This document shows, in pieces, positions 1 to 64,000 of a stretch of 64,000 bases of DNA. Where the stretch lies: positions 87,941 to 151,940 of the forward strand of contig NZ_BJZU01000005.1 in the NCBI RefSeq assembly GCF_007992195.1, in the 5' to 3' direction. The stretch is from Methylobacterium oxalidis. GTDB lineage: Bacteria > Pseudomonadota > Alphaproteobacteria > Rhizobiales > Beijerinckiaceae. The position numbers were made by a program, and so were the translations under genes. Under the pieces are notes generated by a model. That model was not told the DNA's origin, made no database searches, and saw only the letters and a list, made by a program, of their open reading frames with translations. Position 1 is the stretch's first letter, and each line of letters opens with the position of its first letter.

Positions 1-695
1 TGATGACCCGCACGGCCAAGCGCCCGATCCCGGACGGGCGCATCCAGCCCGGCGAGGCCCTGGCCTTCGGCCTGACCCTGTCGGTGGGCTCCGTGCTGAT
101 CCTGGGGCTCGCCGCCAACTGGCTCGCGGCGGGGCTCCTCGCCTTCACGATCGTCTTCTACGCCGTGATCTACTCGATGTGGCTGAAGCGCGCGACGCCG
201 CAGAACATCGTCATCGGCGGCGCCGCGGGCGCCCTGCCCCCGGTGATCGGCCAGGCGGTGGTCTCGGGCAGCGTCGGCATCGAGTCGATGGTGCTGTTCC
301 TGATCATCTTCATCTGGACGCCGCCCCACTTCTGGGCGCTCGCCCTCGTCAAGGCCGGCGAGTACGCCAAGGCCGGCATCCCGATGATGCCGAACGTGGC
401 CGGCCCGCAATCGACGCGCCGCCAGATCGTCTACTACACGCTGGCGCTCGCCCCCCTCGGCCTCGCCCCGGTCGTTCTCGGCTTCGGCGGCCTCATCTAC
501 GCGGTGGTCGGCCTCCTCGGCGGCCTCGGCATGCTGGCCTTCAGCGTCCAGGTCTTCCGCCACCGCGAGGGCGAGGCCGAGAAGCGCTCGGCCATGGGCA
601 TGTTCGCCTTCTCGATCCTCTACCTCTTCCTGCTCTTCTCGGCGCTCCTCGCCGAGCAGGGCCTGGGCCTGTTCCGGCCCGTGATGTTCGTCTGA
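1..695 (+). CDS. ctaB: Protoheme IX farnesyltransferase (heme O synthase), 5' end cut by window
   Basis: Transfers a farnesyl group to protoheme IX to make heme O, the precursor of heme A for cytochrome c oxidase; an integral inner-membrane UbiA-type prenyltransferase. The reading frame is already open at base 1, so the start and the N-terminal part (including the first Asp-rich site) lie upstream. The visible part starts in the conserved segment with [10 protein letters not shown], then shows repeated hydrophobic helices and the second-half motif [13 protein letters not shown], both typical of CtaB. It is followed after 7 bases by a small coxF-like gene and then ctaG, the usual order in Hyphomicrobiales. 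Identification is firm; only the true start is unknown. Confidence 0.95.
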
Positions 696-702
696 GATCG
701 CG

Positions 703-867
703 ATGAAAGATCCCCTGCCCGGCTATCGGCCGCTGACCGAGGAGGAGGAGCGCCGCCGCCGCAAGCGCTCCGTCGCCATCGCCCTCGCGCTCGGCGCCAT
801 GGTCCTGATCTTCTTCGTGCTGACCATCGCCAAGCTCGGGCCGCAGGTCCTGAACCGGCCGCTCTAA
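703..867 (+). CDS. Small CoxF-like single-pass membrane protein of the cytochrome oxidase cluster
   Basis: A 54-residue protein starting MKDPLPGYRPLTEEEER, with a charged cytoplasmic head rich in Glu and Arg (residues 14-22) and one hydrophobic helix at about residues 23-44. Small proteins with this layout sit between ctaB and ctaG in many alphaproteobacteria and are often called CoxF; their role in oxidase assembly is not well defined. The gene lies 7 bases after ctaB and 17 bases before ctaG, so it is almost certainly co-transcribed. It is supported by its position, layout and start/stop fit rather than by a recognised domain. Confidence 0.8.
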   Translation: MKDPLPGYRPLTEEEERRRRKRSVAIALALGAMVLIFFVLTIAKLGPQVLNRPL

Positions 868-884
868 CCCAGACCCCGGAAGCC

Positions 885-1502
885 ATGTCCGACCCGCGCA
901 GCAACCCGAACCGGAAGGCCAACCGCACGGCGCTCGCCTGCGCCGGCCTCGTCGCGGGCATGACCGGGCTCGCCTTCGCGTCGGTCCCGCTCTACGACGC
1001 CTTCTGCAAGGCGACGGGCTTCGACGGCACGCCGATCCAGGGGGCCGCCCCGCGGGCGTCAGCCTCTGGCGCGCACGCCGACGACAGCATGATCGTGCGC
1101 TTCGACACGAACGTGAGCGCCGGGCTGCCCTGGGCGTTCCGGGCGGAGACGCGCAAGGTCGAGGCGCGGCTCGGCGAGACCACCACGGTGTTCTTCCAGG
1201 CCAAGAACACGGGCTCGGCGCCCTCGACCGGCATCGCGACCTTCAACGTGCAGCCGGGCCTGATGGGCGGCTACTTCGTCAAGGTCGAGTGCTTCTGCTT
1301 CAAGGAGCAGACGCTCCAGCCCGGCGAGACCATGGACTTCCCGGTGGTGTTCTACATCGACCCGGCCATGCGCCAGGATTCCAACACGAGCCATCTCTCC
1401 GAGATGACGCTCTCCTACACCTATTTCGCCTCGAAGAACGGCGCACCGGCCACGGCCGCGCTTGCGACGACGGGCGACACGGGGAAGAAGTCGAATTTCT
1501 GA
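885..1502 (+). CDS. ctaG: Cytochrome c oxidase assembly protein CtaG (Cox11 family)
   Basis: A copper chaperone that delivers Cu(I) to the CuB site of cytochrome c oxidase subunit I; anchored in the inner membrane with a periplasmic domain. The 205-residue protein has one N-terminal transmembrane helix (about residues 15-36), then the conserved VPLYDAFCKATGFDGTP stretch with Cys41, and the copper-binding Cys-Phe-Cys pair at residues 136 and 138 in the VECFCFKEQ motif. Length matches the family. It sits between the coxF-like gene and ctaE, in the standard assembly-factor order. Confidence 0.96.
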   Translation: MSDPRSNPNRKANRTALACAGLVAGMTGLAFASVPLYDAFCKATGFDGTPIQGAAPRASASGAHADDSMIVRFDTNVSAGLPWAFRAETRKVEARLGETTTVFFQAKNTGSAPSTGIATFNVQPGLMGGYFVKVECFCFKEQTLQPGETMDFPVVFYIDPAMRQDSNTSHLSEMTLSYTYFASKNGAPATAALATTGDTGKKSNF

Positions 1503-1639
1503 GCGCGTGCGTGACAAGGGCGCGCCGCGCACATAATGGGTTCCAAGCTTGAGGGTTGGGCGAGTTCCACCCTCCGGGTCGCGACAACAAGGGCCTAGGC
1601 CGGGAACGGCGAAGGGCCGGGGGTAGGAGAGAGCGAGAG

Positions 1640-2497
1640 ATGGCCGAGGCGCACGCCAAGAATCACGACTATCACATTCTCAATCCGAGCCCCTGGCCGC
1701 TCATCGGCGCCACGTCCGGCTTCCTGATGGCCTTCGGCGCCGTCTTCTGGATGAAGAGCCTCTCGATCGGGAATCTCGCCGTCGGCCCCTACATCTTCGG
1801 CGCCGGCACGATCGGCGTGCTCTACACCATGTTCTCGTGGTGGAAGGACGTCGTCCACGAGGCGAACTCGGGCGACCACACCCGTGTCGTCCAGCTCCAT
1901 CACCGCTACGGCATGATGATGTTCATCGCCTCCGAGGTGATGTTCTTCGTCGCGTGGTTCTGGGCCTATTTCGAGGCCGCCCTCTACACCGCCGACCCGA
2001 TCCAGGCGACCCGCGTCGACTTCACGGGCGGCGTCTGGCCGCCGAAGGGCATCGAGGCGTTCGACCCCTGGCACCTGCCGCTCCTGAACACGCTGATCCT
2101 GCTCACCTCGGGCACCACCGTGACCTGGGCGCACCACGCCCTCCTGCACGGCGACCGCAAGGGCCTGAAGTACGGCCTCTGGCTGACGATCATCCTTGGC
2201 GTCCTGTTCACCGCCTGCCAGGCCTACGAGTACAGCCACGCCCACTTCGGCTTCTCGGGCAGCATCTACTCGTCGACCTTCTTCATGGCGACGGGCTTCC
2301 ACGGCGCGCACGTGATCATCGGCACGATCTTCCTCGCGGTCTGCCTGTTCCGGGCCTACGCGGGCCAGTTCACGCCCCAGCAGCACCTCGGCTTCGAGTT
2401 CGCCGCCTGGTACTGGCACTTCGTCGACGTGGTCTGGCTGTTCCTGTTCGCCGCGATCTACGTCTGGGGCTCGGGCGTCGGCCACGCCGCGCACTGA
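1640..2497 (+). CDS. ctaE: Cytochrome c oxidase subunit III
   Basis: Third core subunit of the aa3-type oxidase, a seven-helix inner-membrane protein that stabilises subunit I and proton uptake. I place the start at the ATG at 1640, preceded by a purine-rich GGAG-containing leader; an in-frame upstream codon at 1556 would add an Arg-rich stretch unlike the family. The 285-residue protein starts [20 protein letters not shown], has the subunit III signature around [21 protein letters not shown], and ends with the conserved [18 protein letters not shown] helix. A strong hairpin terminator follows at 2529-2551. Confidence 0.97.
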
Positions 2498-2528
2498 TCC
2501 CGGACCGCATGCACGGCATGCAACGGAA

Positions 2529-2551
2529 GGGCGGCGCGAGCCGCCCTTTTT
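2529..2551 (+). terminator. Rho-independent terminator after ctaE
   Basis: A perfect 7-bp GC stem (GGGCGGC / GCCGCCC) with a GCGA tetraloop is followed directly by five T residues. It lies 31 bases after the ctaE stop and before the DUF983 gene, so the oxidase transcript probably ends or is attenuated here and DUF983-surf1 needs its own promoter or read-through. Confidence 0.88.
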
Positions 2552-2633
2552 CATGCGCGCCGGCGCGCGAATGCCCATATCGCCGGACGGGGGACGATCC
2601 TGCGCGGCTGCCGCGCGGCAGAGCGACCGAGGA

Positions 2634-3011
2634 ATGATCTTGGACCGAACCCATACCCTGCCGCCGCCCATACCCACGGGTCTGCGCGGCCGCTGCCCCC
2701 GCTGCGGCGAGGGCCACCTGTTCCAGGGCTTTTTGGCGCTCCGTCTGTCCTGCGAGGCCTGCGGCCTCGACTATTCGAGCTTCGATTCCGCCGACGGGCC
2801 GGCCTTCTTCGTGATGTCCATCGTCGGCCTCATCGTCGTCGGGCTCGCCCTGTTCCTCGAGGTCACCTACGAGCCGCCGATCTGGGTTCACGCCCTGGTG
2901 GCGGGCTCGCTCTCGATCGGCCTCAGCCTGCTGCTGGTTCGCCCCCTCAAGGGCATGCTGATCGCCCTGCAATTCGCCAACAAGGCCGAGGAGGGCCGCT
3001 TCCGCCAGTGA
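2634..3011 (+). CDS. DUF983 family membrane protein
   Basis: A 125-residue protein with an N-terminal zinc-ribbon-like part (CPRCGEGHLF near residue 19 and CEACGLDYS near residue 38) and two hydrophobic helices in the C-terminal half. This is the layout of DUF983 proteins, which are found beside surf1 and coxC in alphaproteobacteria and are presumed oxidase assembly helpers; no biochemical role is established. The start at 2634 is chosen because of the GAGGA ribosome-binding site just upstream; the longer in-frame reading would run into the ctaE terminator. Its stop overlaps the surf1 GTG start. Confidence 0.9.
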   Translation: MILDRTHTLPPPIPTGLRGRCPRCGEGHLFQGFLALRLSCEACGLDYSSFDSADGPAFFVMSIVGLIVVGLALFLEVTYEPPIWVHALVAGSLSIGLSLLLVRPLKGMLIALQFANKAEEGRFRQ

Positions 3012-3769
3012 CGCATGCCGCCGCCGCGCCCCGGAGCGCCTGGCGCGACCTCCTCGCGCCGGGCCTCGCCTCCCTCGTCGCGCTCGCGATCCTGCTCGGC
3101 CTCGGCTCGTGGCAGATCGCCCGCAAGACCGAGAAGGAGGCGCTGATCGCGCGGATCATCGCCCGCTCGAGGGCAGAGCCGGTCCCCCCGCCCGCCCCCG
3201 CGGCGTGGGACGCCGCCCGCGACGAGTTCCGGCACGTGCGGGTCGGCGGGCGTTTCCGCAACGACCTCGAGACGCTGGTCCACGGGCTCGCGCCGGGCGA
3301 CACGCCGGGCCGGGCGCTCCAGGGCTACTATGTGATCACGCCCCTCGTGCGCGACGACGGCGGCACCATCCTCGTCAACCGCGGCTTCGTCCCGACCGAG
3401 CTGAAGCGGCCGGAGGACCGGAAGGACGGCCTCGTCGAGGGCGAGACCAGCGTCACCGGCATCCTGCGCGCGAGCGAGCCGCGCGCCATGTTCGTGCCCG
3501 CGCCCGACCCGGCCCGCGGCGAGTGGTTCAACCGGGACGTGGCGGGCATCGCCGCCTCCCGCGGCATCGCGGACGCCGCGCCCTACCTCGTCGAGGCCGA
3601 TGCGGTGGCGGGACAGACGAGCTGGCCGCGGGGCGGGCAGCTGCGCGTCGACCTGCCGAACAACCACCTGCAATACGCGTTCACGTGGTTCGGCATCGCG
3701 GCCTGCCTCGTCGGCGTCTTCTCGGTCTACGCGTGGCGGCGGGTGAAGGACGGCGCGAGGCCGGCCTGA
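3008..3769 (+). CDS. SURF1 family cytochrome oxidase assembly protein
   Basis: SURF1 proteins help insert heme A into cytochrome oxidase subunit I. The 253-residue protein has two transmembrane helices at the ends (about residues 15-35 and 224-244) bracketing a periplasmic domain, the family topology. Visible family signatures are GSWQIARKTEKEALIARI after the first helix, ILVNRGFVPTEL in the middle, and NNHLQYAFTWFGIAA at the second helix. It starts at a GTG that overlaps the DUF983 stop by four bases, which suggests translational coupling. Confidence 0.93.
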   Translation: MTHAAAAPRSAWRDLLAPGLASLVALAILLGLGSWQIARKTEKEALIARIIARSRAEPVPPPAPAAWDAARDEFRHVRVGGRFRNDLETLVHGLAPGDTPGRALQGYYVITPLVRDDGGTILVNRGFVPTELKRPEDRKDGLVEGETSVTGILRASEPRAMFVPAPDPARGEWFNRDVAGIAASRGIADAAPYLVEADAVAGQTSWPRGGQLRVDLPNNHLQYAFTWFGIAACLVGVFSVYAWRRVKDGARPA

Positions 3770-3830
3770 GGCCGGCTTGCCGCGGGCGGAAGGCGCCTTA
3801 CACTCCTCTCATCCGGAGCGGAGTGCCCCG

Positions 3831-4244
3831 ATGCGCGCGATCGTCTGCCTCGTCCTCGCGGCCCTCGCCCTGCCCGCCCTCGCGGCCGACGAGGGCGCGC
3901 GGGAGGCGGCCCGCGCCGCGATCAGCCGGCAGGTCGAGGCGCTCGGGCGCGACGATGCCCCCGCGGCCTACGCGCTCGCCGCCCCCTCGATCCAGGCCCT
4001 GTTCCCCACCCCGGACGTCTTCATCGGCATGGTGCGGACCAATTACGGCGCGATCTACCGCCACCGCCGCTTCGTGTTCGGCGAGGCTCGCGCGGAGGGC
4101 GAGAACGGCCTCTCGCAGGAGGTCGCGATCCAGGATTCCTACGGCGTGGACTGGAAGGCGGCCTACAGCCTGCAGCGTCAGGCGGACGGCGAGTGGCGCA
4201 TCACCGGCTGCCGGCTGACGAAGGAGCCGGGCACCTCGCTGTGA
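3831..4244 (+). CDS. Secreted DUF4864 domain protein
   Basis: A 137-residue protein with a clear signal peptide (MRAIVCLVLAALALPALAA, cleavage near residue 19) followed by one compact domain. The stretch from ISRQVEALGRDDAPAAYA through VRTNYGAIYRHRRFVFGEA matches the DUF4864 pattern, a cystatin/NTF2-like fold of unknown function common in alphaproteobacteria. The ATG at 3831 is preferred because it gives an exact signal peptide start. It stands between surf1 and thrC on the same strand; its job is unknown and I see no catalytic residues. Confidence 0.82.
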   Translation: MRAIVCLVLAALALPALAADEGAREAARAAISRQVEALGRDDAPAAYALAAPSIQALFPTPDVFIGMVRTNYGAIYRHRRFVFGEARAEGENGLSQEVAIQDSYGVDWKAAYSLQRQADGEWRITGCRLTKEPGTSL

Positions 4245-4320
4245 CGCGCGCCCGGACGCAGGCCGGCTTCGACAGGGGCGCCCGCTTCGTGTAGAGGGAG
4301 CGCCTTCTCCGGAGGCCCCT

Positions 4321-5733
4321 TTGCTTCACGTCTCGACCCGCGGCGCGGCCGCGCCGCTCTCGTTCTCCGATGCCCTCCTCGCCGGCCTCGCCCGCGACGG
4401 CGGCCTCTACGTGCCCGAGAGCTGGCCGCGGATCCCCGAGGCCGAGATCGCGGGGCTCGCCGGGGCGCGCTACGCGGACGCGGCCAAGCGCGTCCTGCGC
4501 CCCCTGATCGACGGCGAGATCGAGGACGCCGCGCTCGATTCGATGATCGAGGCCGCCTACGCCAGCTTCCGCCACCCCGCGGTCTGCCCGCTGACGCAGC
4601 TCGACGACAACCTGTTCCTGCTGGAGCTCTTCCACGGCCCGACGCTCGCCTTCAAGGACGTGGCGATGCAGCTCCTCGGGCGGCTGATGGACCACGTGCT
4701 GCGCGCCCGCGGGGCGCGCGCCACCATCGTCGGCGCGACCTCCGGCGACACCGGCTCCGCGGCGGTCGAGGCGTTCCGCGGGCTCGATCAGGTCGACGTC
4801 TTCGTGCTCTTCCCGCACGGCCGGGTCTCGGAGGTGCAGCGGCGCCAGATGACCTCGGTGCCGGACGCCAACGTCCACGCCATCGCCATCGACGGCACCT
4901 TCGACGATTGCCAGAGCATCGTGAAGGCGATGTTCCAGCACGCCGACTTCGCCGACTCGGTGCGGCTGTCCGGCGTCAACTCGATCAACTGGGCCCGCGT
5001 CGCGGCGCAGGCCGTCTACTACTTCACGAGCGCGGTGGCCCTCGGCGCGCCCCATCGGCCGGTCTCCTTCTCGGTGCCGACCGGCAATTTCGGCGACATT
5101 CTCGCCGGCTGGGTCGCCAAGCGCATGGGCCTCCCGATCAAGCGCCTGATGATCGGCACCAACGCCAACGACATCCTGGCCCGCACGCTCGAGCACGGCG
5201 CCTACGAGGTCCGCGGCGTCGAGCCCACCACGTCGCCCTCGATGGACATCCAGATCTCCTCGAACTTCGAGCGGCTGCTGTTCGAGGCGCTGGAGCGGGA
5301 CGCCTCGACGCTGAGCCGCCTGATGGCGGGCCTCAAGCAGTCGGGCGGCTTCAGCCTCGACGAGGCGGTGCTCGGCAAGGTCCGCTCCGAGTTCGACGCG
5401 GTCGCGGTTCCGGAGCCCGACGTGGCGGACGAGATCGCCAAGACCTACGCGGCCACGGGCGTGGTGCTCGACCCCCACAGCGCCATCGGCGTGCGCGCAG
5501 GCCGCCGGCTGCTGGAGAAGGACCGCGCCACCCCCGTCGTGGCGCTCGCCACGGCCCACGCCGCGAAGTTCCCCGACGCCGTCGTGAAGGCGACCGGTGC
5601 CGGCCGTCCGGCCCTGCCGCCGCACCTCGCCGACCTCATGGACCGGCCCGAGCGCGTGGCGCGGGTGCCCAACGAGCAGGCGGCGGTCGAGGCCTTCATC
5701 CGCGAGCGCGCCCGCATCACCCGGGGCGCCTGA
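4321..5733 (+). CDS. thrC: Threonine synthase
   Basis: PLP-dependent enzyme converting O-phosphohomoserine to threonine and phosphate, the last step of threonine synthesis, in the cytosol. The 470-residue protein carries the PLP lysine at Lys112 in the motif FHGPTLAFKD, the phosphate-binding ATSGDTGSAA, and the C-terminal TAHAAKFPDAV block. The start is a TTG at 4321, giving LHVSTRGAAAPLSFSDA, which agrees with the family start (YxSTRG). The M16 peptidase gene begins 3 bases after the stop, so the two are likely one operon; this thrC-M16 pairing is common in Hyphomicrobiales. Confidence 0.97.
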   Translation: MLHVSTRGAAAPLSFSDALLAGLARDGGLYVPESWPRIPEAEIAGLAGARYADAAKRVLRPLIDGEIEDAALDSMIEAAYASFRHPAVCPLTQLDDNLFLLELFHGPTLAFKDVAMQLLGRLMDHVLRARGARATIVGATSGDTGSAAVEAFRGLDQVDVFVLFPHGRVSEVQRRQMTSVPDANVHAIAIDGTFDDCQSIVKAMFQHADFADSVRLSGVNSINWARVAAQAVYYFTSAVALGAPHRPVSFSVPTGNFGDILAGWVAKRMGLPIKRLMIGTNANDILARTLEHGAYEVRGVEPTTSPSMDIQISSNFERLLFEALERDASTLSRLMAGLKQSGGFSLDEAVLGKVRSEFDAVAVPEPDVADEIAKTYAATGVVLDPHSAIGVRAGRRLLEKDRATPVVALATAHAAKFPDAVVKATGAGRPALPPHLADLMDRPERVARVPNEQAAVEAFIRERARITRGA

Positions 5734-5736
5734 GCG

Positions 5737-7032
5737 ATGAACCGCCATTTCGCGACACACGGGGCCTCGCCGGACCTGAAGATCAGCCGCCTGCCCAACG
5801 GCCTCACGGTCACCACCGAGGCGATGCCCGGAGTCGCCACCGCGACGCTCGGGGTCTGGGTCGGCGCGGGCTCCCGCCACGAGCGCGCCGACGAGCACGG
5901 TCTCAGCCACCTCCTCGAGCACATGGCCTTCAAGGGCACGCGCAGCCGCTCGGCCCGGGTGATCGCCGAGGACATCGAGAACGTCGGCGGCGAGATCAAC
6001 GCCGCCACCAGCGCCGAGAGCACGAGCTACACGGCCCGGGTGCTCGGCGAGGATGCTGGCGTCGCCCTCGACGTGATCGGCGACATCTTGACGAACTCGG
6101 TCTTCGACGCGGACGAACTCGCCCGCGAGAAGGGCGTGATCCTCCAGGAATACGCCGCCGTCGAGGATACGCCCGACGACGTGGTCTACGACGCCTTCAC
6201 CGAGGCTGCCTTCCCCGACCAGCCGATCGGCCGCCCGATCCTCGGCCGGCCCGAGACGATCACGCGCTTCGACCGGGGGGCGATCGAGGGATATCTCGCC
6301 CGCGAGTACACGCCGGACCGGATGGTGCTGGCGGCGGCCGGCGCCGTCGAGCACGAGGAGATCGTGGCGGCGGCCGAGCGGCATTTCGGCGGCCTTGCCG
6401 CCGCTTCCGCCCCCGAGACCGTGCCCGGCATCTACGGCGGCGGCGAGCGGCGCCTGCAGCGGCGCCTGGAGCAGGCCAACCTCGTCCTCGGCCTGCCCGG
6501 CCTCTCCTTCCGCGACGACGGCTACTACGCGTTGCACATCTTCGCGCAGGTGCTCGGCGGCGGCCTGACCTCGCGCCTCTGGCACGAGGTGCGGGAGACC
6601 CGCGGCCTCGCCTACGAGATCCAGGCCTTCCACTGGCCCTTCTCGGATTGCGGCCTGTTCGGCATCGGCGCGGGCACCTCCGCCCGCGACCTGCCGCAAC
6701 TCGTGGAGGTGACGCTCGAGTCCACCGTGCGGGCGAGCCGCGACATCGACGCGGCCGAGCTCGCCCGGGCCAAGGCGCAGCTCAAGGTGGCCCTGCTCAC
6801 GGCGCTCGAGACGCCGGGCGGGCGCATCGAGCGCAATGCCCGCCAGCTCCTCGCCTGGGGCCGGGTGATCCCCTCGGAAGAGGTGATCGCCAAGGTCGAC
6901 GCGGTCACGGTCGAGGACGTGCGCGCCGCCGGCCGCGCCCTGCTCCACGGCGCGCCGACCCTCGCCGCGATCGGCCCGATCGGCAAGCTGCCGCGGCTCG
7001 ATCAGGTCGCCGCGCAGCTCAGGGCGGCCTGA
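5737..7032 (+). CDS. M16 family zinc metallopeptidase (processing-peptidase-like)
   Basis: A 431-residue single-unit member of the M16B family, related to the beta subunit of mitochondrial processing peptidase. The inverted zinc motif HxxEH is intact (His58, Glu61, His62 in SHLLEHMAFKGT), followed by the conserved GGEINAATSAESTSY block, so it should be catalytically active. The C-terminal lobe has the GGGLTSRLWHEVRE(T)RGLAY motif. It follows thrC with a 3-base gap. Substrates of the bacterial family members are mostly unknown; no signal peptide is visible, so a cytosolic location is likely. Confidence 0.94.
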   Translation: MNRHFATHGASPDLKISRLPNGLTVTTEAMPGVATATLGVWVGAGSRHERADEHGLSHLLEHMAFKGTRSRSARVIAEDIENVGGEINAATSAESTSYTARVLGEDAGVALDVIGDILTNSVFDADELAREKGVILQEYAAVEDTPDDVVYDAFTEAAFPDQPIGRPILGRPETITRFDRGAIEGYLAREYTPDRMVLAAAGAVEHEEIVAAAERHFGGLAAASAPETVPGIYGGGERRLQRRLEQANLVLGLPGLSFRDDGYYALHIFAQVLGGGLTSRLWHEVRETRGLAYEIQAFHWPFSDCGLFGIGAGTSARDLPQLVEVTLESTVRASRDIDAAELARAKAQLKVALLTALETPGGRIERNARQLLAWGRVIPSEEVIAKVDAVTVEDVRAAGRALLHGAPTLAAIGPIGKLPRLDQVAAQLRAA

Positions 7033-7265
7033 GCCGCCCCGTCCGTCGCGGGCGCGAAGAGGCGCGTCCGCGGCGCGGGCGCCCCGTCCCCAACTTGTTT
7101 TGGCCGCAAAAGCGCGCGATCGACTCGGCCCGGTGTCGCGGCAGGAAGCGGTGGGCGCCCTCTCCCGGCAGGGCTCCCGCGCCTTGCCCGCGGATCGGCC
7201 CGCCTCTACCACTGCCCGAAACCTGAGCCGTCTCGTCGCCGCCGCCCGGCCGGAACTCTCGCCCG

Positions 7266-10151
7266 TTGCGCATCCTCGCCACCGTTCTCGCCGCCCTCGT
7301 CACGGCCCTCGTCGGATCGCTGGTCCTGACCCCCTCCGCGCGTGCCGTGGAGGCGGTGCGGGTCACCCTCGACGCGCCGGTGATCGACCTGACGCCCATG
7401 ATCGAGCGCTACCGCTCGGACGGCGACCTGATCCAGATCTCGACGGCGCCCGGCAAGGACGGGATCGTCCGCCGCATCGTGGTGAAGGCGCGGGATGCCG
7501 GCGCGCGCCCCGACTGGATGGTCTTCGCGCTCACCAACGACACCGACGAGCAGATCGACCGGCTCCTCGTCGCCCCGCATTTCCGCCTCGTCGGCTCGGG
7601 CGTGATCTGGCCGGACCTCGGCGGCTCGCGCATCGCCGCGATCACGGCGAGCCAGGGCATCCGCCCGGAGCGCGACGAGAACCCGGAGGCCGACCAGTTC
7701 GTCATCACCCTCGACCCCGGCACCACGGTGACCTTCGTGGCCGAGCTCCGGGGACCGAACATCCCGCAGGTCTACCTCTGGGACCAGGAGGCCTATCGCA
7801 AGAAGTCGACCGGCCTGACCCTCTACAAGGGGATCATCATCGGCATCGCGGGCCTGCTCGCCCTGTTCCTGACGATCATCTTCGTGGTCAAGGGCGCGAT
7901 CATCTTCCCCGCCGCGGCCGCCCTCGCCTGGGCGGTGCTCGCCTACGCGTGCATCGATTTCGGCTTCCTGCAGCGGATCTTCCCCGTCACCGAGGTGGCC
8001 GAGCGGGTCTACCGGGCCTCCGCCGAGGCGATCCTCGGGGCCACGCTCCTCGTCTTCCTGTTCGCCTATCTCAACCTGGCCCGCTGGCACGTGCGCTACA
8101 GCCACGTCGCCTTCTTCTGGCTGGCCTTCCTGGCGGGGCTCGTCGGGCTCGCGGTGTTCGACCCGCCGGTGGCGGCGGGCGTCGCCCGCATCTCGATCGC
8201 GGCGGTGGCGGGGGTCGGCCTCCTCCTCATCGTCTACCTCGCCGCGCATAACGGCTACGACCGCGCCATCCTTCTCGTGCCGACCTGGGCGCTGCTCCTC
8301 GTCTGGGTGGTGGCGGCGGGCTTCGCCATCACGGGGCAGATTGGCTCGGACCTCGTGCAGCCGGCCCTCATCGGCGGCCTCGTCCTCGTCGTGATGCTGA
8401 TCGGCTTCACGGTGATGCAGCACGCCTTCGCGGGCGGCGGCCTCACCCACGCCCTCGTCTCCGATACCGAGCGCCGGGCCCTGGCGCTCACCGGCGCCGG
8501 CGACGTGGTGTTCGACTGGGACGTGCCGGGCGACCGCGTCTTCGCCGGGCAGGAGATCGAGGGCCAGCTCGGCCTGAAGCGCGGGGCGCTCGAAGGGCCC
8601 GCCGCCAACTGGCTCAACCTCCTCCACCCCTTCGACATCGAGCGCTACTCGGCGGCCCTCGACACCGTGATCGAGGAGCGGCGCGGCCGCATCGTCCACG
8701 ATTTCCGCCTGCGCGCCGCCTCGGGCGCCTATTTCTGGTACCGGCTCAAGGCCCGGCCGGTGATCGGCTCGGACGGCGAGGTGATCCGCATCGTCGGCAC
8801 CATCGCCGACGTGACCGAGCTGAAGACCGCCGAGGAGCGGCTCCTGCACGATGCCGTGCACGACAGCCTCACCGGCCTGCCGAACCGCGAGCTGTTCGGC
8901 GACCGGCTCGACGCCGCGCTCGCCTTCGCGGGCCAGGACCCGCGCCTGAAGCCGACCGTGATCGTCCTCGACATCGACCGGTTCAAGGCGATCAACGACG
9001 CGATCGGGCTCTCGGCCGGCGACTCGATCTTGCTCACCCTGTCGCGCCGCCTCGGGCGGCTCCTGCGCCCGCAGGACACGCTGGCGCGCGTGGCGGGCGA
9101 CGAGTTCGCCGTGATCCTCGTCTCGGAGCGCGATCCCGACCGGATCCTCGCCTTCGCCGAGATGATCCGCCGGGCCATCGCGACCCCGATCACCTACGCG
9201 GACCGCGAGATCTTCCTCACCGTCTCGCTCGGCATCGCGCTCCACGAGACCGGGGCGGCGCTGAAGCGGGACGAGGTCTTCAAGAACGCCGAGATCGCCA
9301 TGGTCCAGGCCAAGCGCGGCGGCGGCGACCGCATCGAGGTGTTCCGCGCCCACATGCGCAACGAGCGCTCGGACCGGCTGATGCTGGAGAGCGACCTGCG
9401 CCGGGCGATCGAGCGCAACGAGATCAAGGTGCTGTTCCAGCCGATCGTCCGCCTGGAGGACCGCACCGTGGCGGGCTTCGAGGCTCTGCTGCGCTGGGAC
9501 CACCCGAAGCTCGGCCGCATCCCGCCCTCGACCTTCATCCCGATCGCCGAGGAGAGCGGCTTCATCGTCAATCTCGGCATCTTCGCGATGGAGCGGACGG
9601 CGCTCGAACTCGCCGCCTGGCAGCGCTCCCTCGACGTGGAGCCGCCGATCTTCGCCAGCGTCAACGTCTCCTCGCGCCAGCTCCTGCGCCACGACCTCCT
9701 GCACGACGTGAAGACGGTGCTGGCCCGCTCGGGCGTGCTGCCGGGCTCGCTCAAGCTCGAGCTCACCGAGAGCCTCGTGATGGAGAACCCGGAATACGCC
9801 GCCCAGATGCTCGCCCGCATCCACGACCTCGGCGCGGGCCTCTCGCTCGACGATTTCGGCACGGGCTACTCGTCCCTGTCCTACCTGCAGCGCTTCCCCT
9901 TCGACACGATCAAGATCGACCAGTCCTTCGTGCGGCAGATAGCGTCCGGCAAGAGCGTGATCCTGCGCTCGATCGTCAAGATGGCGACCGAGCTCGGCCT
10001 CGCCATCGTGGCCGAGGGTGCGGAATCGGAGGCCGACGCGCAGGCGCTGGCCGAGCTCGGCTGCGAGTACGCGCAGGGCTACGCCTTCGGCGAGCCGATG
10101 ACGATGCACCAGGCCCGCCAGCTCGTCGGCGCGGCGCCGGAAGCCGCCTGA
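7266..10151 (+). CDS. Membrane-bound PAS-GGDEF-EAL cyclic-di-GMP signalling protein
   Basis: A 961-residue sensor likely to control c-di-GMP. Order of parts: signal peptide (1-27), extracytoplasmic sensor region (about 30-185), a block of about seven transmembrane helices (188-395), a PAS domain (about 400-520), a GGDEF domain with AGDEF at about 610-614 and an upstream RxxD inhibitory site (RPQD), and an EAL domain with FEALLRWDHP at about 738, LELTESLVMENP and DDFGTGYSS. The EAL motifs are complete, so phosphodiesterase activity is likely; the GGDEF site has Ala for the first Gly, which many active cyclases also have. The start is a TTG at 7266 at the head of the signal peptide. It converges with a lone receiver gene ending 20 bases away. 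Confidence 0.92.
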   Translation: MRILATVLAALVTALVGSLVLTPSARAVEAVRVTLDAPVIDLTPMIERYRSDGDLIQISTAPGKDGIVRRIVVKARDAGARPDWMVFALTNDTDEQIDRLLVAPHFRLVGSGVIWPDLGGSRIAAITASQGIRPERDENPEADQFVITLDPGTTVTFVAELRGPNIPQVYLWDQEAYRKKSTGLTLYKGIIIGIAGLLALFLTIIFVVKGAIIFPAAAALAWAVLAYACIDFGFLQRIFPVTEVAERVYRASAEAILGATLLVFLFAYLNLARWHVRYSHVAFFWLAFLAGLVGLAVFDPPVAAGVARISIAAVAGVGLLLIVYLAAHNGYDRAILLVPTWALLLVWVVAAGFAITGQIGSDLVQPALIGGLVLVVMLIGFTVMQHAFAGGGLTHALVSDTERRALALTGAGDVVFDWDVPGDRVFAGQEIEGQLGLKRGALEGPAANWLNLLHPFDIERYSAALDTVIEERRGRIVHDFRLRAASGAYFWYRLKARPVIGSDGEVIRIVGTIADVTELKTAEERLLHDAVHDSLTGLPNRELFGDRLDAALAFAGQDPRLKPTVIVLDIDRFKAINDAIGLSAGDSILLTLSRRLGRLLRPQDTLARVAGDEFAVILVSERDPDRILAFAEMIRRAIATPITYADREIFLTVSLGIALHETGAALKRDEVFKNAEIAMVQAKRGGGDRIEVFRAHMRNERSDRLMLESDLRRAIERNEIKVLFQPIVRLEDRTVAGFEALLRWDHPKLGRIPPSTFIPIAEESGFIVNLGIFAMERTALELAAWQRSLDVEPPIFASVNVSSRQLLRHDLLHDVKTVLARSGVLPGSLKLELTESLVMENPEYAAQMLARIHDLGAGLSLDDFGTGYSSLSYLQRFPFDTIKIDQSFVRQIASGKSVILRSIVKMATELGLAIVAEGAESEADAQALAELGCEYAQGYAFGEPMTMHQARQLVGAAPEAA

Positions 10152-10171
10152 AGAGGGGATGGAGCCGTGAG

Positions 10172-10540
10172 CTAGGCCGGCGCGCGCTCACAGAGCGTGG
10201 CCAGGGCCGCGACGAGGCGGCGGGCTTCCACGGGCTTGCGCTGGATCGGCAGGTCCGGCCAGGCGAGCCGCATCTCCCGGGGCAGCACGCCGGCCGTGCA
10301 GACGAGGATCGGCACGCGCGCCGCGATCAGCCGGTTGGCTGCGGGCGTGGCCTCGCCGTCGGCGAGGTTGAGATCGAGGATCGCCGCGTCGAGGCGCTCC
10401 TGCTCGATGATGCGGATCGCGTCGCGGTTCGTGCGCACGGGGCCCAGCACCTGCCCGTTCACGTCCTCGACGATGTCCATCAGCTCCATCGCGATCAGGA
10501 TCTCGTCCTCGACGATGAGGACTCGCCGGCCAGTCAACAT
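10172..10540 (-). CDS. Stand-alone response regulator receiver protein
   Basis: A 122-residue protein consisting only of a CheY-like receiver domain: acidic pair in VLIVEDEIL (residues 8-15), phospho-acceptor Asp56 in AAILDLNLADG, and the conserved Lys-Pro in IQRKPVEARR near the end. With no output domain it should act by protein contact or as a phosphate sink. The ATG at 10540 starts exactly at the domain; a longer in-frame reading would add an Arg-rich tail without homology. It lies convergent to the c-di-GMP protein, with no kinase next to it. Confidence 0.88.
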   Translation of the reverse strand: MLTGRRVLIVEDEILIAMELMDIVEDVNGQVLGPVRTNRDAIRIIEQERLDAAILDLNLADGEATPAANRLIAARVPILVCTAGVLPREMRLAWPDLPIQRKPVEARRLVAALATLCERAPA

Positions 10541-10884
10541 CGATCGCCCCCAAGCCTGCGCCTGAGCGAGCCGTCGCTCGGTCCGTGTCGTGCGGTAAGG
10601 TCGGGCCGGTCCCGGCTGCCGGCGCTCGCGCCCCGCCGCACGGGCGAGAACGAACCGGTGCGGCCAAGTCAGGATGCGGCGGGGGTCGCATCGCGTCAAC
10701 GACGTTCGCGGGTTCCCGCCCGGCGCGGCGACGATTTATTTTTGCCGGCTCGCGGAACTTTCGAGCCGCGCCGACAGGCGTCTTCGACAATGCATTTAAA
10801 CCTCCCTTAACCATGAATGGACAAGACTGATCGCGTTCGGTCGTGGCTCCCGCTCTCGGGGCCCGGCCCTGTGGGAGACGCGTG
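10541..10884. other. Gene-free divergent intergenic region with AT-rich patch
   Basis: The 344 bases between the receiver gene (minus) and the following plus-strand gene show no convincing gene. The left half is ordinary GC-rich DNA; about 10733-10830 is clearly richer in A and T than the surroundings, with TTTATTTTTG and ATTTAAAC runs, as expected for promoters facing either way. I could not assign exact -35/-10 boxes. Confidence 0.55.
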
Positions 10885-11223
10885 ATGGCCGATGCGGCGC
10901 GGCGGATACGGGATGGCGGCGGGTCCGATGTCGTGCGGCGGCTGATCGCTCGGCCGATCCGCCTCGACGTGGCGCGGCTGGCTTCCTCGCCCGTGCCGCC
11001 GCCGGCGGCCGACGACGCTCCGGAGGAGGATGCGGACCTCGCCCGCCTGCGAGCCGAGATGACCGTGATGAAGGCGGTGCTGGAGGCCGAGCGCCGCGAG
11101 ACCGCCAAACTGCGCGAGACGGTTCACCGCGTCGCCGGGCCCGAGCCGGTCGGCGACGAGGCCCGGGCCGTGCGCGACCGCTGGGCGACGCTTGTCGACG
11201 GGCTCCTCAACGCCCCGCGCTGA
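10885..11223 (+). CDS. Hypothetical protein with C-terminal coiled coil
   Basis: A 112-residue protein of unknown function. It has an Arg-rich N-terminus (ADAARRIRDGG), a Pro/Ala/Asp linker at about residues 38-52, and a charged heptad-like stretch from about 53 to 90 (LARLRAEMTVMKAVLEAERRETAKLRETV) likely to form a coiled coil. No membrane segment or known motif is visible. The ATG at 10885 is preceded by GGGAG. It lies 34 bases ahead of the ferredoxin-reductase-like gene on the same strand, so they may be co-transcribed. Confidence 0.65.
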   Translation: MADAARRIRDGGGSDVVRRLIARPIRLDVARLASSPVPPPAADDAPEEDADLARLRAEMTVMKAVLEAERRETAKLRETVHRVAGPEPVGDEARAVRDRWATLVDGLLNAPR

Positions 11224-11257
11224 TCCGCACCCGCTGCTCAACATTCAGGAGACGACC

Positions 11258-12187
11258 ATGAGCGCCCGCTGCTCACTCGTCGTCAACGGCAAGTCCGTGC
11301 GCGTCTCCACCGGCGACACGCCGCTGGAGGCCGCGCTCGCCGAGGGGATGATCGCACCCGCCCAAGGGGTGCACGGTGCCGCCGCGCCCGGTCAGGCTTC
11401 CCAGCCGGCGCCGCGCCGCGTGCCGGGTCGCGGCCACCGCCCCGACATGACGAAGCTGCCGCTTCCCCGGCCTCAGCCCGCGATCGTGCTGCCGGAGGCG
11501 AGGGTCGTCGCCGCCGTCAAGCGCACGGGCGCGGTCTCGCAGGTCCGTACCCTCTCGCCGCACGTGGCCGAGATGGTCGTCACCGTGACGCGGCGCCTGC
11601 CGCTGGAGCCGGGCCACCAGGTCGTCCTCGCGGTCGAGGGCTTCGAGCCGCTGACCCTGTGCCCGACCCTGCGCGTCGACGGCTCGGCGGAGCTGAACGA
11701 GCTCGTGTTCCACCTTCCCCACGACCCGGCGGCGCCGGGCCTCGCCGCGGCGGCCGTCGGCGCTGCCGTGAAGGTGCGTGGGCCTGTCGGGCGCGCCCAG
11801 TACCGGCCCGGCGGCGGGCGCCTGATCCTCGTCTCGGACGGGCCCGGCTTCGGGCCGATCTGGTCCGTGGCGCGGGCGGCCCGCTACATCGAGCCGGCCC
11901 GGGACATGGCCGTCCTCGTCGGCGCCCGCGACCCGCTCGATCTCTACATGCGCCCGGCCCTCGACTGGCTGCGCGCCACCGGCATCGGGCGTGTCACCCT
12001 CGTGGCCGACCGCAGCCGCCAGCGGCCGCCGGACGTCCGCCCCGGCCCCCTCACCGCGCACGTGCCGCAGCTGCGCACCACGGACGTGGTGCACGTGGCG
12101 GGCTCCGCCTCGACGGTCGGCGCGGTGGAGGTGCTCGCCGCCGCCGCGGGCGCCCGCTGCTACCCGGTGCTCGTGCCGGACCCGTGA
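11258..12187 (+). CDS. Degenerate ferredoxin-reductase-like protein lacking Fe-S cysteines
   Basis: A 309-residue protein with the outline of an NqrF/CDP-glucoseen-reductase type electron-transfer protein: an N-terminal beta-grasp start (SLVVNGKSVRVSTGDTPLEAAL, residues 6-27) as in 2Fe-2S ferredoxins, a flavin-binding-like barrel (about 75-180, ending KVRGPVG), and a nucleotide-binding Rossmann part starting ILVSDGPGFGPIWS. The ferredoxin cluster cysteines are absent and replaced by a Gly/Ala/Pro-rich linker (about 30-65); the FAD RxYS motif is not recognisable and the terminal CGPP motif reads VAGSAS. It is therefore unlikely to carry a 2Fe-2S cluster. The ATG at 11258 follows AGGAG. It is not frameshifted, which argues for retained use. 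Confidence 0.72.
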   Translation: MSARCSLVVNGKSVRVSTGDTPLEAALAEGMIAPAQGVHGAAAPGQASQPAPRRVPGRGHRPDMTKLPLPRPQPAIVLPEARVVAAVKRTGAVSQVRTLSPHVAEMVVTVTRRLPLEPGHQVVLAVEGFEPLTLCPTLRVDGSAELNELVFHLPHDPAAPGLAAAAVGAAVKVRGPVGRAQYRPGGGRLILVSDGPGFGPIWSVARAARYIEPARDMAVLVGARDPLDLYMRPALDWLRATGIGRVTLVADRSRQRPPDVRPGPLTAHVPQLRTTDVVHVAGSASTVGAVEVLAAAAGARCYPVLVPDP

Positions 12188-12267
12188 GCGGGCCGCGATC
12201 GGTCACGCGCGATTGACCCCGCCCTCGGGCCGGGGCACCCTTCCGGGCCGCCGAGGGGAGCCTCCGC

Positions 12268-12606
12268 ATGCCGTTCGATTGCTCGGAAGCCAGACGGACC
12301 CGCATCCTGGCGGAGGAATTGCGGGATCTCGCCGAGACGCTCCGCGCGACCGCGCAGGACTCCCGGGATCTCGCCGCACGCGCCGAGGCGAAACAGGTGG
12401 CGGCCCGGGAAATGCTCGGGACCCTGTTCGTCACGCGGTCGGCCGAGCCTGTCGAGGCGATGGTGGTCGGCCTCGGCTACGCCTGCGAGCACAGCGCGGC
12501 CTACGGCGACCCTGCCGTCGACATGCTGATCCGGACGGCCCTCTACCTGGTCGGCCGGAAGATCGCCGCGGACGGGCTCGCCCTGGTGGACCGGACCCTG
12601 CACTGA
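12268..12606 (+). CDS. Hypothetical helical cytosolic protein
   Basis: A 112-residue protein without a recognisable domain. The first half (residues 8-50) is a charged amphipathic helix rich in Arg, Glu and Ala, the second half contains mildly hydrophobic helices (AMVVGLGYACEHS and LIRTALYLVGRKIA). The ATG at 12268 is preceded by GAGGGGAG at good spacing, and codon use is the same as in its neighbours, so I take it as real. It ends 36 bases before the convergent glgP stop. Confidence 0.62.
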   Translation: MPFDCSEARRTRILAEELRDLAETLRATAQDSRDLAARAEAKQVAAREMLGTLFVTRSAEPVEAMVVGLGYACEHSAAYGDPAVDMLIRTALYLVGRKIAADGLALVDRTLH

Positions 12607-12607
12607 A

Positions 12608-12621
12608 GCCCGCGCGCGGGC
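12608..12621. terminator. Perfect palindrome between convergent genes, possible terminator
   Basis: A 14-bp perfect palindrome (GCCCGCGCGCGGGC) lies in the short gap between two convergent stops. It could halt transcription from both sides, but there is no T run and no loop, so this is weak support. Confidence 0.3.
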
Positions 12622-12642
12622 GGTGGCGCGCGGCCCTCCGCC

Positions 12643-15165
<2,523 letters not shown>

Positions 15166-15463
15166 GTGGTATCCCCCATTCGCGGCTGCTTGCGCGAGAA
15201 CCCAGCCCCGGACCTCGCCCGCTTCTTCCGGCGGTGGTCGGCCCGGTTCGTGGAACCTGACATCGTGAGTCCGCGCGGCAGCCCTGTCGAGAGGCCGGAG
15301 CAGCATCCGCCCGCGACGACGAGCGACCTGTCCCCGCCCTGTGACCGCACGGACACAGACAGGAGCCTGCACGCAAAACCCGTCATCAATTTGGCGCGAC
15401 GCTCTTGAAGAGAAGCTGAATGAGGCAAGGTCCGGCGGGCGCGGCCTTCAGGAGAGACGACGC
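15166..15463. promoter_or_regulatory. Divergent control region between glgP and the alpha-glucosidase gene
   Basis: These 298 bases must hold the promoters of glgP (minus) and of the alpha-glucosidase/glgA direction (plus). No gene is visible. The stretch around 15385-15425 is relatively AT-rich (CATCAATTTGGCG, TTGAAGAGAAGCTGAATG) and is the best place for a plus-strand promoter, but I see no near-consensus boxes. Confidence 0.4.
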
Positions 15464-17065
15464 ATGAGCGGTTCCGTCTGCAGCCCATCGGTCTGGTGGA
15501 AGAGCGGCACCGTCTATCAGGTCTACCCGCGCTCCTTCCAGGACGCGAACGGCGACGGGATCGGCGACCTGCGCGGCATCACGAGCCGCCTCGACTACAT
15601 CGCGTGGCTCGGCGTCGACGCGCTCTGGATCTCGCCGATCTACCCCTCGCCGATGGCGGATTTCGGCTACGACGTGGCCGATTACTGCGGCATCGACCCG
15701 ATCTTCGGCACGCTGGAGGATTTCGACGTCCTCGTGGCCGAGGCGCACCGCCGTCGCCTCAAGGTCATCCTCGACTTCGTGCCGAACCACTCCTCGATCG
15801 CGCATCCCTGGTTCGCGGAGGCCCGCGCCTCGCGCAAGAACCCGCGGCGCGATTGGTACATCTGGCGGGATCCCGCCCCGGACGGCGGGCCGCCGAACAA
15901 CTGGCTCAGCAATTTCGGCGGACCGGCCTGGACCTTGGACGAGACGACCGGCCAGTACTACTACCACGCCTTCCTGCGCGAGCAGCCGGACCTGAACTGG
16001 CGCAACCCCGCCGTGCGGGCCGCGATGCACGACGTGCTCCGCTTCTGGCTGGAGCGCGGCGTCGACGGCTTCCGCGTCGACGTGATCTGGCACCTGATCA
16101 AGGACGAGGGCTTCCGCGACAATCCGGAGAACCCGGATTTCCTGCCCCACCAGCCCGAGATCAACCGCTTCGCGCAAGTCTACTCGGCCGACAGGCCGGA
16201 GGTGTTCGAGGTCATCGCCGGCATGCGCCAAGTGCTGGCGCCCTATGGCGACCGGGTCCTGATCGGCGAGATCTACCTGCCGATGGAGCGGCTCGTGGCC
16301 TATTACGGCTCGGACCTCGACTGCGCCGACCTGCCCTTCAACTTCCAACTCATCCAGACGCCCTGGCGGGCCGACGCGGTGGTCGATCTCGTGGAGAACT
16401 ACGAGGCGGCGCTGCCGCCCGGCGGCTGGCCGAATTGGGTGCTCGGCAACCACGACCAGCCCCGCATCGCCGCACGGATCGGGCTGCCCCAGGCCCGCAT
16501 CGCCGCGATGCTGCTGCTCACGCTGCGCGGCACGCCCACCCTCTACTACGGCGACGAGATCGGCCTCGACCACGTCTCGGTCCCGCCCGAGCGCGTGCAG
16601 GACCCCTGGGAGCGCAACGAGCCGGGCCACGGCCGCGACCCGGAGCGCACCCCGATGCAGTGGGACGCCGGCCCCTACGCCGGCTTCTCCACCGTCGAGC
16701 CGTGGCTGCCGCTCTCGGCAGACGCCGCGGCGCGCAACGTCGACGAGATGTGCGACGCCGCCGACTCGATCCTGACCCTCTACCGCCGCCTGCTCGGCCT
16801 GCGCCGCGAGCACGCCGCACTCTCGGTGGGCAGCTACCGAACCGTGGGCCTCGGCGTCGAGGAGATCTACGCCTACGAGCGCTGCGAGGGCGAGGCGACG
16901 ATCCGCGTGATCCTGAACTTCGGCGGCGGCGCCCACGACCTGCCGCTGCCCGAGGCCAGCACCTGGACGGTGCTGCTGTCGAGCCGCGCCGGCCGGGCCG
17001 GGGCGCGGGAGGCTGGCAGCGTGGCGCTGGGGCCCGCCGAGGGCCTCATCCTGCTGCGAGGATGA
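15464..17065 (+). CDS. GH13 alpha-glucosidase
   Basis: A 533-residue glycoside hydrolase family 13 enzyme of the oligo-1,6-glucosidase/alpha-glucosidase subgroup, expected to hydrolyse small alpha-glucosides such as maltose or maltodextrins. Catalytic residues are all present: nucleophile Asp206 (GFRVDVIW), acid/base Glu269 (VLIGEIYLP) and Asp331 (VLGNHDQPR). The early WWKSGTVYQVYPRSFQDANGDG block with its Asp/Asn calcium-site pattern is typical. No signal peptide, so cytosolic. The ATG at 15464 follows AGGAGAG. It precedes glgA by 113 bases and may be co-transcribed. Exact substrate cannot be told from sequence. Confidence 0.88.
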   Translation: MSGSVCSPSVWWKSGTVYQVYPRSFQDANGDGIGDLRGITSRLDYIAWLGVDALWISPIYPSPMADFGYDVADYCGIDPIFGTLEDFDVLVAEAHRRRLKVILDFVPNHSSIAHPWFAEARASRKNPRRDWYIWRDPAPDGGPPNNWLSNFGGPAWTLDETTGQYYYHAFLREQPDLNWRNPAVRAAMHDVLRFWLERGVDGFRVDVIWHLIKDEGFRDNPENPDFLPHQPEINRFAQVYSADRPEVFEVIAGMRQVLAPYGDRVLIGEIYLPMERLVAYYGSDLDCADLPFNFQLIQTPWRADAVVDLVENYEAALPPGGWPNWVLGNHDQPRIAARIGLPQARIAAMLLLTLRGTPTLYYGDEIGLDHVSVPPERVQDPWERNEPGHGRDPERTPMQWDAGPYAGFSTVEPWLPLSADAAARNVDEMCDAADSILTLYRRLLGLRREHAALSVGSYRTVGLGVEEIYAYERCEGEATIRVILNFGGGAHDLPLPEASTWTVLLSSRAGRAGAREAGSVALGPAEGLILLRG

Positions 17066-17178
17066 GCCATTTGCTGCGATGCGGTGCCACAGAGCGCCGC
17101 TCTCAAGGAAACGTTAACCGAGTCCGTGGCGTGACTTGTGCATTGCAGCGGAACAGGCGCCGCCAAGGAAGTTTCACG

Positions 17179-18780
17179 ATGTCGACGTCGGTCGCGGGCA
17201 CGGGCGCCCGCCAGGAGCATCTGGCTCGCCGTGGGGAGGCTCCGATAGCCTATGCCGGTCTGGTCGCCCCCCCGCGATCCGGTGCGCCGAACCCGCACGC
17301 CGATCTCCGCGCCGCACTCCCCGACCTTCGCGCCTCGCTGCAGCCCCGCATCCTCTACGCCACGCCGGAGATGGCGGATTTCGTCAAGACCGGGGGGCTC
17401 GGCGAGGTCGCGGGCGCCCTGCCCCGGGCGCTGCGCCGGCACTTCGATGTGCGCGTGCTCATCCCCGGCTACCGGCAGGTGCTCGACGCCTTCCCCGACA
17501 TCCCGGTCGTGGCGCGGCTCGAGGCGCAGGCCGGCGTGCCGCCCTGCGATCTCGGCCTCGTCGAGGCCGGCGACGGGCTGCGCATCTACGTCCTCCTGAG
17601 CCCGGATCTCTACGACCGCGACGGCACGCCCTACGGCACCGCGGCCGGCGACTTTCCCGACAACGACCTGCGCTTCGCGCGCCTCGGCCTCGCCGCCGCC
17701 GAGATCGCCCTCGGGGCCGACCCGACCTGGGCCGCGGATCTCCTGCACCTGAACGACTGGCAGGCGGCCCTGGCGCCGGCCTACCTCGCCTGGCGCTCGG
17801 TGCGGGTGCCGAGCGTGCTCACGGTCCACAATCTCGCCTACCAGGGGCTCTTCCCGCGCGAGAACCTCGCCCGCCTCGGCGTGCCCGAGCACGCCTTCCA
17901 GATCGACGGCGTCGAGTTCTACGGGCAGCTCTCGTTCCTGAAGGCCGGCCTCTACTACGCCTCGCACGTCACCACCGTGAGCGAGACCTACGCCCGCGAG
18001 ATCACGACGCCGGAATCCGGCTGCGGCCTCGACGGGCTCTTGCGCACCCGCGCCGGCCAGGGCCGCCTCACCGGAATCCTCAACGGCATCGACGAGAGCT
18101 GGGACCCGCGCACCGACCCGCACCTCGCCATCCGCTTCGAGGCCGACGACTGGAAGGGCAAGCGCGCCAACGCCGAGTCGGTGCGGCGCCAGTTCGGCCT
18201 CGCGATCTCGCGGGGGCCCCTCTTCGCCATCGTCTCGCGCCTCGTCCACCAGAAGGGCATCGATCTCTCGATCCAGGCCGCCGAGACCATCGTGGCCGAG
18301 GGCGGCCAGCTCGTGGTGATCGGTCAGGGCGAGCGCCGCTTCGAGGACGCCCTGCGGGGCCTCGCCCTCCGGCACCCGGAGGCGGTCGGCGTGCATGTGG
18401 GCTTCGCGGAGACCGACGCGCGCCGCATGTTCGCGGGCAGCGACTTCCTGCTGATGCCCTCCCGCTTCGAGCCCTGCGGCCTCGCCCAGATGTACGCCCA
18501 GCGCTTCGGCTCGCTGCCGATCGTGCGTCGGACGGGCGGCCTCGCCGACACGGTGGAGGACGGCGTCACGGGCTTCACCTTCTCGGACACCTCGGCGCGC
18601 GGCTTCGTCGGCGCCGTCCGCCGCGCCCTCGATACCTTCGCCGAGAAGCGGCGCCTCAACGCCATGCGCCGCAACGCGATGTCGAAGAGCTTCGGCTGGG
18701 GCGAGGCGGCGACGAACTACACCGCCCTCTACACGCGCGCCTTCGGCAACAACGCGGCCCTGCGCTGGCGCGCGGCCTGA
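17179..18780 (+). CDS. glgA: Glycogen synthase (ADP-glucose type, GT5)
   Basis: Elongates alpha-1,4-glucan from ADP-glucose. The 533-residue protein has the GT5 N-terminal motif KTGGLGEVAGALP at residues 70-82 and the C-terminal donor site SRFEPCGLAQMYAQRFG ... GGLADTV. Compared with E. coli GlgA (about 477 residues) there is an N-terminal extension of about 55 Ala/Arg/Pro-rich residues of unknown role. The ATG at 17179 has AAGGAAG eight bases upstream; a start nearer to RILYATPEMADF would remove the extension but I see no better ribosome site. glgC is not in the window, so ADP-glucose must be supplied from elsewhere. Confidence 0.94.
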   Translation: MSTSVAGTGARQEHLARRGEAPIAYAGLVAPPRSGAPNPHADLRAALPDLRASLQPRILYATPEMADFVKTGGLGEVAGALPRALRRHFDVRVLIPGYRQVLDAFPDIPVVARLEAQAGVPPCDLGLVEAGDGLRIYVLLSPDLYDRDGTPYGTAAGDFPDNDLRFARLGLAAAEIALGADPTWAADLLHLNDWQAALAPAYLAWRSVRVPSVLTVHNLAYQGLFPRENLARLGVPEHAFQIDGVEFYGQLSFLKAGLYYASHVTTVSETYAREITTPESGCGLDGLLRTRAGQGRLTGILNGIDESWDPRTDPHLAIRFEADDWKGKRANAESVRRQFGLAISRGPLFAIVSRLVHQKGIDLSIQAAETIVAEGGQLVVIGQGERRFEDALRGLALRHPEAVGVHVGFAETDARRMFAGSDFLLMPSRFEPCGLAQMYAQRFGSLPIVRRTGGLADTVEDGVTGFTFSDTSARGFVGAVRRALDTFAEKRRLNAMRRNAMSKSFGWGEAATNYTALYTRAFGNNAALRWRAA

Positions 18781-18831
18781 CGCGCCGATCTCCGGCAGAT
18801 AAGACAAAATTGAGGGATCTATTCCTTAATG

Positions 18832-18847
18832 CTCCCGAGATCGGGAG
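18832..18847 (+). promoter_or_regulatory. Hairpin that covers the chemoreceptor ribosome-binding site
   Basis: A perfect inverted repeat of 7 bp (CTCCCGA / TCGGGAG, 2-base gap) ends 9 bases before the chemoreceptor ATG at 18857. Its right arm contains GGGAG, the only good Shine-Dalgarno sequence for that start. On mRNA a two-base loop is too tight, so the two or three innermost pairs would open, leaving four or five GC-rich pairs. It could also be a protein-binding operator. Confidence 0.45.
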
Positions 18848-18856
18848 TATAGTGAC

Positions 18857-20650
18857 ATGGGACGTCTGGTTCGATCCTTCGCCGGACTGTGCATTGCAAG
18901 TATAGTTTCAGGTGCAACTCTTGCTGGCGCCATCCACGCTTATGGTGGCGCGAACGCGCGCGTCGCCCGCGCCCATGAGAACCGGCTGCACTCGCTGCTC
19001 CTCGCCGATGAGATCCGGCAGAGTTCCGACGACCTGACGCGTCTGGGGCGGACCTACGTGGTCACGGGCGATGCGGCCTGGAAGCGGCAGTACCAGGACG
19101 TTTTGGATATCCGCTCCGGCCGCAAGCCGCGGCCTCAGGAGTATCACCGGATCTACTGGGACCTCGTGGCGGGCGGCGAGGCGAAGCCGCGCCCGGACGG
19201 CGAGCCGGTCCCGGTCGGGACGCTGATGGAGCAACTCGGCTTCAGTCGCCAGGAAATCGACAAGCTCGCGGAGTCGGTGCGCAACTCGGACGGCCTCGTG
19301 AGGCTCGAGATCGAGGCGATGAACCTCGTCGAGGGCAAGGACTCCAAGGGTGAGCCGATCGCCGGCTGGGAGCGCCCCCCGGCGCTGCTCCGCGCCGCCG
19401 CGCTCGTCCACTCGCCGGAGTACCACCGCTTCAAGGCCGAGATCATGCGACCGCTGGACCAGTTCTACGTGCTGCTCCAGACGCGCACGAGCGAGACGGT
19501 CGCGCGCGACGAGGCCGAGGCGGCCTTCTGGTACCGGATCGTGCTCGCGACACTCGCCCTCACGGTGGCGTCCGTGCTGGCGCTCGGCTGGTTCGCCTAC
19601 CGGGCCCTCGTCCGCGGCTACGCCGCGGTCGGAGAGGCGATGGCGGCGGTGGCCCGGGGCGATTACCGATCCACGATCCCCGGCCGCGGCAGGCCGGACG
19701 AGGTGGGCGAGATGGCGCGCCGGCTGGAAGCGCTTCAGGAGGGGCTCGCTCGCGCCGAGGTGGAGCGGCGCTCGCAGGAAGGGGCTGCCCAGGAGCGGGC
19801 GCGCCGGGCCGGCACGAGCGCGATGGCCGACGGGTTCGAGGCGAGCGTCGGGTCGATCGTCGGCAGGCTCACCGCCTCCGCCGGGGAACTCCAGAACACC
19901 GCCAGGACAATGAGCGAGACCGCGTCGGAGGCGACGAACCGATCCGCTACGGTGGCGTCGGCCGCGGGCGAGGCCTCGGCGCACGTGGGCAGCGTAGCCA
20001 CGGCCGCCGAGCAACTCAGCGCTTCCGTCGGCGAGATCGCCCGCCAGGTGGAGGGCTCCGCGGCCCTTGCCCGGGCGGCGGTGGCGGAGGCCGGCCGCAC
20101 GGCCTCCCTCGTCCGCGACCTCAGCAGCGCGGCGACGCAGGTCGGCGACGTCGTCTCGATGATCTCGGCGATCGCCGGCCAGACCAACCTCCTGGCCCTC
20201 AACGCGACCATCGAGGCGGCGCGGGCCGGCGAGGCCGGCCGCGGCTTCGCCGTCGTCGCATCGGAGGTGAAGGAGCTCGCCCACCAGACGTCGCGCTCGA
20301 CGGAGGAGATCCGGCGCCAGATCGGTGGCATCCAGGAGGCCACGCAGCAGGCGGTCGCGGCCATCGGCGGCATCGGAACCCGCATCGAGGAGATGAGCGC
20401 CGTCTCGGCGAGCATAGCCTGCGCGGTCGAGGAACAGGGCGCGGCGACCCGGGAGATCGTGCGCGGTGTGGCTCAGGCCGCCGCCGGCACCGGCGCGGTC
20501 AGCGCCAACATCGCGGGTGTCGCGGGCGCGGCCGAGGATACGGGCGCTGCGGCGACGCAGGTCCTGACCTCGGCCTCCGACCTGTCGCGGCAGTCGGAGC
20601 ATCTCGGTGCGGAGGTCGCCCGCTTCCTGGCGGGCGTGCGCGCCGCCTGA
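18857..20650 (+). CDS. Methyl-accepting chemotaxis protein
   Basis: A 597-residue transmembrane chemoreceptor: TM1 at about 7-29, a periplasmic sensing region of about 195 residues, TM2 at 225-250, a HAMP domain (about 250-302) and a cytoplasmic signalling domain (about 320-590) with the conserved hairpin tip around [26 protein letters not shown]. No C-terminal CheR/CheB pentapeptide is seen. The sensing region contains [11 protein letters not shown], a pattern shared with four-helix receptors. It sits inside the glycogen island between glgA and a diguanylate cyclase. Ligand unknown. Confidence 0.93.
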
Positions 20651-20840
20651 ACTCGACCCGCCGCGCTCAGGAACGGCGCGCCGGGGCGCCGCCGGGCCTC
20701 GGGCCGCCTCCGGGCGAAGAAGAGCATTTTCGGTTCTCCTCCTGCCCGGAAATCCGGCCCGACGCTTACGGATTCTTCGAACGGAATCCGCTTCGATGTG
20801 CGGTGTCGGGCCTCAGGGAGGGGCGCCGGAGGCTCGCGAC

Positions 20841-21638
20841 ATGCTCGACTTCGACCGCCTCCTGCCCGCCCTTCGCATAAGGTCCGGCCAGCACGTCCTG
20901 GCGTGGACCGCGGCGGCCACCGCGATCTCGGTCGCCGCGCCGGTCTGCGCTCTCGCCGTCGCCCTGTCCGCGATCGATTTCGGGCCCGTGCAGTTCTGGG
21001 GAATCCTGGCAGTCTGCGCGGCGATACCGCTCCTGATCGCGCCGCCGGTCGCGCTGTTCCTCCTGAGCATGATGCGGCTCATCACCATCACGGTCGAGCG
21101 CATCGACCATTACGTCCAATTCGATACCCTGACCGGCGTCCTCACCCGCGCCTATCTCCTCGGCCGGATCCGCGGCGCGCTCCCGAGCGGGGGCGCCTTC
21201 CTGATGGTCGACGCCGACCACTTCAAGGCGATCAACGACACCTACGGCCACGATGTCGGCGACGAGGCGCTGAAGCGCATCGCGGAGGTGCTACGCGCCA
21301 CCACCCACGCGGAGAGCTTCGTCGGGCGGCTCGGCGGCGAGGAGTTCGGCGTGTTCCTGCCCGGCGCCGACGATGCGCGCGCCGCCGCCGTGGCCTCCGC
21401 CCTGTGCGCGGCGATGCGCGCCTCCGGCGAAGTGGTCGCGGGGCACCCGCTGCACCTGACGATCAGCATCGGCGGGGCCTCGCACCTGCGCACCGACCCG
21501 CTGGAGCGGACGATGAAGCTCGCCGACGCCGCCCTCTACCGGGCCAAGCGCAACGGACGGGACCGGTTCTACATCGCCGCCGCCACCGACACGATGCCGG
21601 CGCTCATCCTGCAGTCGGATGCGGCGCCGGCGCCGTGA
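20841..21638 (+). CDS. Membrane-anchored diguanylate cyclase
   Basis: A 265-residue protein with two N-terminal transmembrane helices (about residues 17-45 and 49-78) and one GGDEF domain. The active-site loop reads GGEEF at residues 165-169, and the substrate pattern VDADHFKAINDTYGHDVGD is intact, so it should make c-di-GMP; no RxxD inhibitory site is present before the loop. I chose the ATG at 20841 because GGAGG lies 8 bases upstream; an in-frame ATG at 20796 has no such site. It is convergent with glgB, with 13 bases between the stops. Confidence 0.92.
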   Translation: MLDFDRLLPALRIRSGQHVLAWTAAATAISVAAPVCALAVALSAIDFGPVQFWGILAVCAAIPLLIAPPVALFLLSMMRLITITVERIDHYVQFDTLTGVLTRAYLLGRIRGALPSGGAFLMVDADHFKAINDTYGHDVGDEALKRIAEVLRATTHAESFVGRLGGEEFGVFLPGADDARAAAVASALCAAMRASGEVVAGHPLHLTISIGGASHLRTDPLERTMKLADAALYRAKRNGRDRFYIAAATDTMPALILQSDAAPAP

Positions 21639-21651
21639 GGCGGGCCTTCCG

Positions 21652-23952
<2,301 letters not shown>

Positions 23953-23965
23953 TCACATGCCTCTC

Positions 23966-27235
<3,270 letters not shown>

Positions 27236-27393
27236 CGCGTCGCTGCCTCATGAAACGGAACTTGGGGCGTTCTGGCTTCCGCACGACGGGGTCGGTCGGT
27301 CCGTGAACGGTCGGCGGGGCTTTCCACCCCATCATCTTGGCGACAGCGCGACGGCAGGCGCCGCGCGGCCGCGATCTCGTTACACCGAACCCC

Positions 27394-30777
<3,384 letters not shown>

Positions 30778-30852
30778 GCTGCCCTCGGCGTGCTTCTCGG
30801 TTTCATCGTCGTCAGGCGCGGGTCCCCGCGCCCGGGCGGTGCGCGCCTCGCC

Positions 30853-33800
30853 CTACCCGACCCGCCGCAGGACGGCGCAGGGCAGGTGCGCGAACAGCCG
30901 CCCGAGGTCGAGCCGGTCGCCCTCGTGGCGCTCGCCCGTCAGCAGGTCCTGCCAGGCGCCCCCGCCCGACGGGGCGAGCCCGGTGCCGGCGAACGCCTCC
31001 GCGTTCCAGACCCCCTCCCCGGACAGGCGCGAGACGAGGCGGGGCAGGGCCACGAGCAGCTCTCCCGGATCGGAGGTGCCATCGGAACGTGTGAAGGCGA
31101 TGACATGATCCGCGCGCGCGCCGCTCACCGCCACGGGCTCGTAGCCCGCCTCGGCGTAGAACGAGGCCCGCTCGGCCCTGTCGCGCAGGAGGCCGGCCAG
31201 CACCGCCTGCTTCACGCGCCCGTCCTGCCAGTGCGGCAGCAGGGCGGCGGCCGGCTCCCCGGCTTCGAGAGCCTGCGTCAGGGCCGCGTAGTCGACCGGC
31301 CGGCGGTTGTCGGGATCGACGAACGAGAAATCCCAGAACTCGGTGCCCTGGTAGGTGTCGGGCAGGCCGGGCAGCGTCGCCTTGAGCACCGTGCGGCCGA
31401 GGCCGGTGATCATCCCGAGATGGGCGAGGCGACGCGCGAAGGGGCGCAGCTTCTCGAGGAAGGCCGAGCCCGGAGCCACGACAGCCTCGAACAGGGCGCG
31501 CACGGCCCCCTCGTAGGCCTCGTCCACGTTGACCCAGCTCGATCGGCGCTTGCCCTCGCGCATCGCCTTCTCGGCGTAGGCGATGAGGCGATCGCGGAAT
31601 TCCCCGATCACGGCCGGCTCGTCGCGCTCCAGGAGCTCGATGGGCCAGGCGCCCAGGATCGCCTGCAGGAACATCCACTGGTCGTTGAGGTCCGGCGCCG
31701 GCTCGTCGTCGAGGTTGCCGAGATGGGGGCCGGCCGTCTCCCGCCAGAGGTCCCAGGCGCGGGCCCATTCCTCCGGCATCTCGGAGAGGGCGAGGAGCCG
31801 CGTGCGGGCATCCTCGCCGCGCTTGGTGTCGTGGGTCGCCGTGGTGATCATGGCGTTCGGCCAGTCGCGGGCGCGCGCGGCCTGGAGAGCGTGGAAGTGC
31901 TCCGCGTCGATGCCGTACTCGCCCGGGTCGCCGCCGACCTCGTTCAGCGCCAGAAGCATGGCGTAGCGGTAGAACAGCGTATCCTCCAGGCTCTTGGCCA
32001 TGACCGGGCCGGTGAGTTGCTGGAAGCGGCGGCGGAAGCGCAGGACGACGCGCGGATCGGCGCGGCCGGGCCCCGTCGTCTCGACCCGGCCGAGCAGCGT
32101 GTTCGCGGCGAAGTCGTGGACCGAGCGGTCGGGCAGCGCGCTCCAGCGCTTGGCCTTGGCGACGGCGCCCTCGATCAGGCGCACGTCCTCCTGCTCCACG
32201 TCGCTCTCGTCGAGGTCGGGCGGAAGGTAGCTGCGGTAGGTGGGGAAGCGCGCGATGATCTCGATGAGCGCCCGGCGGATCGCGTTTAGGGAGAAGTCGC
32301 GGGTGCGGCGGTCCGCGTCGGCGATCTCCTTGAGATCGGCCGTCAGCACCTCGAGTTCGCTCGCGAAGCTGATCTCGAGGATCTCGGCCTTGGCGGCGCG
32401 GAGTTGGAACCCGTAGGGCTCGTCGAAGCCCGTCGCCCACTCGTAGAGGCGCCTGATCTTGGGGCGCTTCTCCCGGTCGACCAGGATGCCGTCGAGCTGG
32501 TTCAGGACGTCGTATCCCGTGGTGCCGGCCACCGGCCAGGGCCGCAGGCGCTCGCCCGGCTCCAGGATCTTCTCCACCACCACGTAGAAGCCCGGCCCCA
32601 CCGAAGCCTGCAGGGCCCGCGCGTAGCCGAGCGGGTCGGCGAGCCCGTCGATGTGGTCGATCCGGAGCCCGTCGATGCGGCCCTCGCGGACGTGGCGGAA
32701 GATGGTCTCGTGCGAGCGGTGGAAGATGTCGGACTTCTCCACCCGCAGGCCCGCGAGCGAGTTCACGTCGAAGAAGCGGCGGTAGTTGATGTCGCTCGAC
32801 GCGACCCGCCAGTGGGCGAGGCGGTAGGCTTGGCTCTCGAGCAGCCGGTGCAGCGGCCCGAAGCTCTCGGGGTGGCCCTTGAAGCCGTTGAGGAGCTTGA
32901 GCGTGCGCTCCACCGCGTCGCGGATCGCGGGCGAGCCCCGCACCACCTTCGCGAGGCGCAGCTTCAGCCCCTCCGCCTCCTCCGGGAAGGCGAGGCGGCG
33001 CTCGCGATCGGTCTCCTCACCCATTGTCCGCAGGCGCTCGGAGATCGAGAGCAGCTCGGCCGAGGTGTCGTCGCCGACCTCGCCGAGGGCGGCCAGCACC
33101 CGGTTGAGGATGGTCGGGTAGTTGAGCGGGCGGATCGGGAACTGGTGCTCGTAGTGCCAGACGCTGAAGGCGCCGGCGCCGGCGTCGAACTTGAGCTCCA
33201 GCGTGCCCTTCTCCAGGGCCTCGCCGTAGCGGTCGCCGAGGAACGGGATGACGAGGTTGCGGTTGGCGCCCTGCCGCTCCCAGTCGATGTCGAAGGCGTG
33301 GGCGAAGGGCGAGAGCGGTCCCCATTCGAGCACCGAGAGCCACCACGGGTTGTCGGCCCCGCCGACGCCCATGTGGTTCGGCACGATGTCGACGAGGAGC
33401 TTCAGCCCGTGGCCTCGGAGCGCGTCCGAGAGGCGCACGAAGCCCTCTTCGCCGCCGAGCTCCGGGTTGATCGCGCCGTGGTCGACGATGTCGTAGCCGT
33501 GGGTCGAGCCGGGCCGGGCCTTCTGGAGCGGCGAGGCGTAGACGTGGCTGATGCCGAGCCGGGCGAGGTAGGGAACGATGCCTTCCGCGTCCGCGAAGGT
33601 GAAGTCCTTGTGGAACTGCAGGCGGTAGGTCGCCCGCGGCGGCTCGGTGGCGAGGCGCGCGGCCCCGGAGCGCGGCCCACGCTCCTCTGCCGAGAGGGCG
33701 GCAGCGAGCTTGGCCAGAGGCCCCCCGGGGGCTGCGATCGAGTCGAGGTCGCGGTCGAGCTTACGCCGCCAGTTCGGGTAGCCCTCTGTGGAGCCCGGCA

Positions 33801-35760
33801 CGTTCGCCTGGCTCAGCTCCGAGACCACGTCCTCGTACTGCACGGCCGTCAGCATGGCGGGGGCGCGGGCGAGGTAGCGGGCGGCGGCCTCGAAAGGCGC
33901 GGCCTCCGGCGGGTCGTAGGAGGGCAGGAGCTGCTCGCCGGCCAGCGCCTCGGTGAGGCGGGCGCGCTCGGCGACGCGCTCGCCGCGCTCGGCGTCGGCC
34001 CGCTCCGCGTCGTACAGGCCGAGCGACTGGCGCGTGTCCGTGTCGACGCCGCGCCACCAGCCGACGAAGGTCGGCAGATCGTGCGTGGTGATGGCGGTGA
34101 GCGCGTCCCGCGGGTAGGCGTCCGGCGCCTTGAAGCGGCCCCCGTGCTCGCGCTCGAAGGCGAGGATGCGGTAGCTCAGGATGCCCGCCTGCATCAGCGC
34201 GTCGGAGAAGCCCTCCGGCGCCGTGCCGAGGTCCTCGGCGATGACGAGGCACTTGTTGCGGTGGCTCTCGAGCCGGAGCACGGCCAGCATCGCCTCGAAC
34301 GGCATGGCGACGTAGGCGCCCTCCTTCGCGCTGCCCGAGAGCGGGATCAGGTAGAGGCGGGCGAGCTGGAAGGCGTGGTCGATGCGGATCGCGCCCGCGT
34401 GGCGCATGTTCGAGCGCACCAGGGCCCGGAAGGCGGCGAGCCCGTCGCGCTCCATCTCCAGCGGGTCGAAGGCGGGCAGGCCCCAGTCCTGGCCCTTGGG
34501 CGCTAGGAGGTCCGGTGGCGCGCCGATCGAGACGTGCTCGGCGAAGCGCTCGGGATGCGACCACACTTCCGAGCCGCCCCGGTCGGCGCCGACCGCGAGG
34601 TCGCGGTAGAGGCCGATCCGCATGCCCGCGCCGAGGGCCGCCTCGGAAGCCTCCCGAAGCTGGCGGTCGGCGAGGTGCTGGAGCCAGGCGTGGTAGGCCA
34701 CCGCCTCGGCGTGCCGGTCGGCGAAGGCCCGCACGGCCTCGGTCTCGGCCCGGCGGTACTCTTCCGGCCAGTCGCCAAGCCAGTGGGCGCCCTGCCCGCG
34801 GAAATGCGCGGACAGCGCCTCGAAGACCGCGTGCGAGCGCAGGTTCTCGCCCCCCTCCGCCCGGAAGGCGTTGAAGGCGGGGTCGGTCCCGGCCCGGGCC
34901 GGCGAGTCGGCCCAGAGGGCCTGCAGGACCGGCGACAGCACCTCCCAGACGCCGGCATGGTCGACGAGGGCCGCGTCGCGCAGGGCCTCGACGCGCTTGC
35001 GGTGCTCAGCCAGCAGCGCCTCGGCGCGCGAGCCCTTGAAGCCCGGCAGGGCTCCGGGCTCGATGAACAGCGTCTCGAGGAACAGCCGCGACGAGGGCGA
35101 GTAGGGCGAGATCTTGGTCCGGTCGCTCTCGAACAGGGCGTGGACGGGGCTCAGACCCAGGAACGAGGCGCCCCGCAGGCCGGCGTCGCTCGCGGCGCGG
35201 CCCGCATCCGCGTAGGTGCCGATGCCGAGGTTGCCCGGCGAGCGCAGGCCGTAGAGCTGCGCGGCGAGGCCCCAGTCGCGGGCGCCCTCCTCGTCCGCGT
35301 AGGCGCGCGGGCGCCAGCAGCGCTGCGGCGCGGCGATGACCCATGCCTCCGCGCTCCGGTCGCCGAGCGTCACGGTGAGGTGGTGGTAGCCGGGGGTCAG
35401 CGGCGGGAGTTCGAGCCCGCGCTCCGCTCCGGAGAGCGTCGCGCGGCCCTCGCGGGCCTGCCCCCGCTCGTCGAGAAGGCGCCACGCCAGCGTTCCCTCC
35501 GCGCCCTCGCCCGCGCGCACGCGGATCCGGTGGCTCCGGCGCGCCTCGACGGGGATCAGGGGCGGCACGAGGCCGCGACGCAGGGACTCGACCCGGCGCA
35601 GGCTCTCGGCGACCCGCTCCTCGCTCCCGACCGGAAAGCCCAGGGCTTCGAGCATGCCGGCCCGGGCGTCGAGGGAGGTGTCGACACGCTGCCCGAAGGC
35701 GTCCGTGTAGCCCGACGCGATGCCGACGAGATCTGCAAGCCGTTCGAGGTTGCCGGTCAC
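30853..35760 (-). CDS. Fused 4-alpha-glucanotransferase and maltooligosyltrehalose synthase (MalQ-TreY)
   Basis: A 1635-residue two-enzyme protein. The first 690 residues are GH77 amylomaltase (disproportionates maltodextrins) with a beta-domain start, Asp461 (AIRIDHAFQL), Glu509 (VIAEDLGT) and Asp561 (TTHDLPTF). After a linker at about 690-708 comes GH13 maltooligosyltrehalose synthase, starting RATYRLQFHKDFTF, with GLRIDHIDGLADP, VVVEKILEPGE and TATHDTKRGEDAR, which turns the reducing end of a maltodextrin into a trehalosyl end. I place the start at the GTG at 35760, spaced well from GGAAA; a TTG two codons earlier is also possible. treZ lies immediately upstream in the operon. Confidence 0.94.
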   Translation of the reverse strand: MTGNLERLADLVGIASGYTDAFGQRVDTSLDARAGMLEALGFPVGSEERVAESLRRVESLRRGLVPPLIPVEARRSHRIRVRAGEGAEGTLAWRLLDERGQAREGRATLSGAERGLELPPLTPGYHHLTVTLGDRSAEAWVIAAPQRCWRPRAYADEEGARDWGLAAQLYGLRSPGNLGIGTYADAGRAASDAGLRGASFLGLSPVHALFESDRTKISPYSPSSRLFLETLFIEPGALPGFKGSRAEALLAEHRKRVEALRDAALVDHAGVWEVLSPVLQALWADSPARAGTDPAFNAFRAEGGENLRSHAVFEALSAHFRGQGAHWLGDWPEEYRRAETEAVRAFADRHAEAVAYHAWLQHLADRQLREASEAALGAGMRIGLYRDLAVGADRGGSEVWSHPERFAEHVSIGAPPDLLAPKGQDWGLPAFDPLEMERDGLAAFRALVRSNMRHAGAIRIDHAFQLARLYLIPLSGSAKEGAYVAMPFEAMLAVLRLESHRNKCLVIAEDLGTAPEGFSDALMQAGILSYRILAFEREHGGRFKAPDAYPRDALTAITTHDLPTFVGWWRGVDTDTRQSLGLYDAERADAERGERVAERARLTEALAGEQLLPSYDPPEAAPFEAAARYLARAPAMLTAVQYEDVVSELSQANVPGSTEGYPNWRRKLDRDLDSIAAPGGPLAKLAAALSAEERGPRSGAARLATEPPRATYRLQFHKDFTFADAEGIVPYLARLGISHVYASPLQKARPGSTHGYDIVDHGAINPELGGEEGFVRLSDALRGHGLKLLVDIVPNHMGVGGADNPWWLSVLEWGPLSPFAHAFDIDWERQGANRNLVIPFLGDRYGEALEKGTLELKFDAGAGAFSVWHYEHQFPIRPLNYPTILNRVLAALGEVGDDTSAELLSISERLRTMGEETDRERRLAFPEEAEGLKLRLAKVVRGSPAIRDAVERTLKLLNGFKGHPESFGPLHRLLESQAYRLAHWRVASSDINYRRFFDVNSLAGLRVEKSDIFHRSHETIFRHVREGRIDGLRIDHIDGLADPLGYARALQASVGPGFYVVVEKILEPGERLRPWPVAGTTGYDVLNQLDGILVDREKRPKIRRLYEWATGFDEPYGFQLRAAKAEILEISFASELEVLTADLKEIADADRRTRDFSLNAIRRALIEIIARFPTYRSYLPPDLDESDVEQEDVRLIEGAVAKAKRWSALPDRSVHDFAANTLLGRVETTGPGRADPRVVLRFRRRFQQLTGPVMAKSLEDTLFYRYAMLLALNEVGGDPGEYGIDAEHFHALQAARARDWPNAMITTATHDTKRGEDARTRLLALSEMPEEWARAWDLWRETAGPHLGNLDDEPAPDLNDQWMFLQAILGAWPIELLERDEPAVIGEFRDRLIAYAEKAMREGKRRSSWVNVDEAYEGAVRALFEAVVAPGSAFLEKLRPFARRLAHLGMITGLGRTVLKATLPGLPDTYQGTEFWDFSFVDPDNRRPVDYAALTQALEAGEPAAALLPHWQDGRVKQAVLAGLLRDRAERASFYAEAGYEPVAVSGARADHVIAFTRSDGTSDPGELLVALPRLVSRLSGEGVWNAEAFAGTGLAPSGGGAWQDLLTGERHEGDRLDLGRLFAHLPCAVLRRVG

Positions 35761-35845
35761 GATCAATTTCCAGCTTTCGTTCCGATGCCGCGGATGCGCC
35801 CCCGCACGGACGAGGGGCGTGGACGGGAGTCGACGGGAGCGGCTC

Positions 35846-37648
35846 TCATGCCTCGGCCCCGCTCAGGAAGAGGCCAGTCCAGCCGGGCAGCGCGCCGCTT
35901 CCGTCCGGAGCGTTCGTCCAGAACACGCGGCCGCCGCGCAGGTCCGCGGCGAAGGGCCCGGTTCCCACGTTGGCGACGAAGCGGTAGCTGCCGCCCTCGA
36001 AGCGCCAGGTGCAGTCCACGACGTCGGGCCGCGGCAGGCTCGCCGTCGCGCCGAGGTACCGGGTCTTCGTCAGCGGCACCACGATCTCGCGGCGCAGGCG
36101 CAGCAGGTGCTTCGTGTCCGCCAGCACCTCCCGGTGAGGCGAGCGCTCCCGCTCCGACCAGTCGAGCTTCGAGGCCGCGAAGGTCCTGGCCTCGGTCGGA
36201 TCCGGGATGACCGAGGTGTCGTCGGCGAAGGCCGCGAAGCTCTTGAACTCGCGCCGCCGCCCCTCGCGGACCGCCCTGTTCAGATCCTCGTCGGGCGCGA
36301 AGTCGACGAAGAACAGGAACGGGGTCGAGGCCGACCATTCCTCGCCCATCCAGAGCATCGGGATCTGCGGCGCGAGCAGGAAGCCGGCTCGGGCGAGCGC
36401 GAGCTTGTCCGCGTCGGCCAGGTGGCTGAGGCGCTCGCCCAGAGCCCGGTTGCCGACCTGGTCGTGGTTCTGCAGGAAGGTCACGAAGGCCGAGGGCGGC
36501 AGGTGGGCGGAGGGCTCGCCGCGCGGGTGGTCGCCCAGCGTCTTGAAGGGCTCGCCCTGGTAGGCGAAGCCCTCCGACAGGCAGCGGGCGAGGTGCTCGA
36601 CCGGGCGGTCGCTGAAGCTCTCGTAGTAGCCCGCATCCTCGCCCGTCAGCAGCACATGCCAGCAATGGTGGAGATCGTCGGCCCATTGCGCGCTGTGCTG
36701 GCGCGGCGCACCGGCCTCGTCGCGCTCAAGCCAGCGCGCCTGGTTCGCCTCGTTCTCGAGGATCAGGTGGACGTGCCGGTTCGGCAGGCGCTCCCGCACG
36801 GTCTCGCCGAGTTCGGCCAGGAAGTGGCGCTCGGAATCGTCGAGGATGGCGTGGACGGCGTCGAAGCGCAGGCCGTCGAAATGATACTCTTCGAGCCAGT
36901 AGAGGGCGTTCTGGAGAAAGTACTGGCGCACGACGTGGCCGCTCTCGCGCCCGTCGAAGTTGATGCCCGCACCCCAGGGCGTCTGGTGGCGCTCGGTGAA
37001 GAAGGTCTTGGCGTAGGCGTGGAGATAGTTCCCGGCCGGGCCGAAATGGTTGTAGACCGCGTCGAGGAAGACCATGAGCCCGAGCGCGTGGGCCCGGTCG
37101 ATCAGGCGCTTCAGGTCGTCCGGCCGGCCGTAGGCCGCGTCCGGCGTGTAGGGCAGCACGCCGTCGTAGCCCCAGTTGCGGCCGCCCTTGAAGTCCGCGA
37201 TGGGCAGGAGCTCGATCGCGGTGACGCCGAGGTCGCGCAGGTCCTCCAGGCGCTTCTCCAGGCCCGCGTAGGTGCCCTCCGGCGTCGCGGTGCCGACGTG
37301 GAGCTCGTAGATCACCGCCTCCTCGAAGGGGCGGCCCGTCCAGGCGGCGTCGGTCCAGGCGAAGGCTTGCGGATCGATCACCTCGCTCGGGCCGGCGACG
37401 TCCTCCGGCTGGAAGCGCGAGGCCGGGTCCGGCACGACGAGGTCGCCGTCGATGCGGAAGCCGTAGCGCGCGCCCGCGCGCGCGCCCGGCACGGTCGCCT
37501 CGCGCCAGCCCTCGCCCACCTCCGGGAAGGGGTGATCGGCCCCGTCGACCACCAGGGCCACGTCCTTCGCGGTGGGCGCCCAGAGTCGGAACCGCACCGC
37601 GTCCGCGACGATCTCGCTGCCAAAGGCCATCGTGTGGGCGCGCCGCAT
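35846..37648 (-). CDS. treZ: Malto-oligosyltrehalose trehalohydrolase
   Basis: Cleaves trehalose from the end made by TreY, completing the TreY-TreZ route from glycogen or maltodextrin to trehalose. The 600-residue GH13 protein has an N-terminal beta domain (VRFRLWAPTAKDVALVV), the TreZ-typical YELHVGTATPEGTYAGLEK start of the barrel, and catalytic blocks GLRFDAVHAI, LILENEAN and LQNHDQVGNRA. The ATG at 37648 is taken because it follows GAGGACGG; another ATG at 37630 would remove six residues. The gene lies 85 bases before malQ-treY. Confidence 0.95.
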   Translation of the reverse strand: MRRAHTMAFGSEIVADAVRFRLWAPTAKDVALVVDGADHPFPEVGEGWREATVPGARAGARYGFRIDGDLVVPDPASRFQPEDVAGPSEVIDPQAFAWTDAAWTGRPFEEAVIYELHVGTATPEGTYAGLEKRLEDLRDLGVTAIELLPIADFKGGRNWGYDGVLPYTPDAAYGRPDDLKRLIDRAHALGLMVFLDAVYNHFGPAGNYLHAYAKTFFTERHQTPWGAGINFDGRESGHVVRQYFLQNALYWLEEYHFDGLRFDAVHAILDDSERHFLAELGETVRERLPNRHVHLILENEANQARWLERDEAGAPRQHSAQWADDLHHCWHVLLTGEDAGYYESFSDRPVEHLARCLSEGFAYQGEPFKTLGDHPRGEPSAHLPPSAFVTFLQNHDQVGNRALGERLSHLADADKLALARAGFLLAPQIPMLWMGEEWSASTPFLFFVDFAPDEDLNRAVREGRRREFKSFAAFADDTSVIPDPTEARTFAASKLDWSERERSPHREVLADTKHLLRLRREIVVPLTKTRYLGATASLPRPDVVDCTWRFEGGSYRFVANVGTGPFAADLRGGRVFWTNAPDGSGALPGWTGLFLSGAEA

Positions 37649-37818
37649 GGGGCCACCGTCCTCGTCTGTCGCAAATGGGCTGGCGTATCGGGCTCCGCCT
37701 TCCTGAGAAGCTTGCCCCGATCTGTCTGGTTCCCCGCACCGCAACTATGGCGGCGCCCGCGCGCGGCAACCGCCGCGCCGCGGGGGCGGCGGCTCAAAAT
37801 CGCATGCCTCGATTCAGC

Positions 37819-39918
<2,100 letters not shown>

Positions 39919-39958
39919 GCTGGGGCGCCCGGACGGCCGGCGCGGGGCGGGCGCGGCC

Positions 39959-41380
39959 CTACTCCGCGGCCGCGGCCGTGGTCGGCGGCTCGCGCTCGAC
40001 GGTGCGGAAGTTCTCGAGCTCCGAGAGGAAGTTGCGCGCCCACCAGTCCACGTCCTCGCGCGTCATCCGCTCGGCCATCGGCTTCCACCGCTCCAGGCGC
40101 TCGCTGCGCGGCATGTAGAGCGCCGTGCGGATCGCCTCCGCAACCTCGAAATGGTCGTATGGGTTGACGAGGATCGCCTCCGGCAATTGCCGTGCCGCGC
40201 CCGCGAACTTCGAGAGGACGAGAACGCCCGGATCCTCCTCGCTCTGGGCGACCACGTACTCCTTGGCCACGAGGTTCATGCCGTCGCGCATCGGCGTCAC
40301 GAGGCCGACGCGGGCGGCCCGGTAGAGCCCGGCCAGCACGGGCCGCGGGTAGGCCTTGGTGACATACTGGATCGGCGTCCAGGCGGGCTCGCCGAGCGAG
40401 CCGTTGATCTCGCCCACCGTCTCGTTCACCTCGCGTGAGAGCTGCTCGTATTCCGGCACCTCGCTGCGGGATTTCGGGGTGATCTGGATGTAGACGACGT
40501 TGCCGCGCTGGTCGGGGTTCGAGGCGAAGAAGCGGTTCACCGCCTCCATGCGCTCGGGCACGCCCTTCGAGTAGTCGAGACGGTCGACGCCGATCAGGAG
40601 CTTGCGGGTGCGCAGGCCGGCGATCGTGTCGCGCACGGTCTTGTTCGAGGCGGCCTTCTCGGCGGCCTCCTTGAAGCCCGCGACGTCGATGCCGATCGGG
40701 AACGAGCGGATGCGGGTGCGGCGTCCGTCCACCATCAGCGAGCCGCCGCCGAGCGGGATCGCCCGCAGCGTGTCGCACAGGTTGCGGTGCAGGTTCTGCA
40801 CGTCCGGGTCGGTCTGGAGGCCGATCAGGTCGTAATCGGCGATGGCCCTCAGGAGGTCGCCGCTGGCGGGCAGCGAGTTGAACACGTCGGCCGCCGGCCA
40901 GGGGATGTGGTGGAAGTAGCCGATCGGGTTGGCGATGCCGAGGCCGCGCAGCTCCGAGGCGAGCGGCAGCAGGTGGTAATCGTGCACCCAGATGATGTCG
41001 TCGGGCTCGACCAGCTTGGCGAGCTGGCGGGCAAAGATGCGGTTGACCCGGCAGTAGCCCGCGTAGTCCGAGCGCGAGAAGGCGCCGAGCCCCAGCCGGT
41101 AATGCATGATCGGCCAGAGCGCCCGGTTGGCGAAGCCGGCGTAGTATTCCCGGTGATCCTGGGGAGAGAGGTCGACGACCGCGTACTGGACGCGGCCCCG
41201 GTCGATCAGCTTCGGCTCCTCCGAGGGCTCCTCGACGATGTTGCCGCTCCAGCCGAACCAGAGGCCCTCGTAGGCGGTGAAAGCTTCCTTCACCGCCACG
41301 GCGAGGCCGCCGGCCGCTACCGCCTTGCCGCCCTCCTCGGGTACTGCAACGCGGTTCGATACGATGACAAGGCGTGCCAC
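39959..41380 (-). CDS. otsA: Trehalose-6-phosphate synthase
   Basis: GT20 enzyme joining a nucleotide-activated glucose (UDP-glucose in the classic case) to glucose-6-phosphate to make trehalose-6-phosphate. Motifs: [12 protein letters not shown] at the start, [35 protein letters not shown] and [11 protein letters not shown]. With the GTG at 41380 the protein is 473 residues, almost the same as E. coli OtsA (474), and GGAG lies 8 bases upstream; however an ATG at 41434 has an even better GAGGA site and would add 18 Arg-rich residues. otsB is not in the window. It is the first gene of the minus-strand glucan run. Confidence 0.95.
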
Positions 41381-41460
41381 GAAGCCGGCTCCGGTCCTCA
41401 GAGCGCGAGCGCGGTTGTGCCCGCGCTCGGCCATTTCGTTTCCTCGGGTGAACGCGCGGA

Positions 41461-41498
41461 AGCCAAGCGCGATCCGTTGGCGCTAGCCAAGCGCGATC
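41461..41498. repeat. 14-bp direct repeat upstream of otsA
   Basis: AGCCAAGCGCGATC occurs twice, at 41461-41474 and 41485-41498, exactly 24 bp apart. The spacing of somewhat more than two helical turns would suit a dimeric regulator binding upstream of the otsA operon, but no regulator is identified. Confidence 0.5.
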
Positions 41499-41734
41499 GG
41501 ACCGGTCGGGTCAAGATGCAGATTCGGGCCCCGCACGAAGAAAAAGGCGTGCCGTCAGGCGTCGTTGCCCGTGGACCGGCGCCCATCTTGCGCAAGGTTA
41601 ATCTCCGGAGGTCCGCTGCCGATGCGGGCGTGGGTATCAGCTTGGCCGATCCTGCGCCGCCCATGCTGAATGAAGGCTGAGCCGCGCGGGAGGGGCCTGC
41701 GCGCCGCGGGCCGCGGCGTGCGCGCGCCGCCATC

Positions 41735-41760
41735 GGAACCGGGAACGAGCGGGGTGGTTA
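41735..41760 (+). promoter_or_regulatory. Candidate EcfG (general stress) promoter
   Basis: GGAAC at 41735-41739 and GTT at 41757-41759, separated by 17 bases (16 if the -10 is read as GGTT). This is the published pattern for EcfG-type sigma factors of alphaproteobacteria (GGAAC, 16-17 bases, cGTT). It lies 43 bases before the ATG at 41803 and would drive the four-gene envelope cluster. Confidence 0.6.
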
Positions 41761-41802
41761 CTCAGCCGACATGAACCCCTCCCGAGTGCAAGGAGTAAGC
41801 CC

Positions 41803-42306
41803 ATGGCCGGCAACGCGTCTCCCAACCCATCCGGCGGCCCGAATGCGGGCTCCGGTCCGGGCGCCGCCGGCGAATCCGCCGACTGGCGCGGCCTCAAGCA
41901 CGACGTCGAGGATCTGCGCGAGACCGCCGTCGAGCGCGGGCGCGGCCTGATGGATGCCGCCCGGGCGCAGGCGCAGGACTACGCGGAGCGCCGCAAGGGC
42001 GACGCGGCCCGGTCCGTCAACGACCTCGCCCAGACGCTGCGCGACTCGAGCAAGACCTTCGACGACCGCCCGAACATCAAGGCGTTCTTCGACAGCGCCG
42101 CCGAGGGGCTGGAGCAGCTCGGCGGCTCGATCGAGTCGCGCACCTTCGCCGACTTCTACGAGGACGCCGAGGCCTTCGCGCGGCGCGCGCCGGTCGCCGT
42201 CGCGGTCGGAACCTTCGTGGCGGGGTTCATCGCCGCCCGCTTCATCAAGTCGTCGAGCCTCCCGCCGGACGGGTCCTACGGCCGTTTCGACGACCGGATC
42301 TCCTGA
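41803..42306 (+). CDS. Membrane-anchored helical protein (ElaB/YqjD-like layout)
   Basis: A 167-residue protein with a Gly/Pro/Ser-rich disordered head (1-25), a long charged helical region (about 27-125) and one hydrophobic helix near the C-terminus (APVAVAVGTFVAGFIAARFI, about 132-150). This layout resembles the ElaB/YqjD/DUF883 group of inner-membrane, ribosome- or stress-associated proteins, though I cannot be sure of true homology. A strong AAGGAG site precedes the ATG. It heads a four-gene run downstream of a candidate EcfG promoter, so general stress expression is likely. Confidence 0.75.
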   Translation: MAGNASPNPSGGPNAGSGPGAAGESADWRGLKHDVEDLRETAVERGRGLMDAARAQAQDYAERRKGDAARSVNDLAQTLRDSSKTFDDRPNIKAFFDSAAEGLEQLGGSIESRTFADFYEDAEAFARRAPVAVAVGTFVAGFIAARFIKSSSLPPDGSYGRFDDRIS

Positions 42307-42315
42307 GGTCCCACG

Positions 42316-42726
42316 ATGTCGACCGGATCCAACCCGAACGGCACGCCGACGAGCATCCAGAGCCTCGTCGGCGATGCCCTGCGCGAGACGAACGAGCTCG
42401 CGCGCAAGGAGATCGCGCTGTTCCGCGCGGAGATGGCGAGCAACGTGCGCTCGCTGTTCATCGGGGTCGCCTGCCTGATGGGCGCGGCGGTGTTCGCCGT
42501 CGTCGCGCTGCTCGTTCTCATCGACGCCTTCGTGAAGTGGCTCGCCACGATCGTGGGTTCCGAGTGGCTGTCGGCGCTGATCGTCGGCGGCGTTCTCCTG
42601 GTGATCGCGGTGGGGCTCGCGCTCTGGGGCCGGAGCGCGATGTCGCTCTCGACCCTCGCGCCGACCCGCACCACGCGCCAGGTCCGCCAGGACGCCCGCG
42701 CCCTGTCTGAGAGGGTCTCCGGATGA
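42316..42726 (+). CDS. Phage-holin-family / YqjE-like membrane protein
   Basis: A 136-residue protein with the pattern of the 'phage holin family' (DUF1469/YqjE): an amphipathic start (SLVGDALRETNELARKEIALFRAEM, about 17-41) then two transmembrane hairpin helices (about 47-75 and 85-108). In enterobacteria the equivalent yqjE stands between yqjD and yqjK, matching the gene order here. Despite the family name there is no phage context. It starts 9 bases after the previous gene and overlaps the next by four bases (ATGA). Confidence 0.85.
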   Translation: MSTGSNPNGTPTSIQSLVGDALRETNELARKEIALFRAEMASNVRSLFIGVACLMGAAVFAVVALLVLIDAFVKWLATIVGSEWLSALIVGGVLLVIAVGLALWGRSAMSLSTLAPTRTTRQVRQDARALSERVSG

Positions 42727-43112
42727 GTTCGATGAACGAGCTGGAGCGCGAGATCGAGGAGAGCCGGGCGCGCCTCGACACCACGATCGACCGCATCCAG
42801 AACCGCCTCTCGCCGGCGAGCCTCGTCGACGAGATGCTGGGCAGCGCCCGCCGCACCCCGCTGAACGGCGTCTACGAGGGCGCCCTCGACGCGGTCCGCC
42901 GCAACCCCGTGCCGGTGATGCTGATCGCGGCCGGGATCGGCTGGCTGCTGTTCCGGATGCAGGACGACGCGAGCCGGAGCGCGCGCCTGCGCCGGGCGCG
43001 GCGCTCCGCCGACCGGGTGCCCGTGCTGAACACCGGCGCGGCGCGCGTCTACGACCCGGACCTGCCCGCCGGCCGGCCCGCCCGGGAACTCGCCGAGGAA
43101 ACCCAGATCTGA
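42723..43112 (+). CDS. DUF3618 domain protein
   Basis: A 129-residue protein starting MSSMNELEREIEESRARLDTT, the hallmark of DUF3618: a charged N-terminal helix with ELEREIE and TIDRIQNRLSP, followed by one transmembrane helix (about residues 61-77, VPVMLIAAGIGWLLF) and a basic tail. Function unknown; usually found with holin-family and DUF883-like genes, as here. It overlaps the preceding stop by four bases, so it is translationally coupled. Confidence 0.87.
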   Translation: MSSMNELEREIEESRARLDTTIDRIQNRLSPASLVDEMLGSARRTPLNGVYEGALDAVRRNPVPVMLIAAGIGWLLFRMQDDASRSARLRRARRSADRVPVLNTGAARVYDPDLPAGRPARELAEETQI

Positions 43113-43173
43113 CGGCGCCGAGACATCGTCCCACCGGACGCCGGCGCCAGGAGCGAGATGATAGGAGTACCCC

Positions 43174-44058
43174 ATGAGTGACACCGGCAAGCCGCAGCAG
43201 AGCGGCCGCACCCTCCCCGAGGACATCGCCGCGGGAGCCGGGCTGCCGAGCGGCGGCGCGCCCGACCGCAGCCTGCACGGTGGCGGCTCGAGCCCGGGCT
43301 CGGCCGGCAGCCTCGACCCGCACGCGCAGGCGCAGGATTTCAGCCTGCGGCCCGATCCGGCCGGCGAGCGGGACCCCCTCGCCTCCGTGCGGACCGATCC
43401 CCACGCCAAGCCCGAAGGGTTCGGGTTCCGGCCCGACCCGGCCGGCAGCCGCGACCCCGGCGGCACCGCCGGCATGCACCGGCAGGAGGTGCACGGGGCT
43501 TCGGGCGGCGGCGCTGGCGGCTCCCAGGGCGGCTCCCAGGGCGGCGCGAGCCAGGCGGCGGGCCGCGTGGCCGACCGTGCGTCCGACCTTGCCGGTCAGG
43601 CTCGCGACCGTGTCCGCGGCGCTGCCGACGACGTGCGCGAGCGCGCCTCGGACGTCTACGGCGATGCCCGCGCCTGGGTCTCCGACATGCAGCGCGACCA
43701 GCGCCGGCGGGTGGAGGATCTGGCGGCCCGCGGCCAGGAACGGCTGCGCAGCCACCGCACCACCGCGGAGAACTTCGTGCAGGAGAACCCGCTCCTCGTC
43801 GGCGTCGTGGGGCTGGCGGCCGGGCTCCTGCTCGGCGCACTGCTGCCGCGCACCCGCAGCGAGGACCGCAACCTCGGCCCCTACGCGGACGAGCTGCGCG
43901 GCCAGGGCCTGCGCTACGCCCGCGACTTCGCCGACCGGGGCCGCGAGTTCGTGGAGACCGCCCTCGACCCGGACCATCTCAACGCCGCCGCCCAGCGTGC
44001 CGGCGCCGAGCCCGGCCCGGCCTACCAGGGCGAGGAACGGGCCGCCCACCGGCTCTGA
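43174..44058 (+). CDS. Repeat-containing membrane protein with DUF883-like C-terminus
   Basis: A 294-residue protein. Residues 1-110 are disordered and Gly/Pro/Asp-rich and hold two copies of a 21-residue element (48-68 and 75-95, each starting DPHA and ending RDP). A helical stretch follows (about 125-195, with repeated RVADRASDLAGQARDRV and RERASDVYGDARAW patterns, similar to late-embryogenesis/apolipoprotein-like helices), then one transmembrane helix (about 206-226, PLLVGVVGLAAGLLLGALLP) and an acidic tail. A TAGGAG site precedes the ATG. Last gene of the stress cluster; it may tether a hydrophilic domain to the membrane. Confidence 0.8.
   Translation: MSDTGKPQQSGRTLPEDIAAGAGLPSGGAPDRSLHGGGSSPGSAGSLDPHAQAQDFSLRPDPAGERDPLASVRTDPHAKPEGFGFRPDPAGSRDPGGTAGMHRQEVHGASGGGAGGSQGGSQGGASQAAGRVADRASDLAGQARDRVRGAADDVRERASDVYGDARAWVSDMQRDQRRRVEDLAARGQERLRSHRTTAENFVQENPLLVGVVGLAAGLLLGALLPRTRSEDRNLGPYADELRGQGLRYARDFADRGREFVETALDPDHLNAAAQRAGAEPGPAYQGEERAAHRL
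43315..43458 (+). repeat. Two in-frame 63-bp repeats inside the envelope-stress gene
   Basis: The coding sequence contains two copies of a 21-residue element (protein residues 48-68 and 75-95), 81 bp apart and keeping the frame. Shared residues are DPHA near the start, FxxRPDPAG in the middle and RDP at the end, so this is an internal duplication of a disordered segment. Confidence 0.7.
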
Positions 44059-44193
44059 GGCGGGCTCCTCCGGACACGTGATGCGGGGCGGCGCCGGGCG
44101 CCGCCCCTCGTCGTTCGGGCGTGCCGTGCCCGGCGGCGATCGTGTAAGGTCCGGCCTCGAACCCACCCCGTGGCGCGAGACCGCTGCGCTTCC

Positions 44194-44955
44194 ATGCCCG
44201 ACCCGGACCCAGCCGGCGACCCCGCGCTCCGCATCTTGCCCTGCGGCGACACGGCGCTGACGGTCGAGCTCGGCGAGACGATCGATCCGAGGCTCAACGC
44301 CCGCGTCCTGGCGCTGGAGGCGCGAGTGCTCGCGGCGAGACTGCCCGGTCTCGTCGAGACGGTGCCCACCTACCGCTCGCTCACGCTCCACATCGACCCG
44401 CTCGTCACCGATCCGGCCCGCGTCGCGTCCGCGGTGCGCGAACTCGCGCGCGGCGCGCTGTCACCGCCCGCCCGGCGCCGGCTCTGGCGCGTGCCGGTGG
44501 TCTACGGCGGCGCGTTCGGGATCGATCTCGACGCCGTGGCCGAGCGGCACGGCCTGACGCCCGCGAAGATCGTCGAGCATCACGCCTCCCCTGAGTATCG
44601 TGTGGTGATGCTCGGATTCCTTCCCGGCTACGCCTATCTCTCCGGTCTGGACCCGAGGCTCGCCCTGTCGCGGCGTCCGAGCCCGCGGCCCGTCACGCCC
44701 GCCGGCACGATCTCGATCGGCGGCGCGCAGGCCCTGATCGCCAGCATCGCGGCGCCGAGCGGCTGGCATCTCCTCGGCCGGACGCCGGTGCGCAGCTTCG
44801 CGCCGGGCCGCGACCCGGTCTTCCTGTTCGCCCCCGGCGACGCGATCCGCTTCGTGCCGACCGACCCGGCGCGCTTCGACGCCCTCGACCGGGCCGCCGC
44901 GGCGGGCGAGCCGGTGGCCGAGCGCGTCGAGGCCGATGCGGCGGAGGTGCCGTGA
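44194..44955 (+). CDS. pxpB: 5-oxoprolinase subunit PxpB (KipI / allophanate-hydrolase subunit 1 family)
   Basis: With PxpA and PxpC it forms the ATP-dependent 5-oxoprolinase that opens pyroglutamate to glutamate. The 253-residue protein begins PALRILPCGDTALTVELG and has the family blocks LPGLVETVPTYRSLTLHID, VMLGFLPGYAYLSGLD, TPAGTISIGGAQ and the final GWHLLGRTPVRSF ... GDAIRFVP. I use the ATG at 44194; a GTG at 44170 would add eight residues. The next gene starts at a GTG overlapping the stop (GTGA). Confidence 0.93.
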   Translation: MPDPDPAGDPALRILPCGDTALTVELGETIDPRLNARVLALEARVLAARLPGLVETVPTYRSLTLHIDPLVTDPARVASAVRELARGALSPPARRRLWRVPVVYGGAFGIDLDAVAERHGLTPAKIVEHHASPEYRVVMLGFLPGYAYLSGLDPRLALSRRPSPRPVTPAGTISIGGAQALIASIAAPSGWHLLGRTPVRSFAPGRDPVFLFAPGDAIRFVPTDPARFDALDRAAAAGEPVAERVEADAAEVP

Positions 44956-45968
44956 GCGGGGCGCATCTCCTGGTGCTCGCGTGCGGGGCCGCCACCGGCC
45001 TGCAGGACGGCGGGCGCAGCGGCTATCAGCGTCAGGGCCTGTCGGGCTCGGGCGCCATGGACCGCCTCGCCCTGGCGGCCGCGAACGCCCTCGTCGGCAA
45101 TCCGCCCGAGACTGTCGCCGTCGAGCTTGCGCTCGCCGGTGCCCGTCTACGGGCGGTGGGCGGTGTCGTGCGCCTCGCCCTCGCGGGGGCGCCCTTCGCC
45201 CTCAGCCTCGACGGGGAGGCGGTGGGCGACCACCGCTCGTTCTGCCTGCGCGAGGGCGCGACGCTCGCCCTCGCCCCGCCGCGCCGGGGCGTCTTCGCCT
45301 ACCTCGCCGTGGCGGGCGGCATCCCGGTGCCGGAGCGCCTCGGCAGCCGGGCGCTCCATCTCCGCGCCGGGCTCGGCGGCGTCGATGGGCGGCTCCTGCG
45401 CGCGGGCGACCGCCTGCCGGTGGGAGCCCCGGCGGGTGCCGGAGCGGACCGGACGATCGACCCCCTCCCCCTCGATTCCGAGGCGCCGGTGCGCGTGGTG
45501 CCGGGGCCCCAGGCCGATCACTTTCCGGACGCGGCGGTCGCGGCCTTCCTCTCCGCGACCTACGCCGTCTCGAACCGCGCCGACCGCATGGGCTATCAGC
45601 TCGACGGGCCGGCCGTCGCTCACGGGGAGCGCGGCTTCAACATCGTCTCCGACGCCACCGTCGCGGGCTCGATCCAGGTGCCCGGCAGCGGCCTCCCGAT
45701 CGTGCTGATGGCCGACCGGCAGACCACGGGCGGCTACCCCAAGATCGCGACCGTGATCTCGGCGGACCTCCGCCGCGTGGCCCAGCGCCGCCCCGGCGAG
45801 CCCCTGCGCTTCGAGGCCGTGAGCGTGGAGCGGGCGGTCGCTCTCGCCCGCGAGGCCGCCGCCGTTCGGGCCGCCCTGCCCGTCCGGCTGAGGGCCGTGA
45901 TCTCGCGCGAGGAGCGGCTGATGGCGGCCAACCTCGCGGGCAACGCGGTCGACGCGCTCGCGCCCTGA
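44952..45968 (+). CDS. pxpC: 5-oxoprolinase subunit PxpC (biotin-dependent carboxyltransferase family)
   Basis: The 338-residue partner of PxpB, with family blocks GLQDGGRSGYQRQGLSGSGAMD near the N-terminus, VAGGIPVPERLGSRALHLRAG, RVVPGPQADHF and the C-terminal GSIQVPGSGLPIVLMADRQTTGGYPKIATVI. It overlaps pxpB by four bases, so they are coupled. The third subunit gene, pxpA, is not adjacent but lies about 12 kb downstream on the other strand. Confidence 0.94.
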   Translation: MSGAHLLVLACGAATGLQDGGRSGYQRQGLSGSGAMDRLALAAANALVGNPPETVAVELALAGARLRAVGGVVRLALAGAPFALSLDGEAVGDHRSFCLREGATLALAPPRRGVFAYLAVAGGIPVPERLGSRALHLRAGLGGVDGRLLRAGDRLPVGAPAGAGADRTIDPLPLDSEAPVRVVPGPQADHFPDAAVAAFLSATYAVSNRADRMGYQLDGPAVAHGERGFNIVSDATVAGSIQVPGSGLPIVLMADRQTTGGYPKIATVISADLRRVAQRRPGEPLRFEAVSVERAVALAREAAAVRAALPVRLRAVISREERLMAANLAGNAVDALAP

Positions 45969-46018
45969 GCCCGCCGGCAAAGCTTGCGTCGAATCCGCCC
46001 GAACCGCGTTGTCGCTGT

Positions 46019-47107
46019 ATGAGCGACATCACCAGCGACGGGACGCCCCGCCTCGGCTTCTGCTGCAAGTTCATCCCGGACGAGCCGCCGGGCACCCACA
46101 AGACCCTGAAGGCCGCCAAGGACGCGGCTCTCGCCATGAACGTCACCAGCGTGACCATGGCCTATCTCCAGCGCCAGGCCCCCGCCGAAGCGCGGGCAAA
46201 GCTCGGCGAGATCGTCTCCCACAACCTCGCCGCCCTGGAGCGCCAGGTGGCCTGGGTCGGGGCGCGGCCGCCCCTGGAGCGGCTCCTGCGCATGGCGAGC
46301 TCGATCCTGCCCGGCTACACCCACCCGGCCGTGAAGCCGCTCTACGCGGAGGCCGAGCTGCGCCGGACGGTCGAGACCGGGCTCGCCGCCATCGGCGAGC
46401 AGGCACGGGCGCTCGGCGTGCGCCTCAGCCTGCATCCGGGGCCGTTCTGCATCCTCGCCTCGCGCAACGAGGCGGCCCTGCGCAACGGCATCGAGGAGCT
46501 GGAGTACCACGCCGAGATCATGGACATGATGGGCTACGGCACGGGGTGGCACCCGCACGGGGCCCACATCAACATCCATGTCGGCGCGCGCGACCCCGGC
46601 ACCGAGGGCTGGCGGGCGACCCTGCCGAAGGTCTGCCGCATCGCGCGCGACCTCGTCACGGTGGAGAACGACGAATCCTCCTTCGGCCTCGACGCGGTGC
46701 TCGGCCTCTCCGACCTCGTGCCCGTCGTCCTCGACATCCATCACCACTGGGTGGAGAGCGGTGGGGAGTACATCGAGCCGGACGACCCGCGAATCGCGCG
46801 GGTGCGGGAGTCCTGGCGCGGCGTGCGCCCGGTCTCCCACATCAGCGTCTCGCGGGAGACGCTGCTGCCGGACCACGACCCCGACCGCCTGCCCGACTTC
46901 GCCGCCCTGCGCGCGGCCGGCCATTCCTGGCGCGACCTCGCCGCCCATTCCGACCTGATGTGGAACCGGGCGCTGAACGCCCTCGTGGCGCGCCACCTCG
47001 CCTGGACGGATTTCGAGATCGAGGCGAAGTCGAAGAACCTCGCCTCGGTGGGCATCGCGGAGCAGATTTCCGGCACCCTGGCGCCGCTCGCCGTCGCGGC
47101 CGAGTGA
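46019..47107 (+). CDS. uvsE: UV damage endonuclease (UvsE/UVDE family)
   Basis: Nicks DNA 5' to UV photoproducts in an alternative excision repair route. The 362-residue TIM-barrel protein shows family blocks RLGFCCKF at the start, VRLSLHPGPF, GAHINIHVG, LVTVENDESSFGLD and PVVLDIHHHW, supplying the metal ligands (His, Glu, Asp) of the AP-endonuclease-like site. The ATG at 46019 is used; no clear Shine-Dalgarno sequence is visible. It follows pxpC by 50 bases. The match is clear by motif, although the protein is somewhat longer at the C-terminus than the thermophile enzyme. Confidence 0.88.
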   Translation: MSDITSDGTPRLGFCCKFIPDEPPGTHKTLKAAKDAALAMNVTSVTMAYLQRQAPAEARAKLGEIVSHNLAALERQVAWVGARPPLERLLRMASSILPGYTHPAVKPLYAEAELRRTVETGLAAIGEQARALGVRLSLHPGPFCILASRNEAALRNGIEELEYHAEIMDMMGYGTGWHPHGAHINIHVGARDPGTEGWRATLPKVCRIARDLVTVENDESSFGLDAVLGLSDLVPVVLDIHHHWVESGGEYIEPDDPRIARVRESWRGVRPVSHISVSRETLLPDHDPDRLPDFAALRAAGHSWRDLAAHSDLMWNRALNALVARHLAWTDFEIEAKSKNLASVGIAEQISGTLAPLAVAAE

Positions 47108-47150
47108 GCGCGGCTCGACGGGGTGGCGCCGAGCCGCTATCGCGGAGCCC

Positions 47151-47702
47151 ATGAAGACCGCCGATTGCGACATTCTCATCGTCCCGGGCCTCGCCGGCTC
47201 CGAGGAGGAGCACTGGCAGGCGCGATGGGCGAGCCGCCTGCCCACCGCCCGCATCGTCGAGCAGGCGGATTGGCACAACCCGGAGCCCGAGGCGTGGCGG
47301 GGTGAGATCCGCGCCGCGGTCGAGGCGGCGACCCGGCCGGTCATCCTGATCGCCCACAGCCTCGGCGTCGTCGCGAGCGTCGGCGCCGCTCCCGCCCTGC
47401 CCGCGGGCGTCGTCCGCGGCGCGCTCCTCGTCGCCCCGCCGGACGTCGAGCGGACGCCGGACCTGCCCGAGAGCGTGCGCGCCTTCGCGCCGATCCCGCG
47501 CGAGCCCCTGCCCTTCCCCGCCCTCGTGGTGGCGAGCCGCAACGACCCATACTGCACCTTCGAGCGGGCCGAGGATTTCGCCTATGCCTGGGGGGCCGTC
47601 ACGGTCGATGCGGGCGAGTCCGGCCACATCAACGTGGCGAGCGGGCACGGGCCCTGGCCAGAGGGATTGATGCGGCTCGCCGGCTTCCTGAAGAACCTCT
47701 GA
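47151..47702 (+). CDS. RBBP9/YdeN family serine hydrolase
   Basis: A 183-residue small alpha/beta hydrolase. It has the family start DILIVPGLAGSEEEHWQ, the nucleophile motif AHSLG (VILIAHSLGVVAS), the acid in SRNDPYC and the histidine in SGHINVASGHGPWPEG, so the Ser-Asp-His triad is complete. Bacterial members hydrolyse model esters, but natural substrates are unknown. No signal peptide. It lies 43 bases after uvsE on the same strand. Confidence 0.9.
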   Translation: MKTADCDILIVPGLAGSEEEHWQARWASRLPTARIVEQADWHNPEPEAWRGEIRAAVEAATRPVILIAHSLGVVASVGAAPALPAGVVRGALLVAPPDVERTPDLPESVRAFAPIPREPLPFPALVVASRNDPYCTFERAEDFAYAWGAVTVDAGESGHINVASGHGPWPEGLMRLAGFLKNL

Positions 47703-47784
47703 TCAGGCAGTGCGGACGTCCGAAATCCCGGGCCGAACCAGCACCATGACAGGTCAATCGTCCCGCTATCCCCGGGAATGATCG

Positions 47785-47810
47785 GGAACTGATCCAGGTT
47801 AAACTGGTTT
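47785..47810 (+). promoter_or_regulatory. Candidate EcfG (general stress) promoter
   Basis: GGAAC at 47785-47789 and GTTT at 47807-47810, with a 17-base spacer, the same arrangement as at 41735. It lies 71 bases upstream of the ATG of the secreted protein at 47882, a suitable distance for a promoter. Confidence 0.6.
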
Positions 47811-47881
47811 CATTCGCGAAATCGGGCCGCGGCGACGCGTTGCCGGCCTCGATCATCCTTGCCGATGTTACGGAGATGGGA

Positions 47882-48388
47882 ATGACCAGCGGACGGATTC
47901 TTGCCGGCCTCGCGCTCGCGTGCCTCGCCACCCCGGTGCTCGCCGGCCCCTGCACCGACCAGATCGCCGCCGTGGCGAAGCAGCTCGAGAGCAGCCCGGC
48001 TGCCGGGGCGGCCGTGACGGGGTCGGTATCGGGCAGCGTCGCCGAGACGAAGGCCGATGCCAGCACCTCGCGCGACAAGACCGCCGCCACCGAGAGCGCG
48101 CCGAGCCTCAACAAGGACGGCAGGACGGGCGGCGTCGGCGGCAACGACGAGCTCAACGCGGCCTCGGCCAACCGCGCCACCTCGGCGGCGGACGTGCGCC
48201 GCCAGCAGGAGGGCAAGCCGACCGCCGCCGCGAATCCGGGCGAGGCCGGCACCGGGGACAGCGGCGGGAGCCGGGCCAAGAACCTCCTCGCCGAGGCGCG
48301 CGCGCTGGACGCCAAGGGCGACGAGTCCTGCAAGGGCAAGCTCGCCGAGGCCAAGGACGCGATGGGCCTGAGCCGGACCTACCGCTGA
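47882..48388 (+). CDS. Small secreted low-complexity protein
   Basis: A 168-residue exported protein: signal peptide MTSGRILAGLALACLATPVLAG (cleavage near residue 21), then a hydrophilic Ala/Ser/Thr/Asp-rich region without recognised domain, and two cysteines, one just after the signal peptide (PCTDQIAAVAKQLE) and one near the end (DESCKGKLAEAKDAMGL), which could form a disulfide between two terminal helices. The ATG at 47882 has GGAG six bases upstream, better than the ATG at 47876. A candidate EcfG promoter precedes it and a terminator follows. Function unknown. Confidence 0.78.
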   Translation: MTSGRILAGLALACLATPVLAGPCTDQIAAVAKQLESSPAAGAAVTGSVSGSVAETKADASTSRDKTAATESAPSLNKDGRTGGVGGNDELNAASANRATSAADVRRQQEGKPTAAANPGEAGTGDSGGSRAKNLLAEARALDAKGDESCKGKLAEAKDAMGLSRTYR

Positions 48389-48417
48389 GGCCGCGGGCAG
48401 CCGCAAGCACGGACGGA

Positions 48418-48450
48418 AGGCCCCGCTTCCCGGCGGGGCCTCTCCATTTT
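48418..48450 (+). terminator. Rho-independent terminator
   Basis: A perfect 9-bp stem (AGGCCCCGC / GCGGGGCCT) with a 6-base loop is followed by CTCCATTTT. It lies 30 bases after the stop of the secreted protein gene. The T run is interrupted, but stem strength and position make a terminator likely. Confidence 0.75.
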
Positions 48451-48527
48451 AGGAGCATCTTAACGGCTCGTTTACCCTCGTGGCGCTCGATGGGGCCGGC
48501 CGAACCGGCCGCGCAGAGCGAGGGATC

Positions 48528-48782
48528 ATGACGAGAAAAGAGCTTCTGGCCCGCCTCGAAGCCGTGCAGGCGGCCCTGGGGCCGCGCGCGAACGCGAGCT
48601 TCAACAGCTCGATCTTCAACGATGCGGCGCTCCTGAAGCGCATCGAGGCGTTCGAGGCCCAGCTCGCCGTCGCCGACAAGCCGAAGCCCGCCGAGTACAC
48701 GGGCAACATGTTCAGCCGCATCGCCAACCGCCGCGCCAATGCGCCGGCCGCCCCCGTGCAGAAGCGGGTCGTCGGGTCGTAG
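48528..48782 (+). CDS. Hypothetical small cytosolic protein
   Basis: An 84-residue basic protein starting MTRKELLARLEAVQAALG, helical in the first half, with NSSIFNDAALLKRIEAFEAQLAV in the middle and a disordered Ala/Pro-rich tail. No domain is recognised. GAGCGAGGG lies just upstream of the ATG, and an AT-rich patch at 48445-48476 could hold its promoter. The gene stands alone between a terminator and the convergent YcjF gene. Confidence 0.65.
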   Translation: MTRKELLARLEAVQAALGPRANASFNSSIFNDAALLKRIEAFEAQLAVADKPKPAEYTGNMFSRIANRRANAPAAPVQKRVVGS

Positions 48783-48821
48783 CGGTCAGGCCCGCTCCCC
48801 GCTTTCGTTGGGTCGGAGCGG

Positions 48822-49847
48822 TCAGGCCCGCTCCTCTTCGGCGGGGCGCAGGAGCTCGCCCGCCACGTCCGACAGCCGCGGAAGCTCCTCGCGCGTGAAG
48901 GGCAGCGGGCGGCAGACGGCGACGGCGGCGAGCCCGAACCGCGCCGTCATCAGGCCGTTGAGCACACCCTCGCCGAGCTTGGCCGAGACGCGGGCGGCGA
49001 TGCCGAGGCCCAGCACCTGCTGCACCATGCTGTCGCCGACCGCCATGCCGCCGGTGACCGTGAGATGCGCGAAAGCGGCGCGCGCGAGCCGCAGGAAGCC
49101 GAGGACGCCGGGGCGCCCGCCGTAGATCGCAGCGATCCGGCGCAGCAGCCGGACCGCCGAGAACACCACGAAGGCGACGTCGACGATGGCCCTGGGGCTC
49201 AGCGCCGTCACCGCCGAGACCTGCTTGGCCGCCGTGGCGATGGCCGCGCGCGCCTGCGCGTCGAGAGGGGCGAGCAGCTCGCGCTCGGCGATGCCGATGC
49301 GGTCGTCCACGTCGAGGATCGTGTCGCCGAGGGCATCGAGGCGCTTGCGCCCCGCCGCCAGGGGCGCCCGGTCGGCGTAGAAGGCGGCGAGATCCCGCAC
49401 CACGCCCTGCGCCCCGGTATGGTCCCGGGCGGCGATGGCCTGGATCGCCGCCTCGCGCAGCCGCTCGATCTTCCGCTCCCGCCAGAGGCCGCCGAGCTCG
49501 CGCCCGACGATCGCCAGGAGCGCCACCGCGGCGAGCGCGAGGAGCGCCAGCGCGACCCCTCCGAGCCAGGGCGCGGCCTGGAACAGGTCCGCGATCAGGC
49601 GCTCGACGGAGAGCCCGACCCCGAGGGCGACGAGGCCGCCGAGGGCCGTCAGCAGCAGCGTCAGCCAGGGCGCGCGATGCCGGCCCGCCACCGGCACCGG
49701 CGTGCCGTCGGCGGCATCGACGATCTCGAAGGGCTCCTCGACCATCCGGACCTGCGGCGGCGGGCCGGCGGGCGGCGCGATGCCGGCCTCCGGGGCGCCG
49801 TCCGGCGCGGGGATGCGGAAGGCGCGCGGGCGCTGGGACGAGTTCAT
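48822..49847 (-). CDS. ycjF: YcjF family (TIGR01620/DUF697) membrane protein
   Basis: A 341-residue inner-membrane protein with a Pro-rich cytoplasmic head (1-65), two transmembrane helices (about 63-85 and 95-118), a charged helical region (about 122-205) and a C-terminal DUF697 part (AIVDVAFVVFSAVRLLRRIAAIYGGRPGVLGFLRLAR ... HLTVTGGMAVGDSM). It follows the YcjX gene by 70 bases, the same pairing as ycjX-ycjF in enterobacteria, where the pair is stress-linked (heat shock or phage-shock). Function unknown. Confidence 0.88.
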   Translation of the reverse strand: MNSSQRPRAFRIPAPDGAPEAGIAPPAGPPPQVRMVEEPFEIVDAADGTPVPVAGRHRAPWLTLLLTALGGLVALGVGLSVERLIADLFQAAPWLGGVALALLALAAVALLAIVGRELGGLWRERKIERLREAAIQAIAARDHTGAQGVVRDLAAFYADRAPLAAGRKRLDALGDTILDVDDRIGIAERELLAPLDAQARAAIATAAKQVSAVTALSPRAIVDVAFVVFSAVRLLRRIAAIYGGRPGVLGFLRLARAAFAHLTVTGGMAVGDSMVQQVLGLGIAARVSAKLGEGVLNGLMTARFGLAAVAVCRPLPFTREELPRLSDVAGELLRPAEEERA

Positions 49848-49917
49848 CGGATGGATCCCGGATGTGCGGGGCGGTCAGGCCGGGAACGGGATCCCGGCGG
49901 GTGGGCCGGACGGTCCG

Positions 49918-51363
49918 TCACGCGAGCCGGTCCCCGATCAGGAACTGCATCGCCCGGTCGAGACGGATCTGCGGCAGATGTCCGGGGCGGCCGAGGGCGT
50001 CGGGCCGGACGAGGGGCGGCCGGAACCGGGGGAAGCGCAGCGAGCCCGGCTCGACCGCGCCCTCCAGGACGGCCTCGGGCCGGGCCGGCAGCTCCCCGGG
50101 GAAGATCGCGGCCTCGCTCAGGCCGTCGAAGGTCTCCTCGCCCACCACCTCCCCGGCCTCGGGCGTGCCCGTGACGGCGCGGAAGCTCGCCTCGCCCTCG
50201 TGCACCGTGGTCTCGCGCGTGGCGCGCACGGAGGCGAGCGCCACGGTCCCGACCCGGGCGCCCGCCGCCTCGGTCCGCCGCATCGCCCGCGAGACGAGCA
50301 GGCGCAGCAGCGCGTCGAGCCGGTCGTGGCTCGTCTGGTGCAGGTGGTCGGCCTTGGTCGCGGCGAACAGGACGCGGTCGGCCCGGGGGGCGAACAGGCG
50401 GGAGAGCAGCGTGTTGCGCCCGATGTTGAGGCTGAGCAGCACGGAATCGAGCGCCTCCTCCAGTTCGGCGAGGGCCGCCGGGCCGGCATCGACCGCCGCC
50501 AGCACGTCCACGAGGACGATCTGCCGGTCGACTCTCTGAAAATGGTCACGGAAGAAGGGCTCGACCACCTTCGCCTTGTAGGCCTCGAAGCGCCGCTCCA
50601 TCAGCCCGGCGAGGCTGTCGGGGGCGAGCGTCTCGGGCAGACGATCCAGGGGCGCGAAGGTGAGCGCCGGCGAGCCCGCGAGGTCGCCGGGCATCAGGAA
50701 GCGGCCGGGCGGCGTCGTCGCCACCGCCTCCGGCCCGGCGCGCAGGGCGGCGAGATACGCCTTGAAGGCGGTGCTCGCGCGCTCGGCCAGCGGCTCGTCC
50801 AGGGGACCGCTGGGGTCGAGGTCGCGCAGCATGGCGAGCCAGGGCGCCGCCATCTCGGCGCGGCCGGCCCGGCGCGTCCCCGCGATCGTGGTGCGCGACC
50901 ACGTGGTGTAGCTCTGCTCGATCAGCGCGAGGTCGAGGAGCCACTCGCCCGGATAATCGACCACGTCGAGCATCAGGCTGCCCGGACCCGAGCGCCAGCC
51001 GCCCGCGCGCTCGTACTCGATGGCGAGGCGGAACTCGCTGATCCGGTCGGTGGAGCGGGGCCAGCGCCGCTCCTCGGTGAGCGCCGCGAAATGCTCCTCG
51101 AAGGGGAAGCGCGGCACGTCGTCGTCGGGCTGCGGCACGAGTCGGGCGCGGCGCAGACGCCCCTCCTGCGCGGGCGCGAAGGCGGGCAGCGCGTGGGTCT
51201 CGACGAGGTGGTGGATCAGGGCGGTGGTGAAGACGGTCTTGCCCGAGCGCGCGAGCCCGGTGACCCCGAGCCGCAGCGTCGGCTGGATCAGGAAATCGCT
51301 GGAGGCCTCGGCGAAAGCCTTCACGGCCGATCCGGCGCGTGCGGCGAAGCTGTTCAGGGGCAA
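49918..51363 (-). CDS. ycjX: YcjX family (DUF463) P-loop GTPase-like protein
   Basis: A 481-residue nucleotide-binding protein with a P-loop GLARSGKTVFTTALIHHL at about residues 35-52 (GxxxSGKT), the DUF463 block LMLDVVDYPGEWLLDLALI and IVLVDVLAAVDAG, and a late FAATKADHLHQ motif resembling a G-protein base-recognition site (TKAD). Family members in enterobacteria are heat-shock induced. The start is a TTG at 51363 with no obvious Shine-Dalgarno sequence, so the exact N-terminus is uncertain. Likely co-transcribed with ycjF. Confidence 0.9.
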   Translation of the reverse strand: MPLNSFAARAGSAVKAFAEASSDFLIQPTLRLGVTGLARSGKTVFTTALIHHLVETHALPAFAPAQEGRLRRARLVPQPDDDVPRFPFEEHFAALTEERRWPRSTDRISEFRLAIEYERAGGWRSGPGSLMLDVVDYPGEWLLDLALIEQSYTTWSRTTIAGTRRAGRAEMAAPWLAMLRDLDPSGPLDEPLAERASTAFKAYLAALRAGPEAVATTPPGRFLMPGDLAGSPALTFAPLDRLPETLAPDSLAGLMERRFEAYKAKVVEPFFRDHFQRVDRQIVLVDVLAAVDAGPAALAELEEALDSVLLSLNIGRNTLLSRLFAPRADRVLFAATKADHLHQTSHDRLDALLRLLVSRAMRRTEAAGARVGTVALASVRATRETTVHEGEASFRAVTGTPEAGEVVGEETFDGLSEAAIFPGELPARPEAVLEGAVEPGSLRFPRFRPPLVRPDALGRPGHLPQIRLDRAMQFLIGDRLA

Positions 51364-51471
51364 GGCAGGGCTCGGCGGGAGGAGTTTCCGGCCGCTGAGG
51401 TGGCGCGCGCGGGCGCCGACCGCAAGGCTTGCGCCGCCCGGCCTCGCTCCACGCGCCTCGCGAGGGCCGCC

Positions 51472-53097
51472 TCAGCCGACGCCGGTCGGCCCGTCGAGGA
51501 CGCGCCGGACGCGCCGGGCGAGCTCCATGCGCTTGTAGGGCTTGTTGATCACCTCGAACTCGGTGCCCCCCGCATCCGTGCGCTCCAGGGACGCCTCCGC
51601 GTAGCCCGTCGTCAGCAGCACCTTGATCTTCGGCTGCCGCTCGCGCGCGGCGCGGGCCAGCATCACGCCGTTCATGCCGCCGGGCATGATCAGGTCGGTG
51701 AAGAGCAGGTCGATGCGGGCCTCGCCGTCGAGCACCTCGATGGCCGCCTTCGGGTTGTCGACCACGGTGACCTTGTAGCCGAAATCCTCCAGGATGATGC
51801 CGGCCGTCGCCGCCACGTCCGGCCGGTCGTCCACCACCAGCACCGTCTCGGTTCCGTGCCGGTCGGCGGCGCGCTGCGTCGCCTTGCGCTCGTCCTCGAT
51901 CTTCTGGTCGGAGGCCGGGAAGAGCAGGCGCACGGTCGTGCCGTGGCCGACCTCGGAGTAGATCTTGACCGATCCCCCCGACTGCTTGGCGAAGCCGTAC
52001 ACCATGGCGAGGCCGAGGCCGGTGCCCTTTCCGTCCGCCTTCGTGGTGAAGAACGGCTCCATCACCCGCGCCAGGATCTCCGGCGGCATGCCGCCGCCGG
52101 TGTCGGTCACCGAGATGACCACGTAGCCGCCGGGCCCCACCATCTTGTAGAGGGCCGTGTCCTCGTCCTCGATGAGGAGGTTCTCGGTCTTCACGGTGAC
52201 CGTGCCGCCGCCCGGCATGGCGTCGCGGGCGTTCAGGAGGACGTTGAGCAGCGCCACCTCGGCCTGGGTCGGGTCGATGCGGGTGTTCCAGAGGTCCGGG
52301 GCGAGGTCCTGCCGCAGGACGATGTCGTCGCCCAGCGACCGCTCGGCCATCTCGCTCATGCTCTGGACGAGGCCGTTGATGTTGAGGAGGCGCCCCTCCA
52401 GTCGCTGCTTGCGCGAGAAGGCGAGCAGCTGATGGGTCAGCTTGGCGGCCCGCTCGGTGGCGTCGCGCACCGCCTCGCCGGCGCGGCGCAGGCGGCCGAC
52501 ATCGATGCCGGGATGGTCGATCAGCGCCAGCATCACCTCGTTGTGGCCGGAGATGACCTGCAGGAGGTTGTTGAAGTCGTGCGCGATGCCGCCCGTGAGC
52601 TGGCCGAGGCTCTCCATCTTCTGGGCCTGATGCAGGCTCTCCTCGGCGTCGCGGCGGCGGGACACGTCGAGTTGCGAGCCGAAGAAGTAGACGAGGTCGC
52701 CGGAGCGGTTGAAGACCGGGCTGACGAACAGGGCGTTCCAGAAGGTCGAGCCGTCCTTGCGGTAGTTCAGGATCTCGGTGGCGAACTCCCGGTGCTCGGC
52801 GATGGCGGTCCGCACCTCGGCGATGGTGTCGCGGTCGGTGTCCGGGCCCTGCAGGAAGCGGCAATTCGTGCCGATCAGCTCCTCCCGGCTGTAGCCGGTC
52901 ATGCGGACGAAGGCGCGGTTGACGAAGAGGATCGGGTTGTCGGGCTGGTGCGGATCGGTGACGATCATCGGCATGCGCGTCGTCTCGACGGCCGCGAAGA
53001 AGATGTCGTGATGCACGTCCTCGACGCCTGACGGCCCGCTGCCGGAGACGGGCGTGCGCGGACCGTTCGTCTTCGGCTTCTCGGGTGACGATGTCAT
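51472..53097 (-). CDS. LOV-domain hybrid histidine kinase (blue-light sensor)
   Basis: A 541-residue cytosolic sensor: a LOV-type PAS domain (about 32-140) with the flavin-adduct motif GTNCRFLQG (Cys79), a histidine kinase with the phospho-His in [11 protein letters not shown] (His173), an ATPase domain with [14 protein letters not shown], and a C-terminal receiver domain with Asp468 ([11 protein letters not shown]). The layout matches LOV hybrid kinases such as that of Pseudomonas syringae, so blue light should control autophosphorylation. The ATG at 53097 follows AGGAG. The output partner is not adjacent. Confidence 0.94.
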
Positions 53098-53160
53098 CCG
53101 CTGCGGGTCTCCTTGCCTTGACCCGGGCGCGCGACGCTTCGGACCCTGAGGAAGAACAAT

Positions 53161-53187
53161 TGTGCGCAACCCTATCATGCGCGCACA
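53161..53187. promoter_or_regulatory. Inverted repeat upstream of the LOV kinase gene
   Basis: TGTGCGC at 53161-53167 and GCGCACA at 53181-53187 form a perfect 7-bp inverted repeat with a 13-base gap, 64 bases upstream of the kinase ATG (minus strand). The surrounding bases are AT-rich (TAGGTTATTTT), as expected for a promoter. A dimeric repressor site is possible. Confidence 0.35.
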
Positions 53188-53295
53188 CGCTCGCTTTGAT
53201 CTAGGTTATTTTCCCACACGCTGAAGGTCGCGGGGTGCCGATGGCGTGCCGTCGGCCGTTCGGGAGCGCGCCGACCGAGCGGAGGCCTCCGCTTC

Positions 53296-54561
53296 TCAGC
53301 GCGCGGCGTCCGCGGTGGGCGCCGCGCGCGCCGTCGCCTCGGCGAGCCGGGCGATGGCGGCGGCGACGAGATCGGGGCCGGCCCGGAGCGTGCCGAGCTC
53401 GACGCCGGACATGGCGAGCATCACGGGGGCGAGGTTCGGCAGCGGCCGGCCGGTCCCGTCGAACAGGTTGAGATCGTCGGCGGGCTTCAGCCCGACGCTC
53501 GCCGCGATCCGGCCGGCGTAGTTCGCGATCCTCACCGCGTCGTTCGCGCAGAGCGGCGCGGGCAGGCGCAGGTCGAGGAGGGGGAGGCCCGCCGCGATGG
53601 CCGGCAGCGCGGCCGATTCCGCCACGAGCCGGTCCGGCGACAGGCTGGGACGGGCAAGCAGTGCGGCCGGATCGTCGGCCCCGCGCAGCGGCGGGAGGCG
53701 CGCGGCGCCCGCGCGCGGCGTCGCCGTCACGCCGGAGGCGATGTCGGCGACGGGCCTGAGCGGCGGCAGAGGCGCCCGGGCGGCGCGGCGGCCCGGATGG
53801 CCCCCCATCCGCGCGAGCGGCGACCAGGGCTGGATGCGCAGCTCGGGTCGCGCCGCGGCCGCGGGGTTGCGGGCCGGACGGGCGGCGAGCGCGCGGCGCG
53901 GGGCGCCGCCGCGAGCGTTGCGGGCGAGGAAGCGGGCGCGCAGCGTGCGGCCGATCCCGTGCGGCGCCAGAGCGGTCGAGACGGCGGGCGCGGCTCCGGC
54001 CGCCGGCGCCCGCGCCGTGCCCGCCGCGGGCAGGCCGCAGGCGGCGGGCGCCCAGCGCCGCACGACGGCGAGCGCCGTGCGGCGCCCGTAGTCCCGGTAG
54101 TAGCGGCGCAGCAGCAGGGCCGCCGCGTCGGCTCCGTCGGCGGCGGTGGCGAAGCCGGTGTGCCCTTCCGCGTCGCCGCCGATCTCGCCGGACCAGCGGG
54201 CCTGCTTGATGCACCAGTAATTGTTGAGCTTGACGCAGCGCGCCACGAAGGGCGGGTCGATCGCGGCGTAGCGGGCGACGAGGGCGAGCGAGGCGGGGCG
54301 CAGGGCAGCGCCCGCCTCCCGCCGCCAGTTCGTCACCGCCCGCGCCTCGGGCACGAAGCGCGGCATCGCGGGCACCTCGGCGGGCGCGGGAAGCGCCGCG
54401 GCGATCGGGGCGGTGCGCTCCGTCCAGGCGATCCGCGCGCGCGCGGCCTCGAGCCCGGTCTCGATCCGCGGCGTCAGGGTCGTCAGGGCGATCAGCGCGA
54501 CGAGGAGCAAGGCGGGGACGCCGGGTTCGAGGAGCGGCGAAGCTTGGCCACTCTCAGGCAA
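53296..54561 (-). CDS. Hypothetical membrane-anchored protein
   Basis: A 421-residue protein without a recognised name. One hydrophobic helix near the N-terminus (about 14-30, VPALLLVALIALTTLTP) suggests membrane anchoring or export. Residues about 95-170 form a compact-looking region with two cysteines and aromatic residues (ARCVKLNNYWCIKQARWSGEIGGDAEGHTGFAT ... YYRDYGRR), then a long Ala/Pro/Arg-rich linker, and a second ordered region from about 340 to 400. The TTG start at 54561 lacks a good ribosome site and is uncertain. It stands between the hisN-type gene and the LOV kinase on the same strand. Confidence 0.65.
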   Translation of the reverse strand: MPESGQASPLLEPGVPALLLVALIALTTLTPRIETGLEAARARIAWTERTAPIAAALPAPAEVPAMPRFVPEARAVTNWRREAGAALRPASLALVARYAAIDPPFVARCVKLNNYWCIKQARWSGEIGGDAEGHTGFATAADGADAAALLLRRYYRDYGRRTALAVVRRWAPAACGLPAAGTARAPAAGAAPAVSTALAPHGIGRTLRARFLARNARGGAPRRALAARPARNPAAAARPELRIQPWSPLARMGGHPGRRAARAPLPPLRPVADIASGVTATPRAGAARLPPLRGADDPAALLARPSLSPDRLVAESAALPAIAAGLPLLDLRLPAPLCANDAVRIANYAGRIAASVGLKPADDLNLFDGTGRPLPNLAPVMLAMSGVELGTLRAGPDLVAAAIARLAEATARAAPTADAAR

Positions 54562-54613
54562 CGGCGCCGGGGCGGATTCGGTTCAACGCGCGGTCGAGAG
54601 AGCGGCGCCGGAT

Positions 54614-55402
54614 TCACGGGTTGAGCACGGCGAGGGCCGCGGCGTGCAGCCGCCGGTCTCCCGCCGCGATCACGCGCCCGCCCTCTGTGGCGGGGCCGCC
54701 GTCCCAGGCGGTGACGACGCCGCCCGCGCCTTCGACGATGGGGATGAGGGCCACGATGTCGTAGGGCTTCAGCCCCGCCTCGACCACGAGGTCGATCTGC
54801 CCGGCGGCGAGCATGCAGTAGGCGTAGCAATCGGCGCCGTAGCGCGCCATCCGCACCGCCGGCTCGATGCGCCGGTAGCCCTCCGCCTCCTCGCCCTCCG
54901 CGAAGAGGCGCGGGTCGGTGGTGGCCAGGATCGCCTCCTTCAGGCTCTCGCAGCGGCGCGTGCGCAACGTCCGCTCGCCGCGGGCGTTGCGCAGCTTCGC
55001 GCTCGCCCCGTCGCCGAAGAAGCGCTCGTTGAGGAAGGGCTGGTGCATAAGTCCGCGCACGGCGGCGCCCGCCCGCTTCAGCCCGATCAGGGTGCCCCAG
55101 GTGGGCAGGCCGGCGATGAAGGCGCGGGTCCCGTCGATCGGGTCGAGCACCCAGACGCACTCGGCGTCGAGCCGTTCCGAGCCGAATTCCTCGCCGAGGA
55201 TGCCGTGGGTCGGGAAGGCCTGGCGAATCATGTTGCGCAGGACGACCTCGGCCGCCCGGTCGGCTTCCGTCACCGGATCGAAGGCGGCGCCCCCGCGGGC
55301 CTTGTCGTCGAGACCGAAATGCGCGCGGAAGAAGGGCAGGATCGCCTGTCCCGACTCGGTGGCGAGGTCGTCCATGAACCGCGCGAGATCGACGACGCTC
55401 AT
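54614..55402 (-). CDS. hisN: Inositol-monophosphatase-family histidinol-phosphatase
   Basis: A 262-residue Mg-dependent phosphatase. The metal site is complete: GEEFGSER (Glu), WVLDPIDGTRAFIAGLP (Asp-Pro-Ile-Asp-Gly-Thr) and LKPYDIVALIPIVEGAGG. The RAFIAG wording after DPIDGT and the YGADCYAYCMLAAGQIDLV block match HisN-type histidinol-phosphate phosphatases of actinobacteria and alphaproteobacteria, so the last-but-one phosphate removal of histidine synthesis is the best guess; inositol monophosphatase activity remains possible. The ATG at 55402 is used; a TTG two codons earlier is less well placed. Confidence 0.85.
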   Translation of the reverse strand: MSVVDLARFMDDLATESGQAILPFFRAHFGLDDKARGGAAFDPVTEADRAAEVVLRNMIRQAFPTHGILGEEFGSERLDAECVWVLDPIDGTRAFIAGLPTWGTLIGLKRAGAAVRGLMHQPFLNERFFGDGASAKLRNARGERTLRTRRCESLKEAILATTDPRLFAEGEEAEGYRRIEPAVRMARYGADCYAYCMLAAGQIDLVVEAGLKPYDIVALIPIVEGAGGVVTAWDGGPATEGGRVIAAGDRRLHAAALAVLNP

Positions 55403-55456
55403 CGGCAAGTCACCCTCTCCAGACCGGGCAACGGAAGCGGGCTCCGGAGGGCCGCG

Positions 55457-57493
55457 TCAAGCCCCCGCGAGATCGGAAGGCTCGCGCTTCGGCTCGGCGG
55501 ATCCCGTTCCGGCGAGGCTCGCCGCGAGGCCGGCCGAGAGCGCGCCCGGCTCCGCCTGGATGGTGCCGATGACCGCCTCGACCGCCGCGCGCAGGGAGAT
55601 CACGTTCTCGTCGGCCCTCATCGCGGCGAGCCGCGGCGCGTCGCCGAGGATCTCGTCGTCCGCCCGCCAGAGGCCGACCACGATGCGCGCCTGCGGCATC
55701 CGCCCGCGAAGCCGCTCGACCAGGCGCCGCAGGTGGGTCGGCTCGCCGCTGATCGCCAGCGAGATGATGCAGGCGATCCGCGCGGGGCCCGGCGCGAAGG
55801 CGTCGATGCGGGCGCGGGCGACGTCGGAGAAGGGCACCACCCGGGTACCGATGCCGCGCTTGGCGAGGAGCTGCGCCAGGATGGCGGCGGCGGCCCCGTC
55901 CACGAAGCCGCGGCCGGCGACGCAGAGCACCGCGCCCTCCTGCCGCCACGATTCCGGGATCGCGCCGGGTTCGGGCGCGATCGGCTCGCGCCCGCAGGCC
56001 GGTGCGGTGCGCTCGCCGCCGGTGATCAGGCGGCGGGCCGCCGCGGCCGGCGCCTCCGGCGTCTCGTCCGAGCGGACGGCGAGCTCCTCGATCAGGCCGC
56101 TCAGCGACTCGCGGATCGCGCTCTTCTGCTCGGGCGTGAGCACGCCGCGCGCGGCGTCCCGCGCGGCGAGCTCCAGGCCCTTCAGCACGACCTCGTCGTA
56201 GTAGGCGGAGAGGGAGCATTCCTGCAGGATCAGGTCGGCGTGCTCCTGCACCTCCTCGGGGTCGTCGGCCAGGATGCGCTGGTAGAAGTTCTCCACCGGC
56301 GTCAGCGCGGGCCGGTCGCCGAACAGCACGTCGAGGAATTCGAGCCGGTCGACGTGGCGGCCGAGCACGACGAGGCAGACGGTGAGCGGCGTCGAGAGCA
56401 GCAGCCCCACCGGCCCCCACAGCCAGGTCCAGAACAGGGCCGAGACGAGCACCGCGAAGGGCGAGAGGCCGGTGGAGTGGCCGTACAGCAGCGGCTCGAT
56501 CACGTGGCCGACGATCGGCTCCAGCACCACGAACAGGATCGCGGTGGCCACCACCATGTTCCAGCCCGGATCGACGGCGGCGGCGAGCGCCAGCGGGAAG
56601 AGCGCCGAGAGGAAGGCTCCGACATACGGCACGAAGCGCATCAGCGCGGTGAAGATGCCCCACAGCACCGGGTTCGGCACGCCGATGAGGTAGAGGCCGG
56701 CCCCGATCACGACGCCGAAGCCGGCATTCAGGGCGAGCTGGACCACGAAGTAGCGGCTGAGCCGCCGGGCGGCATCGTCCATCGCCACGGTGGTGCGGTG
56801 CAGGTCGCTGGAGCCGGCGAGCCGGATCATGCGGTCGCGCAGGTCCTCCTTCTGCATCAGGATGAAGAGCAGCACCACGAACACGATGCCGGTGGTGGCG
56901 AGCGGCTTCATCACGGGCGAGAGCAGCGAGCCCGCGGTCTCGATCGGGCCGGGCGGCCGCTCGCGCATCTCCACGAGGACCGGCTTCTCCTCGGGCTTGC
57001 CCGGATCGGCCGGCGGGGCTGCCGGCTTGGTCGCGCCCGCATCGGCCTCGTTGCCGGCCTGATGGATCGCCCGGCCGATATTGGCGACGTAGTCGGTCGC
57101 GCGGCCGAGCGCGCTGCCCTTCAGGCCCTCGACCTTGCGCTCGATCGTGTCGCGGTAGCGCGGCACGTCGCCCGCGAGATCCGCGACCTGGACGCCGATC
57201 AGGGTGCTGAGCGCCGCCACGATCCCGAGGGCGGTGGCCACCGCGATCGCCACCGCCACGATGCGTCCGAGCCGCAGCCGCCGCAGCAGATCGACCAGCG
57301 GACCGAGCACGAACGAGAACAGGACCGCGATGGCGATGGGGATGAAGATCTCGCGGCCGAAATAGAGGGCCGCGACGATGACGCCCGCGATCACCACGGG
57401 CGAGGCGAGCGCGGCCTTCGGCGTCTCGGCGGCGGCGACCCGGGTCGGGCGCGGGGGGATCAGAGGCGCCTCGGGACTCGACTTCGTGGCCAT
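55457..57493 (-). CDS. AI-2E family transporter with extra C-terminal Rossmann-like domain
   Basis: A 678-residue inner-membrane protein. The first 380 residues hold the AI-2E/PerM family core: about eight helices and the typical GVPNPVLWGIFTALMRFVPYVG ... STGLSPFAVLVSALFWTWLWGPVGLLLSTPLTVCLVVLGRH blocks. A long helical link follows (about 395-500), then a soluble domain (about 520-650) with alternating strands and helices starting AVLCVAGRGFVDGAAAAILAQLLAKRG, a layout like cobalamin-binding folds although the cobalamin His motif is not evident. Family members export diverse small molecules; substrate unknown. Start at the ATG at 57493. Confidence 0.88.
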   Translation of the reverse strand: MATKSSPEAPLIPPRPTRVAAAETPKAALASPVVIAGVIVAALYFGREIFIPIAIAVLFSFVLGPLVDLLRRLRLGRIVAVAIAVATALGIVAALSTLIGVQVADLAGDVPRYRDTIERKVEGLKGSALGRATDYVANIGRAIHQAGNEADAGATKPAAPPADPGKPEEKPVLVEMRERPPGPIETAGSLLSPVMKPLATTGIVFVVLLFILMQKEDLRDRMIRLAGSSDLHRTTVAMDDAARRLSRYFVVQLALNAGFGVVIGAGLYLIGVPNPVLWGIFTALMRFVPYVGAFLSALFPLALAAAVDPGWNMVVATAILFVVLEPIVGHVIEPLLYGHSTGLSPFAVLVSALFWTWLWGPVGLLLSTPLTVCLVVLGRHVDRLEFLDVLFGDRPALTPVENFYQRILADDPEEVQEHADLILQECSLSAYYDEVVLKGLELAARDAARGVLTPEQKSAIRESLSGLIEELAVRSDETPEAPAAAARRLITGGERTAPACGREPIAPEPGAIPESWRQEGAVLCVAGRGFVDGAAAAILAQLLAKRGIGTRVVPFSDVARARIDAFAPGPARIACIISLAISGEPTHLRRLVERLRGRMPQARIVVGLWRADDEILGDAPRLAAMRADENVISLRAAVEAVIGTIQAEPGALSAGLAASLAGTGSAEPKREPSDLAGA

Positions 57494-57621
57494 TCCGTTC
57501 CCGCCTCGAACGCGACGCGTGCGCCGCACCGCTCGGCGCGGGCATCGCAGCGTGAGGAACGGCGGGCGGCCCCGAACGATCCCTCGGCCGCGCCCGCATC
57601 CTCACGGAGGCGTGAGGAGCC

Positions 57622-58380
57622 TCAGGCCGCGAAGGGCGCGAGGGTGTGGCCCGCCGCCTCCAGGCCGGCCCGCACGGCGCGCGCCATGGCGACGGCGGCG
57701 GGGGTGTCGCCGTGGACGCAGACCGTGTCGATCGCGACGGGGATCCGGCGGCCGGCCAGGGTCTCGACGGCGCCCTCCTCCAGCATCCGCACGGTCCGCG
57801 CGGCCGCGGCCTGCGCGTCGTGGATGACGGCGCCCGGCTCGGCGCGGGGGCTCAGCCGGCCGTCCTCCGCGTAGGCGCGGTCGGCGTAGACCTCGCGCGC
57901 GACGGCGAGGCCGAGGTCGAGGGCCGCCCGCTCGGCGGGGAGGCCGGGCATGACCATGAGGACGAGGCCCGGATCGACGGCGCGCACGGCGCGCGCGATC
58001 GCGGCCGCCACGTCGTCCGCGACGTTGGCGAGATTCGCCAGCGCCCCGTGCGCCTTGACGTAGCTCACCCGGTGGCCGGCGAGCGCCGCGCAGGACTGGA
58101 GCGCCCCGATCTGGTAGGCGACCGCCTGCTCGACCTCGGTCGGGCTCTGCGGGATCATCCGGCGGCCGAAGCCTTCGAGGTCGCGGAAGCCCGGATGGGC
58201 GCCGAGCGCCACGCCCCGCGCCCGCGCCGCGCGCGCCGTCGCCACCATGATGCCGGGGTCGCCCGCGTGGAAGCCGCAGGCGACGTTGGCCGAGGTGACG
58301 ACGGCGAGCATCGCCGCGTCGTCGCCCATCCGCCAGGACCCGAAGCCCTCGCCGAGATCGCTGTTGAGATCGACCCGCAT
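57622..58380 (-). CDS. pxpA: 5-oxoprolinase subunit PxpA (LamB/YcsF family)
   Basis: The 252-residue subunit that, with PxpB and PxpC, forms 5-oxoprolinase. It starts MRVDLNSDLGEGFGSWRMGDD, the family signature, and shows SANVACGFHAGDP, GAHPGFRDLEGFGRR and the late VCVHGDTPAAVAMARAVR block, all with metal- or substrate-binding His/Asp. It is 10 bases downstream of pncB, so it is probably co-transcribed with it and not with pxpBC, which lie at 44-46 kb on the other strand. Confidence 0.94.
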   Translation of the reverse strand: MRVDLNSDLGEGFGSWRMGDDAAMLAVVTSANVACGFHAGDPGIMVATARAARARGVALGAHPGFRDLEGFGRRMIPQSPTEVEQAVAYQIGALQSCAALAGHRVSYVKAHGALANLANVADDVAAAIARAVRAVDPGLVLMVMPGLPAERAALDLGLAVAREVYADRAYAEDGRLSPRAEPGAVIHDAQAAAARTVRMLEEGAVETLAGRRIPVAIDTVCVHGDTPAAVAMARAVRAGLEAAGHTLAPFAA

Positions 58381-58390
58381 GGCGGACCGC

Positions 58391-59683
58391 CTAGACCAGG
58401 ACCGGGGCGGCCACCTGCCCGCCCGTGCCGAACACCCGCTGGTAGCGCGCGATCTCCTCGGCCGGGCCGATCGCCTTGGTGGGGTTGTCCGAGATCTTCA
58501 CGGCCGGGCGGCCGTTCGCCTCGATGACCTTGCAGACGATCGAGATCGGGTCGAGGCCGGCGCCCGGCACGAGGCCGCGGAAATCGTTGGTCAGCAGCGT
58601 GCCCCAGCCGTAGCCGATGCGGATGCGCCCGTGGAAATGGGCGTGGATGCGCTCGATCCCCTCGATGTCGAGCCCGTCGGAGAAGATCGCGAGCTTCGTC
58701 CGCGGGTCGCTGCCGCGTTCCCGCCACCAGGCGATCGCCTCCTCGCCGCCCTCGATCGGCTCCTTCGAGTCGATGCGCATGCCCGTCCAGGCCGTCATCC
58801 AGTCGGGGGCGTGGGCGAGGAAGCCGGTGGTCCCGTAGGTGTCCGGCAGGACGACGAGGAGGTTGCCGGCGTAGTCCTGCTGCCAGTCCCGCAGCACGTC
58901 GTAGGGGGCCTCGGCCAGCGCCGCGTCGTCCTCGGCGAGCGCCGCGTAGACCATCGGCAGCTCGTGCGCGTTCGTGCCCACCGCCTCGACCTCCCGGCGT
59001 AGGGCGATCAGGCAGTTCGAGGTGCCGAGGAAGCGCGGCCCGAGGCCCGCACTCATCGCCTCGACGCACCAATCCTGCCAGAGGAAGCCGTGGCGCCGCC
59101 GCGTGCCGAAATCGGCGATGGAGAGGTCGGGGAGCGGGCGCAACCGCTCGATCTTCTCCCAGACCCGGGTCATGGCGCGGGCGTAGAGCACCTGCAGCTC
59201 GAACTTAGCGAGGCCGCGCAGCACGCCGCGGGAGCGCAACTCGTTGAGGATGGCGAGGGCCGGCACCTCCCACATCGTGGTCTCGACCCAGGGGCCGTGG
59301 AAGGTCAGCACGTACTGCCCGTCGCGCGCCTCGAGCTCGTACTCGGGCAGGCGGAAGCTCTCGAGCCACTCGATGAACTCGGCCGAGAACATCCGGCGCC
59401 GGCCGTAGAAGGCGTTGCCTCTCAGCCAGGTCGATTCGCCCCGGCTGAGGCGCAGCGAGCGGGCGTGGTCGAGCTGCTCGCGCAGTTCCCCCTCGTCCAC
59501 GAAGTCGGCGAGCCGCACGCTGCGCGAGCGGTTCTGGATGCCGAAGGTGACCCGCGTGTCGCGGTGCCGGCGCAGGATCGTCTGCGCCATCAGGAGCTTG
59601 TAGAAGTCGGTGTCGAGGAGCGACCGGACGATCGGGTCGATCTTCCAGGTGTGGTTGTAGACCCGCGTGGCGAGGTCGATCAT
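58391..59683 (-). CDS. pncB: Nicotinate phosphoribosyltransferase
   Basis: Joins nicotinate to PRPP to form nicotinate mononucleotide in NAD salvage. The 430-residue protein has the family start [16 protein letters not shown], the block with the autophosphorylated histidine ([15 protein letters not shown]), the PRPP region [17 protein letters not shown] and the end block [13 protein letters not shown]. The ATG at 59683 starts [17 protein letters not shown]. It is the upstream gene of the pncB-pxpA pair. Confidence 0.96.
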
Positions 59684-59814
59684 GTCCGTCCGGGGCCCGT
59701 CCGTTGCCGAAGCTGCACCGGAGTGGCGGCGAGGCGGGCCGCAAAGTCAATCGCGTCCGCCTGCTCCGCGCGGGCGGCTCCTCTGCCGAGGGCGCCGCCC
59801 GCCGGGGCGCGGCC

Positions 59815-60318
59815 TCAGCGCAGGTCGACCTTGGCGGTCTCCGTCTTCGGGCTCTCGCCCGTCACCGCGGCCTTCACGTAGCCGTAGAGGTGCAGCATCG
59901 TGGCGTTGGGGCTGTCCCAGTACTCGCCCTTCTCGGGGTGCACGCGGATGAGCGCGACCTCCGGGTCGTCCTTGCCGTTCGGGAACCAGGTCTTCAGGCT
60001 CTCATTCCACTTGTCGTCGATGATCGCCTGATCGGTGACGATCTCGGCCTTGCCGGCCACCGAGACGTAGGTCTGCGTCTTCGGATCGGAGTAGGCGAGG
60101 TTGACCTGGTTGTCCTTCGAGATCTCGGCGGTCTTCGGCGAGTGGAGCTTCGTGAAGAACCACAGGTCGCCGACCTCGTCCGCGTCCTGGCTCCACATCG
60201 GGCGGCTGTAGAGCTTCCCGTCCGGGTCGGCGGTGGTCATCATCGCCACCTTGATGTCCTTGATGAGGTCGAACAGCTTCTGCGCGCCCGCGTGGTCGCG
60301 ATGGTTGCCCTGATGCAT
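59815..60318 (-). CDS. Pyridoxamine 5'-phosphate oxidase-like general stress protein
   Basis: A 167-residue split-barrel flavin-binding protein of the 'general stress protein 26' group. Typical blocks are IKVAMMTTADPDGKLYSRPM, DLWFFTKLHSPKTAEI, VNLAYSDPKTQTYVSVAGKAEIV and ARLRIDVHPEKGEYWDSP-like wording near the end (VALIRVHPEKGEYWDSP). Family members bind FMN or related flavins; no reaction is established. The ATG at 60318 follows GGAGAGAG. A candidate EcfG promoter lies upstream, fitting the stress assignment. Confidence 0.9.
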   Translation of the reverse strand: MHQGNHRDHAGAQKLFDLIKDIKVAMMTTADPDGKLYSRPMWSQDADEVGDLWFFTKLHSPKTAEISKDNQVNLAYSDPKTQTYVSVAGKAEIVTDQAIIDDKWNESLKTWFPNGKDDPEVALIRVHPEKGEYWDSPNATMLHLYGYVKAAVTGESPKTETAKVDLR

Positions 60319-60403
60319 GGGGTTCTCTCTCTCCAACTCGTCCGACGCAGGCGGAGGGCGCGCTGGCGCGCCGCCGGGTGGGGCCTGCGAAAGTCGAGTC
60401 GAC

Positions 60404-60428
60404 AACGGGGCAGCGCCGCGATGGTTTC
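60404..60428 (-). promoter_or_regulatory. Candidate EcfG (general stress) promoter, minus strand
   Basis: Read on the minus strand: GAAAC (60428-60424), a 16-base spacer and CGTT (60407-60404). This matches the EcfG pattern with one mismatch in the -35 (GAAAC for GGAAC) and a perfect -10. It lies about 85 bases upstream of the ATG of the general stress protein at 60318. Confidence 0.5.
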
Positions 60429-60445
60429 GCGGCGCCGCCCGGTGC

Positions 60446-62392
60446 TCAGAAGCGGTAGCGCAGGCCGGCCGTGACGGTGCGGTCGTCGCCGCCCGAGCGG
60501 GCGAAGCTCGTGGAGCCCGTCACCACCCCGCTGAGCCCGTTGCCGAGGTCGATGTCGAGGCCGCCGGCCACCCGCCCGTAGACGTCGTCGCCGCGCCGTC
60601 CCGTCTGGGTGCGGATCAGCAGCGCCGGCGCGTAGGTCTGGAACGAGGCGACCGTGCGCACCCCGTCGAGCACGTCGTGCTGCGCCGTCAGGTTGACGAA
60701 CGGGCTGACTGCGCCGGAGAGCAGCGGCAGGGCCGTGCGAAGCTGGACGCCGCCGCCCACCGTCAGCCCGTCGAGGTTCTGCGCGCGCACCCCGATCGTC
60801 AGCAGCGGGTCGCCGCTCTCCCGGTAGGCGTTCACGTGGACCCGGGCGTAGGCCATCTCGGCGATGGGCCCGGCGCGGAGGCCGCCGAGATCGAACAGGT
60901 AGCCGGCCCGCGCCGAGGCGGTGAGCGTGTCGCCCGAAGGCCGCGCGCTCAGCCGGTCGTTGAGCACGCCCGGCCGATCCACCGTGTAGCGGTTGCTGCC
61001 GTAGGTGACGGCCGCGTCGAGGAACAGGCTCGGCGTGGTGTAGGAGGCGAAGGCGCCGCCCTGGAAGCTGTCGAGGTCGATCCGGCCGTTGGAGAGGCCG
61101 CGCAGGTCGACCGCGGTGCTGAGATAGTTGAAGGCGGCGCCGAGCACGAGGTTCGGGCTGGCCTGGTACTGCAGGCCGGCGGTGACGCCGCCGAAATCGG
61201 CCCCGTAGGAGTTGCCGAGGCTGCCCTGGGCGGAGGTCTGGGCGGTGCGGTCGAGGGCGGCGTAGGTGCCGAGCGCGAACAGCGAGAGCGGGCTTCCGAT
61301 CTGGACGGGGATGAGGCTGGGCGGCCGGCGGTTCGGCAGATCGGCGGCGTACTGGCCGGGCACGCTGGGCAGGAGGTTGCGGCGGCGCTCGGCGTCGAGG
61401 CGGCCCATCAGGGCGGAGCTGAAGGCGAGGCCCGCAGCCTGACCGAGCTCACCCTGCGGGCCGAGGGTCAGCGGCGCGTTGAGCTGGTTGGCGAGGAAGG
61501 CGGCGATCCAGGTGTTGGCGCGGCCGGTGTTGTGGACCCGATCGGGCGAGATGTGCTGGTTCTCGAGGGCGCCGTTGTTGTCGATGCCGTTGGCGGCGCA
61601 GGCGGGCACCTCGGTGCAGGGCGTGAGGGCGTTCGGACCGAAACCGTACGCGGCCGGGTCCGCGCGCAGGCGCGAGATCACGCCGGCCACGTCGAAATAG
61701 CGGATGTTGAGGCCCTGGGCCGAGATCGGCACCAGGGCCGAGAGCAGGTCCGCATTGATCGTGGCGGCCAGCCGGTTGTCGCCGAGCGGTATGAAGAAGG
61801 GTCCGGCCTGGAAGTTGCCGGAGCGGTCGAGCTTCTGATTGAACACGACGAACTCGCGCGCCCCGGCACCGGCCAGCCGGTTGATCGCCTGCACGGTGTT
61901 GCCCACCACGGTCTGCGCCGTGGCGGCCCTCTGCGCGTCGGTCCCGAACTGCACCGGCGTGATGTCGTTGTAGCCGATCCAGATGTTGATGAGGTCGCGC
62001 GGGCCGAAGCGTCCGATCCGGGCCAGGGCTTGGTCGACCTGGTCCGGCAGGCCCCAGGCGAAGGCCGGCGAGAGGAGCGGGTCGGGATCCTGATGGACCG
62101 ATCGGGCGCCGCCCACGGCGAAATCGTCCCCGACCCTGTACGGCAGCCCGATCCGACCGGGCACGACCTCGTAGAAGACCGGCGCGTTCGATGACCGGCC
62201 TGCCTCGGAGATCCTGGGCACGCCCGGGAACAGGCTGGCGAGGTCGAACCCGGTTTCCCGGATGATCCGGCCGTTGTCGGTGAGGCTGTCGCCGAAGGCG
62301 ACGTAGCGGGTGAAGTAGGCCTCCTGAGCGTGCGCGCTGGCGCAACCGAGGAGGAGGCTGCCGAGAGCGGCAGCCGCACGAATTTTCAGCAT
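60446..62392 (-). CDS. Autotransporter with GDSL/SGNH esterase passenger domain
   Basis: A 648-residue outer-membrane protein. It has a signal peptide (cleavage near AHA|QE at 23; an LLGC sequence at 13-16 makes a lipoprotein conceivable), a GDSL passenger (about 30-320) with the nucleophile Ser36 in FGDSLTDNG, GIGYNDI-like NIWIGYNDITP and the terminal SPDRVHNTGRAN supplying Asp and His, and a C-terminal beta-barrel (about 375-648) ending in Phe (GLRYRF). It should display a lipase/esterase on the cell surface, like EstA of Pseudomonas. The ATG at 62392 follows GGGGA; a TTG four codons earlier is less likely. Confidence 0.92.
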   Translation of the reverse strand: MLKIRAAAALGSLLLGCASAHAQEAYFTRYVAFGDSLTDNGRIIRETGFDLASLFPGVPRISEAGRSSNAPVFYEVVPGRIGLPYRVGDDFAVGGARSVHQDPDPLLSPAFAWGLPDQVDQALARIGRFGPRDLINIWIGYNDITPVQFGTDAQRAATAQTVVGNTVQAINRLAGAGAREFVVFNQKLDRSGNFQAGPFFIPLGDNRLAATINADLLSALVPISAQGLNIRYFDVAGVISRLRADPAAYGFGPNALTPCTEVPACAANGIDNNGALENQHISPDRVHNTGRANTWIAAFLANQLNAPLTLGPQGELGQAAGLAFSSALMGRLDAERRRNLLPSVPGQYAADLPNRRPPSLIPVQIGSPLSLFALGTYAALDRTAQTSAQGSLGNSYGADFGGVTAGLQYQASPNLVLGAAFNYLSTAVDLRGLSNGRIDLDSFQGGAFASYTTPSLFLDAAVTYGSNRYTVDRPGVLNDRLSARPSGDTLTASARAGYLFDLGGLRAGPIAEMAYARVHVNAYRESGDPLLTIGVRAQNLDGLTVGGGVQLRTALPLLSGAVSPFVNLTAQHDVLDGVRTVASFQTYAPALLIRTQTGRRGDDVYGRVAGGLDIDLGNGLSGVVTGSTSFARSGGDDRTVTAGLRYRF

Positions 62393-62775
62393 CCAGATCC
62401 CCAAGGCTCGGTGTTCGTTCGTGGGCCCGGCTCGTTCGCGGCCGGGCGATTCAATTGGTGCGATGATCAGCAGGCTTGCAACAGATTCAACGCGAGTGGG
62501 ATGACGTCGAAGCCGAACTGTTGCTTTCGCGTATCTTTCCGAAGAAGAGTCTGGAACAAAATTGCCCAGTAGAGAGATGGGTATCGTCTGATGAACATTA
62601 TTTGCGGGCGACAGTGCCTGTTCCGCGGCGTCCGCCGAATCGTCAGGCCGGCCTGACCGGCGCGCGGGGCTCGCATGGCGCGCAGGCCCTGGGCGTTTGC
62701 GGCGCGGCGGGTTACACGGCAGGGCGGGCTACGCGGCGGGTGCCGCCGGCCGCCTCGCATGTCAGGAGTTCCCCT
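62393..62775. promoter_or_regulatory. Gene-free divergent region with two palindromes
   Basis: About 380 bases between the autotransporter (minus) and the Mrp-type ATPase (plus). No gene is supported. Part of it (about 62455-62615) has clearly lower GC than the neighbours and may hold both promoters. Two palindromes are present: an interrupted one at 62425-62447 (GCCCGGC, 9 bases, GCCGGGC) and a perfect 14-bp one at 62643-62656 (TCAGGCCGGCCTGA). Either could be an operator; neither has a T run. Confidence 0.5.
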
Positions 62776-63909
62776 TTGGCGATCACCCGCGACGACGTGC
62801 TCAAGGCTCTGGCCGGCGTGACGGTCGATGCCGGCGGCACCACCCTCACCGGCTCCGGCCGCCTCTCGCAGGTGGTGGTCGACCCGAGCCAGCGGGTCAT
62901 GTTCTCGATCCTCGTCGACCCGAGCGAGGCGGAGCGCTTCGAGCCGGTGCGGCGCAGGGCGGAGGGCGCGGTGCTGGCGCTACCCGGCGTCACCGGCGTC
63001 TTCGCGAGCCTCACCTCGGAGCGCGGCCCCAACATGCCCGCGCCGGCCGCCGCCCCGGCGCGCCCGGCCACGCCGCCGCCGCGGGGTGCCGCTCCCGGCC
63101 CCGGCCCGGCGCTGCCCGGCGTGCGCCACATCGTGGCGGTGGCCTCCGGCAAGGGCGGCGTCGGCAAGTCCACCACCGCCTGCAACCTCGCGCTCGCCCT
63201 GCAGGCGCAGGGCCTCAGGGTCGGTCTTCTCGACGCCGACATCTACGGCCCGTCGGTGCCCAAGCTCTTCGGCCTGTCCGGCAAGCCGCGGGTGATCGAG
63301 GGGCGGACGCTGGAGCCGATGCAGGGCTACGGGCTCAAGGTGATGTCGATCGGCTTCCTGATCGAGCCCGAATCCGCGATGATCTGGCGCGGCCCGATGG
63401 TGCAGTCGGCAATCACGCAGATGCTGCGCGAGGTCGCCTGGGGCGAGCTCGACGTGCTCCTCGTGGACATGCCGCCCGGCACCGGCGACGCGCAGCTCAC
63501 CATGGCGCAGGCGACGCCGCTGTCGGGCGCCGTCATCGTCTCGACGCCGCAGGACCTCGCGCTCATCGACGCCCGGCGCGGCGTCACCATGTTCAAGAAG
63601 GTCGCGGTGCCGATCCTCGGCGTGGTCGAGAACATGGCGACCTTCGTCTGCCCCCATTGCGGGCAGGCCTCGCACATCTTCGGCCACGGCGGCGCCCGCG
63701 AGGAGGCCGAGCGCCTCGGCGTGCCCTTCCTCGGCGAGGTGCCCCTCAACATGACGATCCGCGAGACCTCCGATTCCGGGCGCCCCGTCGTGGCGACGGA
63801 CCCGGACGGGCCGCAGGCGAGCGTCTACCGGGAGATCGCGGGCCGGCTCTGGGGCAACCTCTCGGGCGCGGGGGCCGGCCGGGCCGCGCCGAAGATCGTC
63901 ATCGAGTGA
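62776..63909 (+). CDS. apbC: Mrp/ApbC family Fe-S cluster carrier ATPase
   Basis: A 377-residue P-loop ATPase that binds and transfers iron-sulfur clusters. It has an N-terminal MIP18/DUF59 domain (about 1-85), a Pro/Ala-rich linker (about 86-115), the deviant Walker A SGKGGVGKST at 124-133, VDMPPGTGD and the cluster-binding CPHC pair (Cys292 and Cys295). The start is the TTG at 62776, chosen because AGGAG lies 7 bases upstream and the protein then begins with the DUF59 domain. Five bases after the stop begins the 23-bp tandem repeat. Confidence 0.94.
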   Translation: MAITRDDVLKALAGVTVDAGGTTLTGSGRLSQVVVDPSQRVMFSILVDPSEAERFEPVRRRAEGAVLALPGVTGVFASLTSERGPNMPAPAAAPARPATPPPRGAAPGPGPALPGVRHIVAVASGKGGVGKSTTACNLALALQAQGLRVGLLDADIYGPSVPKLFGLSGKPRVIEGRTLEPMQGYGLKVMSIGFLIEPESAMIWRGPMVQSAITQMLREVAWGELDVLLVDMPPGTGDAQLTMAQATPLSGAVIVSTPQDLALIDARRGVTMFKKVAVPILGVVENMATFVCPHCGQASHIFGHGGAREEAERLGVPFLGEVPLNMTIRETSDSGRPVVATDPDGPQASVYREIAGRLWGNLSGAGAGRAAPKIVIE

Positions 63910-63913
63910 GCCG

Positions 63914-64000
63914 ATGACGACGCTCGGAGGCAGCCGGTGACGACGCTCGGAGGCAGCCGGTGACGACGCTCGGAGGCAGCCGGTGACGACGCTCGGCGTC
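63914..64000 (+). repeat. Four tandem 23-bp copies of a translation-start module
   Basis: Copies begin at 63914, 63937, 63960 and 63983 with exact 23-bp period; the last diverges after 12-14 bases as it runs into new sequence. Each of the first three units reads start codon (ATG once, then GTG), eight codons giving MTTLGGSR, then TGA, and carries GGAGG six bases before the next GTG. The TGA of each unit overlaps the next GTG (GTGA). The fourth GTG opens a frame that stays open to the window end. Confidence 0.9.
63983..64000 (+). CDS. Start of a gene leaving the window (unknown product)
   Basis: The GTG at 63983, in the last repeat unit and preceded by GGAGG at 6 bases, opens a frame reading MTTLGV to the end of the window. 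Earlier copies of the same start terminate after eight codons, so this is the only start that can feed a longer protein. Only six codons are visible, so no function can be proposed. Confidence 0.5.

Follow-up and report, generated by a model that had tools for sequence, protein, structure and literature searches.

The junction between mrp and mobA in Methylobacterium oxalidis raises the question of how translation passes from one gene to the next across a tandem repeat that carries start and stop codons of its own. The window, by which we mean the whole stretch of 64,000 nucleotides analysed, ends just behind this repeat. An earlier note on this DNA had described four 23-bp modules, each with a ribosome-binding site and a start codon, and had proposed that they form a chain of termination and re-initiation whose copy number might vary and so tune or phase-vary the downstream gene.

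Structure of the Array and Its Flanking Genes

Tandem Repeats Finder and a comparison of the copies placed the array at 63904–63995 of the forward strand, the strand of all array features given below, in four 23-bp copies. Copy 1 (63904–63926, GAGTGAGCCGATGACGACGCTCG) contains the stop codon of mrp, TGA at 63907–63909, and an ATG at 63914 that is preceded by GAGTGAG in place of GGAGG. Copies 2 to 4 (63927–63995) are identical, each reading GAGGCAGCCGGTGACGACGCTCG. The start codons lie 23 bp apart (ATG 63914; GTG 63937, 63960, and 63983), with GGAGG six nucleotides before GTG 63937 (63926–63930) and again at 63949–63953 and 63972–63976. Mini-ORF 1 (MTTLGGSR*, 63914–63940) begins 4 nt past the mrp stop, and mini-ORFs 2 (63937–63963) and 3 (63960–63986), both (GTG)TTLGGSR*, each open in a GTGA overlap, so that the stop-to-start spacing is +4 nt at the mrp stop and then −4 nt at three successive overlaps. 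The exact period, the start positions, and the GTGA overlaps were all as the earlier note had them. Its four copies also stood, with the extent corrected to 63904–63995 and copy 1 holding the mrp stop codon; GGAGG and six bases, ascribed to every copy, precede only the last three of the four starts, and the eight-codon frame M/V-TTLGGSR, ascribed to every unit, occurs three times, the fourth frame continuing as mobA.

The Tandem Repeats Finder score of the array (169) was the highest of 96 rows in the window, the runner-up reaching 78, and 100 order-3 Markov shuffles of the window gave a maximum of 103 and a mean of 65. In 20 stretches of contigs C3 and C4, which make up 400 kb of this genome, 23 rows scored at least 80, and their best between-copy match was 89%, as against 98% in the 23-bp array. 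Computed pairing with ACCUCCUUU, taken as the 16S tail, was −9.5 kcal/mol at the GGAGG starts versus −4.1 kcal/mol at the first start, these energies and those below disregarding spacing; a search for the 16S gene in the genomes of M. oxalidis (G000), G013, and M. segetis (G046) found none.

Upstream of the array, mrp/apbC (62776–63909) encodes an iron–sulfur cluster carrier P-loop NTPase, its TTG start being chosen by eye. A query begun one codon upstream of that start matched Pfam PF10609 (E = 1.1e-103) and NCBIfam ApbC NF008669 (E = 3.4e-100; 335.5 bits, under the cut-off of 348). The downstream gene, which the earlier note had suggested reading beyond 64000, proved to be mobA, whose first codons occupy 63983–64000 and which runs on along contig C6 (78–698) to a length of 206 aa, scoring 178 bits against NCBIfam TIGR02665 (molyb_mobA; cut-off 151.85). 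GTG 63983 is the earliest in-frame mobA start after a stop codon, and the order across the join of C5 and C6 is mrp/apbC, the array, mobA, and then a cyclophilin-type isomerase gene on the opposite strand.

Other classes of repeat were considered and rejected. A coding repeat does not fit, as 23 is not a multiple of three and the frame of every unit ends in TGA. An RNA element was discarded as well: no Rfam family reached its gathering score in C6:1–6000 or in L061, L298, and L324, and C6:1–140 folded as expected by chance (z = 0.03), so that no special structure is invoked for what follows. A mobile element or dispersed repeat was rejected on its single genomic location; a search of the genome itself with a 201-base array query matched only the end of C5 and the start of C6 (40 of 152 candidates scored), and among 111 genomes of the genus the repeat pattern was found only at the mrp–mobA locus of M. 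oxalidis. The exact 23-bp unit was not matched by any entry of the named genome collection, from which the source genome and its nearest kin may be missing.

The Contig Break

Contig C5 terminates at position 64000, and C6:1–95 is identical to window positions 63906–64000. When the ends of C1–C41 (C13 masked), out of 342 contigs, were compared, the end of C5 and the start of C6 were the sole pair among 80 usable ends to overlap by an exact match of at least 15 bases. As this sole pair sits at the array, the assembly broke there, and the break hints at ambiguity in the reads. It is this coincidence that speaks for an assembly artefact, that is, a repeat created or mis-sized at a contig end, but we regard such an origin as very improbable. 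C5 contains all four copies and five further, unique bases, and C6 starts two bases into copy 1, thus missing no more than two bases of the array and retaining the bases that distinguish copy 1 from the others; from the contents of both contigs, the four-copy form is present in the assembly. Moreover, in M. segetis a single contig of 115,563 bases includes mrp, two copies, and mobA, and a mobA closely behind mrp is the rule in the genus.

Elsewhere in the M. oxalidis assembly, several contigs (L041–L060, L141–L160) end in the inverted-repeat sequences CCTCTCCCG/CGGGAGAGG, and two contig ends are long runs of C or G. These ends point to a dispersed repeat family as the probable cause of the fragmentation.

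The Junction in the Genus and the Origin of the Array

mobA was found in 108 of the 111 genomes of the genus, and 104 of these loci were scored (G019, G049, and G050 failed on the core motif, and M. oxalidis lacks mrp on C6). If the in-frame start furthest upstream is used, although the true start may lie further down in some genomes, mobA either overlaps the mrp stop or begins no more than 12 nt from it in 98 of the 104 members, with an overlap in 39 of those 98. The median of the best pairing energies (best start per genome) was −3.3 kcal/mol; the −9.5 kcal/mol of M. segetis was the strongest of the 104, and M. oxalidis, scored separately, also reached −9.5 kcal/mol. Judged by position and pairing energy, the normal arrangement in this genus puts mobA where it can be coupled to mrp, and in most members the gene lacks its own strong ribosome-binding site.

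The two closest relatives by mobA search, G013 and M. segetis (L061), each with 82% identity, indicate where the repeat came from. In G013 there is one copy, namely the mrp stop, GCCG, and a GTG; M. segetis has two, GAGTGAGCCGGTGACGACGCGCG followed by GAGGCAGCCGGTGACGACGCTCG; and M. oxalidis has four. The repeat unit is the junction itself, comprising the final codon of mrp with its stop, four bases, and the opening codons of mobA, and its local origin is evident from the one-copy and two-copy relatives. We therefore consider it well supported, and nearly certain, that the array arose by tandem duplication of the mrp-stop/mobA-start junction. Compared with the junction, the second copy differs by a change of TG to GC, which converts GGAGT to GGAGG and shifts the computed pairing with the presumed 16S tail from −6.1 to −9.5 kcal/mol. 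GGAGG thus precedes mobA in the two- and four-copy forms but not in the one-copy form, where the pairing is −4.1 kcal/mol. Since GAGGCAG is common to M. segetis and M. oxalidis, the change most simply predates the expansion to four copies, which, as copies 2 to 4 are identical, looks recent. The mobA frame of G013 (L007, from 1454) shifts after codon 18 as assembled, by a possible sequencing error or in a possibly broken gene.

Three other members of the genus carry 15-bp repeats at the mobA junction, with 3.1 copies in G107, 3.7 in G093, and 1.9 in G037 (L236, L021, and L238), which lengthen the N-terminus of MobA in frame just past the mrp stop. The mrp–mobA junction looks like a recurrent site of tandem duplication in the genus. 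Among the repeats that Tandem Repeats Finder reported in the interval from the mrp stop to the first mobA codons in 105 junctions, a survey of small numbers that misses the two-copy form of M. segetis, none had a period of 3n+1.

Duplication Period and Reading Frame

The junction of G013 was duplicated in silico, using all periods between 8 and 45, both included, for which the start codon is retained. Periods of 3n gave an in-frame extension in 235 of 235 simulated duplications, and periods of 3n+2 placed the stop on the next start as GTGA in 232 of 232. With periods of 3n+1, the stop preceded the next start by at most 7 bases in 166 of 224 cases, and the frame read through past the start in the other 58. 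As 23 is 3n+2, every eight-codon frame necessarily ends in GTGA on the next start; because this overlap is automatic for any 3n+2 duplication of an RTGA start, it is not separate evidence of design. These results suggest a rule for gene-start duplications that survive, in which a 3n period lengthens the protein, a 3n+2 period yields a coupled relay, and a 3n+1 period gives neither of these.

Similar Arrays in Other Genomes

A scan for GGAGG-N6-RTGA-N4to30-GGAGG-N6-RTGA covered five sets with 1,280 different genomes (G000–G1279), the larger groups being sampled. It matched in 25 of the 1,280: 4 of 111 in the genus, 8 of 397 in the order, 5 of 385 in the class, 10 of 398 in the phylum, and 3 of 103 in the family of G346. 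The reversed pattern, used as a control, matched in 0, 2, 4, 1, and 0 genomes of the same sets, so isolated pairs of modules do arise by chance. As the pattern requires two GGAGG sites, two-copy forms such as that of M. segetis are missed. A frame test on 32 of the 41 matched places, spanning all 25 genomes, showed a mini-ORF ending on the next start in seven (G000, G047, G351, G346, G590, G519, and G502); in the remaining 18, the period was a multiple of three (12 genomes) or 3n+1 (6 genomes).

Besides M. oxalidis, one multi-copy tandem array at a gene junction emerged, between murC and murB in G346 and its sister G502, which belong to the same order as M. oxalidis but to a different family. 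Both gene identities were confirmed by Pfam; the two MurB proteins are 95% identical, and among the 120 matches listed for MurB one was named, from a Hyphomicrobium sp., at 78% identity. The units are 26 bp long (again 3n+2), four in G346 and five in G502; the murC stop overlaps the first ATG, the last start of the array is that of murB, and nine-codon frames ending on the next RTGA occur three times in G346 (MRKCAGGAL, VRNCAGGAQ, and MRTCTGGVS) and four times in G502. Across the nine units, the last of each array extending into murB itself, 16 of 26 columns vary, with the TGA of RTGA kept in all nine and GGAGG in seven. By eye, no repeat was seen at murC–murB in the six other members of the G346 genus. 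Four of the five scored among these single-copy relatives (L328 of the six was left out) already pair at −9.5 kcal/mol in front of murB, and the gain of a ribosome-binding site is on this evidence special to mobA.

In G519, a further case, of two copies with a 41-bp period, stands before a lipid A acyltransferase gene; such two-copy forms, of which M. segetis is the other, are too few for a test of selection. Two look-alikes have no assigned gene next on their strand, which means that the layout alone is no proof of function. In G047 (L266, 1485–1621), 6.9 copies of a 20-bp GGAGG-N6-GTGA unit are flanked by a His-rich frame and by an RNase PH gene, each on the opposite strand; downstream on the same strand comes a 114-aa frame without a Pfam match, with hrcA about 560 nt on. 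In G590, where the reading covered the L336 region, a degenerate 44-bp array of more than 10 copies (1065–1736), containing a masked stretch, lies between an upstream YHS-domain gene and an opposite-strand guanylate kinase gene. In G351 (L297, 1512–1553), a 13-codon frame with a GTGA overlap stands immediately before a K+ transporter gene (PF02705), with no clear duplication.

Discussion

Considering the above results, we propose that the array likely hands terminating ribosomes from mrp to mobA at any copy number and so preserves the coupling of the two genes, a reading drawn from sequence comparison to which we give a probability of roughly 0.6. Having finished mrp, ribosomes would restart 4 nt further on, at ATG 63914, read eight codons, terminate, and begin again at the GTG that overlaps the stop; three such rounds would bring them to the start of mobA, and the GGAGG sites could recruit additional ribosomes on the way. 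Each stop in the series either overlaps the next start or lies a few nucleotides before it, which is the spacing of translationally coupled genes. Were the array an inert spacer, mrp and mobA would stand 27 nt apart in M. segetis and 73 nt apart in M. oxalidis. For six gene pairs, coupling was reported to be almost lost at a distance of about 20 nt (PMC10666635, as far as its accessible text goes), and since 73 nt without the chain exceeds this range, a relay is likely. In E. coli, according to the part of the study available, removal of the inner ribosome-binding site cut re-initiation substantially in four of five pairs (PMC6728339). The earlier note's chain of termination and re-initiation is to this extent partly supported, as it fits the anatomy and as the murC–murB array, which is independent, has the same layout. 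The product of mobA attaches GMP to the molybdenum cofactor, and the accessible part of a study of Methylorubrum extorquens states that deletion of mobA failed and terms the gene likely essential (PMC13197769); assuming orthology with the M. oxalidis locus, this fits selection keeping mobA expressed. The array would then be a self-buffered duplication, which selection likely tolerates through its coupling-preserving 3n+2 period, and the new strong ribosome-binding site may be a gain.

Points against the relay include the look-alike arrays, the GGAGG before mobA, which may permit initiation without it, the expected loss of ribosomes at each hop, and the finding of only two independent multi-copy cases in 1,280 sampled genomes. 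A rival explanation is a neutral slippage array, a tolerated accident in which mobA is initiated afresh at 63983 and the mini-ORFs are idle. Such an accident would leave the start, frame, and strong ribosome-binding site of mobA intact, and GGAGG with six bases before 63983 should suffice for ordinary initiation; the identity of copies 2 to 4 and their apparently recent expansion, the unremarkable RNA folding (z = 0.03), and the look-alike arrays without an assigned next gene are all compatible with it. We nevertheless find this explanation rather unlikely, as the murC–murB array shares the layout and its diverged units keep the TGA overlap nine times out of nine and GGAGG seven times out of nine, and as the three 15-bp repeats at the mobA start likewise keep the frame.

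The proposal of a copy-number device has to be divided. Phase variation in the usual on/off sense is not supported: each unit brings its own stop and start, mobA opens at its own GTG in the two- and four-copy forms, and its frame is therefore the same for any number of whole units, which excludes a frame switch. Copy number does vary between species, with 1, 2, and 4 copies at mrp–mobA and 4 and 5 at murC–murB, and is probably unstable. That within-species slippage sets mobA output stepwise, as a translational rheostat, is a much weaker proposition and in our judgement improbable, even though this between-species variation and the contig break exactly at the array are in its favour. A ribosome covers about 28 nt, so starts 23 nt apart could not be occupied together, and output need not rise with copies; as each hop should lose ribosomes, more copies could even lower it. 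In the senX3–regX3 junction, the units known as MIRUs (mycobacterial interspersed repetitive units) are reported to differ between two strains (PMC4213456, accessible part), which would suit a rheostat, whereas the likely essential role described for mobA in M. extorquens (PMC13197769, orthology again assumed) would make wide variation risky. Graded tuning of mobA by copy number is only a possibility.

Among known systems, MIRUs and the engineered bicistronic design come closest to a ribosome relay between mrp and mobA. As described in the accessible text of the two reports, MIRUs are short tandem units at gene junctions with an inner ORF coupled at −4 nt (PMC12548453), and the senX3–regX3 units of 77 and 53 bp (PMC4213456) are both 3n+2, like the 23-bp array, which has the same junction position and −4 nt overlap. 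MIRUs, however, appear to be mobile and to insert at start codons (PMC12548453), whereas the 23-bp array is the host's own junction, found at one genomic place rather than dispersed over many, with eight-codon frames. Being local and built from the host junction, it would work like a MIRU and is not filed as a member. The bicistronic design is similar in that a short leader holds the next ribosome-binding site and has its stop at the following start, in a frame shifted by one base (PMC5995908, as far as available), an arrangement also present in each mini-ORF here, but it is engineered and has a single leader, compared with three natural leaders in series. ATGA/GTGA gene pairs share the 4-nt overlap and the dependence on short distance, but in the accessible accounts they involve two genes (PMC6728339, PMC10666635) and not serial repeats of a junction. 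mgtQ, between mgtC and mgtB, is likewise a short ORF in an operon gap that promotes translation of the next gene; it is described as acting through stem-loops and ribosome-destabilising residues, and the available part of that report does not mention repetition (PMC8092293). The TAACTGA direct repeats of Beggiatoaceae are tandem units before start codons with a proposed translational action, but they are heptamers of little ribosome-binding character that stop all frames, and a relay is not described in the accessible text (PMC4679880). No treatment of tandem start-codon relays was found in searches of the open-access literature, judged by title and abstract opening.

A broader and distinctly tentative idea, which we think doubtful, is that tandem 3n+2 duplication of a junction is a general, self-buffering route by which bacteria build expandable minicistron relays from their own sequence, with relay length setting how many ribosomes reach the next gene and MIRUs being a mobile, domesticated form. 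If so, added copies would keep the downstream frame and coupling, and an array would be free to grow and shrink. The two unrelated loci offer natural serial bicistronic leaders made from host sequence, and natural allele series (1, 2, and 4 copies at mrp–mobA; 1, 4, and 5 at murC–murB) in which the survival of ribosomes through repeated termination and re-initiation can be asked.
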